Shown here: in pieces, positions 1 to 64,000 of the stretch
How positions within the stretch are numbered: the first letter of the stretch is position 1
Layout: each line of letters opens with the position of its first letter
Assembly: GCF_000814475.1 (NCBI RefSeq)
Contig: NZ_JSVC01000013.1
Coordinates: 124,001 to 188,000, forward strand
From: Flavihumibacter solisilvae
GTDB lineage: Bacteria; Bacteroidota; Bacteroidia; Chitinophagales; Chitinophagaceae
Direction: 5' to 3'
Length of the DNA: 64,000 bases
Translations under genes and position numbers: made by a program
The notes under the pieces: generated by a model
What the model was told of the DNA's origin: nothing
Seen by the model: only the letters and a program-made list of their open reading frames with translations
Database searches by the model: none

Positions 1-509
1 GAATAAATATCCGTTCCGGGAATATTGGCAGTAACTACAACAAAGTCATTTTTCCCAAATGCATCAACTGCATCCTTAACAGTAGCAAAGTTGTCCAATG
101 CATATTGAAGCCATAACGAAACTGCCAGGCCTTTTTTCGTTCCGTCTTTTTGAAAGTCGGGGTATTTAGATTCAGCCAGCCACAACATATTTCCCACCAA
201 TCCTTTCTCATTCATCCCATCAGATGAGGCAAGGTCCCATGAAGTAGTAATGACACTGCCATATTTCGCGCTCCATTTTATGGAAGTGTTCCCCACCTCA
301 CCGTTTCTTTCAATTCCCCTTGGAAGGATCCACAGATTGGCGGGGATTTCACTCCGCCAGTCCATAGAACGCGCAGTTATTGTCAGGCCGCCAGGGCCCT
401 TGTAAACGACGCGTGTACAGGCAGTAGTTGTGTTTGTGATAGTGAAACCCCATCCCGTCGTTAACACAATTGCCAGTAATGCCCTCACTTGAGTTCTCAA
501 CTTTTTCAT
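1..509 (-). CDS. Choloylglycine hydrolase-family linear amide C-N hydrolase, 3' end cut by window edge
   Basis: Ntn-hydrolase of the penicillin V acylase/bile salt hydrolase family, which cleaves linear amide bonds. The protein starts MKKLRTQVRALLAIV (hydrophobic signal peptide) and its signal ends at TTTAC, so Cys31 would become the N-terminal nucleophile after cleavage. Family features follow: CTRVVYKG, then ARSMDW (the conserved Arg/Asp region), then GMNEKGLVGNMLWL. About 170 residues are visible and the C-terminal half lies beyond position 1. It is the last visible gene of a minus-strand run, 61 bp after the gene starting at 1059. The substrate (bile acid, acyl-homoserine lactone or penicillin) cannot be told from this fragment. 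Confidence 0.88.
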   Translation of the reverse strand, partial: MKKLRTQVRALLAIVLTTGWGFTITNTTTACTRVVYKGPGGLTITARSMDWRSEIPANLWILPRGIERNGEVGNTSIKWSAKYGSVITTSWDLASSDGMNEKGLVGNMLWLAESKYPDFQKDGTKKGLAVSLWLQYALDNFATVKDAVDAFGKNDFVVVTANIPGTDIY

Positions 510-570
510 TTCCGGAAGATTTAAGTTTAACGAATTCAATTTGCGGGGAAAGGAGCAGCGGGTACGGAGT

Positions 571-1059
571 TTATTCCTTGTAATGCCCGGACTGGACCAG
601 GGCGGTTTTCAGTTCTTCGGGATTACTGGTGCCAATCAACAGGCGTCTTTCATTGTTGAATTCGAGTTGCAGGCCCTGGTTACCGGAAACATTGTATGCT
701 TTCCCTTTGCCAAAGATGCCGATCCTGATCCCCCAGCCACCATACTCGAGCAGTGGAGAATATTTTCTTACATAAGTTTTTGAAAGCTCATACCAGGAGT
801 AATGCCTGAATTCAAGATGAAATGGGAAAAAGCGTACGTAGATCCCGTCTTTTTTAATGATCGTTTCAAGCCGTAGGATGTAAAAGAAAATGACTAACAG
901 CAGGGTCAAAATGATTGCGATGAACAGGCCGGATTTGCCGGGCGGAATCTGCCTGTTATAGATATTGAAAAGGCAAAGAAAGTTTACACCCAGGAGTATT
1001 AGCCAAAGCCACCACTGCCTGAATTGTTGCCTTTCCGTAAATATGATCTCATTTTCCAT
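571..1059 (-). CDS. Small two-helix membrane protein, unknown function
   Basis: 162 residues. Two hydrophobic helices lie near residues 16-33 and 47-63, followed by a soluble beta-rich domain of about 95 residues with a WGIRIGIFGKGKAYNVSGNQG stretch and an ending (LLIGTSNPEEL) typical of bacterial PH-like membrane proteins; DUF6141 is my best guess, not certain. It would sit in the inner membrane with the C-terminal domain in the cytoplasm. It starts 11 bp after the deaminase stop and is probably co-transcribed with it. Confidence 0.75.
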   Translation of the reverse strand: MENEIIFTERQQFRQWWLWLILLGVNFLCLFNIYNRQIPPGKSGLFIAIILTLLLVIFFYILRLETIIKKDGIYVRFFPFHLEFRHYSWYELSKTYVRKYSPLLEYGGWGIRIGIFGKGKAYNVSGNQGLQLEFNNERRLLIGTSNPEELKTALVQSGHYKE

Positions 1060-1070
1060 CAGCTTTAAAA

Positions 1071-1517
1071 TTACTCATGTAAATTCCGGCATTCCTGTTC
1101 AAGGACCTTTTCAATGATCTTTGGCGGGGCTGCCCATGTTGAAATGTTGCTGGTTGAAAGTACAGGAAAACCTGAACTGTAACCACCAATTTCTCTGGTT
1201 GCCAGTCCAAACACAACCAGCTTGATTTTGTGGTGCCTGATCACGTATGAGCACATGATGCAGGGTTCATGAGTTGTAACCAGGAAACAATCAGAGAGGT
1301 CTGTGTTGCCGGACGTTAATATGGCATTTCGGATTGCTTCGATTTCAGCGTGACAAGTAATGTCTTTGTGCATTTTCCCGCTTTCGATTCCTTCGGCAAT
1401 TACATGGTCGTCCTTAACGATAACTGCACCCACCGGGCTTTCACCGCGTTGCTTTGCGATCCTGCCCAGTTCAATACATCTTCGCATTAATTGTTCATAT
1501 AACGCAAGGTCAGTCAT
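1071..1517 (-). CDS. Nucleoside/cytidine deaminase-superfamily protein
   Basis: 148 residues from the ATG at 1517; an upstream in-frame extension to 1610 overlaps the neighbouring VOC gene and is rejected. Zinc-dependent deaminase fold: His56-Ala-Glu58 (zinc ligand and proton shuttle) and PC86IMC89 (two cysteine zinc ligands). The length and GESPVGAVIV N-terminus fit the guanine deaminase/TadA-like group that deaminates free bases or nucleosides. It is separated from the VOC gene by only 4 bp, so the two are co-transcribed. Guanine deaminase is the likeliest role, but the substrate is unproven. Confidence 0.88.
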   Translation of the reverse strand: MTDLALYEQLMRRCIELGRIAKQRGESPVGAVIVKDDHVIAEGIESGKMHKDITCHAEIEAIRNAILTSGNTDLSDCFLVTTHEPCIMCSYVIRHHKIKLVVFGLATREIGGYSSGFPVLSTSNISTWAAPPKIIEKVLEQECRNLHE

Positions 1518-1521
1518 AACG

Positions 1522-1893
1522 TTAAATGTGCTGGTCAAGTAGAATCGTATTGCCGTCTGGGTCTGTAAGAAACATACTGGCCGGGCCGGTGGTCGTTTCA
1601 TCTGCTTCACTGTCGGGTGTTACACCCTTTTGCTTCAACTGTTTTTGGATTTCCCTGATATCATCAAAGGATTCCATTTTATTAGCATTCTCATCCCAGC
1701 CCGGGTTAAAGGTCAGGATATTATTGGGAAACATTCCCTGGAACAGTCCGATTAATGCGTTCCCGTTTTTCATGATTAGATAGTTCTTTGCCTGGTCGCC
1801 GGCAAAGACACTGAAACCGAGGTTTTCATAAAATTGCCTGGAAGCGTTGATGTCTTTGACACTGAGACTGATTGAAAATGCGCCTAGTTTCAT
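1522..1893 (-). CDS. VOC (glyoxalase/bleomycin-resistance) family protein
   Basis: 123 residues with the paired beta-alpha-beta-beta-beta modules of the vicinal oxygen chelate fold: an opening LGAFSISLSVKDINASRQFYENLGFSV-type segment and a closing FLTDPDGNTILLDQH segment where the last metal ligand normally sits. Family members bind a divalent metal and act on glyoxals, thiols or aromatics, or simply bind ligands. The start codon overlaps the upstream gene's stop (ATGA, 1890-1893), so translation is probably coupled. No specific substrate can be assigned. Confidence 0.88.
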   Translation of the reverse strand: MKLGAFSISLSVKDINASRQFYENLGFSVFAGDQAKNYLIMKNGNALIGLFQGMFPNNILTFNPGWDENANKMESFDDIREIQKQLKQKGVTPDSEADETTTGPASMFLTDPDGNTILLDQHI

Positions 1894-2741
1894 GTTGTAT
1901 AGCTTTGGTTCATTGACTTTCTTAAACCGTAACTTTCTTTATCAAGCAAAAGGGGAAACATGATCCGGTTTTCCCTTTCCTGTTCTGGTGTATAATGCCC
2001 GATAGCAATATTCCATTCCCTGGGATCACCGAAATATTTTTTGGTAATGGCAGTAACAAATTCGTTCAGTTCTTTTGATTTTCGCAGGAATAGTTCATCG
2101 GTTGTTTCCGGCACGATTTGCAACTTTTCTTTTAAATATTCCGCAACAGTCCTGGTTGCATCATCCATTCGACTTTTGAAAGCCTGGTAGTCAGGGAAGA
2201 TGTAAGAAAGGCTATGATGCAACAGGGAAAGTTTCAATTGATTTGGCTTGAAAGTTCTGTACAGGCGAAAATGAGTGATGAGGATTTCCCTTTTAGAATC
2301 AACGAGAAACTTTTTATATTCTTTTTTCAGGAATTCGACTTTAGCAGCCTGGTTTAATGCACGCACGTATTGCCTTGTTATATTTCGGTCATTAAGAAAC
2401 TCCGGAAGATAAACTGTTTCGTAAAAATTTATTAATTCGGTAGAGTAGGCAAACTGGTTCGCCAGCCCTCCATCTTCTTCTGCCAGGTATCTTTCATGCT
2501 GCTGAATGTTCTCATTACGGATTGTCTCGTAGGAAGAGAATTGTTCCGCGGTGAGAATCTCCATCATAATTGTCCGTTCATAGTCCCGCTCTTCCCAATC
2601 AGTAAAACCTTTCTCCCCGGAATAACTTTCTTTATCCTGCTCGTATTGGTAAACTTTTTCCGCCTGCTCAAAAGAAAGATTGAGGTAATGAAACCGATCC
2701 TGGACCAGGCCGACAAATAATGGATAGTTTTCGGATATCAT
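1890..2741 (-). CDS. Hypothetical protein, helix-rich, cytoplasmic
   Basis: 283 residues with no signal peptide or membrane segment. It is rich in Glu, Lys, Tyr and predicted helix, starting MISENYPLFVGLVQDRF and ending in a long charged tail. I do not recognise a family. It overlaps the following VOC gene by 4 bp and lies 15 bp after the gene at 2757-3170, so it is an integral member of this operon. The near-continuous helical pattern suggests a scaffold or binding protein, but that is a guess. Confidence 0.75.
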   Translation of the reverse strand: MISENYPLFVGLVQDRFHYLNLSFEQAEKVYQYEQDKESYSGEKGFTDWEERDYERTIMMEILTAEQFSSYETIRNENIQQHERYLAEEDGGLANQFAYSTELINFYETVYLPEFLNDRNITRQYVRALNQAAKVEFLKKEYKKFLVDSKREILITHFRLYRTFKPNQLKLSLLHHSLSYIFPDYQAFKSRMDDATRTVAEYLKEKLQIVPETTDELFLRKSKELNEFVTAITKKYFGDPREWNIAIGHYTPEQERENRIMFPLLLDKESYGLRKSMNQSYTT

Positions 2742-2756
2742 TATGAGATTGAAGTG

Positions 2757-3170
2757 TTACTGATTTATTTCGCCCCAGCCTTCAAGAATTTCAAGTTGTT
2801 CGTCTACAAATCTATAAGGGAAATAATAATTGAGTTGTTGCTCTAGTTGAGAATGAAAAGTCTGCACGGTTATCGCATCGGTTGATCCGGGGTATTGGTC
2901 ATTGGTTACGTTCGAGTCAATTGCGATGGCATAGGCGATCAGTTCCCCGTTTTCTTCCAGGCTTTCCAGGACTTCCAATAGCTCTGTAATCAGTTCACTG
3001 CTATCGGGGAATTCTTCTTCGGAATTAACGCGGATAGGCACCAGTTCCCCAACCACGGAAATATATGAAGCGAAAGGATAAAATTCCCTGTGTTTGTTTA
3101 ACAGCTCATCAGCGAATCCAATGCTGTATTGGATCAATTGTTCAATGTCCTGTTGCGGGTTTTCCTGCAT
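2757..3170 (-). CDS. Hypothetical acidic protein
   Basis: 137 residues from the ATG at 3170 (MQENPQQDIEQLIQ); the open frame runs back to 3344 but that part overlaps the methyltransferase gene and is not used. Strongly acidic, with a helix-beta pattern and a run of LLEVLESLEENGE. No signal peptide or transmembrane segment. It lies 10 bp downstream of the methyltransferase and 15 bp upstream of the next unknown gene. No family recognised. Confidence 0.72.
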   Translation of the reverse strand: MQENPQQDIEQLIQYSIGFADELLNKHREFYPFASYISVVGELVPIRVNSEEEFPDSSELITELLEVLESLEENGELIAYAIAIDSNVTNDQYPGSTDAITVQTFHSQLEQQLNYYFPYRFVDEQLEILEGWGEINQ

Positions 3171-3180
3171 GGTGATTGCT

Positions 3181-3618
3181 TTATTGGACGTTTCGCAGTT
3201 TGACTTCTTTAAGCGGATCTCCCCCGTCGATAAACAGTTTGCCACCGGGCTTAAGCGCTTTTGCGATTTTAGCCAATGCCTGCTGTTCAATTTCAGGATG
3301 GCGGCCATCAAGTGCACCCACACGGATAGCAAATGCAAAATCAAACGGCACTTCGCCGGCTTCCAGTTCGAATTCTTCGATTGTTGTCTTGCGGAAAGTT
3401 AAGCTACCCTTCGAGATTTCAGTGGCAGATCCTTTGATTGCCTGCTCAATGGCTTTCGATGACCGGTCAATGGCGAGGATGTGCCCATTCCCGAGCCGGC
3501 CGGCGATTTCACGGGCAGCAACTCCTGTACCGCATCCGATTTCAAGGATCCTTGATCCTTTTTTTACCGGCAGTGCATCTACAATCTCAGCTAATCGTTT
3601 CGAAAGATTCGGTGTCAT
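3181..3618 (-). CDS. Class I SAM-dependent methyltransferase
   Basis: 145 residues. Rossmann-fold methyltransferase with motif I ILEIGCGTG at residues 24-32 (SAM binding), an acidic residue after strand 2 (LAIDRSS), and a later KPGGKLFIDGG strand typical of motif III. It is shorter than many family members and lacks an obvious substrate-recognition domain, so it may act on a small molecule. It is the first gene of the tight minus-strand run that continues to position 1, beginning 46 bp after the end of the preceding lipoprotein gene. Confidence 0.88.
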   Translation of the reverse strand: MTPNLSKRLAEIVDALPVKKGSRILEIGCGTGVAAREIAGRLGNGHILAIDRSSKAIEQAIKGSATEISKGSLTFRKTTIEEFELEAGEVPFDFAFAIRVGALDGRHPEIEQQALAKIAKALKPGGKLFIDGGDPLKEVKLRNVQ

Positions 3619-3664
3619 ACCGCGAAAACTGGTTGATCAGCTAAAGCTATGCAAATTGAGGTTG

Positions 3665-5179
3665 TTACTCGTATTTCAATTCCTTGATTTTGCGGTTACG
3701 GGTATCCGCGATATAAAAGACCAACTGGCCCTGTCCATTCTTATAGCCAACAAAGCCCGAGGGAAATCCAAATGAAACTTCTGTAGCTGCACCGTCACTA
3801 TCATTGATAACCTGGCTCCCTGCCATGCGGGCAATCAACAGTTGTCCATTGGCATCATATTTCGCTACCTGACCAACGCCGGTAGTTAACACATATACTG
3901 CCCCGGATTCATCAATCACCGCGTGGTTGGGCGGATCGGTCAGTCCTTGTACAAAAGTGCTGATTTCAGCAGTCTGCGTATTGATGGTTCGAATGCGGCC
4001 ATTGTTAGACTGGCAGACATACAGTGTGCCGTTATCGTGAAGGGCCAGGTTACCCGGGAAAAGTATGTCTCCATCACCAGTATAACCAGACACCTGCCGT
4101 GTAGTGAGGTCGATTTTTTTGATCTTGTGATTACCCCAGTCACTCACGTAAAGGAATTGTCCGCCCGGATCCACGGCTATTCCTTTCGGATTGTTTAACC
4201 GCGCATTTTCCCCAATGCCATCTATGTCTCCTGAAAGTCCGAATAGTCCCGCGATGTTACTGATCACTCCCTGTGCATCAATTTTTACAATTACATGCCT
4301 GGACTCCAGTGAAGCATAAATATTATTGTTTCTGTCGATTGTTATTGCCGCAGGAGTGGCAGACAGGGCTGTGAAAGGGCTGGTAACTGTACCATCCGGT
4401 GCGATCTTCCTGATCACGGGACCGTCTATTACGTAAAAATTGTTGTCTTTGTCGATTGTCAAACCTGCAGGGCTGGTAAACGTAGCGGTAGTTCCCGGAC
4501 CGTCAGTACGACCGGTGGCTCCCGAACCTGCAATCTTTTTCACCATCCAGCCAACGCGATGGAAGCCTTTGATGCGCGTGACGGACTGACTATTGGCGAT
4601 GACCGTTACATCATGATCTCCTGCCGGCAGATGTGCAGGCATGTTTACGATTAAGCGTGTGGTGGTGGAACCAGGCTGCAGATCTGCGTCAAGGTTCCCG
4701 ATTTTCACAAAAATACCAGCGCCCGTATTTATGAAACCCGTTCCTTCAATCGTTATGTTACCAGTTTCTGCGCGATCAGGGGTTACACCAGTAATGAGCA
4801 GCTGGTCGCCGGTAACGGTGAAGTTTGCGCTGCTGGTTGCTGTTTTATCAGCTATTGTTAAGGTGATTTTGCCTGATGTAGCACCGGCGGGAACGGTTAC
4901 GCGTAATTCAGTAGTCGTAGCTTCCGAAACAAGTGCTTCAGTTCCATTGAACTTCACTATATTTTTTGCCCTGTCTGTATTGAAATTAGTGCCGGCAATC
5001 CTGACTATGGTGCCAACTGCCCCTGAAGCGGGTAAAAATGCACCAATTGTAGGCGCATTGGCGCCGGGTGGCGGATTACCGGGGTTGCCATGATCGCCGG
5101 GCTTATCATTTTTCTTTCCACAGGATGCAAATAGTAGTACCGCTGCCAACAGGCAGGCTGAGAATTTACGGATATTCAC
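3665..5179 (-). CDS. IPT/TIG and NHL-repeat surface lipoprotein
   Basis: About 504 residues. The start is either GTG at 5179 or TTG at 5188; both give the same lipoprotein signal ending LLFASC, with Cys as the acylated residue. Next come two IPT/TIG immunoglobulin-like domains (APTIGAFLPASGAVGTIV and LLITGVTPDRAETG), then a beta-propeller of NHL repeats, recognisable by repeated LxxPxGIAVDxxGxxLYVSDWGNHKIKKI-type units. Such proteins are exposed on Bacteroidota envelopes and bind glycans or proteins. The propeller reaches the C-terminus (FYIADTRNRKIKELKYE), so the protein looks complete. Confidence 0.87.
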   Translation of the reverse strand: MNIRKFSACLLAAVLLFASCGKKNDKPGDHGNPGNPPPGANAPTIGAFLPASGAVGTIVRIAGTNFNTDRAKNIVKFNGTEALVSEATTTELRVTVPAGATSGKITLTIADKTATSSANFTVTGDQLLITGVTPDRAETGNITIEGTGFINTGAGIFVKIGNLDADLQPGSTTTRLIVNMPAHLPAGDHDVTVIANSQSVTRIKGFHRVGWMVKKIAGSGATGRTDGPGTTATFTSPAGLTIDKDNNFYVIDGPVIRKIAPDGTVTSPFTALSATPAAITIDRNNNIYASLESRHVIVKIDAQGVISNIAGLFGLSGDIDGIGENARLNNPKGIAVDPGGQFLYVSDWGNHKIKKIDLTTRQVSGYTGDGDILFPGNLALHDNGTLYVCQSNNGRIRTINTQTAEISTFVQGLTDPPNHAVIDESGAVYVLTTGVGQVAKYDANGQLLIARMAGSQVINDSDGAATEVSFGFPSGFVGYKNGQGQLVFYIADTRNRKIKELKYE

Positions 5180-5302
5180 AGGCAACAAGGTTTAAAGTGA
5201 GGGGCGAAAGTAGGCAACAACGTTAGCTCAAACGCGCCTGTCACTACAGGTGGCCTGATGAACAGGATGAACAGCCGGATAAATGTAGTGGAATGTGGTG
5301 TG

Positions 5303-6226
5303 CTACCTGAAAAACGGGATTGAATTAAGCCAATCCTTATCTTCCTGCTGAAGGATACAGTCTGGGTAAATAAGGTAACCCGTCCACATTATGGCCAACC
5401 CGTTTTCGTTGGCCGGGTGTGGAAGTCCAAACGCGTGCCCCAATTCATGGCCGCCACCGCCGATCCACCTGTTTGGATTTAGGTTTTCGGGGTTCTCTCC
5501 AAGAAGTCCTTTCAGGTCCTGGTCGCCCATCGCACAGAAGCCCGGGAAGCCCGCACCCCCACCCGGGGCAGCTACATATACAAAGTAGGCGAAGTCAGTC
5601 ATATTGAAGCTGCTGCCCAATTGCTCCTGCATCTCATTAAGGGTGTTATAGAATCCATAGAAACGAGGATCAGTTCCGCTGAATTCGCCATTGTAACTAT
5701 TGTACCAGGTGCTGTCGTGCAAACCAGTGAGCGTATCGACTACCCAGGGATTCAACACAAAAGTTTTACCATTGCCCATTTGAGTTTTATACCATTCCTG
5801 CAAATTGAGAGTAGCATCTTTCAATGCAGTAAAGTAATCTGGGTTGAATTCATTATCCCTTGGCGTTATCAGGTAGACAAGTAGGGAGTTAAGGATCGGC
5901 TCCGGCCTGATTTGAGGAATGCAGATTGTTTTTGAAATACTGTCGCTGCCTCCGGGACCGGTGACAACAAGGGTTACAACATAATTGCCTGGTTGCGCAT
6001 ACTGATGCACCGGGTTTTCTTCAGTGGAAGTTTGTCCATCACCAAATGTCCAAGCATAGGTGCGACTGTCGGACGATGCTGAAGTAAATTTTACTTCTGT
6101 GGGAAATTTGCCGGAGGGATCAATTTCGTAGGTGAAGTCCGCCTTTGGTTTTGGCGCTTCACAATCATTTTTCCTGCAGGAAGAAAAAGCGAAAACAACC
6201 AGCAGGATCCAGGTTGAGATTCTCAT
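5303..6226 (-). CDS. PKD-domain zinc metalloprotease lipoprotein (metzincin type)
   Basis: 307 residues. Lipobox FSSC with Cys17, a PKD domain around residues 28-103 (YAWTFGDGQTSTEENPVHQY), and a C-terminal protease domain with HELGHAFGLPH: His260, Glu261, His264 and His270, plus a candidate Met-turn Met280 in AIMWTGY. That is the metzincin HExxHxxGxxH arrangement. The predicted role is an extracellular, membrane-anchored endopeptidase. No pro-domain is obvious. It is transcribed in the same direction as the NHL lipoprotein but separated from it by 114-123 bp. Confidence 0.88.
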   Translation of the reverse strand: MRISTWILLVVFAFSSCRKNDCEAPKPKADFTYEIDPSGKFPTEVKFTSASSDSRTYAWTFGDGQTSTEENPVHQYAQPGNYVVTLVVTGPGGSDSISKTICIPQIRPEPILNSLLVYLITPRDNEFNPDYFTALKDATLNLQEWYKTQMGNGKTFVLNPWVVDTLTGLHDSTWYNSYNGEFSGTDPRFYGFYNTLNEMQEQLGSSFNMTDFAYFVYVAAPGGGAGFPGFCAMGDQDLKGLLGENPENLNPNRWIGGGGHELGHAFGLPHPANENGLAIMWTGYLIYPDCILQQEDKDWLNSIPFFR

Positions 6227-6366
6227 ATAGCTGAGTTTTAAAATGCTGTGTGGGCAGGAGCTACCGGTCGGGGATACGCGGGACTATCAATTTACTTCAG
6301 AGTTTTTGACCAGGTAAGGGGAAAAACACTGCTTGAAATATGCAGCTAATTGGTTATATTTTATTG

Positions 6367-6600
6367 CTACTTGTTCCTGTATTTCCCCGGTCCTTTTCTC
6401 GGCTGAGAGCCTTTGGGAATCGCCGGGGAATGACTGGATATCATCACACAGTCGAAGTGGAACAACCTGCCGGTACCGAAATACCGCTCCGCCAGCCTTT
6501 CGTAATGCTTGAATGCAATATCAATATCCTTGATCTCGGAATCCCGCGTACCACAATGAAAGGTGCCATCCAAATAGTATGAAATCCGGTAGTTAGGCAT
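6367..6600 (-). CDS. Small hypothetical protein
   Basis: 77 residues, MPNYRISYYLDGTFHCGTRD, with a beta-hairpin-like start, an amphipathic middle helix (DIAFKHYERLAERYFG) and a basic Pro/Gly-rich tail. The opposite strand has an open frame of similar length that looks like a shadow. The ordered first 55 residues favour a real gene. No family recognised. It lies 31 bp after the kinase stop codon on the same strand. Confidence 0.5.
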   Translation of the reverse strand: MPNYRISYYLDGTFHCGTRDSEIKDIDIAFKHYERLAERYFGTGRLFHFDCVMISSHSPAIPKGSQPRKGPGKYRNK

Positions 6601-6631
6601 GGCTGCAAGGTAGTAAGAAATGCTAAATAAT

Positions 6632-8755
6632 TTAGTTTTCTATTAAAGGAAGCCGGAGATTTACTTCTGTTCCGGCGGGCTCGCCGCCAGGATGAACCAG
6701 GTCGATAATGGTAACCGGCGGCACTCCTGTATTGGATTCCTTCAGCAGCGCAATCCTGTTTGCCGTTATCTTCAGTCCCATGGATTTATGTTGAGCCGGT
6801 AAGGCTGCAGTCAGCTCAGTCGCTCGTCTTCGTCCCACTCCGTCATCCAGGATTTTAACAAGAAGATGATCTTCCTCCGCTGAAATGATGATATCAAGAT
6901 GTCCTTTTTCGTTCTTATGGGTTAACCCGTGCCAGATCGCATTTTCAACATATGGTTGAATAACGAGGGGTGGAATTTTTACTACATCGGCTTCCAGGTC
7001 ATCATGCAAAGTGATTTTATAATCGAAATGCTGTGCGAACCGAAGGCATTCGAGGTCAAGATATAGTGACAAAGCTTCCAGTTCATCTTCGAGAGTGATC
7101 AGCGGAGACTGCGAATTCTGTAAGATCATCCTGACCAGTCTTGAGAACTTAGCCAGGTATTCAGAGGCTTGCTGTCTGTCGTTTTGAAGTATAAAGCGGT
7201 TAATGGAGTTCAGCGAATTGAAAATGAAATGAGGGTTCATTTGTGCCCTCAGGGCCTGCATTTCGAGTTCAGCAGCATGCCGTTTCAATTCTGCCTGCCG
7301 ACGTTCACTTTCCAGGCTTTTCATTCCCAATTCATTCTCAGCAATTATCCGTCGATGGGTTTCGTTCTTTTTCTGCAGGTTAATGCTGAAAATGACAAAA
7401 ATGCCCAATACCAGTAATATGATTGATCCGCCAATGATGAAGGTTCGTACGATGGCCATCTTCTCGAGCTTTGCCTGTTGAAGTTTCCTGTCTTTTTCCA
7501 GTTGTTCAATCTGTTGTTCAAATTCAAATGCGGCAAATTTTCCTTTGACCTGGTCACTCAGCACGGTATCCTTCATCATTGTGTATGATTTAAAATACTG
7601 GTAGGCACTGTCTTCTTTTCCCAGGCGATCAAATGTTTCGTACAGTACCTGGTACGCATCACGGATATATTGCTTTGAACGCGTCTCTTTGGCTATCCTT
7701 AATCCTTCATGGGTATTTTTTAAGGCCAGCTTGTAGTTGCCGGTTGACAGGTCATTCCTGGCAAGATCGAGCAATAACCTTTTCACCTGGTTGTGGTCCT
7801 TTGTCCCGAGGTTCATGGTAAGTCCCCTCGACAGGTACTCCTGGGCCGAATCGTACATATGTCGGGCAAGGAAATATTCACCTACACCTGCCAGGTAGAA
7901 CCGAAGGTTTTGCGGATTGAGTTGCTTTATTTCATCTGTGTCGATCGTGTGATAGTAAATTAGAGCGGAATCAAAATCTTTAAGCTTTGTCAGGGCGCCG
8001 GCGTAGTTAACAATATCAAACACACTTCTTTCCTTCGGCGGCATGCGGTCGAAAGCTTTCCGGTAGTATAACAACGCTGTTTCATACGATTCGATGGTAC
8101 TGTACAGATGACCGATATTGAGAAGCTCCTGCGTTACCCTGCGTTCGTTTCCTGTATTCGATGCAATTTGCAGGCACTGGCGAAAAACGTCAAAGGCATT
8201 ATTGTATTCTCCTTTTTCCCTGTACACCTGGCCGGTGAGGGATAGCGGCCAGATCATCGCCTGGTCATTTTCTTTCCTGAAACATTCAAAGGATTCCAGC
8301 AGAAACCGGATGGCTTCATCATACCTGCTTTGGGAGAAGATTACCTGTCCCGTTTCGACCAGCGAATAACACAATCCCTCTTTATTTGGCGTTTTGGTAT
8401 ACCAGTAAAGCGATTGTTTGCCATATTCTTCTGCTTTCGGAAAATTGGACAGCAGGATCCTTTCTATCCATGCCCTGCGTTGCATTGTAAGGGCGATACC
8501 GCGGAAGTATTTTATTCTTATCGCCTCTGAGGCAGCCTGGTCAAGGTAGTGCCATGCCGTATCCGGCTTGCCATGGGATTTGTGACTGGTTACTATATGC
8601 AGCCGGGCCAGTTCATTGAGACAGTCCACCCTGCTGGTGTCAGATAATGTGTTAAGCACCTCTACAAGGCTGTCAATCTGTTTCTTTTGGCCGAGGCATG
8701 GCCCGCACTGCAAGCAGTGTATAGACAATATGAATATGACAAAAGTCAGTTTCAT
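6632..8755 (-). CDS. TPR-containing LytS/YehU-type sensor histidine kinase
   Basis: 707 residues: signal peptide (MKLTFVIFILSIHCLQ), a periplasmic TPR superhelix to about residue 410, one transmembrane helix near 435-455, a coiled coil, then a His_kinase (PF06580) domain. The phospho-acceptor motif NPHFIFN has His509; the ATP-binding N-box is PYVENAIWHGL (601-611), followed by DDGVG. Such kinases pair with LytTR response regulators, but none lies next to this gene, so its partner is elsewhere or it is an orphan. It diverges from the membrane protein/XRE operon starting at 8838. Confidence 0.92.
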   Translation of the reverse strand: MKLTFVIFILSIHCLQCGPCLGQKKQIDSLVEVLNTLSDTSRVDCLNELARLHIVTSHKSHGKPDTAWHYLDQAASEAIRIKYFRGIALTMQRRAWIERILLSNFPKAEEYGKQSLYWYTKTPNKEGLCYSLVETGQVIFSQSRYDEAIRFLLESFECFRKENDQAMIWPLSLTGQVYREKGEYNNAFDVFRQCLQIASNTGNERRVTQELLNIGHLYSTIESYETALLYYRKAFDRMPPKERSVFDIVNYAGALTKLKDFDSALIYYHTIDTDEIKQLNPQNLRFYLAGVGEYFLARHMYDSAQEYLSRGLTMNLGTKDHNQVKRLLLDLARNDLSTGNYKLALKNTHEGLRIAKETRSKQYIRDAYQVLYETFDRLGKEDSAYQYFKSYTMMKDTVLSDQVKGKFAAFEFEQQIEQLEKDRKLQQAKLEKMAIVRTFIIGGSIILLVLGIFVIFSINLQKKNETHRRIIAENELGMKSLESERRQAELKRHAAELEMQALRAQMNPHFIFNSLNSINRFILQNDRQQASEYLAKFSRLVRMILQNSQSPLITLEDELEALSLYLDLECLRFAQHFDYKITLHDDLEADVVKIPPLVIQPYVENAIWHGLTHKNEKGHLDIIISAEEDHLLVKILDDGVGRRRATELTAALPAQHKSMGLKITANRIALLKESNTGVPPVTIIDLVHPGGEPAGTEVNLRLPLIEN

Positions 8756-8769
8756 ATCCTGGCTTGTAA

Positions 8770-8808
8770 TTTACACTAATATTTTGATAAGTGTAAAGTA
8801 TGCTTTAC
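8770..8808. promoter_or_regulatory. Inverted and direct TTTACA repeats in a divergent promoter region
   Basis: TTTACACT (8770-8777) and AGTGTAAA (8790-8797) form a perfect 8-bp inverted repeat with a 12-bp spacer; a further TTTACA lies at 8804-8809. The element sits between the divergent kinase (start 8755) and the membrane/XRE operon (start 8838). It is a plausible operator for the XRE-type regulator encoded downstream; binding is inferred. Confidence 0.4.
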
Positions 8809-8837
8809 ATTTAATTTTCGAACGAAAACCGTCAGCT

Positions 8838-9248
8838 ATGAATTTTTTGCTTCCCGCTAAGTTTAAAAAAATAGGCGCAGTGATCGCTCCTTCAGGACTT
8901 CTGACCTGGATCTGCATGCAGCAGCGTTTAATAGACCCTCCGCCACACCTGGTCAATGTTGCGCTACTCGTAATTTGCTTTTTCTCCTTTTTAGGCGGAC
9001 TGTACTTTATTTCCTTTTCCAGGGAAAAAATTGAAGATGAAATGGTGCAAAGGACAAGGCTGGATAGTTTCCAGTTTGCCGCACTTATACAGATCGCAGT
9101 AATGATTGCAGGCTTCCTGGTCATGCTCTTTGTGAGTGAACCGGGAAAAGAAAGCATGATCCTTTTTTTCGCTGGCGCCATTTTTCTTTTCTGGTTCTCC
9201 TTTATTGCACGGTTCAATTATATTCTCCATATCAGGTTAAAGTCATGA
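8838..9248 (+). CDS. Four-helix membrane protein paired with an XRE regulator
   Basis: 136 residues from the ATG at 8838 (MNFLLPAKFKKIGAV); the longer open frame upstream runs into the divergent promoter and is not used. Four hydrophobic segments are visible, near residues 12-30, 37-56, 78-97 and 106-125, with a charged loop SREKIEDEMVQRTRLD in the middle. Two-gene units of a small membrane protein followed by a tiny XRE regulator are common in Firmicutes and Bacteroidota. The last 4 bp overlap the regulator's start (ATGA). No biochemical function known to me. Confidence 0.8.
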   Translation: MNFLLPAKFKKIGAVIAPSGLLTWICMQQRLIDPPPHLVNVALLVICFFSFLGGLYFISFSREKIEDEMVQRTRLDSFQFAALIQIAVMIAGFLVMLFVSEPGKESMILFFAGAIFLFWFSFIARFNYILHIRLKS

Positions 9249-9436
9249 CGAATTCTGTCAAAGAAGCGCGCCAGAAAAAAGAGCTTACCCAGGTTCAGTT
9301 GGCAGAGCTGGTCAATGTGTCGCGGCAAACAATCATTTCGATCGAAACGAATCGTTATATCCCTTCCGTGGAATTGTCGTTGAAACTGGCAAAGGCACTG
9401 GGAAAAAAGGTTGAAGACCTGTTTGCATTGGACTAG
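9245..9436 (+). CDS. Small XRE (Cro/CI-type) helix-turn-helix regulator
   Basis: 63 residues, almost entirely one HTH_3 domain: SVKEARQKKELTQVQLAELV-type first helices, recognition segment VSRQTIISIETNRYIPS, and an ending ALGKKVEDLFALD. This is the minimal YozG-like class that controls its own operon together with a neighbouring membrane protein. Its translation is coupled to the upstream gene by an ATGA overlap. Candidate binding sites are the TTTACA repeats at 8770-8809. Confidence 0.92.
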   Translation: MTNSVKEARQKKELTQVQLAELVNVSRQTIISIETNRYIPSVELSLKLAKALGKKVEDLFALD

Positions 9437-9554
9437 GGCGCAGTTGTATGCTTTCACATCTTTGGTCATATATAAAGAGTTCTTGCTAAAGCAAATTGTC
9501 TCAACTGCAGGACAAACGCAATCCCATTCACTTATATCGTAAATTAGCGCCGCA

Positions 9555-12500
9555 ATGCAAACAAAGACCGACATGACCCAGGAACTGCAGCAACTTGAAC
9601 GGCAACTTGAAGGAGACTTGTTTTACGATACTGCGATGCGTACCCTTTATGCTACGGACGCTTCTGCATACCGCGAAATGCCGATGGCAGTGGCAATGCC
9701 CCGTTCTGAATCGGATATCAAGACCCTGATCCGGTTCGCAAGGCAACGCAAAATCACGCTCATTCCCCGCACCGCAGGGACTTCGCTGGCCGGGCAGGTT
9801 GTCGGCTCGGGCATAATAGTCGATGTCTCAAAGCATTTCACCAGGATCCTTGAGCTGAATGAACAGGAGCACTGGGTGCGCGTACAGCCCGGCGTTATAC
9901 GCGACGAACTGAACCTGTTCCTGAAATCATATGGACTGTTCTTTGGTCCTGAAACCAGCACCGCCAACCGTGCGATGATCGGGGGCATGGTGGGGAACAA
10001 CTCCTGCGGTTCCAACTCCATTGTTTACCGCAGTACCCGCGAACACCTCATTGAAGTGAAAGCCATTCTAAGCGATGGTTCCGATGCGGTGTTCAGAGCG
10101 GTTGACCTCGACGAGTTTCATTCCAAATGTGAAGGTGATACACTCGAAAATAAGATCTACCGGACTGTCCGCACCCTTTTGGGCAATTACGATAACCAGC
10201 TAGAGATCCGCAAGGAATTTCCCCGCGTGAATATTGAACGCCGGAATACGGGCTATGCGATCGATCTTCTGCTGGAAACCGCGCCCTTCACTGCAGGTCA
10301 GCCCGCATTCAACTTCTGCACGCTGATAGCTGGCTCCGAAGGTACTCTGGCTTTTCTTACCGAGATAAAACTGAATGTGGTACCCATGCCGCCAAAAGAG
10401 ACCGGCCTGCTTTGCGTTCACTTTAATTCAATCGACGAATCCCTGCGGGCCAACCTGATCGCGGTTAAACACCGTCCAAGCGCTAGCGAACTGATCGATC
10501 ACTATATCCTTGAGTGTACCAAGAACAATATCGAGCAGATGCGTAACCGATTCTTCGTGGAAGGCGACCCTGGTGCCATCCTGGTTGTGGAGTTTGCCCG
10601 TAATTCCCGCGAAGAGGTGATTGCTGCTGCTGCTGCCTGCGAAGCCGAAATGCGTGCGGCCGGTCTGGGCTATCATTTCCCCCTGCTGTTTGGTGCCGAC
10701 ACCAAGAAGATCTGGACCTTGCGTAAGGCCGGCCTCGGTTTGCTGGGTAACCTGCCGGGCGACGAAAAGGCTGTTCCGGTTATTGAAGACACAGCAGTAT
10801 CGGTGGAAGACCTGCCGGCATACATCCGGGACTTCAACGAGATCCTGGCGAAGCACGGCCTTTATTCCGTTCACTATGCGCATGCTGGTTCCGGTGAAAT
10901 TCATCTTAGGCCGATCATCAACCTGAAAACGGAGGAAGGAAATAAAATGTTCCGCCTGATCGCGGAAGAGATCGCAACGCTCGTTAAAAAATACAATGGT
11001 TCACTCAGTGGCGAACATGGCGATGGCCGCCTGCGCGGTGAATTCATTAAGCAGATGGTGGGAGAGAAGAATTACCAGCTGTTGCGTCAGGTGAAACAAG
11101 CGTGGGACCCGGAGAATATCTTTAATGCGAACAAGATCGTGGATACGCCGCCAATGGATACGATGTTGCGGTACACACCCGGACAAACAACACCGTCCTT
11201 CAAGACAGTATTCCGTTACTATAACCAGGACGTATTACAGCATGCCGAGCAGTGTAATGGTTCTGGCGATTGCCGGAAGACACACCTGAGCGGTGGAACG
11301 ATGTGTCCATCGTATATGGCTACCCGAAATGAGAAGGACACGACAAGGGCCCGCGCAAATATTTTACGTGAGTTCCTGACCCGGTCAGATAAAGCCAACC
11401 GCTTCGACCATGAAGAAATTAAAGAGGTCATGGACCTTTGCCTGAGCTGCAAGGCCTGCAAGAGTGAATGTCCTTCCAATGTTGACATGGCTAAACTTAA
11501 AGCGGAGTTCCTGCAACAGTATTACGACAGTAACGGTGTGCCCATGCGCAGCAAAATGATCGCGAATTTCAGTCTGTCTGCACGGCTCGGTTCTATGGCG
11601 CCATCACTGTACAACTTCGCCATGACCAATAAAACGGTGAGCAAATGGATAAAGAGTTTTGCTGGTTTTGCTGCAGAGCGATCCATGCCTACCCTGTATA
11701 AGACCACGCTGCACAACTGGTTCCGTAACCGTAAGGCGGACCAGGCGTCTTTTTCGAAGCAGGCACCAAAGCGCAGGGTATACCTGTTCTGCGATGAATT
11801 CACCAACTATAACGATGTGGAAGTTGGACAGAAAGCGATCCTGCTGCTCGAGCGTTTAGGATATGAAGTAGTGATCCCTGAGCATGAGGAGAGTGGCAGA
11901 AGCTGGTTATCGAAAGGGTTATTGCGTAAAGGGAAAGAGATCGCTAACCGGAATATTGCAGCCTTGCGACCACTGGTGAGTGAAGAGACTCCACTGGTCG
12001 GTATTGAGCCATCAGCGATTCTTACGTTCCGCGATGAATATATTGACCTGGCTACGGATGATCATTACGAAGCTGCAAAAGCATTGGCGCAGCATGTGTT
12101 TACCATTGACGAGTTTATTGCCCTTGAGATCACGCAGGGCCGGATCAGGCCCGGGGCATTCACGAAAGAAAAGCGGCATATCAAATTGCATGGCCATTGC
12201 CAGCAGAAAGCCATTTCTTCCGTTGCGCCGTCTGTACAATTACTGTCGTTGCCGGAAAATTACAGCGTGGAAACTATTCCTTCGGGATGCTGTGGCATGG
12301 CAGGCTCATTCGGTTATGAGAAGGAGCACTATGACATCTCAATGAAAATAGGGGAGCTGGTATTGCTGCCGGCAGTACGGTCAGCAACTGCTGACACGCT
12401 TATTGCTGCGCCGGGAACAAGTTGTCGTCACCAGGTAAAAGATGGAACGGGGCGTGTAGCGAAACACCCGGTAGAGATCTTATATGAGGCGTTGGTTTAG
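9555..12500 (+). CDS. FAD-linked oxidase/Fe-S oxidoreductase fusion (D-lactate or 2-hydroxyacid dehydrogenase type)
   Basis: 981 residues combining a GlcD-like FAD domain (PCMH fold in the first 220 residues with PRTAGTSLAGQVVG and GGMVGNNSCGSNS), an FAD-oxidase C-terminal domain to about 545, a ferredoxin-like region with Cys567 (CNGSGDC) and CLSCKACKSECP beginning at Cys629, and a C-terminal CCG domain with Cys912-Cys913 (SGCCGMAGSFG). This architecture (YdiJ/Dld-II type) oxidises D-2-hydroxyacids such as D-lactate or D-2-hydroxyglutarate and passes electrons to the membrane pool. It is monocistronic and overlaps the convergent acetyltransferase stop by 4 bp. Confidence 0.93.
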   Translation: MQTKTDMTQELQQLERQLEGDLFYDTAMRTLYATDASAYREMPMAVAMPRSESDIKTLIRFARQRKITLIPRTAGTSLAGQVVGSGIIVDVSKHFTRILELNEQEHWVRVQPGVIRDELNLFLKSYGLFFGPETSTANRAMIGGMVGNNSCGSNSIVYRSTREHLIEVKAILSDGSDAVFRAVDLDEFHSKCEGDTLENKIYRTVRTLLGNYDNQLEIRKEFPRVNIERRNTGYAIDLLLETAPFTAGQPAFNFCTLIAGSEGTLAFLTEIKLNVVPMPPKETGLLCVHFNSIDESLRANLIAVKHRPSASELIDHYILECTKNNIEQMRNRFFVEGDPGAILVVEFARNSREEVIAAAAACEAEMRAAGLGYHFPLLFGADTKKIWTLRKAGLGLLGNLPGDEKAVPVIEDTAVSVEDLPAYIRDFNEILAKHGLYSVHYAHAGSGEIHLRPIINLKTEEGNKMFRLIAEEIATLVKKYNGSLSGEHGDGRLRGEFIKQMVGEKNYQLLRQVKQAWDPENIFNANKIVDTPPMDTMLRYTPGQTTPSFKTVFRYYNQDVLQHAEQCNGSGDCRKTHLSGGTMCPSYMATRNEKDTTRARANILREFLTRSDKANRFDHEEIKEVMDLCLSCKACKSECPSNVDMAKLKAEFLQQYYDSNGVPMRSKMIANFSLSARLGSMAPSLYNFAMTNKTVSKWIKSFAGFAAERSMPTLYKTTLHNWFRNRKADQASFSKQAPKRRVYLFCDEFTNYNDVEVGQKAILLLERLGYEVVIPEHEESGRSWLSKGLLRKGKEIANRNIAALRPLVSEETPLVGIEPSAILTFRDEYIDLATDDHYEAAKALAQHVFTIDEFIALEITQGRIRPGAFTKEKRHIKLHGHCQQKAISSVAPSVQLLSLPENYSVETIPSGCCGMAGSFGYEKEHYDISMKIGELVLLPAVRSATADTLIAAPGTSCRHQVKDGTGRVAKHPVEILYEALV

Positions 12501-13060
12501 GCCTGGTCAATCGGCCTGATCACTTTGCAGGGATTCCCTGCCGCGATAACATCTGCGGGAATGTCTTTTGTCACCACGCTACCGGCGCCAATGATACTGC
12601 GGTTGCCTATGGTAACACCTGGACAAATCACCACACTTCCGCCAATCCAAACATCGTCACCTATAGTAATTGGTTTTGCAAATTCAAGTCCGGATGCCCT
12701 TTCCCGGTAATCCACCGGGTGAGTAGCGGTATAGACCTGGACGTTCGGACCAAACAAAACGCGATTGCCGATCGTAATCGGCGCCACATCCAGTAACACA
12801 CAATTGAAGTTGAAAAAAACCTTTTCACCGGTTATAATATTATAACCATAATCACAAAAAAATGGTGGCTGGAGCCACAAACCCTTACCTGCAGCCGGCA
12901 GCAGTTCTTCCAGGATGCTGGAGCGCTCTTCTATTTTATCTTCCCTTGAATCGTTGAGTGCATTGATCAATAGCCTGGCCCTGGTTCTTTCGGCAGTCAA
13001 TTGCTCATCCTGCGCGTCATACAACTCGCCGGCAAGCATCTTTTCTTTCTCTGTTTTCAT
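12497..13060 (-). CDS. Sugar O-acetyltransferase (maltose/galactoside acetyltransferase family)
   Basis: 187 residues. N-terminal Mac domain (KMLAGELYDAQDEQL) followed by a left-handed beta-helix of hexapeptide repeats (IGNRVLFGPNVQVYTATH, ITIGDDVWIGGSVVI, IGNRSIIGAGSVVTKDIP). The catalytic His is expected in TATHPVD. Members transfer acetyl from acetyl-CoA to sugars such as maltose or glucose. Its stop overlaps the convergent dehydrogenase gene by 4 bp. Confidence 0.92.
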   Translation of the reverse strand: MKTEKEKMLAGELYDAQDEQLTAERTRARLLINALNDSREDKIEERSSILEELLPAAGKGLWLQPPFFCDYGYNIITGEKVFFNFNCVLLDVAPITIGNRVLFGPNVQVYTATHPVDYRERASGLEFAKPITIGDDVWIGGSVVICPGVTIGNRSIIGAGSVVTKDIPADVIAAGNPCKVIRPIDQA

Positions 13061-13082
13061 AAATAATTATTTCTTGCCTTCA

Positions 13083-13202
13083 TTAAATGCGGATGCGATA
13101 CCTGGTACAAAGATCCCGGTAGGTTATTCCAAGCCAGATCCACATAAAAGCCAATCCCAGGTATCCTATGATCTCAATTGTCCTGATAGTTACAGGGTTC
13201 AT
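13083..13202 (-). CDS. Candidate 39-residue single-pass membrane microprotein
   Basis: An ATG-started frame, ending in TAA, encodes MNPVTIRTIEIIGYLGLAF and onward: one hydrophobic helix (IIGYLGLAFMWIWLGITY, about residues 11-28) followed by a basic tail (RDLCTRYRIRI), the positive-inside pattern of a small membrane protein. It ends 22 bp before the acetyltransferase start on the same strand. No homology is known to me and such frames arise by chance, so this is a candidate only. Confidence 0.33.
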   Translation of the reverse strand: MNPVTIRTIEIIGYLGLAFMWIWLGITYRDLCTRYRIRI

Positions 13203-13407
13203 ATCTTAATAAAAATAAGGTGTATTCATCTATCAACAATTGCTATACGAAATAGGGTTAGAATATTCTCAGAATAACAGGCTTATTCCTTAAATTCAAT
13301 AGCGCTAAGGCCTCTTCTTTTAATCAAGTTCCTGCCAGTACTCTCCGCACAGCAATCAGAGACCTACTTTTTGGGTTGAATTATCCTTTATTCATTCACC
13401 AAATAAC

Positions 13408-13415
13408 AAGGAGGT
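13408..13415 (+). promoter_or_regulatory. Strong Shine-Dalgarno sequence, fixes the start at 13421
   Basis: AAGGAGGT at 13408-13415 lies 6 bp before the ATG at 13421. It is a near-perfect anti-16S match, whereas most starts in this window have no purine-rich site, as is usual for Bacteroidota. It decides the start against the upstream in-frame codon at 13376. Confidence 0.6.
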
Positions 13416-13420
13416 CAGTT

Positions 13421-13969
13421 ATGATTAACAAGTACATTGCCTGTATGATCTTTTGCGTGGCCTTGATTATTGGCTGCAGCAAAGACAAAACAACTCAAGA
13501 CGAGTCAATTAAAAGTGAACAGGGAGTGGAATCAAAAGCTGCCGGGGCAGCGATCCAGATTTCCGGCATTGGATCTTATGGCACACCAACTGAATGTAAC
13601 GCTCCCGAGGGCGTGGGCGCAACTTTTACCATCAGGATGACCGGTGATCTTGTTGGTTGTGTGTATACTTTCGTTACGGATTACCAATGTTCACCCAGCG
13701 GTACCTATCGCGAACAGGGAACCGAACTATTCGTGGGTACATATAACGGGCAGTCAGGAACGTTCATGACCGGTTACAGGTTTGAAGGAAAGTACGAAGG
13801 CTGCCCCGATAATGGTGAGCCGCTGGGTCTTGAGATCTTTGGTCGTTGCCAGCACCCGGTAATTGAAGGAAGCGGCACGGGAGTCTTTTCAGGTGTAACG
13901 GGGAGGTTAAGTTTTAAGGACAATGTGGTTGAGTTAATTTTTCCTTACGAAGGGCACCTGAAATTCTAA
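13421..13969 (+). CDS. Small lipoprotein with a beta-barrel-like domain
   Basis: 182 residues from the ATG at 13421. Signal peptide MINKYIACMIFCVALIIGC, with Cys19 as the acylated residue. After a polar linker, the mature part is beta-rich with several Cys (ECNAPEGVG, LVGCVYTF, EGCPDNGE, GRCQHPV) that could form disulfides. The C-terminal GTGVFSGVTGRLSFKDNV resembles the repeating barrel strands of allene-oxide-cyclase/dirigent-like folds; that resemblance is tentative. Function unknown. Confidence 0.8.
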   Translation: MINKYIACMIFCVALIIGCSKDKTTQDESIKSEQGVESKAAGAAIQISGIGSYGTPTECNAPEGVGATFTIRMTGDLVGCVYTFVTDYQCSPSGTYREQGTELFVGTYNGQSGTFMTGYRFEGKYEGCPDNGEPLGLEIFGRCQHPVIEGSGTGVFSGVTGRLSFKDNVVELIFPYEGHLKF

Positions 13970-14052
13970 CGGCAGCGAGTCAACACTTCAGGGGGCGGGA
14001 GCAGCAGATGACTCCGGCTCTCTGAAGTCCCATGCAGGTGGGAATAACCTCA

Positions 14053-14610
14053 TTAACGGTCGAATGCAAAATCTGCCAGCGCGGCCAATTCTTTATCGAT
14101 GAGTGTTTCCCATTCTTTTTGTTTCACTTTGTCTGTTCCCGATTTTGTTTCGAGGTCATAGTCAACCCTTCTCCGCGCGAAGTCGGACATGGACTTGTCA
14201 TTTAATTCTTCCACAATTTTTGTTCCCCGGGAAAGTTGTTTCCGGTTTTCCCTGAGTGCTTTCCTGAACTGGCGGGTGTAAATTTCGCAGAGATCAAAAA
14301 GCGTTTGCTGGTAAACAAGTGACTGCTGTACATTTTGGGTCGTATCGATCCAGGACGCCGACCGGATAAAATAATTCCGGACTTTCTTATTGAAGTTCTT
14401 CGTGAGAAAATCGAATCCATTCACCTGGTAACTCATGGAAAATTGTCCTGCCGAAAGTGAATTCAGGTGTCGCTCACTTTTTATCAGGAAATCATCTGTT
14501 GTCAGTTTTCCTGTTTCACTCCACAATAAATTGTCTTTTCCTGGCGACTGGGCGAAAGATGATATGTTGAACAGAATGCCTGCGGCTGTTATTAAGATGC
14601 ACTTTCTCAT
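14053..14610 (-). CDS. Secreted hypothetical protein
   Basis: 185 residues with a signal peptide MRKCILITAAGILFNISSFAQ and predicted cleavage after AQ. The mature part begins LLWSETGKLTTDDFLIKS, which resembles the start of DUF922-like secreted proteins, then becomes helical and charged, ending DKELAALADFAFDR. No catalytic motif is visible. It is transcribed alone on the minus strand. Periplasmic location is inferred. Confidence 0.75.
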   Translation of the reverse strand: MRKCILITAAGILFNISSFAQSPGKDNLLWSETGKLTTDDFLIKSERHLNSLSAGQFSMSYQVNGFDFLTKNFNKKVRNYFIRSASWIDTTQNVQQSLVYQQTLFDLCEIYTRQFRKALRENRKQLSRGTKIVEELNDKSMSDFARRRVDYDLETKSGTDKVKQKEWETLIDKELAALADFAFDR

Positions 14611-14636
14611 GGTGCCGCGAAGGTAACAAATGGACC

Positions 14637-14852
14637 TTAGTGCTGGGGTGCGTGTGCCTGGTAGTTTATCCCCAACGCGTTGAACAGCCAGGTGAGCTTG
14701 CTGATCTGGTTGTCGGACAGTGATTTTCCGCCGGACACAGCCTTACTGAGTGTACCCTTCGGAAAAGCCAGGTGATGATCCAGTTTGGACAGGTTAAAAA
14801 CCTCGGCGTCTTTAATATACTGGAGTATTCGTGGTAGGTTTTTGTGCTGCAT
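14637..14852 (-). CDS. Short helix-turn-helix-like protein
   Basis: 71 residues: a basic start MQHKNLPRILQYIKDAEVFN and a tetra-helical pattern LSKLDHHLAFPKGTLSKAVSGGKSL resembling an HTH with recognition segment KGTLSKAVSG, then a closing helix (NQISKLTWLFNALGI). It looks like a compact regulator or a fragment of an XRE-like domain. It starts 143 bp from the divergent flavin oxidoreductase gene, so it could regulate that gene. Confidence 0.65.
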   Translation of the reverse strand: MQHKNLPRILQYIKDAEVFNLSKLDHHLAFPKGTLSKAVSGGKSLSDNQISKLTWLFNALGINYQAHAPQH

Positions 14853-14995
14853 AATGGCAAATTAGCATCCAGAAACGATCAAAAAAAGGGTGTTTTTCAC
14901 CCTGCCATAGGTCATTTGGAAGTTGTATTTTTCCCCCGTTTAGTGTACCCAGAACCGTTTTCCCCTGCTGTGTGTTATTAGTCGAAACATATACC

Positions 14996-16009
14996 TTGGA
15001 AAACAGCAACAGGAGAATTCAGGATGTGCCACTTTCTATATTGGACCTTGTACCCGTACTGTCTGAAAAGACTGTCGCAGATTCATTCCGCAACTGCCTT
15101 GACCTTGCGCGTAAGGCCGAGCAGTTTGGGTTTAACCGTTTCTGGATGTCAGAGCACCATAATATGGAAGGGGTGGCGAGTTCGGCAACGGTTGTGCTGA
15201 TAGGATATGTAGCCGGAAACACTTCAACTATTAGGGTTGGAGCCGGAGGAATAATGCTGCCGAACCATGCACCATTGGTAGTGGCGGAACAATTCGGTAC
15301 ACTCGAAACACTCTACCAGGACCGGATCGACCTCGGTCTCGGTCGTGCACCCGGTACCGATCCGCTGACAACACGTGCACTCAGGCGTGATATGAAAGGA
15401 TCAGTTGAAGAGTTTCCGTCCAACGTCCAGGAACTGATCCAGTACCTGTCCGACCAGGTGCCGGCATCAAGGGTAAAAGCTGTACCCGGCCATGGTACCA
15501 ATGTACCGGTATGGTTGCTGGGGTCGAGTACCTATAGCGCGCAGCTCGCGGCCATGCTTGGCCTTCCGTTTGCTTTTGCGAGCCATTTTGCCCCTGCACT
15601 TTTAATGGAAGCACTCAGGATTTACCGCGATAATTTCCAGCCATCAGCGACTTTAAAAGAGCCCTATGTAATGGTGGGCGCTAACGTGGTAGCCGCTGAT
15701 TCGGATGAAAAAGCCCAGCACCTTGCCACGTCGGTGTTTAACTTCTTCCTGAACGTGGTACGCGGTACATCCAATCGCCTGCAACCGCCTGTCGACAGCC
15801 TTGATTCCATCTGGAGTGCACAGGAAAAATATGCAGTTGAGCAAATGTTGAATTACAACTTTGTTGGCAGCAGTGAAACAGTGCGGGCACAGATGCAGCA
15901 TTTTGTCGATATGACCCAGGCAGACGAGATCATGGTGGTATCTAATATTTATGATCATGCTGCGAGGGTACGATCATACGAGATCATTTCGCAGTTCCGC
16001 CAGAAATAA
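14996..16009 (+). CDS. LLM-class flavin-dependent oxidoreductase (luciferase-like)
   Basis: About 337 residues. The start is uncertain: GTG 14972, TTG 14996 and GTG 15026 are all in frame; TTG 14996 best matches the usual distance to the [12 protein letters not shown] segment. Family signatures: FWMSEHHNM (residues near the FMN/active site), [23 protein letters not shown], and [11 protein letters not shown]. Members are FMN-dependent monooxygenases of the bacterial luciferase superfamily, YhbW-like subgroup, with unknown natural substrates. Confidence 0.88.
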
Positions 16010-16060
16010 CGGCCCTGTCACTTGTTTTTCCTACTTTACAGCCCGTAGAAAAAATTGCTT

Positions 16061-16543
16061 ATGTACCTGGGTTGGTCAATCATTCACGCTGCATTTTTTA
16101 TCTTTTGGCTGGTGCTCTTTTTTCTTGGCGCCAGGTTGGTCAGGAAACAGTATGGAACTTGGTTATACGCCGTTATGATCGCCGGAATAGTCGGTCTGTT
16201 TGTAGGCGGCGGAGGGCAGTACCGGCGAGATTCCGCCCAAAAATCGTCAGCAAGCGAACAGGTATTCCTGGAAGATTTTTCAGTATTCAGTCTCCTGCTG
16301 AATACGTATTTTGACCGGGACTCCGCAAACGCAATCCAGCCCGTACACCAGGATGTGATTATGAATGGGTTGATTTCAGGCTTCATCTGGCAAACACAAC
16401 GTATCGATCTTAAGCCGGCAGCAAACGACGGGAACAGGTTCACCTATAACGTATCAGGCAGTCTGAAATGGAAACTGCTGGGACTGACCGTCTTTACTGA
16501 AGCAAAAACTTATCGCGGGTTCATTACAGCTCCATATAGATAA
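16061..16543 (+). CDS. Hypothetical membrane protein
   Basis: 160 residues from the ATG at 16061. Two hydrophobic helices (about 4-25 and 34-50) precede a soluble domain of about 110 residues that includes FSVFSLLLNTYFDRDSANAIQ and ends TEAKTYRGFITAPYR. No family recognised. It is followed after 10 bp by a membrane protein with an HExxH motif, with which it probably forms a two-gene operon. Confidence 0.7.
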   Translation: MYLGWSIIHAAFFIFWLVLFFLGARLVRKQYGTWLYAVMIAGIVGLFVGGGGQYRRDSAQKSSASEQVFLEDFSVFSLLLNTYFDRDSANAIQPVHQDVIMNGLISGFIWQTQRIDLKPAANDGNRFTYNVSGSLKWKLLGLTVFTEAKTYRGFITAPYR

Positions 16544-16553
16544 CAGGCAGCAC

Positions 16554-17255
16554 ATGCGAATAAAACCAACGCTTCCATTTGTAATGGGATTTTTTGCCCT
16601 GAACATGATCATGGCTGAATTGCATGAACAGGTTCATATCCAGGCAGGATATTTTATTTGCGGTTGTTACGGTGAACGAAATTTCAATGTCTGGAATACC
16701 TGCGGGCAATGCGCTCAGTCGCAGTGGTCATTCCTTGCTACCCTTGCTGGGCCTTTGTTTTCCTGTAGCCTGATGTGGCTGGGCGCATGGTGGATAGTTA
16801 AAAGTTCACAGCCGCAAAAAATGCTCTCCGGCTTCCTATTAATCTTTACCAACCTTCCTTTCGCGCGCATCTTTACAGCTTTGATTGGCGGCGGAGATGA
16901 AAAAGTGGTGATCCAGTCTGTTTCAGGTATCGCGGATCCGGTCATCCGAAGGTTGATAACAATTGTCCTGGTAACCGCGATCTGTCTTCCTCCAATGGTC
17001 ATCGCATATAAAAAGTTGAACAACCCCAGGCGCTTGCTATGGATAGTGGGATTTGCCATCCTGCCTTTGATCTACGGCATGCTGTATCATCATATGTTCC
17101 TGAACTGGCTGCTGGAAAAGGGTATTGGTTCAGGTGTTTACGTGTTAGGTACACCGAATCTTATCCTCGTGCATTTTATTTTAATGCTCCTGCTGCTGGT
17201 TGCCTGCAGAAAGGCAACCAGGCCAGGAGTAGTAATTATTCCATCCTCAGTTTGA
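16554..17255 (+). CDS. Polytopic membrane protein with HExxH motif, M50-like
   Basis: 233 residues with about six hydrophobic segments. The first helix ends in ELHEQVHIQAGYF: His24-Glu25-x-x-His28 is a zinc-protease-type HExxH embedded at a membrane helix, as in site-2 proteases. It is followed by a Cys cluster (C36GC38 and C50GQC53) and TLAGPLFS, which resembles the conserved AGP segment of M50 enzymes. The usual third-ligand motif NxxPxxxxDG is not seen; GGGDE is one candidate. There is no PDZ domain. Function is unknown; intramembrane or membrane-associated metalloprotease is an inference. Confidence 0.72.
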   Translation: MRIKPTLPFVMGFFALNMIMAELHEQVHIQAGYFICGCYGERNFNVWNTCGQCAQSQWSFLATLAGPLFSCSLMWLGAWWIVKSSQPQKMLSGFLLIFTNLPFARIFTALIGGGDEKVVIQSVSGIADPVIRRLITIVLVTAICLPPMVIAYKKLNNPRRLLWIVGFAILPLIYGMLYHHMFLNWLLEKGIGSGVYVLGTPNLILVHFILMLLLLVACRKATRPGVVIIPSSV

Positions 17256-18534
17256 AATTTCCCTCGACCCGTGACGGAGGTGGTGTTCCATTGAAATTTT
17301 CGATAAACGGGGTAGACCTCTCGATAAGAAATTCTCCTGTGGCCCATACATCACCGAATTGGTCCGGGCCAAATTCTGTAATCCGGATGTAGCCAGGACT
17401 CATATGCCAGACATCAAAATCGTTGTTCCGGTAACGGTGCGGATAGCTGGTAAGGGGCGCCGGCTTTTTCACATTGTATTCGAATGTTGTTTCGTTTTCT
17501 GTTCCAGGTAAATCGTTCCAGGCCCAGGAGCCAGTGCCCCTTGCCTTGCCGCCGGCTATGCGAATGTAAATAGAGTGACGGTCGTAAGGAAAGTCGCCTT
17601 CACTTCCCACATATGATTCCCCGTCAACGAACGATTCCGTATCAATAAAATGGATCCAGTTACCCCCATTGATCCGCAGGTGAATCCCCGGCTTAATGGC
17701 TTCAGTGATGGTAATGTTGGTAAACAGCAGCATATATCCCAGTGATTTCAGGTCCACTTTTGCTTCCACCTCAACCGGGTTGTTCGATGGAATGGTACCT
17801 GGTGCATTGAAGATTGCCGTGGCGCGTGTTGGTACGCCGGCAATGGTTCCGTTCCCAGGTCCGTTTACGATGCGCCAGTCCACCGGAACGGGAATCGGTG
17901 ACGGTTCGTCCAGGTAAAATTCTTCCTTGCCCTGGTCAGACTCTGCCAGCGCCATTGAGGTCACACTCATCACTTTTAGGGTTGCTGTCTTACCTTTTTC
18001 CACTGCGATCGACTCACCGGGTTCCATGAAAATACTTTCATAAGTGGTCCAGTCGCTGAAATGGGTGGATTGCACCGTTACGGTTTTATCCGCCTCATTT
18101 AACTGCCTGTTACCGATCCCGCGCCATTTGCCTTCATCATCCTGGTAGGCAATATTTGCCAGTGATGCGGAAGAGTACCTGAACCGGATTGAAACCGGTT
18201 TGAGGAACTGCCGGCCGTGCGGAGTAAGGCGGTATGCGGGCAATGCGATGTTGCCGCTACGATCTACTAAAGTACGGGTAACAGGTTCGATGCCAATTGT
18301 AGTTTCGCTGTTCAAAGCACCTTCCGGGATAACCAGTTCGATCTGCCCGTCATCAGAGGTAAGTGTGCCACCTGCACTGCCGATCAGTTTTTCAACAAGA
18401 TCCCCTGTTGGTTGTCCTGCCGGTCTTTCGACGCCTTTGCCTGTTACTTTATCGGGCAGGTTTGCGGGATCTTTGGTACATGCGGTCAGGGAAAAGAGAA
18501 TCGCATAAATGAGCATTGTTTTAATACGGTGCAT
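17236..18534 (-). CDS. ZU5-like domain lipoprotein (paralogue of 35774-37048)
   Basis: 432 residues. Lipobox LTAC in MHRIKTMLIYAILFSLTAC. After a Pro/Gly linker comes SAGGTLTSDDGQIELVIPEGAL, the signature start of ZU5-type domains, and a region ending STHFSDWTTYE. The C-terminal half is a beta-rich unit that binds nothing recognisable. The gene at 35774-37048 has the same order of parts, so the two are paralogues. It overlaps the convergent M50-like gene by 20 bp. Outer-membrane, surface-exposed location is inferred. Confidence 0.82.
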   Translation of the reverse strand: MHRIKTMLIYAILFSLTACTKDPANLPDKVTGKGVERPAGQPTGDLVEKLIGSAGGTLTSDDGQIELVIPEGALNSETTIGIEPVTRTLVDRSGNIALPAYRLTPHGRQFLKPVSIRFRYSSASLANIAYQDDEGKWRGIGNRQLNEADKTVTVQSTHFSDWTTYESIFMEPGESIAVEKGKTATLKVMSVTSMALAESDQGKEEFYLDEPSPIPVPVDWRIVNGPGNGTIAGVPTRATAIFNAPGTIPSNNPVEVEAKVDLKSLGYMLLFTNITITEAIKPGIHLRINGGNWIHFIDTESFVDGESYVGSEGDFPYDRHSIYIRIAGGKARGTGSWAWNDLPGTENETTFEYNVKKPAPLTSYPHRYRNNDFDVWHMSPGYIRITEFGPDQFGDVWATGEFLIERSTPFIENFNGTPPPSRVEGNFKLRME

Positions 18535-18639
18535 AGTATTTGAGTTTCAGGAGATGCAAAGGTCCCGGTGAACGGCCGGGCTGGTTTCAGTAGCAATACT
18601 TCAAATACAAATTCCGTATAAACACGTAGGATACGGGCG

Positions 18640-19368
18640 TCAGCCGCCGGATATACCATACAGACAATTGGCCAGGACCCGCCATGGTTCGCTGTCGAAC
18701 AGTGCGACTTCCAGCGCATGTTCGCCAATGATAAACAACCCGGTGTATAATAATACCGGGTGAACTTTTCCGTAAGTAAGCCCGTCGGCAATCCAGGCAA
18801 TGATGATAAGGCTGTCGGCAAGCACGACTGCAAACCAGATATCAGGCCTGGGTACTGAAGGGAAATAGTGGCGGAAGCGAAACCATGCCGGCCAGAGGAG
18901 GACGATCGTTGCCAACAGCATTATGCGCTTATGATAGCGCGGGTTTTTCCGGTACCAGTATCCTGCGCCGACAAGTGCAATAAACATGATTGCAGAAGTA
19001 AATACACCGGGGAGCGAAGAGATTGCCGTTTGCCCTTCGCCCTTTGCGAGGCCCTTTTCAACCGCGAAGAATCCTGCAGGCAGCATGGTGAGTGCTGTTC
19101 CAAGTGCGATGAATATGCCGCAATAACCCAGGGTTTTGTGCAGGGGAAAGTTCCGGGACTTGATGACTACTGATTGCGCCAGGAAGAGGAGGATCCATGC
19201 AAATGCAAATGCCCCGTGAATATGGATCACAGCAGGCAGGTGAAATTGCGCGCCTGTCATCGGCGAAAGGTAAGTTGTAAAGAATCCGCCCAGCACAGCA
19301 AAAATTCCTGTTATCCCGATAACAAGGTAGAACGAAGTTTTCTTTTTCTTTTTGGTGATGGTGGCCAT
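18640..19368 (-). CDS. Multi-pass membrane protein, unknown function
   Basis: 242 residues with about seven hydrophobic helices after a lysine-rich start (MATITKKKKKTSFYLVIG). Histidines sit in helices (LPAVIHIHGAFAFAW, RYHKRIM, RFRHYFP), a pattern shared with DUF2306- and cytochrome-b561-like proteins, so haem or quinone binding is conceivable but unproven. Monocistronic, with a 105-bp gap to the lipoprotein gene downstream. Confidence 0.78.
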   Translation of the reverse strand: MATITKKKKKTSFYLVIGITGIFAVLGGFFTTYLSPMTGAQFHLPAVIHIHGAFAFAWILLFLAQSVVIKSRNFPLHKTLGYCGIFIALGTALTMLPAGFFAVEKGLAKGEGQTAISSLPGVFTSAIMFIALVGAGYWYRKNPRYHKRIMLLATIVLLWPAWFRFRHYFPSVPRPDIWFAVVLADSLIIIAWIADGLTYGKVHPVLLYTGLFIIGEHALEVALFDSEPWRVLANCLYGISGG

Positions 19369-19418
19369 TCGTTGAACTCAGAGCTCCAGAACAAGATATA
19401 ATTAAGAACTGATAAGTC

Positions 19419-19443
19419 GCCGGGACATGGGAAAAATCCCGGC
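19419..19443 (+). other. Hairpin upstream of the Cache-domain gene
   Basis: GCCGGGA (19419-19425) and TCCCGGC (19437-19443) form a perfect 7-bp stem around an A-rich loop. It lies between the divergent membrane-protein gene and the Cache gene, upstream of the candidate TACCTTTG box, and has no T-tract. Role unknown. Confidence 0.35.
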
Positions 19444-19491
19444 ACCTTTCCGGGAAAATGCGCTGGACTGCTCCGCTTCAATACACTATCT

Positions 19492-19499
19492 TACCTTTG
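19492..19499 (+). promoter_or_regulatory. Candidate -7 box of a Bacteroidota promoter
   Basis: TACCTTTG matches TAnnTTTG and lies 61 bp upstream of the ATG at 19560. No convincing TTTG -33 element is seen at 19 bp spacing, so support comes only from position and the -7 match. Confidence 0.3.
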
Positions 19500-19559
19500 G
19501 GTAAAGAACTTACCTGCTTCGGAAACCCTACCTAAACTCAGCGTCCTGCCGCTTCCCCT

Positions 19560-22500
19560 ATGCTTCAGTTGAATTCATTCAAATTGAAAGCAATGTTCAG
19601 GAAAATTGGATCCATACTGCTTATCGCTGCGCCCATCCTGGGATTCCTGTTCCTTTTCTATTTCCACTTTGTTCCCAGGACCCGTGAAAGCCTGAATAAG
19701 CAGGGATTCCTGATCCTTAAGCAAAAGCAGGAAAGCCTGGGACAAATATTCGATGATCTTGGCAGCTTTTTCCTTGGAAGGATAAGAAGTAGAGCCAAAA
19801 CAAATTTGTCCAATGATAATTTGGACGACAAGATAGAAGCCAAGTTTAAGGGTACAAACATTCCTCTGGATTCCTTCGATACAGATTTCATTATGGATAC
19901 CCTTACATTGTTTTCTATTACCCTGGACGATGATGAGGCTGAAGAGAATGTAGTATGTTTTAATTACGACCTCAAGCTAAAAGGGAGCAATGTTCCCAAA
20001 TACGAAAGGGTCAGCTATAGTATGAGTTTTAAGGTACTGGGAAACCGTTTGCTGGAAAGCCGTAAGAAGATATATTTCTCCTCTTACTTCATTTCCGCGC
20101 AGGACGATTCAGGAAATATTCATATCGTTTACAATTCACCAAATCTTTCAGTGGCTGAGAGAGCCAGTGACAGTGCCGCATTCCTCACCAATATCCAGTT
20201 TTCGACAATCAAAGACATTACCATAAATGATGTTAAATACAAAGTTTACCTGTATCCATTCCAGAACAGGTCGAACAATTTCGTCCTTTGCGGATTAATC
20301 AAGAGCTCGGAGTATTTGTCGCGGCAGCAAAGTGTCCCGTTCTCTGTGGCTTACGGGGTTTTGCTGGTTTTGCTGGTTGCCCTGGTAGCTCTCCCTTATC
20401 TGAAGATCTTTATTATTAATCCCAGAGAATCACTGAAACGAAGGGATCTTGTATTCCAGGCGATTTCCTTCTTTGCCGGTACGGCCATACTCTTGCTGGT
20501 ACTCCACGTCCTTTTTATGCAGATAGGGACACGCTCAAAATCCAGGAAGGAACTGAGCCAGTTGTCGGAGTCCATCAGGGACAGTTTCAACAATCAACTC
20601 AGGCTCGCTTATGCAGAGTTGAAAATGTTGGACAGTTCCCTGCATAGTAAGTTAAAAAACAATGTCCAGTCGAACCCACTGCCATTAGCAAGCGACGTCT
20701 ATGTTAAGTCGGGTAGTAAGGAAGGAAATGCAATAAGTCTTCACCGGGGCGACTTTATTTACTACTCAGCAGTAGCCTGGATAGATGATAAAGGCAACCA
20801 GGTGTTGAAAGGACGGACGGATAACTCTCCACTTGTGTTTAACAAGGTTGATAAAAGGCCTTATTTCAACCGGGTAAAGTCAAAACGTCTTTACACTATT
20901 GATGACAATGTTAAATCATTTTCCGTTGAACCATTGTACAGCCAGACGACAAACGATTTCGAAGTAAACCTTACAGTGCCCAGCGATTCCATCGAGTCCA
21001 TCGATTCTGTCCCTAATATCATAATGGCTTCAATGTCTATGCGGTTGTCAAGCCTGGTCAACACAATTATGCCATATGGATACGATTTTTATGTCATTGA
21101 TAGAACAGGGAAGATCCTGTTTCAGTCAAACGGACCGGTAACACTCCAGGAAAATTTCCTCGAATGGACGGGTGAGAACAAAATGCTTTCACAGGCAATG
21201 GCGAACCGGCAGGGCAGGTATTTGCCGAATGAATTTATCTTTGATACCCCCTACGATATTCGTATCGATCCAATTGACCAGATGCCCTGGTTTTTAATAA
21301 CGCTTCAGAACAACGACACGGTAGCAGTGTCATATATCCATATCATAGTGTTCGCACTTTTCTTTCTTGGTGGCCTTTACCTGTTACTATTGCTTTGTTT
21401 TGTTTTCAGTGGCTGGTCATTACCTGTAATGAAAACTTTCCAATTACCGGCTGATCGGATCAGGTTGATCAGGCCGGGACACGACAAATATGCTTTCTTG
21501 TATCACGGCAGCTTCTATTTATGTGTTTACATGATGTTTACGTTGGCTTTTTATTACCTGGTTCCGTTTGCAGATGAAAATTGGCTGATTGGCATAATTT
21601 CACCCATATTCGCCCTGGCTACTCTTATTCACCTGTTCAGGGTATGTTACCTGAAAGAAAAAAATAAAAAACCTGCTTTTACAATTGCCAATCTTTCATT
21701 TATTTTCTGTGTACTGTTCCTGACGACGGCTTACCTGAAACTTGACCCTGAGGAATCTTCAGCCTGGACAATCGGCATCTTTATCGTGGCCAGTTGCGGG
21801 ATATCAATCCTTCGTTACGATCTTCCCATGCTGACCAGGCCTTTCATGAAGCGCCGCATGTTACCCTCATTCAGTTATTACCAGTATTATGTTTTCCTGT
21901 TGCTGAGTGTGCTTTGCTTTTCGATCCTTCCCACGCATTTCTTTTATGAATACGCCCAAACTAAAGAGATCGCATTGAACACGAAAACCAAACAGTTGCA
22001 CCTGGCCAGGAAGATCGAAGTAAAAGCTTCAATAATGGTGCGTTATCTGGAAAAACAAAAAGGAAAGGACTTTTCAGCAGCGGATATCAGGAAAGTTATT
22101 TTGAAAGATGGCGTTTATAATTGCCAGGATTCTACCACCTGTGAAATGGATATCCTGGTTTCAAGGGTGACAAAAAATTCGCAGCATCATTCCGGCAATG
22201 TTGAATTCTTTGACTGGTTTACAAACCATGTTATTGCCGCCAACCTGGGGGCTGACAGCATTTTGGCCGAAAAAGATCATTCAGATGATGTCAAATGGCA
22301 ACGGGAAAGCAAGTATTCCGGCGATAGTCTCTTTAGTTGCCTGAACTATTATAATCTGCGCTTCTCAGGATCTGATGAACATCCTGATTGGCCTCTTGGA
22401 TCACTGGAAATCAATACCCATATTCCTGGTATACTTGAATATTATGATATGGACAGGCTTTCCACTATTTTAATTTTTACAGTCGTGAGCCTGGTTTTAC

Positions 22501-22634
22501 TGGCCGGGTTGTTTCTTTCAATCAAGGCAACTATCACCAGGATCTTTCCGGGGCCTGTCATTGTTGATCGGAATAATGGTCATAGCGGCAAGGAGAATGT
22601 GGTGTTTCAAGTCATCGAAGACTGTTTAAAATAA
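19560..22634 (+). CDS. Very large Cache-domain membrane sensor without recognisable output domain
   Basis: 1024 residues (Met12 at 19593 is an alternative start). Order of parts: a membrane helix near residues 17-36, an extracytoplasmic domain to about 260, two helices (about 265-285 and 300-325), a dCache-type sensor domain of about 270 residues (PYFNRVKSKRLYTID, then YGYDFYVIDRTGKILFQSNG), several further helices to about 790, a second extracytoplasmic domain, and a last helix near 985-1005. The cytoplasmic tail after it is only about 35 residues. No kinase, GGDEF, methyl-accepting or NTPase motif is visible, which is odd for a Cache receptor. The next gene starts after 7 bp. Confidence 0.8.
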   Translation: MLQLNSFKLKAMFRKIGSILLIAAPILGFLFLFYFHFVPRTRESLNKQGFLILKQKQESLGQIFDDLGSFFLGRIRSRAKTNLSNDNLDDKIEAKFKGTNIPLDSFDTDFIMDTLTLFSITLDDDEAEENVVCFNYDLKLKGSNVPKYERVSYSMSFKVLGNRLLESRKKIYFSSYFISAQDDSGNIHIVYNSPNLSVAERASDSAAFLTNIQFSTIKDITINDVKYKVYLYPFQNRSNNFVLCGLIKSSEYLSRQQSVPFSVAYGVLLVLLVALVALPYLKIFIINPRESLKRRDLVFQAISFFAGTAILLLVLHVLFMQIGTRSKSRKELSQLSESIRDSFNNQLRLAYAELKMLDSSLHSKLKNNVQSNPLPLASDVYVKSGSKEGNAISLHRGDFIYYSAVAWIDDKGNQVLKGRTDNSPLVFNKVDKRPYFNRVKSKRLYTIDDNVKSFSVEPLYSQTTNDFEVNLTVPSDSIESIDSVPNIIMASMSMRLSSLVNTIMPYGYDFYVIDRTGKILFQSNGPVTLQENFLEWTGENKMLSQAMANRQGRYLPNEFIFDTPYDIRIDPIDQMPWFLITLQNNDTVAVSYIHIIVFALFFLGGLYLLLLLCFVFSGWSLPVMKTFQLPADRIRLIRPGHDKYAFLYHGSFYLCVYMMFTLAFYYLVPFADENWLIGIISPIFALATLIHLFRVCYLKEKNKKPAFTIANLSFIFCVLFLTTAYLKLDPEESSAWTIGIFIVASCGISILRYDLPMLTRPFMKRRMLPSFSYYQYYVFLLLSVLCFSILPTHFFYEYAQTKEIALNTKTKQLHLARKIEVKASIMVRYLEKQKGKDFSAADIRKVILKDGVYNCQDSTTCEMDILVSRVTKNSQHHSGNVEFFDWFTNHVIAANLGADSILAEKDHSDDVKWQRESKYSGDSLFSCLNYYNLRFSGSDEHPDWPLGSLEINTHIPGILEYYDMDRLSTILIFTVVSLVLLAGLFLSIKATITRIFPGPVIVDRNNGHSGKENVVFQVIEDCLK

Positions 22635-22641
22635 TAAAACC

Positions 22642-23292
22642 ATGAAACCAGTAAAAAATCCGGTAGGTGTTTTTATTGAAACGGGAACGAATCCAGTATA
22701 CAGGAACCTTAAAAAGTTTCTGGGTGAAGAAGTAATGTCATCCGGTGCCACCGGGATTTATAAATCCCTGCGGGAAGCCTGGAAAGATGAATGTTCCACA
22801 CTTGCCATTGGTAAAACCAAGGATGCGAATAGGTATTATAATGTATACAGCAACCAGCTGCTGCTTCCTGATTTTTATGAACAGTTATGGAATGGCTGTA
22901 CTTCGCGGGAGAAGCTGTTGCTGCTCGATATTGCCAGGGATGGATTGTACAATTACAAAAACACCCAGGGCATTTGTAACCTGTACTTAAAAGGATTATT
23001 GATGTATGATAAAGAAAAGCACCTCCAGATCATGAGCCTTAGTTTCCGCAACTTTATCATTTGCCAGGGCGAATCCAAATTAACTGCTGAATTGGAAAAG
23101 GAGGCCAAGTCCACCAGCACCTGGAAATCTATCCAGACGCCGGTATTGATCCTGATCATCTGCATCGGTGTCTTCTTTTTTGTTACGCAGGAAAACCTGG
23201 TGAACAGGGCAGGGGCGTTGATTCCGACACTAACGGGGGCGGTTAGCCTGGCTGCATCGTTATTCGGTAAGAGAACTGAGAAATCCGCGTGA
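22642..23292 (+). CDS. Winged-helix-like, tail-anchored membrane protein, partner of the Cache sensor
   Basis: 216 residues. The middle segment, CTSREKLLLLDIARDGLYNYKN followed after a gap by YLKGLLMYDKEKHLQIMSLSFRNFII, resembles the winged-helix module found at the C-terminus of some STAND/AAA ATPases; this is by eye only. Two hydrophobic stretches follow (VLILIICIGVFFFV at about 172-185 and LIPTLTGAVSLAASLFG near the end), making it tail-anchored with the soluble part in the cytoplasm. No P-loop is present. It lies 7 bp after the Cache gene and surely shares its transcript. Function unknown. Confidence 0.75.
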   Translation: MKPVKNPVGVFIETGTNPVYRNLKKFLGEEVMSSGATGIYKSLREAWKDECSTLAIGKTKDANRYYNVYSNQLLLPDFYEQLWNGCTSREKLLLLDIARDGLYNYKNTQGICNLYLKGLLMYDKEKHLQIMSLSFRNFIICQGESKLTAELEKEAKSTSTWKSIQTPVLILIICIGVFFFVTQENLVNRAGALIPTLTGAVSLAASLFGKRTEKSA

Positions 23293-23297
23293 ATCTT

Positions 23298-23591
23298 CTA
23301 ATTGTTTTTCCGGAAAATGCTTTCAACTTCCACCTGGTTGATTGCCCGGAGTCTTTCTATCAATCCCTCAACCGGCAACCCGGCGCCAAAAGTGTTGAAG
23401 TAAATTGCTGGTTTGTCCCGGCCTTCAGATGAGACGAACGTGGACTCATATACATATTCATCCCAAAGAAAATCCTCTACCAGGTCGTTCAGCTCTGTGT
23501 CTTCCACAATAAGACAATATTCGTCTGACTCCAGTTGTGCCAGTTGGATATGAGGTATTTCAAACAGTACTTTTTTTACTGAGATCTGCAT
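23298..23591 (-). CDS. Hypothetical acidic protein
   Basis: 97 residues, MQISVKKVLFEIPHIQLAQL, strongly acidic and cytoplasmic, with alternating beta and helix, ending GLIERLRAINQVEVESIFRKNN. No family recognised. Its stop lies 5 bp from the convergent tail-anchored-protein gene. Confidence 0.65.
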   Translation of the reverse strand: MQISVKKVLFEIPHIQLAQLESDEYCLIVEDTELNDLVEDFLWDEYVYESTFVSSEGRDKPAIYFNTFGAGLPVEGLIERLRAINQVEVESIFRKNN

Positions 23592-23632
23592 TGCCTAAAA
23601 TTAGCTGTTTTGTTGAATAGGCTCCGGACTGG

Positions 23633-25003
23633 CTAATCATCGATGTTTGAATTATCTGGTTCTACCCGGTCCTCCGCCATAAGGGCGAGGAAACGTTCCA
23701 TATCGAAGATCGCATTATGTGCAGCGGGTGAGATTTTCGGGAAAAACAGGTCGAAAGCATGATCAACCTGCGGCAGTTCATGGTACACCATTTTCACCCC
23801 ATTTGCCAGAAGGAGTTCCGCAAGAAGTCGCGCCGCTGTCAAAGGGGCCATGATATCATGTGCACCCTGGATGAGCAGGGTAGGTGGACAGCCACCATGT
23901 ACATACGTAGCTGGTGAATACATTTTATAAACCTGGGGGATTTCGTCGGGGTGCCCGCCCAACAAGTACGCGAGAGCGCCGGCTTTCTCAAATCCTTTGT
24001 CAAATCCAAGTCGATGAAAATCGCTGCCGATGGACCTTATCAGCCAGGCCGGCATTTTAGTCGGCACTGGTTTTTTGGGTCGGCCCGGCTCAGAACGTGT
24101 GGTAAGATGTTGATTGGTGTGATAATACAAAGCCTCTAAGTCTGTTGTGCCGTACACCGATATTGCCCCGCAGACACTGGTGTCTTTTCCCGCCAGGTCA
24201 TCCGGGGTAAAGTCGGCGAGACCGGGTGTATATGCGGCAAGCAATGCAAGATGTCCACCAGCCGAACCTCCACCCAGGATGATTTTTCCCGGATCAATGC
24301 CATAAACAGCAGCGTGATCCTTAAGCCAGGCAACAGCCCGTTTTGCATCATGTACCATGCCCTTGATATCTGTCTCCGGTGACAGCCTGTATGCCACATC
24401 CATGATCACATGACCCTGGGCCGCCAGGTGTAAAAAGAATGGCCTTGTGCCATAATCCTTATCCGACAAATAGAAAGCACTTCCATGCAGGTAGATGAAT
24501 GCGAGGCCCGAAGAAGTCACACCGGCCGGCGGAAGCCAAAGGTCACATAGTAAAGTGCGACCAGTTCCGGGGACCGTGGCAAACGGAAGGTCCTGTTTCA
24601 GGTTGGCTTGCGGCGTGGCAGGCAAAAATGGCGTCGTCCTGTTCTTCAGGAATTTTGCTCTGCGGGTTTCAGGGATAGTTTTTTCCCAGCCGTTGCCAAA
24701 TGCCTGCACAAATCCTGTTTTTACTCCAGGTGCACTGGTAACGTTGGTGAAGTGGATAAAATTAATAACCAGTACCGCAAATCCTAAAAAGGCGATCGCA
24801 GATGAATCGGTCGTCCATCCAACAATAACTGTAAGTGCGCCTGTAGCAAGCAACACAGTCGTGAAAGAGGAAACTGTAACTTTTAAAACCCACATGGCTG
24901 GTGCCGGCCAACGAAAAGCTATAAAATGAAGAATGCTCAGCAGTAGAGCGATGATGCCGCATATGGTAACCAAAACATGTATAATCCCAATTAATACGTC
25001 CAT
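23633..25003 (-). CDS. Membrane-anchored alpha/beta hydrolase (HSL/carboxylesterase type)
   Basis: 456 residues. The first about 130 residues contain three or four hydrophobic helices, followed by an alpha/beta-hydrolase-3 domain. Visible elements are oxyanion loop YLHGSAFYLSDKDYG (an HGG-type motif with Ser in place of the second Gly), nucleophile elbow GGGSAGGHLALLA, an acidic residue region QGAHDIMAPL, and the catalytic His in QVDHAFD. The membrane-helix fusion is unusual for esterases and suggests a lipid or membrane-derived substrate. It probably acts at the inner membrane. Confidence 0.87.
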   Translation of the reverse strand: MDVLIGIIHVLVTICGIIALLLSILHFIAFRWPAPAMWVLKVTVSSFTTVLLATGALTVIVGWTTDSSAIAFLGFAVLVINFIHFTNVTSAPGVKTGFVQAFGNGWEKTIPETRRAKFLKNRTTPFLPATPQANLKQDLPFATVPGTGRTLLCDLWLPPAGVTSSGLAFIYLHGSAFYLSDKDYGTRPFFLHLAAQGHVIMDVAYRLSPETDIKGMVHDAKRAVAWLKDHAAVYGIDPGKIILGGGSAGGHLALLAAYTPGLADFTPDDLAGKDTSVCGAISVYGTTDLEALYYHTNQHLTTRSEPGRPKKPVPTKMPAWLIRSIGSDFHRLGFDKGFEKAGALAYLLGGHPDEIPQVYKMYSPATYVHGGCPPTLLIQGAHDIMAPLTAARLLAELLLANGVKMVYHELPQVDHAFDLFFPKISPAAHNAIFDMERFLALMAEDRVEPDNSNIDD

Positions 25004-25016
25004 GCCGTATACTTAT

Positions 25017-25361
25017 TTATTGTTTTTCTTCCCGTTTAACCAGGTCCGCAAGTTTTCCGGGAGCGACATTACAATAAGCTGTGGTAAGAGCATCTGCAAA
25101 AAGATCTTTGTGCACTGTCTTCATTTCAATTATTGTCCAACCCTGTTTGCCCCATTTATTATCAACAGGATAAATGCTGTCATCTTTGGAAAATACATCC
25201 TGGTCGATCTCCGATAATTTTAAACACGCTCTTTCATGAACGGCATCATAGGTCGCAAAGATCTTCTTCCTCACCCTGAAAGAAGTTTTTTCAAAATGCG
25301 CTTCTTCCGTTGCTTCGGGAAAAGAGAGTGCCAGTTTTCGAAATGTGTCGATTGTTACCAT
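25017..25361 (-). CDS. MmcQ/YjbR-family protein
   Basis: 114 residues: TFRKLALSFPEATEEAHFEK, FRVRKKIFATY and GWTIIEMKTVHKDLFADALTTAY are the typical blocks of the YjbR (double-wing, CyaY-like fold) family. The family binds DNA in some members, but its role is poorly known. It sits 13 bp upstream of the hydrolase gene on the same strand and diverges from the SAM-riboswitch transcript. Confidence 0.9.
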   Translation of the reverse strand: MVTIDTFRKLALSFPEATEEAHFEKTSFRVRKKIFATYDAVHERACLKLSEIDQDVFSKDDSIYPVDNKWGKQGWTIIEMKTVHKDLFADALTTAYCNVAPGKLADLVKREEKQ

Positions 25362-25444
25362 TTACTTATTGACTTATTCAGCTGTTCACATTAAAATAAG
25401 TCTTCTTTTGTTCAGCCTCAATAAATTTTATTTAGTCTATAAAG

Positions 25445-25475
25445 TTGGTAGATTTAATTCCCTCCCATACATTTG
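25445..25475 (+). promoter_or_regulatory. Bacteroidota-type promoter driving the SAM-I riboswitch transcript
   Basis: TTG (25445-25447), 20 bp spacer, then TACATTTG (25468-25475), an exact TAnnTTTG -7 element. The expected start point near 25480-25483 lies just ahead of the riboswitch P1 stem at 25489. This placement is the main support. Confidence 0.65.
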
Positions 25476-25488
25476 CACTCGCAAGTCA

Positions 25489-25590
25489 CTTATCAAGAAA
25501 GGCTGAGGGAATGGCCCGATGAAGCCCTGGCAACCAGTTTCGCAATGAAGCAATGGTGCCAATTCCAACCTGCGCTGCAGGAGAGATAAG
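25489..25590 (+). promoter_or_regulatory. SAM-I (S-box) riboswitch
   Basis: The aptamer is bounded by P1 strands CTTATC (25489-25494) and GATAAG (25585-25590). Inside are the hallmark blocks AGGCTGAGGGAATGGCCC, GATGAAGCCC, GGCAACC, GGTGCCAATTCC and GAGAGATAAG in the right order. S-adenosylmethionine binding represses sulfur and methionine genes in known examples. The controlled gene here is the SusC/SusD pair at 25872-30491. A TTCACG/CGTGAA hairpin follows at 25607-25623 without a T-tract, so the expression platform is not obvious. Confidence 0.93.
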
Positions 25591-25717
25591 TACGGATTCC
25601 ATCCTTTTCACGCGTGCCGTGAAGTATAGGGTCTTTCCTGGAAAGTGGTTGCTCCCATATTAGCCATTAGTTAAATCAGAAAACGTGAAAGACGAAATCA
25701 AAGTCCCTGTCAGCAAA

Positions 25718-25768
25718 ATGAAGACTCGTATCATTAATTCCATGCATTGCTCCTGCATGCTGTGTTGA
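25718..25768 (+). CDS. Cys-rich 16-residue leader ORF between riboswitch and SusC
   Basis: ATG to TGA encodes MKTRIINSMHCSCMLC: three cysteines in the last six residues with the final one before the stop, plus two internal Met. An alternative GTG start at 25685 would give 27 residues. A hairpin CATGCA/TGCATG (25741-25759) overlaps the His-Cys-Ser-Cys-Met codons, and a possible weak GCTG/CAGC stem (25759-25783) is followed by six T (25784-25789). That is the layout of a Cys-codon attenuator, but it is inferred from sequence only; a purely chance ORF is possible. Confidence 0.5.
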   Translation: MKTRIINSMHCSCMLC

Positions 25769-25871
25769 TCTCCCTTTTCCAGCTTTTTTAAACCATAATG
25801 CATTGACCGGTAAACCCCGCCAGGATTTACCTGCAGGAATGCTATTCCCCAAACTTTTCCATTTAAGCTCT

Positions 25872-28800
25872 ATGCAAAAAATTCTAAGCCTTGTTTACGG
25901 AGCGGCATTACTTCTTGTTGCCGGCTCCCTCCAGGCACAAACGAAAACTATCAAAGGAACTGTAAAATCAGCTGATAACCAGCCACTGCCCGGTGTATCA
26001 GTTATTGCAAAAGATGGCAGCGCCTCCGCTGTTACCGATTCACTGGGAAATTTCCAGATCAGAGTTGCACCCAACAGCAGGCTTGTATTCAGTTCTGTCG
26101 GATTTAAAAAATTCGAATCGGCAATCACGACCGATGACCAGTCGCTGAGTATCCAGCTTGCACAAAGCGACCAGTCACTTAACGAAGTAGTGGTAACGGC
26201 GCTCGGAATCTCAAAACAAAAGAAGTCCCTCGGCTACGCCGTGCAGGAACTTAAAACAAAAGATCTCGCTGAAGCAAAAACAGCCAACCTGGTGAATGCG
26301 CTCGCAGGCAAGGTAGCCGGTGTGCGGATCACAAACAGCCAGGGCGATATGGGCTCTTCACGGATCATTATCCGCGGTGAGACATCCATCTCCGGCAATA
26401 ACCAGCCACTGTTTATCATCAACGGCATACCTGTAGATAACTCCCAGCTTGGTGCCGGTGGCTCGCGCGATTATGCAAATGCCATCGCCGACATTAATCC
26501 TGATGACATTGAATCACTCAGTGTTTTGAAAGGACCCAATGCCGCAGCACTTTACGGATCACGTGCAGCAGCCGGTGTTGTGCTGATCAAAACGAAGAGC
26601 GGTAGATCGAAGCAGGGACTGGGCATCACCGTTAATTCAGGGTTCTCGCTTGAAGACATCCTCGTGATGCCTAAGTACCAGAACTCCTATGGACAGGGAT
26701 CCGACGGAAAATTCAGCTACGTGGATGGAAAGGGTGGTGGCATCAACGACGGTGTCGACGAAAGCTGGGGCCCGCGGCTCGATGGTCGCCTTATCCCGCA
26801 GTTTTATTCCAACGGCGAACCTGTTCCGTTTGTGGCACACCCGGACAACGTAAAGGATTTTTTCCGCACCGGTTATATCCTGAATAACGGGATTTCTATT
26901 GCCGACGCTAATGACAAGATCGACTACCGTTTATCTTTCAATAATTTCAAGCAGCAGGGCATTATTCCGAATGCAAGCCAGGGTCGCAACAACATTTCAC
27001 TGAATACCAACCTGCGACTTACCTCCCGGCTTACACTCATTGCAGATGCAAATTTCTCCATACTGGATGCCGACAACCTGCCCGGTGCTGCCGGCCGCAG
27101 GGCGACGTCAACGATGTTGCAGTTTACCTGGTTCGGTCGCCAGGTGGATATAAATAAGCTGAAGCCTTACCGCGATGCCAATGGAGTTCCCTTCAACTGG
27201 AACAACAGTTATTACAGCAACCCTTACTTCATCGCATATGAAAATACGGTACAGCAACGCAGGACCCGTTTTATTGGTAAAGCCGGTTTTAACTATAAGA
27301 TCAGCGATGGACTGAACTTCAACTTCTTCAGCGGTTCCGATTATTACAACGATCGCCGCAAGATCAAAGTAGCCTATGGAACCAACGGTACTCCGTACGG
27401 TTCTTATGAAGAAGACGGGTACTCTGTTCATGAAAATAACACCGAGGCAACACTGAACTATAAACACAAAATCAACCGGGACTTTAGTCTCGATGTGGTT
27501 GCGGGAGGAAATATCCGTTCCCAGTATTATGAAGAAAATATTCAGCTGGCACCCCGCCTCGCAGTTGCCAATCTTTATACCCTTGCGAATTCACGCGACC
27601 CGCTGGTTTCTTCCAACTATTATAGTGAGCTGAAAGTGTACAGTGCATTTGCGTCGGCCCAGGTTGGTTACCGCAATTATGCATTTTTGAATCTTACGGC
27701 AAGGAATGACTGGTCTTCGACATTACCAGCTGAGAACAGGTCATATTTTTATCCTTCTATCAATGCCAGCTTCATCCCGACCGAAGCATTCGATATCCGT
27801 AATGAAGTGCTTACTTATGCAAAGGTGCGGGCCGGCTGGTCAAAAGTTGGTAAGGATGCTGCTCCATACCAGCTGAGAAACACTTTCGCCTTTAACGCGC
27901 CATTCGGATCCAATCCCCAGTTGATTGGTTCAGGAGTGGACCTGAATGAAGATCTCAAACCTGAAACAACTACTTCTGAAGAAGCGGGTGTTGAACTCGG
28001 TTTCTTCCATAACCGTGCACGGCTTGATGTTTCTGTCTATAATACCAACAGTACTGACCAGATCCTGAGTGTGGATGTGAGCCCGTCTACCGGTTATCGC
28101 CAGAAGCTCCTCAATGCCGGAAGTATCAGGAACCGCGGGGTTGAACTGCAACTGGGAGTAAGACCCATAGCGCGTGACTTTACGTGGGACATCGATCTTA
28201 ACTATGCCGCCAACAGGAGTGAAGTACTGGAGCTTGACAAGGAGGGAAGATTGAAGAATTACGTGATCGGTTCAAACTCAGCACAGGTGATTGCTTCGGT
28301 TGGACAACCATACGGCACCCTGTTCGGCAACGCTTTCCTGCGCAATGCAGACGGCCAGATCCTGGTGAATGCAAGCGGAGCTCCGCGGATCGATCCCAGT
28401 AAAAAGGTCCTTGGTAAGTTTACTCCTGATTGGGTGGGCGGTATCACCAATAGCTTTGGCTACAAAGGCATCACGCTGAGTGTGCTGATTGATGCCAGTG
28501 TGGGTGGCTCACTTTACAATGGTACTTATGCGACCGGTACTTACACCGGTGTGCTATCGACTACGTTGCCCGGCAGGGGAGCTGAGAACGGCGGATTGTA
28601 TTATTACTATCCCGGCGACAACAAGTCTAACGGTACCGTACAGTTGCCAAACGCCGGTGCTGCGCCTAATGGTGAAGTGGTTTATGACGATGGTATTATT
28701 TTTAATGGTGTCACTGACGATGGAAAAGCAAATACGAAAGTTCTTCCTGCACAGACTTATTATAAATCATTCCGGACCATCGACGAAGCAAATATTTTCG

Positions 28801-29045
28801 ATGCCACTTATGTGAAACTACGGGAAGTGAAATTGTCTTACAACCTGCCGAAAGCCTGGTTACGCCCGCTGCGACTGGTAGGTGCAAGCGTTTCAGCTGT
28901 GGGACGCAATCTCTGGATCATTCATACCGACGTTCCGCATATCGATCCCGAAACTGCATTCAACACAGGTAATGCACAGGGACTGGAAAGCCTGTCCAAC
29001 CCAACTGTGCGCAGTTATGGATTCAATGTTACTGTCAAATTTTAA
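25872..29045 (+). CDS. SusC/RagA-family TonB-linked outer-membrane receptor
   Basis: 1057 residues from the ATG at 25872 (MQKILSLVYGAALLLVAGSLQAQ signal peptide); the open frame extends upstream to a TTG at 25803 but without signal-peptide logic. N-terminal CarboxypepD_reg-like domain (TIKGTVKSADNQPLPGVSVIAK), plug domain (DQSLNEVVVTALGISKQKKSLGYAVQEL, IIIRGETSISGNNQPLFIINGIPVDN), then a 22-strand barrel ending NVTVKF. With SusD it forms a pedal-bin importer energised by TonB. Because the transcript starts with a SAM-I riboswitch, the imported nutrient is likely a methionine- or sulfur-containing compound or peptide rather than a glycan (inference). Confidence 0.95.
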   Translation: MQKILSLVYGAALLLVAGSLQAQTKTIKGTVKSADNQPLPGVSVIAKDGSASAVTDSLGNFQIRVAPNSRLVFSSVGFKKFESAITTDDQSLSIQLAQSDQSLNEVVVTALGISKQKKSLGYAVQELKTKDLAEAKTANLVNALAGKVAGVRITNSQGDMGSSRIIIRGETSISGNNQPLFIINGIPVDNSQLGAGGSRDYANAIADINPDDIESLSVLKGPNAAALYGSRAAAGVVLIKTKSGRSKQGLGITVNSGFSLEDILVMPKYQNSYGQGSDGKFSYVDGKGGGINDGVDESWGPRLDGRLIPQFYSNGEPVPFVAHPDNVKDFFRTGYILNNGISIADANDKIDYRLSFNNFKQQGIIPNASQGRNNISLNTNLRLTSRLTLIADANFSILDADNLPGAAGRRATSTMLQFTWFGRQVDINKLKPYRDANGVPFNWNNSYYSNPYFIAYENTVQQRRTRFIGKAGFNYKISDGLNFNFFSGSDYYNDRRKIKVAYGTNGTPYGSYEEDGYSVHENNTEATLNYKHKINRDFSLDVVAGGNIRSQYYEENIQLAPRLAVANLYTLANSRDPLVSSNYYSELKVYSAFASAQVGYRNYAFLNLTARNDWSSTLPAENRSYFYPSINASFIPTEAFDIRNEVLTYAKVRAGWSKVGKDAAPYQLRNTFAFNAPFGSNPQLIGSGVDLNEDLKPETTTSEEAGVELGFFHNRARLDVSVYNTNSTDQILSVDVSPSTGYRQKLLNAGSIRNRGVELQLGVRPIARDFTWDIDLNYAANRSEVLELDKEGRLKNYVIGSNSAQVIASVGQPYGTLFGNAFLRNADGQILVNASGAPRIDPSKKVLGKFTPDWVGGITNSFGYKGITLSVLIDASVGGSLYNGTYATGTYTGVLSTTLPGRGAENGGLYYYYPGDNKSNGTVQLPNAGAAPNGEVVYDDGIIFNGVTDDGKANTKVLPAQTYYKSFRTIDEANIFDATYVKLREVKLSYNLPKAWLRPLRLVGASVSAVGRNLWIIHTDVPHIDPETAFNTGNAQGLESLSNPTVRSYGFNVTVKF

Positions 29046-29054
29046 ACTACTACC

Positions 29055-30491
29055 ATGCGAAATACAAAGAACATATTGATATATAGCCTGCTCGCCTTGT
29101 CCATTGCGGGCTGCTCGAAAAAGTTGGATGAGACCAACAAAAATCCCAATGCCACAGAGAATGCGCAACCTGATTACCTGCTGACGGCAGCAATAAAAAC
29201 TTCAGTGGATGCGTACTGGGGTACTACGAATAATATGAATTCAAGTCTCCTGTTCATCCAGCATTGGGCAAAGATCCAGTACACGGAAGAAGACAGGTAT
29301 GTGTTTTCAAACAGCAGCTTTGCCAGTCTCTGGTCTACCTTGTACTCAACGACCATCAACAACCTTAATGTATTGTCAAAGCTCGGTTTGCAACAGGATA
29401 ATAAAAACTACCAGGGCGTGGCACTTACATTGCGTTCCTGGGCTTTTCTCCTGCTCACTGATGCGTATGGCGATATCCCATACAGCCAGGCAGGAAATAT
29501 CAAAGCATATGTAACCCCTGTTTACGACAGGCAGCAGGATGTTTACATTGGACTGTTGGCTGACCTCGCAACAGCGCAGTCACTGCTTGACCCCGCAGGT
29601 AAAACCATCGCAGGTGATGTGATCTATTCCGGCGATATTACCCGTTGGAAGAAATTCGCTAACGCGTTACGGTTAAGGATTGCCCTACGCATTGCAGACC
29701 GTGATGCAGATAAGGCGAGGATAGTTGTGAATGAAGTGAAAAGCCAGCCGGACTTGTTTTTCAGTGGCACTGGTGATATTGCGAAGCTGACTTACCTCAG
29801 CTCACCCAACCAGAACCCGGTAAATGCTTTATTTGAGACGAGGGATGACTATCGTGTCAGCAAATCAATAATCGACAAGCTGTTCGACCTGAATGATCCG
29901 CGGCTCGCCATTTATGCCAATAAAACGCAAACCACCACGCCGCAGGAATATATCGGGGTACCGAACGGTTTGACAAACTCCGATGCCAGCAATCTCGGGT
30001 TTGCCAAAACATCGAAGCCCGGTGCATATTTCCAGGCGGCGCAGGCACCTGCAGTTATATTCAGCGAGGCCGAGTTTCTCTTTGATCTCGCCGAGGCAGC
30101 AGCACGCGGGTATACAGCGGATGGTGCGGCGGATTTGTATGCGCAGGCTATCATGGCATCATTCAAACAATATGGCCTGACCAATGAGGCTGCAACTGCT
30201 TATCTCGCACAACCTAAAGTGGCCTATGACGCAACCGATTTCCGGAAGTCGATCGGTGAGCAGAAGTGGATCGCATTGTTTGGCCAGGGACTGGAGGCAT
30301 TCGCTGAATGGCGCAGGCTCGACAACCCGGTATTGCCGGCTGCCGTTGCGGGTGTATTGAATGGCGATATTCCCAAGCGGTTCATTTATCCTGGCACGGA
30401 GCAGTCGCTGAACGGCGATAACTACAAAGCAGCAGTAGCTAACCAGGGTGCCGACCTGTTGACCACCAAACTCTGGTTCGACGTTAAATAA
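29055..30491 (+). CDS. SusD/RagB-like substrate-binding lipoprotein
   Basis: 478 residues. Lipobox IAGC with acylated Cys in MRNTKNILIYSLLALSIAGC. The KLDETNKNPNATENAQPDYLLTAAIK start and repeated helix pairs (VALTLRSWAFLLLTDAYGDIPYSQA) belong to the SusD-like_2 TPR fold. It caps the SusC barrel from outside and captures the ligand. The SusC stop is 9 bp upstream, and a strong terminator follows at 30526. No hydrolases or other catabolic genes accompany the pair, so it is not a polysaccharide utilisation locus. Confidence 0.94.
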   Translation: MRNTKNILIYSLLALSIAGCSKKLDETNKNPNATENAQPDYLLTAAIKTSVDAYWGTTNNMNSSLLFIQHWAKIQYTEEDRYVFSNSSFASLWSTLYSTTINNLNVLSKLGLQQDNKNYQGVALTLRSWAFLLLTDAYGDIPYSQAGNIKAYVTPVYDRQQDVYIGLLADLATAQSLLDPAGKTIAGDVIYSGDITRWKKFANALRLRIALRIADRDADKARIVVNEVKSQPDLFFSGTGDIAKLTYLSSPNQNPVNALFETRDDYRVSKSIIDKLFDLNDPRLAIYANKTQTTTPQEYIGVPNGLTNSDASNLGFAKTSKPGAYFQAAQAPAVIFSEAEFLFDLAEAAARGYTADGAADLYAQAIMASFKQYGLTNEAATAYLAQPKVAYDATDFRKSIGEQKWIALFGQGLEAFAEWRRLDNPVLPAAVAGVLNGDIPKRFIYPGTEQSLNGDNYKAAVANQGADLLTTKLWFDVK

Positions 30492-30525
30492 GAATTTTCA
30501 CGGTTTACATTGTTCGTGTGTCCCG

Positions 30526-30568
30526 GGAGCGGTTCACTTAACCAGTGGCCGCTCCTTCGTTTTTTTTA
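30526..30568 (+). terminator. Intrinsic terminator of the SusC-SusD transcript
   Basis: GGAGCGG (30526-30532) and CCGCTCC (30549-30555) with an inner CACT/AGTG pairing form the stem; TTCG and eight consecutive T follow. It runs into the stop codon of the convergent NTF2-like gene. Confidence 0.85.
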
Positions 30569-30949
30569 GAAGAAAAATTGTTCTTTTACAATCTGGCCAT
30601 TCTTTACTTCGTAAATGGCTATTTCATCCATTTTTGTCCGGCCCATGCCCTTCATTGTGCAATCCATTCCCATAGCTACTGTAAAGAAGTTGCCAGCCAC
30701 TACAGGTGTTGTACAGTAACCGCCGTGCATTTCTTCAACCATCTGCTCAAAGTCTTCACCTTTCTGCCTGATGGCTGCCTTTCCTTTTGCATTTTTCATA
30801 CCCACCTGGGCTGCTGATGGTGGCTCGATGCTTTCTGCGTCGTCAGAAAAGAGTTCGTCCTGGATGGCCGTCCAATTGTTTTCTTTTGCAAGTTGGTCGA
30901 ACCGGTCGGCAACCTCCTGGGTCGTGCGGGTTTTTTCTTGTGTTGCCAT
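30566..30949 (-). CDS. SnoaL/NTF2-like domain protein
   Basis: 127 residues, starting MATQEKTRTTQEVADRFDQLAKENNW, with a cone-shaped alpha+beta fold signature (IQDELFSDDAESIEPP, DEIAIYEVKNGQIVKEQFFF). NTF2-like proteins of this size are stress-related or ligand-binding; the catalytic role is unknown. Its stop codon lies inside the SusCD terminator T-tract. Monocistronic. Confidence 0.87.
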   Translation of the reverse strand: MATQEKTRTTQEVADRFDQLAKENNWTAIQDELFSDDAESIEPPSAAQVGMKNAKGKAAIRQKGEDFEQMVEEMHGGYCTTPVVAGNFFTVAMGMDCTMKGMGRTKMDEIAIYEVKNGQIVKEQFFF

Positions 30950-31048
30950 GATTTTAGATTTTAGGTGTGAATGAACGTACTTTAAGGTACATAAATGTCC
31001 GAAGATTCTTCATGCTAATAAGCCTGTTATTCGGAACTTTAAATCTAA

Positions 31049-32665
31049 ATGGAAAATGCTATGGAGCAAATATTCAAAGAGGAAAGCACAATACCCGATG
31101 CATATAGGATCACGGAAATCCACCAGAAAGTTTATTTACTGAATGGTGAACTGGTATCCTGGGATGGCCCTGTCAGCGAAATCTATTCTCCCGTTTGTGT
31201 GCCCGGTGCCAATGGGCCGGAACGAAAACTTCTTGGAAGTGTTCCCAATACCACGGCGAAAGAAGCAATGGAAGCGCTGGATGCAGCCCTGGCTGCTTAC
31301 AACAACGGTCTGGGCGAATGGCCGACAATGAGCGTAGAGGAAAGGATCCGGTGCATGGAAAAGTTCGTTTACCTGATGATCCAGCAACGCGAACTGGTGA
31401 TCAAACTTCTTATGTGGGAAATAGGAAAGAACCTGGCTGATTCCACCAAGGAATTTGACCGGACAGTTGAATACATCAATTTCACTATTGATGCGCTTAA
31501 AGAACTCGATCGCGAGTCGTCACGTTTCAAGGAAGCAGAAGGCACCATCGCGCAGATAAGAAGGGCGCCACTGGGAGTTGTCCTGAGTATGGGGCCCTTC
31601 AATTATCCATTGAATGAGATCTTTACAACACTGATCCCGGCCCTGATAATGGGTAATACCATCCTGTTCAAGCTTCCCAAACATGGTGTACTGGCGCATT
31701 ATCCTTTGCTGGATGCATTCAGGCAGGCTTTTCCTAAGGGCACTGTCAATACCCTTTATGGCAAAGGGGCTGATATTATTGCACCCATTATGGAAAGCGG
31801 AAAAGTGAATGTGCTTGCGTTTATCGGCTCCAGCAAGGTTGCGAATGGCCTCAAAAAATTGCACCCTAAAGTTAACCGTCTCCGCGCCATACTTAGCCTT
31901 GATGCCAAGAACGCGGCTATCATTACGAAGAATGCGAATCTTGACGTCGCCGTTAACGAATGTATACTAGGTGCGCTTTCGTTCAATGGTCAACGTTGTA
32001 CTGCGCTTAAGCTCATCTTCGTTCAGAAGGAAGTAGCTGCTGAATTTACCGAAAAGCTGAGCGCTGCTGTGTCGGCCCTGAAGCCTGGATTGCCATGGGA
32101 GCAGGGGGTGAAAATAACACCGCTTCCCGAACCGAATAAACCGGGATACCTGAAAGAGTGCATTGATGACGCCACCGCCAAAGGGGCAAAAGTGATCAAT
32201 AAAGACGGCGGATATATAGATGCGTCATTCGTTTTTCCTGCGGTCGTTTACCCTGTTAATGAAAAGATGAAGCTGTATCATGAAGAACAGTTCGGCCCGG
32301 TTATCCCTGTAGTGCCATTTGATTCCATCGAAGAACCAATCAATTACCAGGTAGACGCTTCACATGGTATGCAGGTCAGTATTTTCAGCGAGGATCCCGA
32401 AGAAGTGGCTAAGCTGATCGATCCCTTTGTAAACCTGGTGAGCCGGGTTAACATCAATTGCCAGGCACAGCGCAGTCCGGATGTCTTTCCATTCACTGGA
32501 CGGAAGGACAGTGCCGAAGGAACGCTTTCTGTCTTTGATGCCCTGCGATCCTTCTCTATTCGTTCGCTGGTGGCAACGAAGCTGACTGATTCCAATAAAA
32601 ACCTGTTTAATGCCATTGTAAGGGAACACAGTTCCAGCTTCCTGAGCACGGATTATATTTTTTAG
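31049..32665 (+). CDS. Aldehyde dehydrogenase, GapN-like (NADP-dependent glyceraldehyde-3-phosphate type)
   Basis: 538 residues (Met5 at 31061 is an alternative start). Aldehyde dehydrogenase fold: GPFNYPLNEIFTTLIPALIMGN (nucleotide-site region), FIGSSKVANGL, and the catalytic Cys317 in FNGQRCTALK. The usual general-base motif ELGGKN is replaced by SLDAKN, so the conserved Glu is missing. GapN-like enzymes oxidise glyceraldehyde-3-phosphate directly to 3-phosphoglycerate and make NADPH; the substrate here is inferred from overall similarity. The stop overlaps the convergent arginase-family gene by 4 bp. Confidence 0.85.
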   Translation: MENAMEQIFKEESTIPDAYRITEIHQKVYLLNGELVSWDGPVSEIYSPVCVPGANGPERKLLGSVPNTTAKEAMEALDAALAAYNNGLGEWPTMSVEERIRCMEKFVYLMIQQRELVIKLLMWEIGKNLADSTKEFDRTVEYINFTIDALKELDRESSRFKEAEGTIAQIRRAPLGVVLSMGPFNYPLNEIFTTLIPALIMGNTILFKLPKHGVLAHYPLLDAFRQAFPKGTVNTLYGKGADIIAPIMESGKVNVLAFIGSSKVANGLKKLHPKVNRLRAILSLDAKNAAIITKNANLDVAVNECILGALSFNGQRCTALKLIFVQKEVAAEFTEKLSAAVSALKPGLPWEQGVKITPLPEPNKPGYLKECIDDATAKGAKVINKDGGYIDASFVFPAVVYPVNEKMKLYHEEQFGPVIPVVPFDSIEEPINYQVDASHGMQVSIFSEDPEEVAKLIDPFVNLVSRVNINCQAQRSPDVFPFTGRKDSAEGTLSVFDALRSFSIRSLVATKLTDSNKNLFNAIVREHSSSFLSTDYIF

Positions 32666-33567
32666 CGGTCCTGGTGATAGTTTCGCAGCGGTTTGTTAAT
32701 ACAACGGGCAAGCCTGGTTGCAGTTTCTCCTGTGGGATCCAGCAAGGGATTGAAGATGGAGATGCTCATGCCAGCTACTTTGCCGGTGGATAGCAGACCG
32801 ATCAATAATTTTTCGATGTCCTGTAGTCCAAGGCCGCCGGGTAACCGGTAATCTACAGCGGGATTTTCTTCATCGTCCACCACGTCGGTGTCGAAGTGGA
32901 TCCAGTAACTACCTGGTTCGGCCGCCTTCATATATTCCAGGATGGCATCGGTAGTATTGCTTATACCAATCTTTTCTATTGTTTTGAGGTCGAATCTTTT
33001 TACCTGCGTATCGGCAATATCCTGCGACCCGTATTTCCTTGTTTCTTCTGCATCCCGCTGGCCGATATGGATCACGTTCCGGTCCACGACGTAAGGTCGC
33101 AGTCCGCCGATATTCGTCAATAACTCCGGTCCGCGCCCCGTAACAATTGCGAGGTCCATATCCGCAACTTCGCCGGTCGGCGATTTTGCCGGTTCATAAA
33201 AATCGGCGTGGGCGTCAAGGAACAGCAATCCCGGTTCCCCATTCATTTTCATGGCGGGCATTATCCCTAACAGGATACTGCAATCGCCGCCCAGCACAAG
33301 CAGGAAGTTTTCCTTACTGAGTTTCGTGCTGACAGTGTTCATCAGGATCGAAGAGAAATCGCGGATCTGCAAAGAGTTGAGGCAGCCTGTAGTTTTATCC
33401 CGTTCAAAACTGTAGCTTCCGTTAAGATCAGGAACATGTATAACGGGGTTCGCCGGGTGCAGGTCGTCCGCCAGTCCTGCCTTCAGCAGGCTATCTCCAA
33501 GTTGGGCCACCCCACCCGGTTTCAGGCCCAGGACAGAAGGAGCAGAGATAATTTGGAGGCGGCTCAT
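32662..33567 (-). CDS. Arginase/agmatinase-family ureohydrolase
   Basis: 301 residues with the ureohydrolase fold: GGDCSILLG (Cys where the classic GGDHS has a metal-binding His), LFLDAHADFYEP (DAHAD metal site), and HFDTDVVDDEENPAVDYR (DxD metal site). One of the usual manganese ligands is changed, a variant seen in many arginase-like proteins of unknown substrate. It diverges from the DoxX gene. Arginine, agmatine or formiminoglutamate hydrolysis cannot be distinguished. Confidence 0.87.
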   Translation of the reverse strand: MSRLQIISAPSVLGLKPGGVAQLGDSLLKAGLADDLHPANPVIHVPDLNGSYSFERDKTTGCLNSLQIRDFSSILMNTVSTKLSKENFLLVLGGDCSILLGIMPAMKMNGEPGLLFLDAHADFYEPAKSPTGEVADMDLAIVTGRGPELLTNIGGLRPYVVDRNVIHIGQRDAEETRKYGSQDIADTQVKRFDLKTIEKIGISNTTDAILEYMKAAEPGSYWIHFDTDVVDDEENPAVDYRLPGGLGLQDIEKLLIGLLSTGKVAGMSISIFNPLLDPTGETATRLARCINKPLRNYHQDR

Positions 33568-33626
33568 GTTCCCATCAACAATTATGGTAAAGTTTTTGTT
33601 CCTGAGTAGAAACTAATTGCTTAGCT

Positions 33627-34007
33627 ATGAAAAGGAAGATCCTTACAATTCTTTGCGTGCTGGTAGGACTCATGTTCCTCAACGCCGGCCTGAACAAGTT
33701 TTTCTTTTACCTGCCTCCGCCGAAAGACATGCCGCAGGATTCCATGAACATGTTTGCTGCTATGATGCAGATCAGGTGGCTGATGCCGCTGATCGCTGTT
33801 GGTGAAATACTTGGCGGATTGCTGTTCATGATTCCCCGGACGCGGGCACTGGGCACCCTGATCCTTTTTCCCATTATGGTTGGAATCCTGCTGACACATT
33901 TCACTATTGCGCCCGAAGGACTGGCAATTCCCCTTGTCATGGCAGCTATCATGGCCTGGGTGATCTATGAGAACAGGGAAAAGTTTCTTCAACTTGTTAG
34001 CAGGTAA
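33627..34007 (+). CDS. DoxX-family membrane protein
   Basis: 126 residues with four hydrophobic helices (ILTILCVLVGLMFLNAGLNKFFFYL, LMPLIAVGEILGGLLFMI, ALGTLILFPIMVGILLTHFTI, IPLVMAAIMAWVIY). The NAGLNKF and VGEILGGLL segments are typical of DoxX/SURF4-like proteins of the inner membrane, often linked to thiosulfate or quinone oxidation or stress. It is followed 7 bp later by the small HVA1-type gene. Confidence 0.85.
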   Translation: MKRKILTILCVLVGLMFLNAGLNKFFFYLPPPKDMPQDSMNMFAAMMQIRWLMPLIAVGEILGGLLFMIPRTRALGTLILFPIMVGILLTHFTIAPEGLAIPLVMAAIMAWVIYENREKFLQLVSR

Positions 34008-34014
34008 TCACGTT

Positions 34015-34239
34015 GTGGCCACTAAATTCAAAGTAGGCGACCTGGTAAGCTGGAACTCCGAAGCCGGAAGGGTTTCAGGGACCATTATCAAAATTCACAA
34101 AGAGGATTTTGACTATAAGGGCTATACCCATCATGCAACGGAAGATGATCCACAGTATGAGATCAAAAGCAGTAAGACCGATCATATTGCAGCCCATAAA
34201 GGCTCGGCCCTCACAAAGCTTAAAAAAACTAACCGTTAA
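34015..34239 (+). CDS. HVA1/DUF2945-family Tudor-like small protein
   Basis: 74 residues from GTG 34015; the open frame begins earlier inside doxX, but the family normally starts at this point (TKFKVGDLVSWNSEAGRVSG). The remainder (GTIIKIHKEDFDYKGYTHHA, then YEIKSSKTDHIAAHKGSAL) is a single SH3/Tudor-like barrel. The family is often found with DNA-binding or stress genes; function unknown. Its end overlaps the convergent DUF4062 gene by 11 bp. Confidence 0.82.
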   Translation: MATKFKVGDLVSWNSEAGRVSGTIIKIHKEDFDYKGYTHHATEDDPQYEIKSSKTDHIAAHKGSALTKLKKTNR

Positions 34240-35239
34240 TCACCTGCAGGTTCTCAGTCACCAGGATCTCGGCAATTCTTTCAGGTGTTACGTTGTGTTC
34301 ACGTAAAAGGCGGACAGATTCACCGGTTCCGTTACGCGCAATATCAATAAACACATCCAGCGCCGTTAATTGCTGGTTGGAAGGCAATGCCTTGCTCATG
34401 CGTTTTAGTGACGTGGCGATGCAGTGCGATAGCCATGGCTCTTCATTGATGATGTATGGTTCGTTTACGATTGCTCCCGTCAATGGTTTCGGCAGCGCTT
34501 CAGCGGGGATGTTTTTGATGATGGCCTGCAATTCCGGGGTCGGATTAGTCACTATAGCGGCAAAGAGATCCCTGGTTTGGATGCCGGCATCTCCTTTCAT
34601 CCTGTTTTCGTTATACGGAACACTCAGGTAATTCTGCAACTCAGGGGTCATCCGGCCCCAGAGTTCTTTTAAGGTCCCGATCAATTCTTCGTCAGCCTTT
34701 GTTTTTGGTGCCGCAGGCTGTTTTTTCTGTTGAATGATATTATTCATTAACAGGCACAGGTGCTTTTGGATCTTGTCCTTGAAATCGTTGGGGTTCAGGT
34801 AGTCCCAGATCAGCGATTTTCCATTCAGTTCATTTTTGAACTTCAGCACTTTGCTCATCTGGTCGTTTTCTTCCGGGCTGCCAGGATAGAAAGGCTTTTT
34901 GCAGAAGTAGAACATAACATCGGCCACTTGTTTCTTTTGCCACGCTTCATATGCGATGTTATATTCTTCCTCCGTGCCGGACTCAGCGGTTAACGTTGGG
35001 GTACCAAATCGTTTCCACATAATCCCGATAAAGATCTGGTATGGTTTGGCAATAGCATTGATCAGTTCCTGCGGTTTGTTAGCAGAAGGATAGGCCTGTT
35101 CCTCGTACCGCCACAATTCAAGCTCATAGCCGAGCGGTGCCCCATGGGTCTGGTTTATTTCCGGGATGATATCTGAGAGTATATCCCGTTCTTTTTTTAC
35201 ATCGGATGGCGACGCTACAAATACGGTATATTTTTCCAT
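34229..35239 (-). CDS. DUF4062 (TIR-like fold) protein with C-terminal Clp-N-like helical region
   Basis: 336 residues. Residues about 3-110 are the DUF4062 domain: TVFVASPSDVKKERDILSDI, YELELWRYEE, and IFIGIMWKRFGTPT, a nucleotide-binding-like alpha/beta fold common at the N-terminus of signalling and defence proteins. The last about 150 residues are helical repeats (PELQAIIKNIPAEALP, LTALDVFIDIARNGTGESVRLLREHNVT) resembling the ClpN repeat. No ATPase domain follows, unlike many DUF4062 proteins. It lies 24 bp downstream of the DUF1003 gene on the same strand. Confidence 0.8.
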   Translation of the reverse strand: MEKYTVFVASPSDVKKERDILSDIIPEINQTHGAPLGYELELWRYEEQAYPSANKPQELINAIAKPYQIFIGIMWKRFGTPTLTAESGTEEEYNIAYEAWQKKQVADVMFYFCKKPFYPGSPEENDQMSKVLKFKNELNGKSLIWDYLNPNDFKDKIQKHLCLLMNNIIQQKKQPAAPKTKADEELIGTLKELWGRMTPELQNYLSVPYNENRMKGDAGIQTRDLFAAIVTNPTPELQAIIKNIPAEALPKPLTGAIVNEPYIINEEPWLSHCIATSLKRMSKALPSNQQLTALDVFIDIARNGTGESVRLLREHNVTPERIAEILVTENLQVING

Positions 35240-35263
35240 AGAAACCGTTTGATGATGAACAGA

Positions 35264-35725
35264 TCATTTATTGTCCTGCTGTCCGAGTTTGCCCAGTATC
35301 TGCGCGATCAGTTCGCTTTGGTTTTCTAAATGATATAAGATCGTTTCAATTTCAGTTTCTGCTTTCTTGTTGATGGCAAAGTCCTGTTCTGCCCTGAGTT
35401 CGGCATGCCTGGTCAGTAGGTTCTGTCCGACCATGATCAATGGCATCAGGAAGATCTGGATCATGTTCGATATGAACAGCCATAACACGAAAGCCGGGAA
35501 AGGATCGAACCGTAGTGATTTTGGAGCCAGCGTATTCCATCCAAGCCAGGAAATTGTCCAGCAAAGGATTATGATGAAAAATCCCATGCTTCCAACATGA
35601 TTTGTGATCCACAGCGCGAGCCTATCAAGAGATTTTAGCTTTTCTTTGTGCCTGACATTAATATTGTGGATAGGAGCGAAGCGCTTTTTTATTTCCTCGA
35701 CGGAGGGCAGTCCCTGGTGTTTCAT
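35264..35725 (-). CDS. DUF1003 membrane protein
   Basis: 153 residues from the ATG at 35725 (MKHQGLPSVEEIKKRF). Two hydrophobic helices: VGSMGFFIIILCWTISWLGW and FPAFVLWLFISNMIQIFLMPLIM. The pattern RFDPFPAF and VGQNLLTRHAELRAEQDF is diagnostic of DUF1003. The family sits in the cytoplasmic membrane and has no known activity. It is probably co-transcribed with the DUF4062 gene. Confidence 0.87.
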   Translation of the reverse strand: MKHQGLPSVEEIKKRFAPIHNINVRHKEKLKSLDRLALWITNHVGSMGFFIIILCWTISWLGWNTLAPKSLRFDPFPAFVLWLFISNMIQIFLMPLIMVGQNLLTRHAELRAEQDFAINKKAETEIETILYHLENQSELIAQILGKLGQQDNK

Positions 35726-35773
35726 ACATAAACCACTTGAGTTAAGGGATGCCAACAAGTTACTGATAAATCC

Positions 35774-37048
35774 CTATAACCTTCTCTTAACCCTGAACTT
35801 ACCGGTTATCGATTTCCGTGGCGGATTATAACCAATGGAATACCAGATCTCGGCCGTGAATTCCCCTTCCACATAATCGCCAACATTACCATAACGTGTA
35901 AGCTTTACGCTTCCGGAAGAATGCGCTTCGTCACATTTTTCACAGGGGAACCTGCTCGACACCCAATCGAATTCATCACCCATATTTACATGTATATACG
36001 CCTGGTCATCTTCGAGCCCGAAAGGATAGGAGCGTGTGCCAAAGGATTCTCCCAGCAGCCTCACCAGGATGTGCTGACCGCTTTTCATCTCCGCACTCAC
36101 GTAAAAATTATCCGCTTCCATTTCAATACAGGTTGGTGACGTACACCCGCTGCCGCCATTAACATGCGGAACGCCATCCAATGTATAAATGAAGTATTCG
36201 TCGGCTATTGTGGTAATTGGTGTAGTGAGGATGGCTACACCCGGCCTTGCATTGTTATAAAAACTAATCGGAACGGAAACACTTACCAGTGCGGGATTCG
36301 TTGCGGGAATTTCACCAGGTGCTTTATAACCACATTTGATCCCCGAAGGTTGGATGCTTCCCTGGCCGGCAGCGAGGCTCCAGCTGACCTTTGATGCATT
36401 TCTGCCGTTATAGTCTTGCAGGTCACCGATCGGGTAGTCGGTAGTCAGTGGCGCGAGCAGCGAGCCCAGGTACCATTGCAGCTTAAGGTTGGCGGTTTCA
36501 TTCGGTTGCATTTCAGTTTTGTCAGCAGTTACTTTTAATAATTCAACGATGGTCCAGTCACTGAAATGAGAAGTCTGAACGGACAGGATTTTCGTGTCCT
36601 CATCGAGTACGGTCTTGTGGGCAATGTTGTAATAGCCATCCTTGTCCTGGTATGCCAGGTACATCAGTCCAGGTGCCGTACCTTCCATATCAAGTTCTTC
36701 GTAAGAATAAATTATCGTTACGGGGCTTTTGAAATCTACGTTTTCCGGCAGCAACCTGAATGATTGTGCCCTGCTTCCCGGTAATGTGTTCTGCACTTCC
36801 TGGAGGCTAAAGTTCACAGGCGTGGTAACCGCTCCCTGCGGTACGACCAGCTTGATGTTGCCGCCCGGCATTTCCAACGTACCACCCGCTTCGCCTATTG
36901 TTTTGGTAACGGCAATGCCCAGTGGATTTCCGAATGGTCTTTTGACGGGTTCGTTATTTATACTGCCGGCAGGCTTGTCGCCGTTTTTTGTGCATGAGCA
37001 AAATGATGCAATTGCAATGCTTAAGAGAATAAGAAGTTTCGATTTCAT
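35774..37048 (-). CDS. ZU5-like domain lipoprotein (paralogue of 17236-18534)
   Basis: 424 residues. Lipobox FCSC in MKSKLLILLSIAIASFCSC. The core GEAGGTLEMPGGNIKLVVPQGAV and the closing QTSHFSDWTIVELLKV are the same blocks in the same order as in the paralogue, with a divergent C-terminal half that includes Cys-containing motifs (GSGCTSPTCIE and PCEKCDEAHSSG). The arrangement suggests a surface display module with variable ends. Confidence 0.82.
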   Translation of the reverse strand: MKSKLLILLSIAIASFCSCTKNGDKPAGSINNEPVKRPFGNPLGIAVTKTIGEAGGTLEMPGGNIKLVVPQGAVTTPVNFSLQEVQNTLPGSRAQSFRLLPENVDFKSPVTIIYSYEELDMEGTAPGLMYLAYQDKDGYYNIAHKTVLDEDTKILSVQTSHFSDWTIVELLKVTADKTEMQPNETANLKLQWYLGSLLAPLTTDYPIGDLQDYNGRNASKVSWSLAAGQGSIQPSGIKCGYKAPGEIPATNPALVSVSVPISFYNNARPGVAILTTPITTIADEYFIYTLDGVPHVNGGSGCTSPTCIEMEADNFYVSAEMKSGQHILVRLLGESFGTRSYPFGLEDDQAYIHVNMGDEFDWVSSRFPCEKCDEAHSSGSVKLTRYGNVGDYVEGEFTAEIWYSIGYNPPRKSITGKFRVKRRL

Positions 37049-37444
37049 GTGATGTAGGTTTAATCAGTAAGCGCGCAAGTTGCATTTCATTTATGGTAAT
37101 CTGGGCCGCGAATGAAGCAACAGGGCAAATTCACCTACGAGCAGGCGATTCCGGGTAATGAACCGTTCCGGCGCCGCAGCGTTGCTGAAGTTTACAACTC
37201 CTTTATATTCATCCGGAAAAAATGAATGATATATGGAAACTCCCGGCCGACACATGACAAAGTCATGGTCGGACCGGGAGATCACCGTTATCAAAACAAC
37301 CATCAAATTATTGAACTGGTCTCATCGACCTGAAAGCGGCGCGCATTTCTTCTGCGAGTTGCCACCTTAAAATTTCCTAATTCTATCGCCAGGTGTTAGG
37401 TTGATAGATGGTTTTGTCGTTGTATAACTTCCGCTATTGATAAG
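37049..37444. other. Gene-poor interval with a long hairpin
   Basis: About 395 bp between the lipoprotein gene and the nitrilase gene, with no convincing coding gene; a 71-codon frame on the minus strand reads through the hairpin at 37241-37279 and I do not call it. No promoter is seen. Confidence 0.6.
37241..37279. repeat. Long palindromic hairpin element
   Basis: Left arm TCCCGG-CCGAC-A-CATGAC and right arm GTCATG-GTCGG-A-CCGGGA pair over 17 bp with two single-base bulges around an AAA loop. There is no T-tract on either side, so it is not a standard terminator. It looks like a REP-type palindromic unit. I see only one copy in this window, so the repeat status is inference. Confidence 0.5.
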
Positions 37445-38416
37445 TTATTCACTTACTGACTTATTCACTTCCTGCACATACTCCGCGGGCGTCCGGTCAA
37501 TTAACAGGCTCAGCAGCTCCGGCCGGTTATAATGTCCTTTCAGATCCATCAGTCGCTTGCGCTTTTCGATCAGGTTAAAATCGAGGTCGGCGATTACAAA
37601 GCCTTCGCCACTGCGGATAGGTTCGCCTATTATTGTACCATCGGGTGCGATGATCGCGGTGAAGTTTCCACCGGAGATGGGACCGATCGGGCTACCGGTG
37701 TCCTTCATGATCTGTGCCTGCTGATCAGCATCGAGCCATGCAGTCGAACTAACTACGAATGCAGCAGATTCCAAAGCATGCTGACGTACACTCACTTCTA
37801 TTTGCTGGCTGAACAGCTCACCGAAACTGGAACCGGGATACATAGCCGCATGGATCTGTTCTCCATCAGCGATCATTGCGTAACGTGCCAGTGGGTTGTA
37901 ATGCTCCCAGCAGGCGAGTTGCCCAATCCGGCCTGCTTTGCTGTCAACAGCACGAAGACCCGAGCCATCGCCCTGTCCCCATACCATACGCTCGTGATAA
38001 GTGGGGGTGATTTTCCTGCGACGCTGGATCAATGTGCCATCTGCGTCGAAGAGAAGTTGGGTATTATACAGTGACCCGCCGTCGCGTTCGTTGACACCTA
38101 TCGACACTACTATTCCGGCTTCCCTGGCTGCTTCGCCAATGGCATCGGTAGTGGCCGACGGAACTGTCACGGCTTCTTCCATCAGTTTCAGGTGTTGCTC
38201 CGCTTGCATATATGGAGGCTGAACAAATGAGAAGTAGGGGTAATAAGGGATAAAGGTTTCGGGAAACACTGCGAACTGTACACCCTGCTTACCCAGCTCA
38301 CGGATAGTGTTCACAACTTTCTGGGTAGTGCCTTCGCGACTGTAAAGCACGGGACTGATCTGCACTGCAGCTGCCCTTACTACGGTGCTGCTGTTGTTGT
38401 TTGTTGAATGGCTCAT
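37445..38416 (-). CDS. Nitrilase-family carbon-nitrogen hydrolase
   Basis: 323 residues from the ATG at 38416; the longer frame to 38452 overlaps the DUF2798 end and lacks a clear start. Catalytic Glu in VFPETFIPYYPYFSF, Lys in RRKITPTYHERMVWG, and Cys in LACWEHYNPLARYA. This is the aliphatic nitrilase/cyanide-hydratase type, converting nitriles to carboxylic acids and ammonia. It is the second gene of a TetR-controlled operon behind DUF2798 (20 bp gap). The substrate nitrile is unknown. Confidence 0.9.
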   Translation of the reverse strand: MSHSTNNNSSTVVRAAAVQISPVLYSREGTTQKVVNTIRELGKQGVQFAVFPETFIPYYPYFSFVQPPYMQAEQHLKLMEEAVTVPSATTDAIGEAAREAGIVVSIGVNERDGGSLYNTQLLFDADGTLIQRRRKITPTYHERMVWGQGDGSGLRAVDSKAGRIGQLACWEHYNPLARYAMIADGEQIHAAMYPGSSFGELFSQQIEVSVRQHALESAAFVVSSTAWLDADQQAQIMKDTGSPIGPISGGNFTAIIAPDGTIIGEPIRSGEGFVIADLDFNLIEKRKRLMDLKGHYNRPELLSLLIDRTPAEYVQEVNKSVSE

Positions 38417-38435
38417 TGTATTTGTATTTGTTTGT

Positions 38436-38675
38436 TTAATTATCATCTTCATCTGCGATCAGGTGCTTCTTCAGCAGGAAGCCGACCAGTACCTGTACAC
38501 GTGGTGCTATAAAAAGCATTGCGAGAACTGCGAGGACATAGGATATTGACCATGACCGCAGCCAGATCGGGATAAACCTCGTTGTGAAGCCTACATTGAT
38601 GGCTATCAGTGTAAAAGAGATCATCGACGTAGTGATCATTGCCATAATAAGTGCAAAAATGAGTCTGTGTTTCAT
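38436..38675 (-). CDS. DUF2798 small membrane protein
   Basis: 79 residues with two hydrophobic helices (LIFALIMAMITTSMISFTLIA and ISYVLAVLAMLFIAPRVQ), in the DUF2798 family. The CGGTAT/ATACCG operator sits 6 bp upstream of its start codon. It is the first gene of the nitrilase operon. Function unknown; a small transporter or a partner of the nitrilase is conceivable. Confidence 0.87.
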   Translation of the reverse strand: MKHRLIFALIMAMITTSMISFTLIAINVGFTTRFIPIWLRSWSISYVLAVLAMLFIAPRVQVLVGFLLKKHLIADEDDN

Positions 38676-38680
38676 GTTAA

Positions 38681-38694
38681 ATACCGGTCGGTAT
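38681..38694 (-). promoter_or_regulatory. TetR operator, site 1 (DUF2798-nitrilase promoter)
   Basis: ATACCG-GT-CGGTAT, 14 bp. On the minus strand a TTTG -33 candidate (38704-38707) lies 9 bp upstream of it. The half-sites are identical to those of the operator at 39321-39338 in front of the tetR gene. Confidence 0.75.
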
Positions 38695-38714
38695 ATTTTG
38701 TTTCAAATAAAAGA

Positions 38715-39296
38715 TTAGAGCTGGTCAACGAGGTTTCGGAAAGTCTTCATGATGTGGGGGCCGGTGGATTTGCCTGTTGCTTTGGAGATCATAATTCCAC
38801 CTTCCAGCAATGCAATGAGTGAGATGGCAACCTGTTCGGGGTCAATATTTTTTGAGAACTCTTTGTTTTCTATGCCTTCCTGGATGATTCGGATAAAGTT
38901 CTTTTTCCAGGTATTGATTGCGCCGGCTACTTTCACCTGTAGTTCGGGATGGGTATCATCGGCTTCGGTAGCGGTATTAAGGATGGGACAACCGCCAACG
39001 GGAAAATTGTATTTATCAGGATTTGTATATACTTCACCATATGCCATCAATTTATTTTTTGCGGAGATGCTTTCGGCGACTTTTGGATAAACGATTGAAC
39101 GGATCTTGTTCACGTTGTACTCAAATGCAGCTACTGCTACTTCATCTTTATTGGCAAAGTTGCCATAAATACTTCCTTTCGTTAGCCTGGTAGCATCTGT
39201 CATATCATTAAGGGATGTTCCGGCGTATCCTTTGCTGTTGAACAGTGGTGCTGTCTTTTCTATAATGAATGCCTTTGTTTGTTCGCTCTTTCCCAT
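38715..39296 (-). CDS. TetR/AcrR-family repressor of the nitrilase operon
   Basis: 193 residues from the ATG at 39296. The N-terminal HTH is KTAPLFNSKGYAGTSLNDMTDATRLTKGSIYGNFANKDEV-like: recognition segment TKGSIYGNF. The ligand-binding domain follows, with a GGCPILNTATEADD segment. Its own promoter carries an 18-bp perfect palindrome (39321-39338) and the DUF2798 promoter carries the same half-sites, so it most likely represses both. An inducer, perhaps a nitrile or aromatic, is inferred. Confidence 0.9.
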   Translation of the reverse strand: MGKSEQTKAFIIEKTAPLFNSKGYAGTSLNDMTDATRLTKGSIYGNFANKDEVAVAAFEYNVNKIRSIVYPKVAESISAKNKLMAYGEVYTNPDKYNFPVGGCPILNTATEADDTHPELQVKVAGAINTWKKNFIRIIQEGIENKEFSKNIDPEQVAISLIALLEGGIMISKATGKSTGPHIMKTFRNLVDQL

Positions 39297-39320
39297 TTGA
39301 TTTCGATTGCGGATGTAAAG

Positions 39321-39338
39321 ATATACCGATCGGTATAT
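39321..39338 (-). promoter_or_regulatory. TetR operator, site 2 (tetR autoregulation)
   Basis: ATATACCGATCGGTATAT, a perfect 18-bp palindrome, lies 25 bp before the tetR start codon and just downstream of a TTTG -33 candidate (39345-39348). Binding would block polymerase. It matches site 1 at 38681. Confidence 0.85.
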
Positions 39339-39394
39339 TCTGTCCAAATTAATATTGTTTAAAGTTTGTTAAGTGTCGCAACCAGACACTGGCT

Positions 39395-39787
39395 CTACAC
39401 CTGCGCCACAATCTTTATTTCAATCAGTTGGCCCGGTATGGCCAATCCACTGATTACCACCATCGTACTGGCAATTTGTTTGGGATCGGAATAAAACTGT
39501 TTCCCGTATTTTTTCCGTGCCTGGAAGCCGCTTGCCATATCAGTAACATATATGACTTCCTCAACAACGTCGTCCATTGTCATCCCATAATTCTCCAGGA
39601 TCTTTTTGATATTACCGTAGGTTTTTAGAGTCTGGGCATCCATACCTTCGGCCATATTGCCTTTGTCATCGTGACCTAACTGGCCTGAGATCCAGACCGT
39701 ATTCCCTTTTTTAACTGCCTGGGCATAGCCATATTCTTCTTCCCAGGGCATCTGCAATGATTGGACTTGCCTGTCAGTCTTTGCCAT
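39395..39787 (-). CDS. RidA/YjgF-family protein
   Basis: 130 residues with the Rid fold: GYAQAVKKGNTVWISGQLGHDDKGNMAEGMDAQTLKTYGNI-type N-terminus and a VISGLAIPGQLIEIKIVAQV ending. RidA-type enzymes hydrolyse reactive imines and enamines made by PLP enzymes; this one keeps the trimer-core pattern but the usual active-site Arg near the C-terminus is not obvious. It is divergent from the AraC regulator. Confidence 0.85.
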   Translation of the reverse strand: MAKTDRQVQSLQMPWEEEYGYAQAVKKGNTVWISGQLGHDDKGNMAEGMDAQTLKTYGNIKKILENYGMTMDDVVEEVIYVTDMASGFQARKKYGKQFYSDPKQIASTMVVISGLAIPGQLIEIKIVAQV

Positions 39788-39919
39788 AAGACTACATTTA
39801 AACGGTTAAATAATGGGGTAGGGACGAAACGGGCTCCAAAATTAAGGTAAAGGTGCCGGGAACTGGGATTTGTCCACCAATTACAGCGAATAGTAGGGTG
39901 ATCCGCGGTTCCGGCGTGC

Positions 39920-39927
39920 TAATTTTG
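39920..39927 (+). promoter_or_regulatory. Candidate -7 box for the AraC-efflux operon
   Basis: TAATTTTG matches TAnnTTTG and lies 23 bp before the ATG at 39950. The -33 element is weak. Confidence 0.35.
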
Positions 39928-39949
39928 CTGTGTAGTTTAACCGAATGTG

Positions 39950-40822
39950 ATGAAAGGCAAAATCCCCATCTGGCAATTAAGGGAAAATATCTCCGGAGTC
40001 CGGATCGAAAGGATCAACGAAGATTTTATTTCCTCCAGGTTTGATGACATCAGCCAGTTGCACCGCAACGACCACTTCATCTGCATATTGCTGACATCAG
40101 GCGCGGCAGAACTGTTGGTTGATTTTCAGCAGATGCATATAGATCATGAAAAACTCGCGTTTCTCGTGCCCGGGCAAATCCAGCGGGCAGTAAATTTCGA
40201 TGAAAGCAGCCAGGGCTGGATCCTGTTCCTGGACAATAAACTGGTGGACGAACATGCGCGGCTGATGATTGAAGATTCATTATTGAAAGGACAGCTGCTG
40301 GAATTGTCAAAGCCGGACCTGGAATGGTACACGCGCTATTTTGATTTGCTGTTCCGAACCTACGAGGATACTACGTTGGGAAGTCTGCACAAACAGGCGG
40401 TCAATGCATTTGTTGCACCATGTGTTTATAAAATCGCTGCTGCATTCCAGGCAAATACAGAAAGCTTGTCCGGACTGTATTCACAGCGTAGCATTGAGCT
40501 TACCAGGAACTTCAAGCGACTGATCAGGAAACACTACCGCGAACTGAAGAAGCCAAGTGACTATGCCGGACAATTGAATATTTCCATCAGTTATCTTAAT
40601 GATACTATCAAAGCCGTAACAGGCTTTACCACAACTTATTTTATCCAGCAGGAAATGCTGCGGGAAGGACAACGGTTGCTCTGCTACACCGACTTAAGCA
40701 TAAAGGAGGTCGCTGACTACCTGGGTTACGAAGATGATAAATATTTCAACCGGGTGTTTACCAAACTCGCGGGGGTTTCACCGGGACAGTTCCGGAACAT
40801 TTTCAAATCGTATAAACGATAA
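39950..40822 (+). CDS. AraC-family transcriptional regulator
   Basis: 290 residues. N-terminal cupin-like sensing domain (FICILLTSGAAELLVDFQQMHIDHEKLAFLVPG) and two C-terminal helix-turn-helix motifs (YAGQLNISISYLNDTIKAVTG and KEVADYLGYEDDKYFNRVFTKLAGVSPGQF). It heads a plus-strand run into DUF2652 and the efflux genes with only an 11-bp gap, so it likely controls this operon, perhaps in response to a pump substrate. Confidence 0.9.
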   Translation: MKGKIPIWQLRENISGVRIERINEDFISSRFDDISQLHRNDHFICILLTSGAAELLVDFQQMHIDHEKLAFLVPGQIQRAVNFDESSQGWILFLDNKLVDEHARLMIEDSLLKGQLLELSKPDLEWYTRYFDLLFRTYEDTTLGSLHKQAVNAFVAPCVYKIAAAFQANTESLSGLYSQRSIELTRNFKRLIRKHYRELKKPSDYAGQLNISISYLNDTIKAVTGFTTTYFIQQEMLREGQRLLCYTDLSIKEVADYLGYEDDKYFNRVFTKLAGVSPGQFRNIFKSYKR

Positions 40823-40833
40823 ATTCAATCATT

Positions 40834-41472
40834 TTGGCAAGATCAATAACGCAGCGGGAGGGTATCATCTTCATCCCGGACATAAGTGGTTTTACAAAAT
40901 TTGTCCACGACATGGATATGGTAAGCGGCAGGCAGATCGCTTCTGAATTATTGTCTATAATCCTGCATGCTAATTTCCTGGGTCTGCAGGTTTCCGAGAT
41001 AGAAGGCGATGCGATCCTGTTTTACAAGTATGGGCCGCCTCCAAAGTTTCAGCAGATCATGAAACAATATGAGTTAATGTTAATCGCTTTCAAAAAAAGA
41101 TTGCGGGAGTTGCATGGTAACAGGCGGCTCTCGAACCTGGAATTATCCCTGAAATCAGTGGTCCATTTTGGCCCGATCGCTGAATACAAACTCTATGGAT
41201 TCAAAAAGTTATATGGGGAAGTGATCCTGGAAGCCCACCAGCTTTTGAAGAACAATATTCCAAGCCACAGTTACATACTGGCAACCCAGGACCTGCTGAA
41301 TGAAATGCAAAAAACAGATGAGCTGCTATTACCACAATGGGTGAAAGTGATGGACGTGCCAACAGGCAGAAGTGCCACCGACTTGTCATTCACCTGTTTT
41401 CTTTACGACACAGAAATACTAAAAGCAAATGTGCTTCAAGATCAAAAAAACCGCAACAGGAAATATCACTAA
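40834..41472 (+). CDS. DUF2652 nucleotidyl-cyclase-like protein
   Basis: 212 residues, starting at TTG 40834. It resembles the class III cyclase fold: PD16ISGFT and EIEGD59AILF carry the two metal-binding Asp positions, and the later LYGEVILEAHQLLKN aligns with the cyclase VNxAARL motif, but the transition-state Asn and Arg are absent. It is probably a regulatory pseudo-cyclase. It ends inside the TolC gene (44 bp overlap), so it is tightly coupled to the efflux operon. Confidence 0.8.
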   Translation: MARSITQREGIIFIPDISGFTKFVHDMDMVSGRQIASELLSIILHANFLGLQVSEIEGDAILFYKYGPPPKFQQIMKQYELMLIAFKKRLRELHGNRRLSNLELSLKSVVHFGPIAEYKLYGFKKLYGEVILEAHQLLKNNIPSHSYILATQDLLNEMQKTDELLLPQWVKVMDVPTGRSATDLSFTCFLYDTEILKANVLQDQKNRNRKYH

Positions 41473-42787
41473 GACTGGTATCTTTCTCTTATCGCTTGTT
41501 GCATCGTTCAGCAGCGTGAACGCGCAGGTCACAGACAACGCGACCATTAAACTCTCGTTGCAGGAGGCGATCCGTTATGCAAAAGAATCAAATAAGCTGG
41601 TCAGTGTGTACAGAACTGAGGAAAGCGCTGTTCAATCCGACCTGCAGGATGCCGAAATGGGTGTATTGCCACGTATTACCAGTAATGCAGCGTACCAGCG
41701 TTACACCAGGATTACAATTTTTGATGGTGTGCTGGGAGATTCAAAACAGCTTTCAAAACCACCCAATTCAAATGCAGGAGCGTTAAACCTTGAAGCTTCT
41801 TTCAACCTGTATTCAGGTGGAAGGCACCGATCAATTGTCACAGATGCGCGCCATAAAACGGAACTTGCGTCTATCAATACTAAAGAACAGGAAGCGACTA
41901 TCGGTTTACAAGTCGCACTTCACTACCTGGAGATGGTCCGCTATTATTTCCAGGAACAGCTGATCAACGACCAGGTCGGCCGCGCAGAAACGCGTTCAAA
42001 AAATATCGCTTCTTTCTATGCAAATGGAAAAGTGACCAAAAGTGATTTACTACGGGCTGAAGTGTTGTTGTCTAATGCGCTCCTGGGTGAAACCACAAAT
42101 AAAAATGATTATGCCATCAGCAACCAGCGTCTCAACACCCTGTTGAACCTGGGTGCATCTACCCAAATCATTCCTGTTGATACTGCATCGCTAAACCTGC
42201 CAGACAGTGCAGAACTTGAAAATTTATTAAAGGACTATGCCGGCGCTTACGCTATACTAAAAGCGCGAAAACAAATTGACCTACAGGAGAACCGCGTAGC
42301 GCTGGCTAAATCTTTTAATCATCCCAGTATAGGCTTGTTTGGCGGATATGGTGTCAGCTACCCGAATACGGTCGTCTTTCCGCCTAAAGCTGAAACCTTT
42401 GCAGTTGGATTAGTGGGAGTGCGGGTATCGTACGAGATCTCGTCGTTGTACCACAACAAGTATAAGGTCAGGTCTGCAAAACTGAGGGAAACAGGATTGA
42501 AGCAACAACAGTCCTGGGTAACCGATAATATCCAGCAGGAAACCAGGACCCTGGCCATCAAATATTTCGAAGCGGTTAACCGGTTGCAGGTGATCCGGAA
42601 ATCCATCGAGCAGGCAGAAATCAACTACCAGATCCAGAATACAAAGTATGCCAACCAGTTGAGCCTGCTGACCGACCTGCTGGATGCCGACAACCTTTAC
42701 CAGGAGTCCAGATTCAATTATATCCAGGCGAATATTGCCGCATTATCAATCTATTACCGGTTGCTTTTTATTACCGGCAAACTCTAA
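41429..42787 (+). CDS. TolC-family outer-membrane efflux channel
   Basis: 452 residues with a signal peptide ending FSSVNAQ. Two OEP (outer efflux protein) repeats, marked by ISLQEAIRYA-type starts (LSLQEAIRYAKESNKLV) and a long helical tail (QIQNTKYANQLSLLTDLLDADNLYQES). It forms the outer-membrane channel of a tripartite pump. The start codon lies inside the DUF2652 gene. Followed by HlyD (12 bp) and MFS (5 bp). Confidence 0.92.
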   Translation: MCFKIKKTATGNITKTGIFLLSLVASFSSVNAQVTDNATIKLSLQEAIRYAKESNKLVSVYRTEESAVQSDLQDAEMGVLPRITSNAAYQRYTRITIFDGVLGDSKQLSKPPNSNAGALNLEASFNLYSGGRHRSIVTDARHKTELASINTKEQEATIGLQVALHYLEMVRYYFQEQLINDQVGRAETRSKNIASFYANGKVTKSDLLRAEVLLSNALLGETTNKNDYAISNQRLNTLLNLGASTQIIPVDTASLNLPDSAELENLLKDYAGAYAILKARKQIDLQENRVALAKSFNHPSIGLFGGYGVSYPNTVVFPPKAETFAVGLVGVRVSYEISSLYHNKYKVRSAKLRETGLKQQQSWVTDNIQQETRTLAIKYFEAVNRLQVIRKSIEQAEINYQIQNTKYANQLSLLTDLLDADNLYQESRFNYIQANIAALSIYYRLLFITGKL

Positions 42788-42799
42788 GCATAAAACATC

Positions 42800-43849
42800 A
42801 TGGAAACCAGGAAGAACAAAAAACGGGGTTTAACTGGCTGGATCACTATGAGCGTTGCTTTGTCTGTCATAGTTATCGCGCTCTTTTATTTCGCCCGCTA
42901 CCTGTCGGTTGCGCGCGAGTATGAAACCACGAACGACGCACAGGTGGATGCATATATCAACCCGGTTTCTGCCCGGGCTGGTGGATTCATAAAAGAAGTG
43001 TTGTTCAGCGAACACGAAAAAGTAACACAGGGCGACACGCTGGTCATTCTCGATAACAGTGAGTATCTCCAGAAGGTGAAGGAAGCTGAGGCAATACTGG
43101 AAGACACCAGGGCGCAACAGGAGATCCTGGATGCGGGAATCCGATCTGCGCAGGCTTCCACGCTCGTAAACCGCGACCAGATCAATTCTGCAAAAGCCAG
43201 GCTCTGGCAACAGGAGCAGGACGTAAAGCGGTTCAGCAACCTGTTAAAAGATGAAGCAGTAACACTGGCTGATTATGAAACAGTGCAAACGAAATATGAT
43301 GTGTCCAAAAGTGATTACAGCGCTGCCATCAATAGTTTAAAGACTGGCGACAGCAAAGTGCGTGAGTTGCAATCGAGATACAATTCGCTCTTTGCAGCGC
43401 GAAAACGGGCCGAGGCATTGCTCGACCTTGCAAGGCTTAACCTTGGTTATACAGTTATAACCTCGCCGTATAGCGGATATACCGGAAGGAAAAATATTCT
43501 CGAAGGGCAGCAGGTACAGGCCGGGCAGCCACTTGTATCCATCGTTAATACAAATGACAAATGGGTCATCGCCAATTTCAAGGAGACGCAGGTAACGGGT
43601 ATGTACTCCGGGCAGCCGGTGCAGGTGGAAGCGGATGCGATTCCCGGCAGGATCTTCGAGGCGCATATCGAAGCCATATCGGCATCCACCGGTTCAAAGA
43701 TCTCGCTTTTGCCGGCAGATAATTCCACTGGCAACTTTGTCAAGATCATCCAGCGGGTGCCGGTGAAAATAGTCTTTAATGATCCTGGTGTGGAGGAACT
43801 AAAGGCGGGAATGAACGTGAAGGTTACGGTTAAGAAGGCAACAAAATAG
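42800..43849 (+). CDS. HlyD/EmrA-family membrane fusion protein
   Basis: 349 residues: N-terminal membrane anchor (GWITMSVALSVIVIALFYFARYL), a biotinyl-lipoyl-like domain split around a coiled coil, and a beta-barrel. Signature YETTNDAQVDAYINPVSARAGGFI and LGYTVITSPYSGYTGRKNILEGQQV. It connects the MFS pump to TolC. Of the EmrA type, consistent with the following MFS transporter. Confidence 0.93.
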   Translation: METRKNKKRGLTGWITMSVALSVIVIALFYFARYLSVAREYETTNDAQVDAYINPVSARAGGFIKEVLFSEHEKVTQGDTLVILDNSEYLQKVKEAEAILEDTRAQQEILDAGIRSAQASTLVNRDQINSAKARLWQQEQDVKRFSNLLKDEAVTLADYETVQTKYDVSKSDYSAAINSLKTGDSKVRELQSRYNSLFAARKRAEALLDLARLNLGYTVITSPYSGYTGRKNILEGQQVQAGQPLVSIVNTNDKWVIANFKETQVTGMYSGQPVQVEADAIPGRIFEAHIEAISASTGSKISLLPADNSTGNFVKIIQRVPVKIVFNDPGVEELKAGMNVKVTVKKATK

Positions 43850-43854
43850 AAGCG

Positions 43855-45435
43855 ATGGTGCAGGCAATTCATTTTAATGGCTGGTTCAGCCGGCGATTAG
43901 GTTTTACACGGTTCCTGTTGATGCTGATCCTGTTTTCAGCAGTGGCCCAGTTTGCGTCTTTCGGCTTTATCCAGGCGCATGTAATTTCTTTCTATGGTGC
44001 ACAGCCGGAGGATATTTCCTTTGCGTTCCAGATTACTTATGCGGGAATCATTACTACCCTGCCCATCCAGTTCAGGCTGGTTAGGTATTTCAATACGCGG
44101 AGTTACCTGTTGACTGCCCTGCTGGTTGGGATCTTGCTCAATCTTGGCTGCTTATATACACATGATCTTGTCTTGTTCTCCATCCTCAGGTTTTTTATCG
44201 GGGCAATCACCTGCCTGGTTGCCGGATGTATGCTGATATCAATTTTTTCCACGCTTCCGGAATCAAAGCGATTGCTTGTTGGCGTTTCGTTGTTTTTTTC
44301 ATTGATCCTTACGTGTGGCGTTCTCGTTGGGGTAGGAGCTTCATGGGTAGTACTCAGTACAAACTGGACGGTACTTTACTACGGCCTGGTGGGTTTGCAG
44401 GTCATGGCTTTAGTGGGTTGTATGTGTGTGTTTAAGTCGAAGCCATCCATGAAACCCTATCCTTTATTCCAGGTCGATTGGTATGGTAGTATCCTGATGA
44501 TGTTCGGCTCTGCTGCAACAGCCTTTGTGCTGATCTATGGTCCAAAACGCTACTGGATGGCTGATCCGGCAATCGGGTATGCCACGGTGTTTGCAGTATT
44601 GATGATCTCACTATTCCTCTTTCGGCAGGCAGAGTTGAAGCGACCACTGATTCAACTGGCAGCATTTAAGTCCGGCAAATTTCTTTTCGCCCTTTTCTTA
44701 TTGTTGTTATTCTGGGGGATCAAGGATAGCATCAACCTTGTTTATGGTTATGCGGCCGGAGTGCTGGGCTGGAGTTCTTCCGACGTCGTGAATGCTGGTT
44801 TGTATAACGTTGCGGGGGTAATAATAGCCACAGTTATCGCGGTAAAAGTAATCCTGTCAGGAAAGCAGAAACTGCCACTTCTATTGGTCGCTGGATTCCT
44901 GGTGTTATGCCTGTATCATGTTTGGGTGTACCTGGCACTTACCCCAGACCTGTCATTTGCTGACCTTTGCATTCCCATTTTCCTGCAGGGTTTCGCCTGC
45001 GGACTATTGTTTGTACCGGTAAGTGTTTTTTGCATCGCTACGGTTCCGCAGAGTGCGAGCATTACGGCAATTGTTGTGTGTACTTATGCGCGCTTTCTCG
45101 CCTCGCTTAATTCCATTGCCGGATATTATACACTCCAGTTGAATTTCAACCAACATTTCAAGGAGGGCTTCCTCGGCAAGCTCGTTCCCGAAAATCTGAT
45201 CTTTTTCCAGCGCCATGAACTGTATAAAGGTCTCCTCGTTTCGAAAGGGTTCGCTACTGGTGAAGCTACTGCGATCTCGAATCAGCTGATTGCAAAATCT
45301 TCGGCTGTCCAAAGCCAGTTGCTGACGATAAGGGCTATCTTTTTCATCGGCGCGGTGGTCGCGGCAATTCTATTGGTTGTCCTGTTATTGTTTGCAGTAG
45401 TAAATAAGATAAAGGCAGCACGGGTGAAGGCGTGA
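43855..45435 (+). CDS. MFS efflux transporter, DHA2 (EmrB-like)
   Basis: 526 residues with about 14 hydrophobic helices, characteristic of the DHA2 subfamily that pairs with EmrA-type adaptors. It has a long loop near the C-terminus (NFNQHFKEGFLGKLVPENLIFF). It probably exports drugs or lipophilic compounds using the proton gradient. It is the last gene of the AraC-DUF2652-TolC-HlyD-MFS run. Confidence 0.9.
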   Translation: MVQAIHFNGWFSRRLGFTRFLLMLILFSAVAQFASFGFIQAHVISFYGAQPEDISFAFQITYAGIITTLPIQFRLVRYFNTRSYLLTALLVGILLNLGCLYTHDLVLFSILRFFIGAITCLVAGCMLISIFSTLPESKRLLVGVSLFFSLILTCGVLVGVGASWVVLSTNWTVLYYGLVGLQVMALVGCMCVFKSKPSMKPYPLFQVDWYGSILMMFGSAATAFVLIYGPKRYWMADPAIGYATVFAVLMISLFLFRQAELKRPLIQLAAFKSGKFLFALFLLLLFWGIKDSINLVYGYAAGVLGWSSSDVVNAGLYNVAGVIIATVIAVKVILSGKQKLPLLLVAGFLVLCLYHVWVYLALTPDLSFADLCIPIFLQGFACGLLFVPVSVFCIATVPQSASITAIVVCTYARFLASLNSIAGYYTLQLNFNQHFKEGFLGKLVPENLIFFQRHELYKGLLVSKGFATGEATAISNQLIAKSSAVQSQLLTIRAIFFIGAVVAAILLVVLLLFAVVNKIKAARVKA

Positions 45436-45445
45436 AGACTGCGGA

Positions 45446-46663
45446 TTAGTTTCTTTCAATTGCCTTTTCGATTTCCAGGATCGTTTCAAAGGAAAGCATA
45501 TTGTCAGTTTTCCATTCCACATCTATATGATTGAAAAAGGCTATAACAAGATCAAGGCCTGGATTCACATAAAGTCCTTGTCCGCCAAACCCGCTTTTCA
45601 TTATACCATGACCTTTCCGTGCCCAGTCCCACTGGTAACCGGATTGCCCTGATGCAAAAATGGATTGCAGCTGTGCCTGGCTGACAAGAGATTCTTTTCT
45701 CGCAACGATCTCACTTTGTGTGAAGAGCATGCCGAAACGGGCCAGGTCACGTAAAGTTGTTGATACTCCGCCATGAGTCCACGCGACTCCCTTTTCCGAC
45801 AGGCACACATAGGCATTTGAGGACGCACCCATGGTTTTCCAGATCCATTCACTTACAAGGTCCGAATATTTAGCCCCGGTTATTTTCTCTGCAAGCCAGC
45901 CCAATACAAATGTGTTGACAGAATGATACTCCACTTTCTCGCCTGGCGGATTCTTTCTTTTCAGCGATGCGACATGTTCATAAACGGGAGGGGGAGAACC
46001 GCCAGCCCTGGGAAGTAAACCGAGTGCAGATTCGAACTTGTAATAGTTGTGGTTTGGATTGGTAAACGGGCCGTTTTCGAGATCTGATTCTGAGCCCTGG
46101 ATCCCGGATCGCATATCCAGGATGTCTTTAACGGAAATGCCCTGCCATGCAGTGTTCCTGAGTTCTGGAATGTATTGTTCGATCGGCCTGTCAGTCCTGA
46201 TTTTTCCTTCATTTTCAAGTTTTGCAATGAGAGTTGAAGTGATCACTTTTGAAACGGATTGAAGGGTATGTTGCTCTTCCGGAAGCATGCTGTAGTATTT
46301 TTCAAATACAATCTCTCCCTTTTTTACGACAATGATACTGTTCACATGCAGGCGTTTCAGTTGTGCTTCCAGTGTCTCTGTTTCAGCTCCGTTTTGTACG
46401 CTGATGCTTCCAATTTCATTTCGCTGATTTTCTGTAAAAGTGAATTCCTGGTTTGATTTTTTGATTGTTTCGGTTGGAAAGAATTCCGACATGAACCGGA
46501 ATGAGTAATGTGATAGCCTTCCACCGATATCCCAGCGACTGCGGTTGATGTTTTCATGGATCGCATAGGCTTCAGCTGCAGTGTATTTCAATTGTTGCGC
46601 CTGGCAATTGGTACCAATTACAACATAAACCAGGAGTGACATAAGGCGGGTTGTTGAATGCAT
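45446..46663 (-). CDS. Serine hydrolase of the beta-lactamase class C/esterase family
   Basis: About 405 residues from the ATG at 46663 (MHSTTRLMSLLVYVVIGTNCQAQ signal peptide); the open frame extends further upstream but not credibly. Active-site SVSK (Ser-x-x-Lys), a Tyr-containing motif YHSVNTFVLG and an MKSGFGGQG third motif. It probably acts in the periplasm on beta-lactams, D-amino peptides or esters. It diverges from the epoxide hydrolase gene around a CRP-like palindrome. Confidence 0.87.
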   Translation of the reverse strand: MHSTTRLMSLLVYVVIGTNCQAQQLKYTAAEAYAIHENINRSRWDIGGRLSHYSFRFMSEFFPTETIKKSNQEFTFTENQRNEIGSISVQNGAETETLEAQLKRLHVNSIIVVKKGEIVFEKYYSMLPEEQHTLQSVSKVITSTLIAKLENEGKIRTDRPIEQYIPELRNTAWQGISVKDILDMRSGIQGSESDLENGPFTNPNHNYYKFESALGLLPRAGGSPPPVYEHVASLKRKNPPGEKVEYHSVNTFVLGWLAEKITGAKYSDLVSEWIWKTMGASSNAYVCLSEKGVAWTHGGVSTTLRDLARFGMLFTQSEIVARKESLVSQAQLQSIFASGQSGYQWDWARKGHGIMKSGFGGQGLYVNPGLDLVIAFFNHIDVEWKTDNMLSFETILEIEKAIERN

Positions 46664-46707
46664 GGTAGAACGTATGGTTGAAGGAATGGTTAAGTCAATA
46701 TAGACAT

Positions 46708-46723
46708 TGTGATGCAGATCACA
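46708..46723. promoter_or_regulatory. CRP/FNR-type palindrome
   Basis: TGTGATGCAGATCACA, a perfect TGTGA-N6-TCACA site, sits between divergent genes. A TTTG element at 46750 could be the -33 of the epoxide hydrolase, putting the site near -70. Binding of a Crp/Fnr protein is inferred; one is encoded at 62159. Confidence 0.55.
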
Positions 46724-46791
46724 CAATCAGGTAGTGCCGTCATCGGAACTTTGTAGTGTATTAATTCAGTAAACAATAAATACACCATAAA

Positions 46792-48096
46792 ATGAAATTA
46801 CCTAAAAAAATCCTGGCAGTAACAGCAATGGCAAGCGTCCTCTCGCTGCCAGGTATACATGGTACTGCTCAACAGAGCCCGGACAAAACCGTCACATCTG
46901 GTGAGTCCATTCGTCCGTTTAAATTTCACGCATCAGATGAAGCACTTGCTGATCTTCGAAGGCGGGTTAAAGCAGCCCATTGGCCTGACCGCGAGCTTGT
47001 AAAAGATGCTGCGCAGGGCGTACAGTTTGCCACTATGCAGAAGCTGACAAACTACTGGTCGACAAGCTACGACTGGAGAAAGGTTGAAAAGCGCCTTAAC
47101 GCACTGCCACAATTTATTACTAAGATAGATGGGGTCGATATACATTTCATTCATGTTCGTTCGAAGCATCCGAACGCATTGCCGGTTATTATCACTCATG
47201 GATGGCCGGGGTCTGTCATTGAACAACTGAAGGTCATTGAGCCGCTCACCAATCCAACTGCTTATGGTGGAAGTGCTGACGATGCTTTTGACGTTGTCAT
47301 TCCCTCATTGCCCGGTCATGGATTTTCAGGGAAGCCAACTGAACTGGGTTGGGATCCGATCCGGATTGCACATGCGTGGATCGTACTCATGGATCGCCTT
47401 GGATATAAGCGTTATATAGCCCAGGGTGGCGACTGGGGAAATGCTGTTACGGAGCAGATGGCGCTGCTGACACCTCCAGGTTTGATCGGTATCCATACCA
47501 ATATGCCGGCAACAGTTCCGGCTGACATCGAAAAGGCACTTCATGACGGAACTCAGCCACCTGCAGGTCTTGATGCCGATGAAAGGAAAGCATGGGACCA
47601 ACTCGACGACTTCTATAAGCATGGACTTGGTTATGCACTGGAAATGATCAATCGCCCGCAGACATTGTACGGGCTGGCTGATTCGCCGGTTGGTCTCGCA
47701 GCCTGGATGCTGGACCACGATATCCGCAGTTACCAACTCATTGCACGCGTCTTCGACGGTAAATCTGAAGGTCTTACACGCGACGATATCCTCGATAACA
47801 TCACTTTTTACTGGCTCACCAATACCGCAGTGTCTTCAGCCCGTCTCTATTGGGAAAGCAAGCTGGCCTTCTTTGCCCCTAAGAATGTACCGATTCCCAC
47901 TGCAGTGAGTGTGTTTCCTGACGAGATCTATGCAGCACCAAAAAGCTGGACTGAAAAAGCATATCCCCATCTTATTCATTACAACAGGCTTCCCAAAGGT
48001 GGTCACTTCGCAGCTTGGGAGCAGCCACAGTATTTTGCTGAAGAACTCCGCACTGCGTTCCGTGCACTCCGTACACCGGGGAAAATACTCTTTTAA
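46792..48096 (+). CDS. Secreted epoxide hydrolase-family alpha/beta hydrolase
   Basis: 434 residues. Signal peptide (MKLPKKILAVTAMASVLS), N-terminal EHN domain (KFHASDEALADLRRRVKAAHWPDRE), oxyanion HGWPGSV, nucleophile Asp in AQGGDWGNAV, and a His-bearing KGGHFAAWEQP end. Microsomal-type epoxide hydrolase, converting epoxides to diols; a periplasmic location is inferred. Substrate unknown. Confidence 0.92.
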   Translation: MKLPKKILAVTAMASVLSLPGIHGTAQQSPDKTVTSGESIRPFKFHASDEALADLRRRVKAAHWPDRELVKDAAQGVQFATMQKLTNYWSTSYDWRKVEKRLNALPQFITKIDGVDIHFIHVRSKHPNALPVIITHGWPGSVIEQLKVIEPLTNPTAYGGSADDAFDVVIPSLPGHGFSGKPTELGWDPIRIAHAWIVLMDRLGYKRYIAQGGDWGNAVTEQMALLTPPGLIGIHTNMPATVPADIEKALHDGTQPPAGLDADERKAWDQLDDFYKHGLGYALEMINRPQTLYGLADSPVGLAAWMLDHDIRSYQLIARVFDGKSEGLTRDDILDNITFYWLTNTAVSSARLYWESKLAFFAPKNVPIPTAVSVFPDEIYAAPKSWTEKAYPHLIHYNRLPKGGHFAAWEQPQYFAEELRTAFRALRTPGKILF

Positions 48097-48162
48097 AAAA
48101 TCATCTCAAATTCGACCTTTATTCCACTAGCAACGTGCTTTCATTTGTTTCATTGCAGTTGA

Positions 48163-48188
48163 GGATCCCGGTCATTGACCGGGATTCC
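48163..48188. terminator. Bidirectional hairpin between convergent genes
   Basis: ATCCCGGT and ACCGGGAT (with outer GGA/TCC) form a stem around CATTG. T-tract is short, so termination is weaker than the katG and SusD examples. Confidence 0.4.
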
Positions 48189-48202
48189 TTAACTAAATTC
48201 AT

Positions 48203-49609
48203 TTAAGCGATCGCTGGGAATGGGGAGGGTGGTTGAAGCACATTCGTTGATTTCCCCTTCCTCGACAATATCGATTCAAGCAGTGGCAGCATCTTATTCA
48301 ATCCGCGTGTTTTAATCATCATATTCCATAGTGGCTCAAACTTTTTCCATCCGCCCGCATAAGCAAAATGCTTGATGGACATTTCCCACTGCCCGTGCTG
48401 CATGCTTGCCTTGAACACATTGCTCCAGGAATAAAAGTTTCGGTAAGCCCAATCGTAGCCTGCCTTAAGTTCACCAGCTGTCAGTCCCACCGTCTTGTAA
48501 ACAGCCTGGCGCGTATCATAGAGATCCCAATTCCGGTGCAGGATCCGGCCTTCAGCTTCCATCTGCTGGAACAACCGCGTACCCGGATAGGGGGTAAGGA
48601 TATGAAATGTGCAGGTGGTTAGTCCGCTGCCAACCGCCCAATCGACAGTGCGTTTGAATACATCCTTATCATCGTCGTCAAGACCGAACACGAAGCTCCC
48701 GTTGATCATGATTCCAAGGCTGTGCAGCCTGCGGATCGCTTCTCCATAATCTTTGTCCAGGTTCTGCTTCTTATTGCTTTGCACCAGGTTGCTTTGGCTC
48801 AGCGATTCAAAGCCGATGAAAACGCTTCGCAGCCCTGCAGCTGCAGCTTTTTCAATCAGGTCACCCCGGAGAATTGCATCTACAGTTGACGCGCCCTGGA
48901 AAAGGCGACCCATGCCTTTCATACCTTCGAAGAGGGCAGACGAAAACTTTTGATTGCCCAACAGGTGATCATCCAGGAAGTACAGGTGTCGCCCCGGTAA
49001 CCGATCGATTTCTGCCAGTGCGGCATCCACCTTTTGAGTGTAGAAAGAACGGCCACCTTCGAAGAAAGCATCTTTATAACAGAAGTCGCAGTGGTGTGGA
49101 CAGCCACGCGATACCACAATCGAATTCGGTACCAGGTACAGGTCGCGTTTGATCAGGTCGCGCCGAATGGGTGGGAGAGTTTGGATATCCCGCACTGCAT
49201 TCACATATCGCTTTTTCGGTTGCCCGTTGCGGTAATCCTGGAGGAACTGCGGAAACGTATCTTCTCCGGGACCGATGAAGATACTGTCGGCATGCGGCAT
49301 TGCCTCCTCAGGAAGGGAGCTTACATGCAGTCCACCCAGGCAAACATATACGCCTCTCGACCTGTACTGGTCGGCAAGTGCATATGCCCTGAAAGCATTG
49401 GTGATGTACACCTGGATGACGACGAGATCCGGCTGGTCGTCGGTCACAAGTGTTTCCACATGTTCATCCTGCAATTCGATGACATCATCAGGAGAACAAT
49501 AAGCTGCCAGGGTAGCCAGTCCAAGTGGTGGGAACAAAGAATACTTGATGGGGCGCCAAAAAGGACTTTTCGCTTCCGTCAGTGCCGGAAGGATCATTTT
49601 TATTTTCAT
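48203..49609 (-). CDS. B12-binding-domain radical SAM protein
   Basis: 468 residues. The first about 140 residues are a cobalamin-binding-like Rossmann domain (LGLATLAAYCSPDDVIELQDEHVE, VVIQVYITNAFRAY, CLGGLHVSSLPEEAM). The radical SAM core carries the Cx3Cx2C cluster motif in VSRGCPHHCDFCYKD, followed by TIM-barrel segments. Members perform B12-dependent methylations or rearrangements in lipid or natural-product pathways. No biosynthetic neighbours are seen, so the substrate is open. Monocistronic. Confidence 0.9.
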   Translation of the reverse strand: MKIKMILPALTEAKSPFWRPIKYSLFPPLGLATLAAYCSPDDVIELQDEHVETLVTDDQPDLVVIQVYITNAFRAYALADQYRSRGVYVCLGGLHVSSLPEEAMPHADSIFIGPGEDTFPQFLQDYRNGQPKKRYVNAVRDIQTLPPIRRDLIKRDLYLVPNSIVVSRGCPHHCDFCYKDAFFEGGRSFYTQKVDAALAEIDRLPGRHLYFLDDHLLGNQKFSSALFEGMKGMGRLFQGASTVDAILRGDLIEKAAAAGLRSVFIGFESLSQSNLVQSNKKQNLDKDYGEAIRRLHSLGIMINGSFVFGLDDDDKDVFKRTVDWAVGSGLTTCTFHILTPYPGTRLFQQMEAEGRILHRNWDLYDTRQAVYKTVGLTAGELKAGYDWAYRNFYSWSNVFKASMQHGQWEMSIKHFAYAGGWKKFEPLWNMMIKTRGLNKMLPLLESILSRKGKSTNVLQPPSPFPAIA

Positions 49610-49698
49610 TTGATCAGGTTTGTTTGTGGCTGAAAGTTAAGCAAAGAAAGTGCTTTGAATTGCAAAGTAAATACAAAAATTCAATGTTCATAAAAGCA

Positions 49699-49735
49699 AA
49701 AAGTTCTTCCCCGGAGAATCCGGAGAAGAACTTTT
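49699..49735 (-). terminator. Intrinsic terminator of katG
   Basis: A 16-bp stem (AAAAGTTCTTC with an inner CCGG, one mismatch) with a short AGAAT loop is followed on the minus strand by a T-rich tract. It is positioned 48 bp after the katG stop. Confidence 0.8.
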
Positions 49736-49782
49736 CTTCAGGCAGTTTTTTAAGCCTGCCCGGCTACCAAATCAGTAATCTA

Positions 49783-52053
<2,271 letters not shown>

Positions 52054-52099
52054 CTAGGATTTTAAGAGTGAGAAAGTAGGTTAGTTGTTTAAGCAGTGC

Positions 52100-52107
52100 C
52101 AAACTTA
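52100..52107 (-). promoter_or_regulatory. Candidate -7 box of katG promoter
   Basis: TAAGTTTG on the minus strand, an exact TAnnTTTG, gives a start point near 52093 and a 40-bp untranslated leader. Confidence 0.45.
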
Positions 52108-52151
52108 GGACATAAGCAGTTATAGAAATGATCGATATAATTTATAAACTA

Positions 52152-52166
52152 ATAGATGAAATCTAT
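52152..52166 (-). promoter_or_regulatory. OxyR-type operator upstream of katG
   Basis: ATAGATGAAATCTAT fits the OxyR half-motif ATAG-N-T-NNN-A-N-CTAT exactly and sits inside a larger inverted repeat (CTAATAGAT/ATCTATTAG, 52149-52169). It lies about 60 bp upstream of the predicted katG start point, a usual activator position. No oxyR gene is in this window. Confidence 0.6.
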
Positions 52167-52288
52167 TAGTAGTTTATTTTCAAAATCCTTTAGCCATTAA
52201 AATGCCTGCCAAAAGATAGGTCATAAAGTTTCCAACTAATAGTGGTAGGAATTAATGAATTAGGGGGAAAGGATGTAGGTTGGAGTTT

Positions 52289-52723
52289 TCAGTCTTCGAT
52301 AGCCTCGATACCTTTTCTCTTCAGTTCCTCAAGATGATCTTTCATGGCTTTCAGAACTTCCGGCGAGTGACCCCGCCAATTTGAAACCTCACCAGTCACG
52401 TGGAGCGGATGTTTCGTCCGGTACGATTTTGTGGGATTGCCCGGGAACTTTTTGTCCGTCAGGTTTGGATCGTCCTCAAAAGGTCCGGTCGGGTCCACTA
52501 AATAAATTCTTCCTTGTCCATCACCGAGGGCAAGTTCAGCGCCCCAGGTAGCGGCATCAAGTGTTGCAGTCAGGTACACATAGGATGCTTGTTTCCTCGT
52601 GCCATAATTTGAATTATAACCAGGTTCAATCAGATCACCTGGCTTCAGATCTGCTTTGGTACCATGATAGTAGATCACCTGGTCCTGATCGTTGGTTGAT
52701 TCAATTGACTTTTCCTTATGCAT
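52289..52723 (-). CDS. arr: NAD(+)-rifampin ADP-ribosyltransferase
   Basis: 144 residues matching the full Arr family: YYHGTKADLKPGDLIEPGY (NAD-binding His-containing start), VYLTATLDAATWGAELALG and IYLVDPTGPFEDDPNLTDKKFPGNPTKSYRT. Transfers ADP-ribose from NAD to rifamycins and confers rifampicin resistance. No mobile element or integron site is seen nearby, so it looks chromosomally resident. Monocistronic, 82 bp from the RES gene. Confidence 0.93.
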   Translation of the reverse strand: MHKEKSIESTNDQDQVIYYHGTKADLKPGDLIEPGYNSNYGTRKQASYVYLTATLDAATWGAELALGDGQGRIYLVDPTGPFEDDPNLTDKKFPGNPTKSYRTKHPLHVTGEVSNWRGHSPEVLKAMKDHLEELKRKGIEAIED

Positions 52724-52805
52724 ATCCCGTTAAGTTAAAGCATGATCAAAAGAATCACAAATGCATTGCGTTAATTTAATTACCTGCTGTGATGAACTTT
52801 AAACC

Positions 52806-53264
52806 TTATTTAAATATCCTGTGGTCGAATGGAAACTTCTCCGCCCCGATTATTTTTATTCGCTTGAAGTCCGCATGACCGGGATTGATAAGATAATTGT
52901 AATCTCCCCGCGTTACCGCAGAGGGAACCTGCAATACGCAGTACCTGTTCTCTAAAACAAACTGATCGCCGAGTTTCTGCGTTGCTGCAATGTGCGGAAA
53001 ATTGCTCCAGTTGGCCGGCAGGCCTTCAGTATCCAGCTCAAGCACGGAAACGTCTTCAGGGATCTGGATCGTGAGCATCATAAAATCAGTCGGTAATGTT
53101 GCCAGCGTGAGATGGACCGCCACTTCGGCCATAGCCAGCGACCGGTTCGCCGCAGTATAGATCATTTCTATGCCCACAGAATTCCAACGGGCGCCGCTGA
53201 TGGCAGCGCCTTTCCCGGAAAGGCTACCCGCAAATTTTTCCCTCGCTAACCTGTATACCTCCAT
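52806..53264 (-). CDS. RES-family NAD+-degrading toxin
   Basis: 152 residues, RES domain: ISGARWNSVGIEMIYTAANRSLAMAEVAVHL contains the Arg, Glu and Ser residues of the family (named after them), and the end is VNPGHAD-like (INPGHADFKRIKIIGAEKFPFDHRIFK). Such toxins act as NAD+ phosphorylases that deplete NAD+ and are neutralised by the adjacent Xre antitoxin. The antitoxin gene lies upstream with a 2-bp gap. Confidence 0.9.
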   Translation of the reverse strand: MEVYRLAREKFAGSLSGKGAAISGARWNSVGIEMIYTAANRSLAMAEVAVHLTLATLPTDFMMLTIQIPEDVSVLELDTEGLPANWSNFPHIAATQKLGDQFVLENRYCVLQVPSAVTRGDYNYLINPGHADFKRIKIIGAEKFPFDHRIFK

Positions 53265-53266
53265 GC

Positions 53267-53761
53267 TTATGCGAATATGCCGTGGTTGATGCGATTGAGC
53301 TCACTGATAACCAGATCCTTACCGTAAGAATCGGCCAGCAGATCTATAGGAGGCATTTTGCCCAGCGCGAAATTTGGGGTATGCAGCCATTGCCTGAACT
53401 TCTCCATATCGCCGAATACTTCTACGCCGATTTCGGTCACTTCAGCCATTTCGATGATTTTCTCCGCGTGAATAGGTTTAAAAACGCGTGCGTCGCTCTT
53501 GTAACGCTGCAGCGACTTGGTAGACATATCAAGTAAATTGGACCAGTCCTTTTCACTGAATGGAGTGAAATCCTGGATGAGGTTGAAGAAGGAGTAGGGG
53601 ATCCCATGGCGGATTACCCTCACCAGCAGCATTTTGTTGGATAGGAAATCAGAGAAAGTCAACTTCTTATATTCACTACCCAAAACATAGCTGATATCAA
53701 GGGTTAGTTGTTTTACTTCCCGGTCTAACTGCTTGCGGATCCTGATTGTTGCTGGTTCCAT
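53267..53761 (-). CDS. Xre/MbcA/ParS-type antitoxin of the RES system
   Basis: 164 residues. N-terminal HTH-like part (LTFSDFLSNKMLLVRVIRHGI ... FTPFSEKDWSNLLDMSTKSLQRYKSD) and C-terminal DUF2384 domain (EVFGDMEKFRQWLHTPNFALGKMPPIDLLADSYGKDLV), as expected for the RES partner. It precedes the toxin gene, the usual antitoxin-first order. The upstream palindrome GGACAATTGTCC is a candidate operator. Confidence 0.9.
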   Translation of the reverse strand: MEPATIRIRKQLDREVKQLTLDISYVLGSEYKKLTFSDFLSNKMLLVRVIRHGIPYSFFNLIQDFTPFSEKDWSNLLDMSTKSLQRYKSDARVFKPIHAEKIIEMAEVTEIGVEVFGDMEKFRQWLHTPNFALGKMPPIDLLADSYGKDLVISELNRINHGIFA

Positions 53762-53766
53762 AACTT

Positions 53767-53799
53767 GGACAATTGTCCGTAAAAATAGGACAAAGTTCT
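53767..53799 (-). promoter_or_regulatory. Operator-like palindromes upstream of the RES-Xre module
   Basis: Perfect palindrome GGACAATTGTCC (53767-53778), 5 bp from the antitoxin start codon, and a second, imperfect AGGAC-AAA-GTTCT (53787-53799). Typical placement for autorepression by the Xre antitoxin. Confidence 0.6.
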
Positions 53800-53886
53800 G
53801 ACATTTTCAAGTACATCCAACCTTCCCTCAATTTTACGCAAACGTGTACGTGAAGTGTGCATAGGGTTTTGCATTAGATTTACCCT

Positions 53887-54729
53887 ATGAGAACACCCCT
53901 GACTATTGCCCTGCTTTTCACCGCCCTGTCCGGAATGGCCCAGAAAAATCCCAATCCCGGTAAATGGATCAAACTTTTCAACGGAAAGGACCTTAGTAAC
54001 TGGACCGTTAAGATAAAAGATCACCCTCTTAATGAGAATTACGGGAATACATTCCGGGTAGAAAACGGGGTGATAAAAGTGTCCTATGACCAATACGACA
54101 ACAAGTTTAAAGAGCAGTTCGGCCACCTGTTTTATAAAGGGAAGTTTTCCGCATACCTGTTAGTGGTGGAATACCGGTTTACCGGCGAGCAGATCCAGGA
54201 CGGGCCTGGATGGGCTTTTCGCAACAGTGGACTGATGCTGCACGGACAAACGCCTGAAAGTATGGCGCTTGACCAGGATTTCCCGATTTCCCTCGAAGCA
54301 CAGCTGTTGGGAGGCGATGGGAAGGAACCCCGCACCACCAATAACCTCTGTACCCCGGGCACAAACGTGGTGATGAAAGGAAACCTGTTTACCCCGCATT
54401 GCGTCAATTCCACTTCCAAAACCTACCACGGCGACCAGTGGGTAAGGGCAGAAGTGCTTGTGCTGGGAGATTCTATTATAAAGCATATTGTACAGGGCGA
54501 CACGGTGCTGACTTATTCAAAACCTCAATATGATGGCAATGACAAGTGGGTGAAAGCGGCCGGGCTTCCGGGTGGTGGACTGATAAAAGAAGGAACCATT
54601 TCGTTACAAAGCGAAAGCCATCCTGTTGAATTCAGGAAAGTGGAATTGTTCGATCTGTCAGGATATATGAACAATTCCGCGGCACTGCGGAAAATATTGA
54701 AGCAGTTGAGTTCGCGGGCAGGCCGGTAA
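53887..54729 (+). CDS. DUF1080 domain protein (concanavalin-like, glycan-related)
   Basis: 280 residues, signal peptide MRTPLTIALLFTALSGMAQ. DUF1080 signature WIKLFNGKDLSNWTVKI and a beta-sandwich: QDGPGWAFRNSGLMLHGQTPE, VRAEVLVLGDSIIKHIVQGD and ISLQSESHPVEFRKVELFDLS. The family includes 3-keto-glycoside hydrolases (3-keto-disaccharide hydrolase). It acts in the periplasm or at the surface. An ATAGGGT/ACCCTAT repeat spans its start. Monocistronic. Confidence 0.9.
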   Translation: MRTPLTIALLFTALSGMAQKNPNPGKWIKLFNGKDLSNWTVKIKDHPLNENYGNTFRVENGVIKVSYDQYDNKFKEQFGHLFYKGKFSAYLLVVEYRFTGEQIQDGPGWAFRNSGLMLHGQTPESMALDQDFPISLEAQLLGGDGKEPRTTNNLCTPGTNVVMKGNLFTPHCVNSTSKTYHGDQWVRAEVLVLGDSIIKHIVQGDTVLTYSKPQYDGNDKWVKAAGLPGGGLIKEGTISLQSESHPVEFRKVELFDLSGYMNNSAALRKILKQLSSRAGR

Positions 54730-54841
54730 GTATTTTCGGGTGTGGGTCATCATAGCACTGTTCATTGAAAATGCAGGACAAGCTATGTATACCGCGCAAT
54801 ATTTACTTTATTGCAACCGGGTTTAAACAAAAGCCCTAACT

Positions 54842-55042
54842 ATGCGATTGATGTTAGCTTTTCTCGGTGCAATATTCAGGTTCATAGTCGTTAATAAATG
54901 CCAGCGGTTTAGTGACGCATACTATGATCCGGCTTATACTGAGAAGAGTATATTTTCCTACCGGGAAAATAATATCTACCTGGGTTATTTATTCTCCGCC
55001 ATTATCTTTTTCCTGATGTGGCTGAGTGATTATGTTCTTTAA
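54842..55042 (+). CDS. Small membrane protein, hypothetical
   Basis: 66 residues, MRLMLAFLGAIFRFIVVNK, with a hydrophobic start and a second helix near the end (YLGYLFSAIIFFLMWLSDYVL), and a polar middle. It ends convergently with the PKD lipoprotein (4-bp overlap of stops). No family recognised. Confidence 0.6.
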   Translation: MRLMLAFLGAIFRFIVVNKCQRFSDAYYDPAYTEKSIFSYRENNIYLGYLFSAIIFFLMWLSDYVL

Positions 55043-55863
55043 TAGATGGTTTGTCCTACAATGCGTAGGGTTACTTCCCGTTTATTTTTATCGAGGTTGC
55101 CCGTTACAGTCAATGGCGGCAGGTCAGCCAACTCATCCGGGATATTGTTGTTATTGCATTCAACCTTATAAAGACTAAACGTCCCTTTGATCGCCCCGCC
55201 TTTTTCCTGGATTAGTTTTTTGAATTTTATTGAAGAATTGCCCTTGAAATATCCGCCTTCAAAGAGTATTTGTATATAAGTGTAAGAGTCGTATTTTGAA
55301 TCAACGCTATCGGCCGACTCCGTAATGGTAAGCGTGTATGTTCCAAGCTCGAAAGTACCGCTGTAGTCAATATAAGTAAAATCATAAAAGCCCCCCTGTA
55401 CGCCACCGTAGTTATCGCTATAAGAATATGGACAGGTAAAAGTAATATCAAGGTCATGCTCCCGGACTATGTAACGATCAACTTTTATAGTTACCTGGTC
55501 CGAAGATGTTAATCCGTCTGCATCTGTGACAACCAGTTCAAATACATATGTCCCGATTACAAGTTGCTCAAGTTTTGCAATTGCGGAGTCGGCATTGGAC
55601 AGTATATATGATGTAGGACCGGAAAAATAACTCCATTTATAGCTTTTAATATTTTCATCCGGATCTGAAGATGCCGTGCCATCCAGGTTTATAGGTTCCT
55701 TATTGGCATCGCAGGCGAAAATGTCTTCACCGGCGTAGGCATATGGTTGTGTGTTGAAAGAAGTGTTAAAATCTAAAGTTCCATCAATGTCTTTCATGCA
55801 GCCGGCAATGACTAAGATACACGCCAATGCAGCAATCACGCGGATCGGGAATTGTGGTTTCAT
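55039..55863 (-). CDS. PKD-like domain lipoprotein
   Basis: 274 residues. Lipobox VIAGC in MKPQFPIRVIAALACILVIAGC. One PKD/immunoglobulin domain at about 42-130 (AGEDIFACDANKEPINLDGTASSDPDENIKSYKWSYFSG), then a beta-rich tail ending KREVTLRIVGQTIY. Surface lipoprotein, ligand unknown. Monocistronic. Confidence 0.82.
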   Translation of the reverse strand: MKPQFPIRVIAALACILVIAGCMKDIDGTLDFNTSFNTQPYAYAGEDIFACDANKEPINLDGTASSDPDENIKSYKWSYFSGPTSYILSNADSAIAKLEQLVIGTYVFELVVTDADGLTSSDQVTIKVDRYIVREHDLDITFTCPYSYSDNYGGVQGGFYDFTYIDYSGTFELGTYTLTITESADSVDSKYDSYTYIQILFEGGYFKGNSSIKFKKLIQEKGGAIKGTFSLYKVECNNNNIPDELADLPPLTVTGNLDKNKREVTLRIVGQTIY

Positions 55864-56060
55864 AATCGAAAGGTTGGAAGGTTAAAGAAACTGGGTAACC
55901 TTTCACATCACTTGTTTCGATCATTTCCTTGGCCAAGAGGTATTTGGCTTGTAAGACTGACTGTTTAAAAGTTTAAGCCAGGGGCAGATTAGCAATACAA
56001 AATTAAGGATGAATAGTGAGTGTAAAAACGGGAAAAATCCCACCTGTTGAGTTGGAGATG

Positions 56061-56561
56061 TTAAGCCTTACCCCGGTCTTCGGAATCTGCGAGCTTCCAT
56101 AACCTGTCGTAAAGTACTTTGCCGGAAAGGATGATGTGCTGGTCTTTATTAAGACTGATCAGCCACTCGCAATCTTTTGGTGCGACATACACCTCGCTGC
56201 GTTTTTTTATTTTTCTCAATACCCGAAGAATAGTTTTAATGCGGCCGTCATAAACCCAGTATTTATGATTCCCATCAACTTCCTCTTCCAGGATCAGCCA
56301 TACCTTTTCAGCAGGATCAATCAGGGCGCTTGTGACCACCAGTGGGAAACTGTCGATGATCACAACTTCGTAACCATCTGCCAGCCGCTCCCAAATGAAA
56401 CCAGCATATTTCGGCCGGCAGTGTAAATCAATAAGAGTATCAGTAATTAGATTTCCCTTCGGAATAGAAACAGGATCGAAACGTTCCGCCGGAATCTTTA
56501 GTTTCTGGCAGGTGTCTGCGATCCGCTTCCGTAATGCCGGCTTTGATTTACCTGAATTCAT
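56061..56561 (-). CDS. Hypothetical protein, possibly DUF6756
   Basis: 166 residues, cytoplasmic, with features YAGFIWERLADGYEVVIIDSFPL and WLISLNKDQHIILSGKVLYDRLW. Alternates beta and helix in a way that fits immunity or SUKH-like proteins, and DUF6756 is a guess. It lies 43 bp downstream of the alpha/beta hydrolase gene, same strand. Confidence 0.65.
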   Translation of the reverse strand: MNSGKSKPALRKRIADTCQKLKIPAERFDPVSIPKGNLITDTLIDLHCRPKYAGFIWERLADGYEVVIIDSFPLVVTSALIDPAEKVWLILEEEVDGNHKYWVYDGRIKTILRVLRKIKKRSEVYVAPKDCEWLISLNKDQHIILSGKVLYDRLWKLADSEDRGKA

Positions 56562-56604
56562 GGATACTAAAGTTATTAATCCTGCCGGATTTTACAATAG
56601 GGGA

Positions 56605-57465
56605 TTACAGGCTTTTTTGGAGGAACTTATCAATCAATTCTGCTATATGTTCATGATGCTCTTCCAGTAAAAAATGCCCGCCATCGAGTTGGTGAATTTC
56701 GGCTGCTGGTAAGTCTTTTTTATAGGCATCAGCGCCGGCTGCGATAAACATTTCATCATTTTTACCCCATACGATCAATGTGCGCGGTTGATTTTTCCTG
56801 AAATATTCCTGCCACTCTCCGTATCTCTCTATGTTACTGCCGTAGTTGCGGAAAAGTGCCAGTTGTATTTGGTCATTGTTCGGTCGGGAGAGATAATGCT
56901 GGTCAAGCATATAACTGTCTGGACTGATCTTTTGGGGATCACCGGAGCCATTAAGATACTGCCATTTGGTTGCGTCCAGCGTTAAAAAGAACCGGGCTTT
57001 TTGTTCATTCTCCGCGGGCTTTTCGATATAATCAACAAGAGGCGCTATGGCAGGACCAAAACCTTCAACGTATGCATTTGAATTCTGAATGATTAATGAG
57101 TGAACCAGTTCAGGACGGCGGCTGGCTATCCGCATTCCAACCGGCCCGCCATAATCCTGGATATAGAGATTAATGTCCTTTAATTTCAATTGGTCAATAA
57201 AATGTTCAATTACTAACGAAAGATTGTCGAAAGTATAAGTAAACTCTTCGATGCCCGGGGCACTGCTCTGGCCGAAACCGGGATAGTCAGGAGCAATAAT
57301 GTGATAACGTCCTGAAAGATCAGTAATCAGGTCGCGGAACATGTGTGAGGAGGAGGGGAAACCATGCAACAGTAGCAATACAGGGCGTTCGGCTGTACCT
57401 GCTTCACGATAAAAAATTGTGAGTCCATCAACGTCCACGTTCCGGTAAAAAACCTGCTTTTTCAT
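56605..57465 (-). CDS. Alpha/beta hydrolase of the haloalkane dehalogenase/epoxide hydrolase type
   Basis: 286 residues. Oxyanion HGFPSSSHMFR, nucleophile Asp in IQDYGGPVGM, a cap domain and a final His in LDGGHFLLEEH. The Asp nucleophile rather than Ser points to dehalogenase- or epoxide hydrolase-like chemistry. Located 6 bp after the secreted hydrolase and likely co-transcribed with it. Confidence 0.88.
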   Translation of the reverse strand: MKKQVFYRNVDVDGLTIFYREAGTAERPVLLLLHGFPSSSHMFRDLITDLSGRYHIIAPDYPGFGQSSAPGIEEFTYTFDNLSLVIEHFIDQLKLKDINLYIQDYGGPVGMRIASRRPELVHSLIIQNSNAYVEGFGPAIAPLVDYIEKPAENEQKARFFLTLDATKWQYLNGSGDPQKISPDSYMLDQHYLSRPNNDQIQLALFRNYGSNIERYGEWQEYFRKNQPRTLIVWGKNDEMFIAAGADAYKKDLPAAEIHQLDGGHFLLEEHHEHIAELIDKFLQKSL

Positions 57466-57471
57466 AATCTT

Positions 57472-58242
57472 CTATTTGTTTACATGAGCTAATGCATCCA
57501 GGATCACGGCTACGACTTCTTTAGGTTTTGACAACATTACGACATGACTTGCCTGCAGTACAGTCGTTTTGGATCCGGCTCTTGTTGCCATCATTTTTTC
57601 TAATTCAGGGTGAATGGTATTGTCCTCGGAAGCCACTATGTACCAGGTAGGCTTTTGTTTCCATGCGGTATTAGTGCCCGTTGCTTCAAAAACCTTGGGG
57701 AAGGCAGGTTGCTGTACAGAAAAAACCAGGTCCTGTTCCTTTTTGGGAAGATCATTTGCAAATGCCTTCCGGACGCCTTCTTTCGAGAGCGTTAAATATC
57801 CTCCCACTGGTTGTACAAAGCTCCTGACGTTTGTTGAAGCTGCTTTTTCACTGAGTGCAGGAATGTTTTCTCCCTTATCGGGCATATATGCTGCTACGTA
57901 TACCAGTGCTTTAACGTTAGGATGATTTCCTGCTTCAGAAATGACAAAGCCTCCCCATGAGTGACCTACAAGTATTACATCGCCGCCGGCTCTTTCTATG
58001 GCTCTTTGTGTGACTGCCACGTCATCTTCAATGGAAGTGGTTGGATTCTGTACGGCAATTACATTGTAGCCCTTCTCCAGCAGGGGCGCCATCACCTTAC
58101 TCCAGGATGACCCATCAGCCCATAAGCCATGCACAAAGATAATAGAAAGCTTTGCCGGATCGGAAGCTTTTGACTGTGTAAACGTTTTTCCGGAAACGAA
58201 CAATGACGCAACCAGCAAAAACGGGATTGAATAATTTCTCAT
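57472..58242 (-). CDS. Secreted alpha/beta hydrolase
   Basis: 256 residues from the ATG at 58242 (MRNYSIPFLLVASLFVSGKTFTQ signal peptide). HGLWADGSSW, nucleophile elbow VGHSWGG, and a His in ASHVVMLSKPKEV. Of the EstC/salicylate-esterase type. Followed closely by the haloalkane-dehalogenase-like gene. Substrate unknown. Confidence 0.88.
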   Translation of the reverse strand: MRNYSIPFLLVASLFVSGKTFTQSKASDPAKLSIIFVHGLWADGSSWSKVMAPLLEKGYNVIAVQNPTTSIEDDVAVTQRAIERAGGDVILVGHSWGGFVISEAGNHPNVKALVYVAAYMPDKGENIPALSEKAASTNVRSFVQPVGGYLTLSKEGVRKAFANDLPKKEQDLVFSVQQPAFPKVFEATGTNTAWKQKPTWYIVASEDNTIHPELEKMMATRAGSKTTVLQASHVVMLSKPKEVVAVILDALAHVNK

Positions 58243-58437
58243 AAAATGGCTTTGTACGATTCTGTCTATTAACATGCCATTTTATGAAGAAATCGAAATT
58301 CCCAATAGTTAATTTCCCTATGAAATGAAAATCAGTTCGTTCGGGTAATTTTAAAATGAGAGATGATAAAAGGGAAAGACCACACTCCGGGAATCTCGGA
58401 GCCTGTTACCGAAACTCCGAAAATATTGGGGAAATTG

Positions 58438-59616
58438 TCAGGCAAAATTATCCAGGTACTTATACCCGCTTCCGGTATTCAGCAGCAACACTTTTTCTGA
58501 TCTACTGATCTGTCCACCCTGCACCAGGTGTAACAATGCCTTCCAGGTGGCAGCTCCTTCCGGGGCAATCAACAAGCCTTCAGTCCTTGCAATTTCCTTT
58601 ACACCGGCAGCTATTTCTTCGTCATCCACTGCGAGAGCCATGCCGCCTGATTCTTCCAGTACCTGCACCATCATGTCCATTCCGAAAGGGTAGGGTACTG
58701 CGAGGCCGTTAGCGATAGTAGGACGCGGCGTAAAACTGTTCTTCCAGTTTTGCTGGTCTTTCAGGGCATACAGGATTGGCGCACAACTCTTCGACTGCAC
58801 AGCGATCATCCGCGGCAATGGTCCGCTTATCCATCCCAGCGACATCATCTCTTTAAAGGCTTTCCAGATCCCGATCAATCCTGTGCCACCGCCCGCGGGA
58901 TAAAGAATCACATCAGGCAACTGCCAGTTCAGCTGTTCAGCGATTTCATAACCCATTGTTTTTTTGCCTTCCAGCCGATAGGGCTCTTTTAAGGTGGACA
59001 CGTCAAAATACGACCCATCACTGTTCAGCTCAGCCGTTTTCTTCGCACAGTCATTTATCAGTCCGTCGACCAGGATCAGCACTGCACCATACATCTCGCA
59101 TTCCTGCTTAAACATTGCGGGTGTATGGCGAGGCATAACTACCGTGCATTCCATACCTGCTTTTGCACAATATGCGGCCAATGCTCCGCCAGCATTCCCG
59201 GCGGTTGGAACGATGCACCGCGTTATACCAAGTTCCTTTGCCTTGGATACCGCTGCGCTGATTCCCCTGGCTTTAAATGAACCGGTGGGATTCACAGATT
59301 CATCCTTTATGAACAGTTCAGGAATCCCATAGTTGCTTGCCAGCTTACTTAAGGGAAATAACGGTGTCATCCCTTCGCCAAGGGAAACGATATTTCCGCG
59401 GTCAAACACAGGCAACATTTCCGCATAACGCCACATACTATGCTGCCGCGATTCAAGCTGAGTTTTATGAAATGTTAAAGAAGGGTCATATTCCACCACC
59501 AATGGTTGGTTACAACATTTCGCATAAGTATTGATCGCAGATAAGGGATATCCCTGGTCACAGTTGGCACATTTCAGTCGGGTTGCGAATGTAAACGGCT
59601 TGGTTAATGTTTTCAT
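58438..59616 (-). CDS. thrC: Threonine synthase (PLP-dependent)
   Basis: 392 residues. An N-terminal zinc-ribbon-like Cys set (CANCDQGYPLSA, CCNQPL), then a PLP fold-II domain with the lysine in VNPTGSFKARG and the phosphate loop in AGGGTGLIG. Matches the Thermus/archaeal-type threonine synthase, converting O-phosphohomoserine to threonine. No other threonine genes are adjacent. Palindromes before the start may be a LysR box, as the LysR gene is immediately upstream. Confidence 0.85.
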   Translation of the reverse strand: MKTLTKPFTFATRLKCANCDQGYPLSAINTYAKCCNQPLVVEYDPSLTFHKTQLESRQHSMWRYAEMLPVFDRGNIVSLGEGMTPLFPLSKLASNYGIPELFIKDESVNPTGSFKARGISAAVSKAKELGITRCIVPTAGNAGGALAAYCAKAGMECTVVMPRHTPAMFKQECEMYGAVLILVDGLINDCAKKTAELNSDGSYFDVSTLKEPYRLEGKKTMGYEIAEQLNWQLPDVILYPAGGGTGLIGIWKAFKEMMSLGWISGPLPRMIAVQSKSCAPILYALKDQQNWKNSFTPRPTIANGLAVPYPFGMDMMVQVLEESGGMALAVDDEEIAAGVKEIARTEGLLIAPEGAATWKALLHLVQGGQISRSEKVLLLNTGSGYKYLDNFA

Positions 59617-59660
59617 GGAATGAAACTACGACGATACCATAACCGCAGCCAGACCCAAAA

Positions 59661-59685
59661 GTTATAGGCTATAACCTGTGGTTAT
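59661..59685 (-). promoter_or_regulatory. Overlapping palindromes between lysR and thrC
   Basis: GTTATAGGCTATAAC (59661-59675) and ATAACCTGTGGTTAT (59671-59685) share an ATAAC half-site, giving GTTAT-N5-ATAAC-N5-GTTAT. A candidate operator for LysR control of thrC; inferred. Confidence 0.4.
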
Positions 59686-60578
59686 ATTGCTTTTTTACAA
59701 TAGCGGATAAACGCTTTATTCAGGTCATTGTTCTCTGTGCCATGACGTTGGATAAAGTAGAAGTCGCGGATGATCTGGAAATTTTCGATTTTCAACGCAA
59801 CCAGGTCTCCATCTCGGAGTTCTTTTAATATTGCACCTTTCGGCAGGAAGCCAAGGGAAGTATCCTCCCTCAAAAAATTCTTTAATGCTTCAGTTCCGGC
59901 AAGTCGCACGGTAACATTGAGGCTCGATAGTTTGATCCCGTTCTTTTCCAGGTTATACTTTAAAGCGGCAAGCGTTCCTGAGCCCTGCTCCCTCAGCACA
60001 ACCGGGTAATCACGGATTTCGTGGATCGACAGTACTTTCTTCTTTGCGATTGGACTTTTAGCACTGCAAACAGGTACTACTTCATCTTTAATGAAGGGCT
60101 GGTATAGAATTGCGGAATTCTTTCGCTTGCTTTCTACAATTCCGATGTCGATATCCTCATCGATCAGCGCTTTCGTGATCGTATCCGTATTCCTGTTCAG
60201 CAGGCTGATTTTTACTTCGGGGTATTTCTGGTGGAAGGATGATAGGATTTTGGGAATAATGTACAATGCAACAGTAGTGCTGGCGCCCAGTTTCAACTGT
60301 CCCTTCGCCTTCAGCTGGTCATTTAGCACACTGAGTTCATACTCCAGCTGGTTTTGGATCTTCCTTGCTTCCTTCAACCGGTTAAACAGTAGATGACCCG
60401 CGTCTGTCAATTGAATGGCATTTCCCTTTCTTTCAAACAGGGTGGTTTTGTAAAAGGATTCCAATGCCTTCATGTGCTTGCTGATTGCAGGCTGACTGAT
60501 GAACAACACATCAGCGGCTTTGGAGAAACTCAGGTTTGATGCAACTTCTATGAAGATTTCGTGGCGCGTGGAAAGCAT
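59682..60578 (-). CDS. LysR-family transcriptional regulator
   Basis: 298 residues, full length for the family. N-terminal wHTH (IFIEVASNLSFSKAADVLFISQPAISKHMKALE) and a substrate-binding domain. Possibly regulates thrC, which starts 65 bp downstream of its stop in the same direction, and/or the upstream propeller gene (17-bp gap). Confidence 0.93.
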   Translation of the reverse strand: MLSTRHEIFIEVASNLSFSKAADVLFISQPAISKHMKALESFYKTTLFERKGNAIQLTDAGHLLFNRLKEARKIQNQLEYELSVLNDQLKAKGQLKLGASTTVALYIIPKILSSFHQKYPEVKISLLNRNTDTITKALIDEDIDIGIVESKRKNSAILYQPFIKDEVVPVCSAKSPIAKKKVLSIHEIRDYPVVLREQGSGTLAALKYNLEKNGIKLSSLNVTVRLAGTEALKNFLREDTSLGFLPKGAILKELRDGDLVALKIENFQIIRDFYFIQRHGTENNDLNKAFIRYCKKAI

Positions 60579-60595
60579 CAGCTAATTTAGCCGTT

Positions 60596-61801
60596 TCATC
60601 GGTGAAACACCACATACCTCGGGTGATTCTCGTAAGTATAACCATTCACCGGGGGATCCAGTTTGGGTGAATTGTAACCCGCACCAATAAAATGCCTGTA
60701 TTCGGGATAAGACATGCGGGCAGTAATATAATGCCCACCGCCCGTAAGTGCGATTGAGTTGGTTGTCGACCACAATTCAGTAGTGCCTTTCAGGAACCCT
60801 ACGCCATGTTGCACGTAATGCCTGTCGCCGCCCCACATAAAAGTGATGGCGACATCGCCATTGGGATTGCTTGCCAGCGAAGGATATGCGAATGCATGTT
60901 CAGGATTCCAGAGGTATCGCTGCTCGACTTTCAGGCTGATGATATCGATGATCGCAATGCCGATATGCGGATGTGGAAAGCTGTTGTCATGCTGGTTATA
61001 CACCCTGCGTGCGCCCGACCAGGCCGCCCATACCTTGTTGCCCTCACGGGTAACGCCGGTAACGCTGGTATCGATCTTCGAGAGGGGACCCAGCCACACA
61101 TTATTGTCAGGGAGCCTGATCTCAAAATCATCGGTAGGAATTGTCTCGATATTGAGGTCGTTCCAGCTGATAATATTGCTGTTTTCCATCCAGCTGAACA
61201 ACCGCAGCTGGCTGGAATTGTTTTGCACCACGAAGAGTCCGCGGTTGCCACTCATATGACATGGACAGATATAGGAATTATTCGCGACAAAATATTGAAA
61301 GTTGATCGTCTGCCTTTCGCGCAGCTGGCCATAATGGAACCGGCAGATAAAAGCATTTCCCCCTGCAACATTGAAAGTGAGATAAAGAAAATCATCCCCG
61401 TAAGAGATCTGTGGATAGTCGAAGAACGGATCCTCGCGGAAGGAAAAAGTAGCGGCATCAAGTGAATATACTACCCATGACTTTCCCTTTGAACTCTTCA
61501 GTTCATCCGGAGTTGCCAGGCACATCAGCATGGAAGTTTCCGTCAGCAGGATCCAGACAAACATATTCGCTCCCGGCACGAATTCCGTAACCTGGTCGCA
61601 GCAAAATGTTTGACCAGCGCTCGCAGCAAGCTTAAATGGACTCACATGTTGAAATGTACTGCCCTTGTCGCGCGAACAGGCAGCCAGGTAATTTGAAGTA
61701 TAGAAGATGTTGTCAAAGGCCTGGGCCGCAGAAGTTTCCCAGCCGTCGTCCCGGCTGTGCCACACGAGGGGTCGGAGAGAAATGTTTTGAACGATATTCA
61801 C
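60596..61801 (-). CDS. BNR/sialidase-like beta-propeller protein
   Basis: 401 residues without a signal peptide. Repeats with SRDKGSTFQHVSPF resemble BNR Asp-boxes (SxDxGxTF), plus other beta-blade segments (NGDVAITFMWGGDRHY, EHAFAYPSLASNPNGD). It looks like a cytoplasmic or non-classically exported propeller, perhaps a lectin- or enzyme-like fold. It overlaps the small membrane gene by 4 bp (ATGA-like) and precedes LysR. Confidence 0.75.
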   Translation of the reverse strand: MNIVQNISLRPLVWHSRDDGWETSAAQAFDNIFYTSNYLAACSRDKGSTFQHVSPFKLAASAGQTFCCDQVTEFVPGANMFVWILLTETSMLMCLATPDELKSSKGKSWVVYSLDAATFSFREDPFFDYPQISYGDDFLYLTFNVAGGNAFICRFHYGQLRERQTINFQYFVANNSYICPCHMSGNRGLFVVQNNSSQLRLFSWMENSNIISWNDLNIETIPTDDFEIRLPDNNVWLGPLSKIDTSVTGVTREGNKVWAAWSGARRVYNQHDNSFPHPHIGIAIIDIISLKVEQRYLWNPEHAFAYPSLASNPNGDVAITFMWGGDRHYVQHGVGFLKGTTELWSTTNSIALTGGGHYITARMSYPEYRHFIGAGYNSPKLDPPVNGYTYENHPRYVVFHR

Positions 61802-62079
61802 GATTGGCTATTATTCGGTTCCACTGAGCTCGGGGCTCCCGGGTCTTTAATGGGACGGAATTCGCCATGCACCAAGCGTCGCTTCAGTTCCTGGTTCTCA
61901 CCGGTACGTTTTCCGCGGATGCGTGGTTCGCCCGGTACTTCTTCTTCAATTGTTACACTTCTGCCCCCTGGTATGGAAGCATCTTTGGCATGCAGCACGT
62001 TCGATCTGCGGCGTCGTATAATCAACCACGCAGCAATCGTCGCTGCAGTAATAACCAGCGCGATCCGGAGTATACGCAT
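61798..62079 (-). CDS. Small membrane-anchored hypothetical protein
   Basis: 93 residues: one N-terminal helix (MRILRIALVITAATIAAWLII), a basic stop-transfer RRRRS, then a charged disordered tail (TIEEEVPGEPRIRGKRTGEN). It heads a four-gene minus-strand run (this gene, propeller, LysR, thrC). No family recognised. Confidence 0.6.
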   Translation of the reverse strand: MRILRIALVITAATIAAWLIIRRRRSNVLHAKDASIPGGRSVTIEEEVPGEPRIRGKRTGENQELKRRLVHGEFRPIKDPGAPSSVEPNNSQS

Positions 62080-62145
62080 GACTATCTTTTCTATAGGAAT
62101 TTACTGAATTGCATAGTAACCTGCAATTCTATTTTACAATTCAGC

Positions 62146-62153
62146 TACATTTG
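62146..62153 (+). promoter_or_regulatory. Candidate -7 box next to the Crp/Fnr start
   Basis: TACATTTG (TAnnTTTG) ends only 6 bp before the ATG at 62159, so a normal start point would be at or near the ATG, giving a leaderless message. A -33 element is not clear. Confidence 0.3.
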
Positions 62154-62158
62154 AGCAG

Positions 62159-62740
62159 ATGCACGAACTGTTTTTTCATACACTCAGAACCAAAGCCGGT
62201 TTCAACGACCAGGATCTTGAGGTCATCAGAACCCATCTCACCCCAAAGAAGCTGCGCAAAAAACAATACCTGCTGCAGGAAGGTGACCCGTGCAAATACG
62301 TCACATTCGTGGAGAAAGGACTCCTGCGGGCATATAGCATCGATGAAAAAGGTTCAGAATACATTATCCAGTTTGCCCTGGAAGGCTGGCTGATCTCGGA
62401 CCTATATAGTTTCCTGACAGGTGAACCGGCCACCTATACCATTGACGCCGTTGAAGACAGCGAGCTCACTTTAATCAGCAGAAACGCACACGAAGAATTA
62501 TTGCGGGCCCTTCCAAAATACGAGACCTGGATCCGCATGGAAATCACCGCCGCATATCTCGCCCTGCAAAGAAGACTGACCGCCGTTATCAGTCTCACTC
62601 TCGAAGAGCGGTACGAAGGGTTTACTTCCCTTTATCCCGACATCGTTCAGCGTGTACCACAATGGATGATTGCTTCATACATGGGACTTACCCCGGAGAC
62701 CTTGAGCCGGGTTAGAAAGAAGATAACCGAACGCAAGTAG
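62159..62740 (+). CDS. Crp/Fnr-family transcriptional regulator
   Basis: 193 residues. N-terminal cyclic-nucleotide-binding-like domain (KKQYLLQEGDPCKYVTFVEKGLLRAYSIDEKG), long dimer helix, and a C-terminal HTH with recognition segment TPETLSRVRKKI that keeps the Glu and Arg that contact TGTGA-type sites in CRP, while the first Arg is Pro. No FNR-type Cys cluster. Monocistronic; divergent from the 93-residue gene. Confidence 0.92.
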   Translation: MHELFFHTLRTKAGFNDQDLEVIRTHLTPKKLRKKQYLLQEGDPCKYVTFVEKGLLRAYSIDEKGSEYIIQFALEGWLISDLYSFLTGEPATYTIDAVEDSELTLISRNAHEELLRALPKYETWIRMEITAAYLALQRRLTAVISLTLEERYEGFTSLYPDIVQRVPQWMIASYMGLTPETLSRVRKKITERK

Positions 62741-62747
62741 GTTTAGA

Positions 62748-62780
62748 TTCCGCCCGACTTCCGCCCAACTTCCGCCCAAC
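62748..62780 (+). repeat. Three tandem 11-bp repeats
   Basis: TTCCGCCCGAC, TTCCGCCCAAC, TTCCGCCCAAC in direct succession, one helical turn each, between the Crp/Fnr stop and the NADP-binding gene. Function unknown; a protein-binding array or a replication slip. Confidence 0.6.
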
Positions 62781-62846
62781 GATTCATTGATAAATGTCAA
62801 CGCTTTTTCCTGTCCAAACGCAATGGAGCGAGGCATGCCTGCATGG

Positions 62847-62854
62847 TAATTTTG
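62847..62854 (+). promoter_or_regulatory. Candidate -7 box for the NADP-binding gene
   Basis: TAATTTTG (TAnnTTTG), 18 bp before the ATG at 62873. Confidence 0.35.
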
Positions 62855-62872
62855 CATTATCAAATTACAGGC

Positions 62873-63535
62873 ATGAAAACAAAACAAACCATCGCAATTA
62901 TAGGAGCCACAGGAAATATGGGTTCCGCAATTTCAAAATCCCTCTCAAAAGGCAATTATCGTTTGCTGTTGAAATCAGCGAAACAGGATGAATTGGATGA
63001 ACTGGTAAAACAGATCAGGAGCACCAATGCCAATGCCGAGCTGGATGCCATTTCCTGTCCCGCAGAAGCAAGCTGGGAAGCGGATATCATCATCCTTGCC
63101 GTTCCCTTCCAGGCGGAAAAGGAAATCGCCACAAAAATAAGCCAGGTAGCCAACCAGAAGATTGTGATCTCGATTGCCAACCCACTGAATGAAACATACG
63201 ACGGACTGGTAACAGACCCGGGCACAAGCGCAGCCGAAGAGTTACAGAAACTGCTTCCGAATTCGAAAGTGGTAAAGGCTTTCAATACTACGTTCGCGGC
63301 TGATTTTTCTACCCCTGTCATTGCCGGTAAACAGGTGGACGCTTTTATTGCGGGTAATGATAAAGACGCTGTGGAAACAGTTAAGGACCTGGTAAGTGTA
63401 GTCGGGTTTAATCCCATTGTTGCAGGTGATCTGTCCGTAAGCCGGACACTCGAAAACATGCAGCTCTTATTGATCCGGCTTGGAATGAAATACAATTACA
63501 ACTGGCATGCCGGTTGGAAAATATTGCACAACTAA
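62873..63535 (+). CDS. NAD(P)-binding reductase (F420-reductase-like)
   Basis: 220 residues from the ATG at 62873. Rossmann motif AIIGATGNMGSAI at the start; later VILAVPFQAEKEI-type (IIILAVPFQAEKEIA), VKAFNTTFAADF and NYNWHAGWKI place it in the NADPH-dependent F420 reductase/FNO-like family. Its cofactor and substrate are unproven in a Bacteroidota member. It is followed 37 bp later by the SDR gene. Confidence 0.85.
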   Translation: MKTKQTIAIIGATGNMGSAISKSLSKGNYRLLLKSAKQDELDELVKQIRSTNANAELDAISCPAEASWEADIIILAVPFQAEKEIATKISQVANQKIVISIANPLNETYDGLVTDPGTSAAEELQKLLPNSKVVKAFNTTFAADFSTPVIAGKQVDAFIAGNDKDAVETVKDLVSVVGFNPIVAGDLSVSRTLENMQLLLIRLGMKYNYNWHAGWKILHN

Positions 63536-63572
63536 GCGGTCAGGAAATTTTTTCACGTTAAAACGTTAGTAT

Positions 63573-64000
63573 ATGAAACTATTAGAAAGGAAAGTAGCCC
63601 TGGTAACCGGGGCAGGATCGGGAATTGGTAAAGCAACAGCTGAACTGTTTGCAAGAGAAGGCGCCAGGGTTGTGGTGTCCGATATCAGTGAAGTCAATGG
63701 TACTCTCACTGTTGACGAAATTAAAAAGCAGGGCGGAGAAGCGTTCTTTGTAAAAGCGGACTCATCGAAGCCCGCGGATAACGAAGCATTGGTTGCCCAG
63801 GCTGTTCAGCAATACGGTGGACTGGATATAGCAGTAAACAACGCAGGAATCGGTGGTCCTCTTGCCCTCACCGGCGAATACCCGGTTGATGGCTGGCAGA
63901 AAGTGATCGATATTAACCTCTCGGGCGTTTTTTACGGCCTGCGATACCAGATCCCGGCGATGCTCGAAAAAGGAGGAACCATTGTCAATATCGCGTCTAT
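63573..64000 (+). CDS. Short-chain dehydrogenase/reductase, 3' end cut by window edge
   Basis: The frame starts at the ATG 63573 and is open to the window end. Classical SDR: TGAGSGIGKA (cofactor glycine motif), DIS after strand 2, NNAGIGGP (NNAG motif) and NIAS. About 142 residues are seen; the catalytic YxxxK lies beyond 64000. NAD(P)-dependent oxidoreductase, substrate unknown. It may be co-transcribed with the F420-reductase-like gene. Confidence 0.92.
   Translation, partial: MKLLERKVALVTGAGSGIGKATAELFAREGARVVVSDISEVNGTLTVDEIKKQGGEAFFVKADSSKPADNEALVAQAVQQYGGLDIAVNNAGIGGPLALTGEYPVDGWQKVIDINLSGVFYGLRYQIPAMLEKGGTIVNIAS

What the first reader, a model, noticed from the sequence alone, without database searches (positions are those of the whole stretch)
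25445..30568. SAM-I riboswitch controlling a SusC/SusD importer, a likely sulfur- or methionine-uptake system
Seen: an exact TAnnTTTG promoter, a complete SAM-I aptamer, then SusC, SusD and a strong terminator, with no glycan enzyme. SAM-I aptamers normally control methionine and sulfur genes, so this pair probably imports a sulfur-containing nutrient or peptide, not a polysaccharide. It is a self-contained regulated uptake unit.
Basis: partly seen in the sequence, partly recalled or inferred. Interest (0 to 1): 0.75.

Follow-up and report, generated by a model that had tools for sequence, protein, structure and literature searches.

The report
Sulfur-sensing control of a nutrient importer
A bacterial outer-membrane importer of the kind usually linked to sugars appears to be switched on by shortage of sulfur amino acids, through an RNA switch that senses a methionine product, a tiny gene rich in methionine and cysteine, and a shared DNA control site, which hints at a sulfur-scavenging programme in this group of bacteria.

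Summary
Confirmed: a full-length SAM-I riboswitch (RF00162, 86.3 bits) at 25487-25592, a TAnnTTTG promoter, SusC, SusD and a strong terminator, with no glycan enzyme in the unit. It is not a one-off: 58 of the 80 nearest SusD relatives have SAM-I upstream of SusC. (1) Between aptamer and SusC lies a leader ORF, MKTRIINSMHCSCMLC (25718-25768), with 5 Met/Cys in its last 8 residues; relatives often end in CCC or more, far above shuffles. In a Pedobacter clade a terminator hairpin overlaps the last Cys and stop codons, as in a leader-peptide attenuator. (2) A palindrome, TCTAY-N7-RTAGA, lies upstream of the promoter in 54 of 59 such loci. Elsewhere it precedes metY-metX, SusCD with an SrpI-type encapsulin and cysteine desulfurase, and SusCD with a sulfite-oxidase-family enzyme. 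Best reading: a sulfur-starvation-induced SusCD importer, probably of cysteine/methionine peptides or another organosulfur nutrient. Untested: substrate, SAM binding, leader translation. Against: the window itself shows no terminator after aptamer or leader, the nearest solved SusD is titled chitin-binding, and genome-wide counts of the palindrome do not exceed a reversed control.

The parts
25434..25454 (.). palindrome AGTCTAYN7RTAGACT (1 mismatch; core TCTAYN7RTAGA exact), candidate operator of a sulfur regulon
   Evidence: 54 of 59 SAM-I+SusCD loci with at most 1 mismatch in the core; shuffles mean 1.3, max 6; own-genome sites
25468..25475 (+). TAnnTTTG promoter element (TACATTTG)
   Evidence: read; spaced 15 nt from the palindrome core
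25487..25592 (+). SAM-I riboswitch aptamer
   Evidence: RF00162, 86.3 bits, complete
25718..25768 (+). leader ORF MKTRIINSMHCSCMLC, stop included
   Evidence: 2 of 5000 dinucleotide shuffles of the region do as well; same kind of ORF in relatives
25809..25848 (+). two short hairpins (GGTAAA/TTTACC and GGAAT/ATTCC) between leader and SusC; role unknown
   Evidence: GGTAAA/TTTACC in the fold; the second is read from the sequence; weak resemblance to Pedobacter leaders
25872..29045 (+). SusC-type TonB-dependent receptor
   Evidence: Pfam Plug, TonB_dep_Rec, CarbopepD_reg; best solved relative BT_2264, E 4e-136
29055..30491 (+). SusD-type lipoprotein
   Evidence: PF12771 E 2.4e-106; AlphaFold2 model mean pLDDT 79.2
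30525..30567 (+). intrinsic terminator
   Evidence: -20.1 kcal/mol, z -4.15, then T8

Best explanation
A SusCD outer-membrane importer for a sulfur-containing nutrient, made when the cell is short of sulfur amino acids. A palindromic operator of a sulfur regulon lies against the promoter. The 5' leader then carries two sensors in series: a SAM-I aptamer that should turn the operon down when SAM (hence methionine) is plentiful, and a short ORF ending in Met and Cys codons that should let the operon through when charged tRNA-Met or tRNA-Cys is scarce and ribosomes pause there. The nutrient is most likely cysteine- or methionine-containing peptides (or cystine/glutathione-like compounds) rather than a polysaccharide. 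Shown by sequence: aptamer, leader ORF, palindrome, SusC, SusD, terminator and their conservation. Inferred: the direction of each control, that the two sensors act together, the regulator, and the substrate.
For: SAM-I upstream of the orthologous SusC in 58 of 80 relatives, label clustered on the SusC tree (8 changes versus 17.2 shuffled). Leader ORF: at least 3 Cys in the last 10 residues in 36 of 78 regions versus mean 0.9, max 4 in shuffles, 1 of 78 on the reverse strand, 0 of 22 at other SusC genes; at least 4 Met+Cys in the last 8 in 37 of 77 versus 0.09. Pedobacter leaders: terminator over the Cys-stop codons, core pairs kept in 14-16 of 16. Palindrome 54 of 59, also before metY-metX, SusCD with encapsulin and cysteine desulfurase, SusCD with a sulfite-oxidase-family enzyme. 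Thioredoxin-like neighbours in 35 and 20 of 80 loci, cysteine desulfurase in 6. SusC nearest to peptide-bound BT_2264.
Against: No terminator found after aptamer or leader in the window; its leader RNA is no more stable than shuffles (z -0.62); forcing the aptamer's P1 costs about 10 kcal/mol in a model without SAM. Pairing of leader codons with downstream RNA is not general (mean z -0.29, 4 of 53 below -2). Palindrome numbers do not exceed the reversed pattern (34 versus 50 sites in 20 genomes; the control is swollen by one recurring tRNA-like match, as I read it). The nearest solved SusD by sequence and fold is Fjoh_4561, titled chitin-binding. The partner genes seen in relatives are not beside the window's SusCD. 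SAM-I precedes this SusC in only 2 of 17 family genomes that have it.
Confidence: 0.72

Rival explanations
1. An ordinary glycan-import SusCD pair that happens to lie behind a SAM-I riboswitch.
For: SusCD pairs are typically glycan importers (general knowledge); nearest solved SusD is titled chitin-binding; a BD-FAE-family hydrolase lies upstream, divergently.
Against: No glycan enzyme in the unit; riboswitch, leader ORF and palindrome conserved at orthologous loci, which chance would not keep.
Confidence: 0.12
2. A methionine-only system: the pair imports methionine or methionine peptides and only the SAM-I switch matters; the leader ORF is incidental.
For: SAM-I in the family mostly precedes methionine genes.
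Against: Leader ORFs are rich in Cys, often more than Met, and far above shuffles; relatives without SAM-I keep leader ORFs; neighbours are thiol and cysteine enzymes.
Confidence: 0.2
3. The RNA elements in the window are decaying: inherited with the SusCD unit but no longer switching it.
For: No terminator after aptamer or leader in the window, whereas 28 of 41 relatives have a hairpin and T run 29-43 nt after the aptamer (my count); most family orthologs lack SAM-I.
Against: The aptamer keeps a high score and the leader ORF is far from chance; nine relatives without any detected terminator keep the aptamer, so control may act on translation or through Rho.
Confidence: 0.15

Closest known systems
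SAM-I (S-box) riboswitch, Rfam RF00162
   Same: Complete aptamer above the curated score; in this family it mostly precedes methionine genes
   Different: Here it precedes an outer-membrane SusCD importer and is followed by a Met/Cys leader ORF
Cysteine leader ORFs of actinobacteria (PMC1262725, passages; mycobacterial polycysteine short ORFs, Canestrari 2020, seen only as a citation)
   Same: Short ORF with a run of Cys codons at its stop, before sulfur genes
   Different: Those in mycobacteria are titled leaderless; here the ORF follows a riboswitch, holds Met too, and in a Pedobacter clade overlaps a terminator; the phylum differs
SusCD peptide importer BT_2263/BT_2264
   Same: Closest solved SusC by far (458.7 bits, next 180.8); solved with peptide (passage)
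   Different: No riboswitch or leader was examined there; substrate of the window pair unknown
Cobalamin riboswitch before a TonB-dependent transporter (Flavobacterium psychrophilum, PMC9723704, passage)
   Same: Riboswitch in front of an outer-membrane importer in Bacteroidota
   Different: There the supposed cargo is the riboswitch's own ligand or its precursors; here the ligand is an end product of the supposed cargo, and a leader ORF is added

Membership tests
SAM-I riboswitch RF00162 | covariance score above gathering, full length | tested here: met
   86.3 versus 44.4 bits, 1-108 of 108
SAM-I riboswitch RF00162 | binds SAM and changes expression | not testable with these tools
   needs in-line probing or a reporter
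SAM-I riboswitch RF00162 | recognisable expression platform | tested here: inconclusive
   none found in the window; terminator 29-43 nt after the aptamer in 28 of 41 relatives (my count)
SusCD importer | SusC (plug and barrel) with adjacent SusD | tested here: met
Polysaccharide utilization locus | carbohydrate-active enzyme in the unit | tested here: not met
   none between promoter and terminator
Leader-peptide attenuator | short ORF with regulatory codons near its stop | tested here: met
   MKTRIINSMHCSCMLC; 2 of 5000 shuffles
Leader-peptide attenuator | terminator that competes with the translated codons | tested here: not met
   not found in the window; present in 16 aligned Pedobacter leaders
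Leader-peptide attenuator | ORF is translated and its codons set expression | not testable with these tools
   needs ribosome profiling and codon mutants
Mycobacterial-type polycysteine short ORF | leaderless ORF at the transcript's 5' end | tested here: not met
   in the window the ORF starts about 240 nt after the promoter element, behind the aptamer
Rrf2-type sulfur regulon | operator bound by an Rrf2 protein | tested here: inconclusive
   an Rrf2 gene lies near one palindrome (L297); own genome has 7 Rrf2 matches, 6 above cut-off; no link to this site shown

The most novel reading that the evidence does not exclude
Bacteroidota of at least Sphingobacteriaceae and Chitinophagaceae have an undescribed sulfur-scavenging regulon with a common operator, in which SusCD and TonB importers, and metY, stand behind a tandem gate: a SAM-I riboswitch followed by a cysteine/methionine leader-peptide attenuator. 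The gate opens when SAM is low and charged tRNA-Cys or tRNA-Met is short, so some SusCD pairs are organosulfur importers feeding cysteine desulfurases, in one relative within one operon with an SrpI-type encapsulin.
Probability: 0.5. Interest if true: 0.85.

Novelty: new variant of a known kind. Interest (0 to 1): 0.72.

Why it matters
SusCD pairs are read by default as glycan importers; this gives a sequence-based way to pick out a likely sulfur-importing subset. It puts two RNA sensors for two sulfur amino acids in one leader, and brings cysteine leader ORFs, which I know from actinobacteria, into Bacteroidota together with a candidate operator that ties in methionine synthesis, cysteine desulfurases and an encapsulin. 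It can be tested directly in culturable Pedobacter and Mucilaginibacter species.

Tried and rejected
Poly-Cys codons before a stop across the own genome (54 hits on both strands versus 15 for the reversed pattern): of the 30 loci given, 28 lie in a long ORF, one does not and one was not located by my script, so the bare pattern was dropped. Long-range pairing of leader codons with RNA before SusC: not supported (53 loci with at least 3 Met/Cys, mean z -0.29, window z -1.6). Palindrome counts as genome-wide enrichment: not supported (own genome 5 versus 3 at 1 mismatch, 250 versus 480 at 3; 34 versus 50 over 20 genomes, though exact matches are 7 versus 2). Position was used instead: 14 of 19 forward sites examined are intergenic versus 8 of 19 controls, 13 versus 4 near a gene start. 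That forward set holds 15 of the 34 sites plus 4 of the 5 own-genome sites; my script labels 5 of 19 versus 0 of 19 as receptor or CarboxypepD-like, by eye I count 9 versus 1 or 2. Palindrome in the own cysteine gene region (L296): none within 2 mismatches. SusD fold to settle the substrate: the list mixes glycan binders and BT_2263. In some searches some leaders lie outside the fixed 260 or 330 nt, so those counts are low; L054, L077 and L078 (no SusC start on the contig) were dropped. In one search, 12 of 138 family SAM-I loci could not be oriented and were left out; two (L210, L212) are receptor loci known. The relatives are the best 80 of 297, so 58 of 80 holds for close relatives. Not done: SusC-SusD complex modelling, the second structure job, scans of viral or metagenome contigs.
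Full report
OBSERVATION. The window carries one Rfam match at gathering score, RF00162 (SAM-I) at 25487-25592 +, 86.3 bits, complete. TACATTTG at 25468-25475 fits TAnnTTTG. SusC and SusD follow; SusC best starts at ATG 25872. A terminator with stem 30525-30556 folds at -20.1 kcal/mol, z -4.15. The own genome has two SAM-I copies; the other precedes a Cys/Met-metabolism PLP enzyme.

NOT A ONE-OFF. In the same family 118 of 147 genomes have SAM-I, 138 hits. tblastn of the window SusC and SusD against all 138 loci finds a receptor in four: the window (L001), L177 (64% identical SusC plus SusD), and more distant SusC proteins in L210 and L212 (29 of these loci reach only about 1.5 kb past the aptamer). 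In the other direction, the best 80 of 297 SusD relatives in named genomes (Pedobacter, Mucilaginibacter, Sediminibacterium and others) were searched with a model built from 31 aptamers: 62 matches. 58 of the 80 loci have the aptamer on the coding strand upstream of SusC, 41 within 420 nt and 17 further off; 19 lack it there (one, L047, has only about 310 nt upstream) and 3 are truncated. Rfam itself confirms 7 of 7 tested. On a SusC tree the SAM-I label needs 8 changes versus 17.2 for shuffled labels (0 of 500 as low); the window falls in a 34-row, mostly Pedobacter clade with 31 SAM-I rows, on a long branch whose place is unsure. In the own family 17 of 195 genomes have this SusC (E at most 1e-60), and SAM-I lies before it in 2. 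The placement beside Pedobacter and the patchy presence would fit transfer of the unit with its riboswitch; this is inference.

LEADER ORF. Between aptamer and SusC the window encodes MKTRIINSMHCSCMLC (25718-25768). Relatives have short ORFs there ending in Cys and Met, such as CCCCCSAY (L032), SMRCCC (L084), MCCFC (L070), MPGMCCCCCC (L102), RMRMPC (L058); some lie in loci without SAM-I, e.g. CMRCCCMC (L051). Taking the best ORF in the 260 nt before SusC, at least 3 Cys in the last 10 residues occur in 36 of 78 regions, against a mean of 0.9 (max 4) in 100 dinucleotide shuffles, 1 of 78 on the reverse strand and 0 of 22 other SusC genes. With Met counted, at least 4 of the last 8 in 37 of 77 regions versus 0.09 (max 1); the window alone is matched by 2 of 5000 shuffles.

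ATTENUATION IN RELATIVES. Of the 41 loci with aptamer and SusC close together, 32 have a terminator-like hairpin (15 of 41 after one simple shuffle each); by my reading 28 have one 29-43 nt after the aptamer. In 16 aligned Pedobacter leaders a second hairpin, CCTGTTA/TAACAGG, lies with its 5' arm on the last Cys codon and the stop of most leaders; its seven core pairs hold in 14 to 16 sequences. A ribosome paused at those codons would keep it from forming: inference, but the textbook layout of a leader-peptide attenuator. The window has no such hairpin by the same scan; its leader RNA is not unusually stable, the aptamer's P1 costs about 10 kcal/mol in a model without SAM, and codon pairing with downstream RNA is not general. 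Translation or Rho could be the target there.

PALINDROME. Upstream of the promoter lies TCTATAAAGTTGGTAGA. The core TCTAY-N7-RTAGA occurs with at most 1 mismatch in 54 of 59 SAM-I+SusCD loci including the window (26 exact; shuffles mean 1.3, max 6) and in 13 of 18 loci without SAM-I (shuffles mean 1.2, max 5), but in 0 of 30 SAM-I loci that precede other genes; in 54 loci the gap to TAnnTTTG is mostly 17-18 (30) or 7-8 nt (16), one helical turn apart. In the larger family set it precedes SAM-I in 2 of 67 metB/C-like loci. In the own genome the 21-bp form with at most 1 mismatch gives 5 sites at three loci: this one; a SusC gene with a SusD-like gene (read by eye), cytochrome c, a sulfite-oxidase-family molybdoenzyme and a PF03601 (YeiH-type) protein, which also has a Cys leader, MKKLQTRAAQRRMVDVRYICFISTYCC; and a TonB receptor followed by a carbonic anhydrase. 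Same-genus and same-order genomes add a TlpA-like gene and metY-metX (L298); SusCD (by eye) with rhodanese, SrpI-type encapsulin (PF19307, E 1.3e-106) and cysteine desulfurase behind a Cys leader (L299); a SAM hydroxide adenosyltransferase plus a receptor (L300); a receptor with palindrome, SAM-I and Cys leader together (L301); and a CitMHS/Na-sulfate-symporter-like transporter downstream of an Rrf2 gene (L297). Other palindromes lie beside genes without an evident sulfur role, such as membrane proteins in L281, L283 and L286. SrpI and its desulfurase rise on sulfur starvation in Synechococcus (PMC8049743, abstract and passages). Site numbers do not exceed the reversed pattern, so the case rests on position and neighbours; 14 of 19 examined sites are intergenic versus 8 of 19 controls.

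NEIGHBOURS AND SUBSTRATE. 35 of 80 relatives have a thioredoxin-like CxxC protein next to or near SusCD and 20 a smaller AhpC/TSA-type one, which in 16 of the 17 loci with a distant aptamer lies directly before SusC (Pfam on single members). Cysteine desulfurase genes cluster in 6 loci; two operons (L081, L086) start with one behind SAM-I, and in L080, L098 and L102 SAM-I precedes a separate one. None of these is beside the window's SusCD. The best solved SusC relative is BT_2264, solved with peptide; the best solved SusD relative, by sequence and fold, is Fjoh_4561, titled chitin-binding. So the protein families do not settle the cargo; the regulation argues for cysteine- or methionine-containing peptides, cystine or glutathione.

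TANDEM GATE BEYOND SusCD. In the family survey SAM-I plus a Met/Cys leader also precedes metY: 16 of 28 metY loci, 0 of 67 metB/C-like, 0 of 8 homoserine dehydrogenase, 1 of 5 metX, 1 of 1 TonB and 3 of 17 other (the window among them), with 12 of 138 not classified (classes by sequence motif). The combination is thus a recurrent module.

LITERATURE. Ten searches for SAM riboswitch with TonB/SusC, cysteine leader peptides, Rrf2 sulfur regulons and related terms listed no paper that, from title and start of abstract, describes this. Most lists were capped, and only open-licence PMC text is held, so absence from print is not shown. Leader ORFs with Cys runs are described for actinobacteria (PMC1262725, passages). 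A flavobacterial transcriptome reports clues for leader-peptide attenuation before amino-acid operons, without naming cysteine in the passage I saw (PMC9723704). A 2007 riboswitch survey mentions SAM-I in Bacteroidetes and nowhere TonB (PMC2258182, passages).

Noticed in passing
L277 4568-16487 (same genome, contig C40): A second SusC gene with palindrome and Cys leader, followed by a SusD-like gene, two proteins without Pfam match, cytochrome c, a sulfite-oxidase-family enzyme and a PF03601 protein: a candidate sulfonate or sulfite-generating utilization operon.
   Followed up: partly
L299 7303-18387 (same-genus genome G148): Palindrome and Cys leader before SusC, SusD, rhodanese, SrpI-type encapsulin and cysteine desulfurase: an encapsulin operon with its own importer.
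   Followed up: partly
L005, L015, L140, L156, L181 and other family loci: SAM-I followed by a Cys/Met leader ORF (often ending CCMP) before metY; 16 of 28 metY loci.
   Followed up: partly
L080, L098, L102 (Mucilaginibacter): SAM-I before a separate cysteine desulfurase near SusCD; in L082 the aptamer is placed alike but the contig ends.
   Followed up: no
L057 5740-5800 and similar; window 25809-25848: A hairpin followed by GGAATTGNTTTGCC-like sequence precedes SusC in many Pedobacter loci, with a weaker likeness in the window; possible further RNA element (by eye).
   Followed up: no
L300 3119-6850 (G152): Palindrome before a SAM hydroxide adenosyltransferase with a signal-peptide-like start and a receptor-like gene: possible scavenging of SAM.
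   Followed up: no
L276 2353-5791 and L278 4015-4617 (same genome): Palindromes beside a TonB receptor followed by a beta-carbonic anhydrase, and (2 mismatches) beside another Pro_CA gene.
   Followed up: no
L296 3034-5964 (same genome): A receptor-like gene lies inside the sulfate/cysteine assimilation cluster between the cysD-like and later genes (by eye).
   Followed up: no
window 34229-35239: A DUF4062 protein gene.
   Followed up: no
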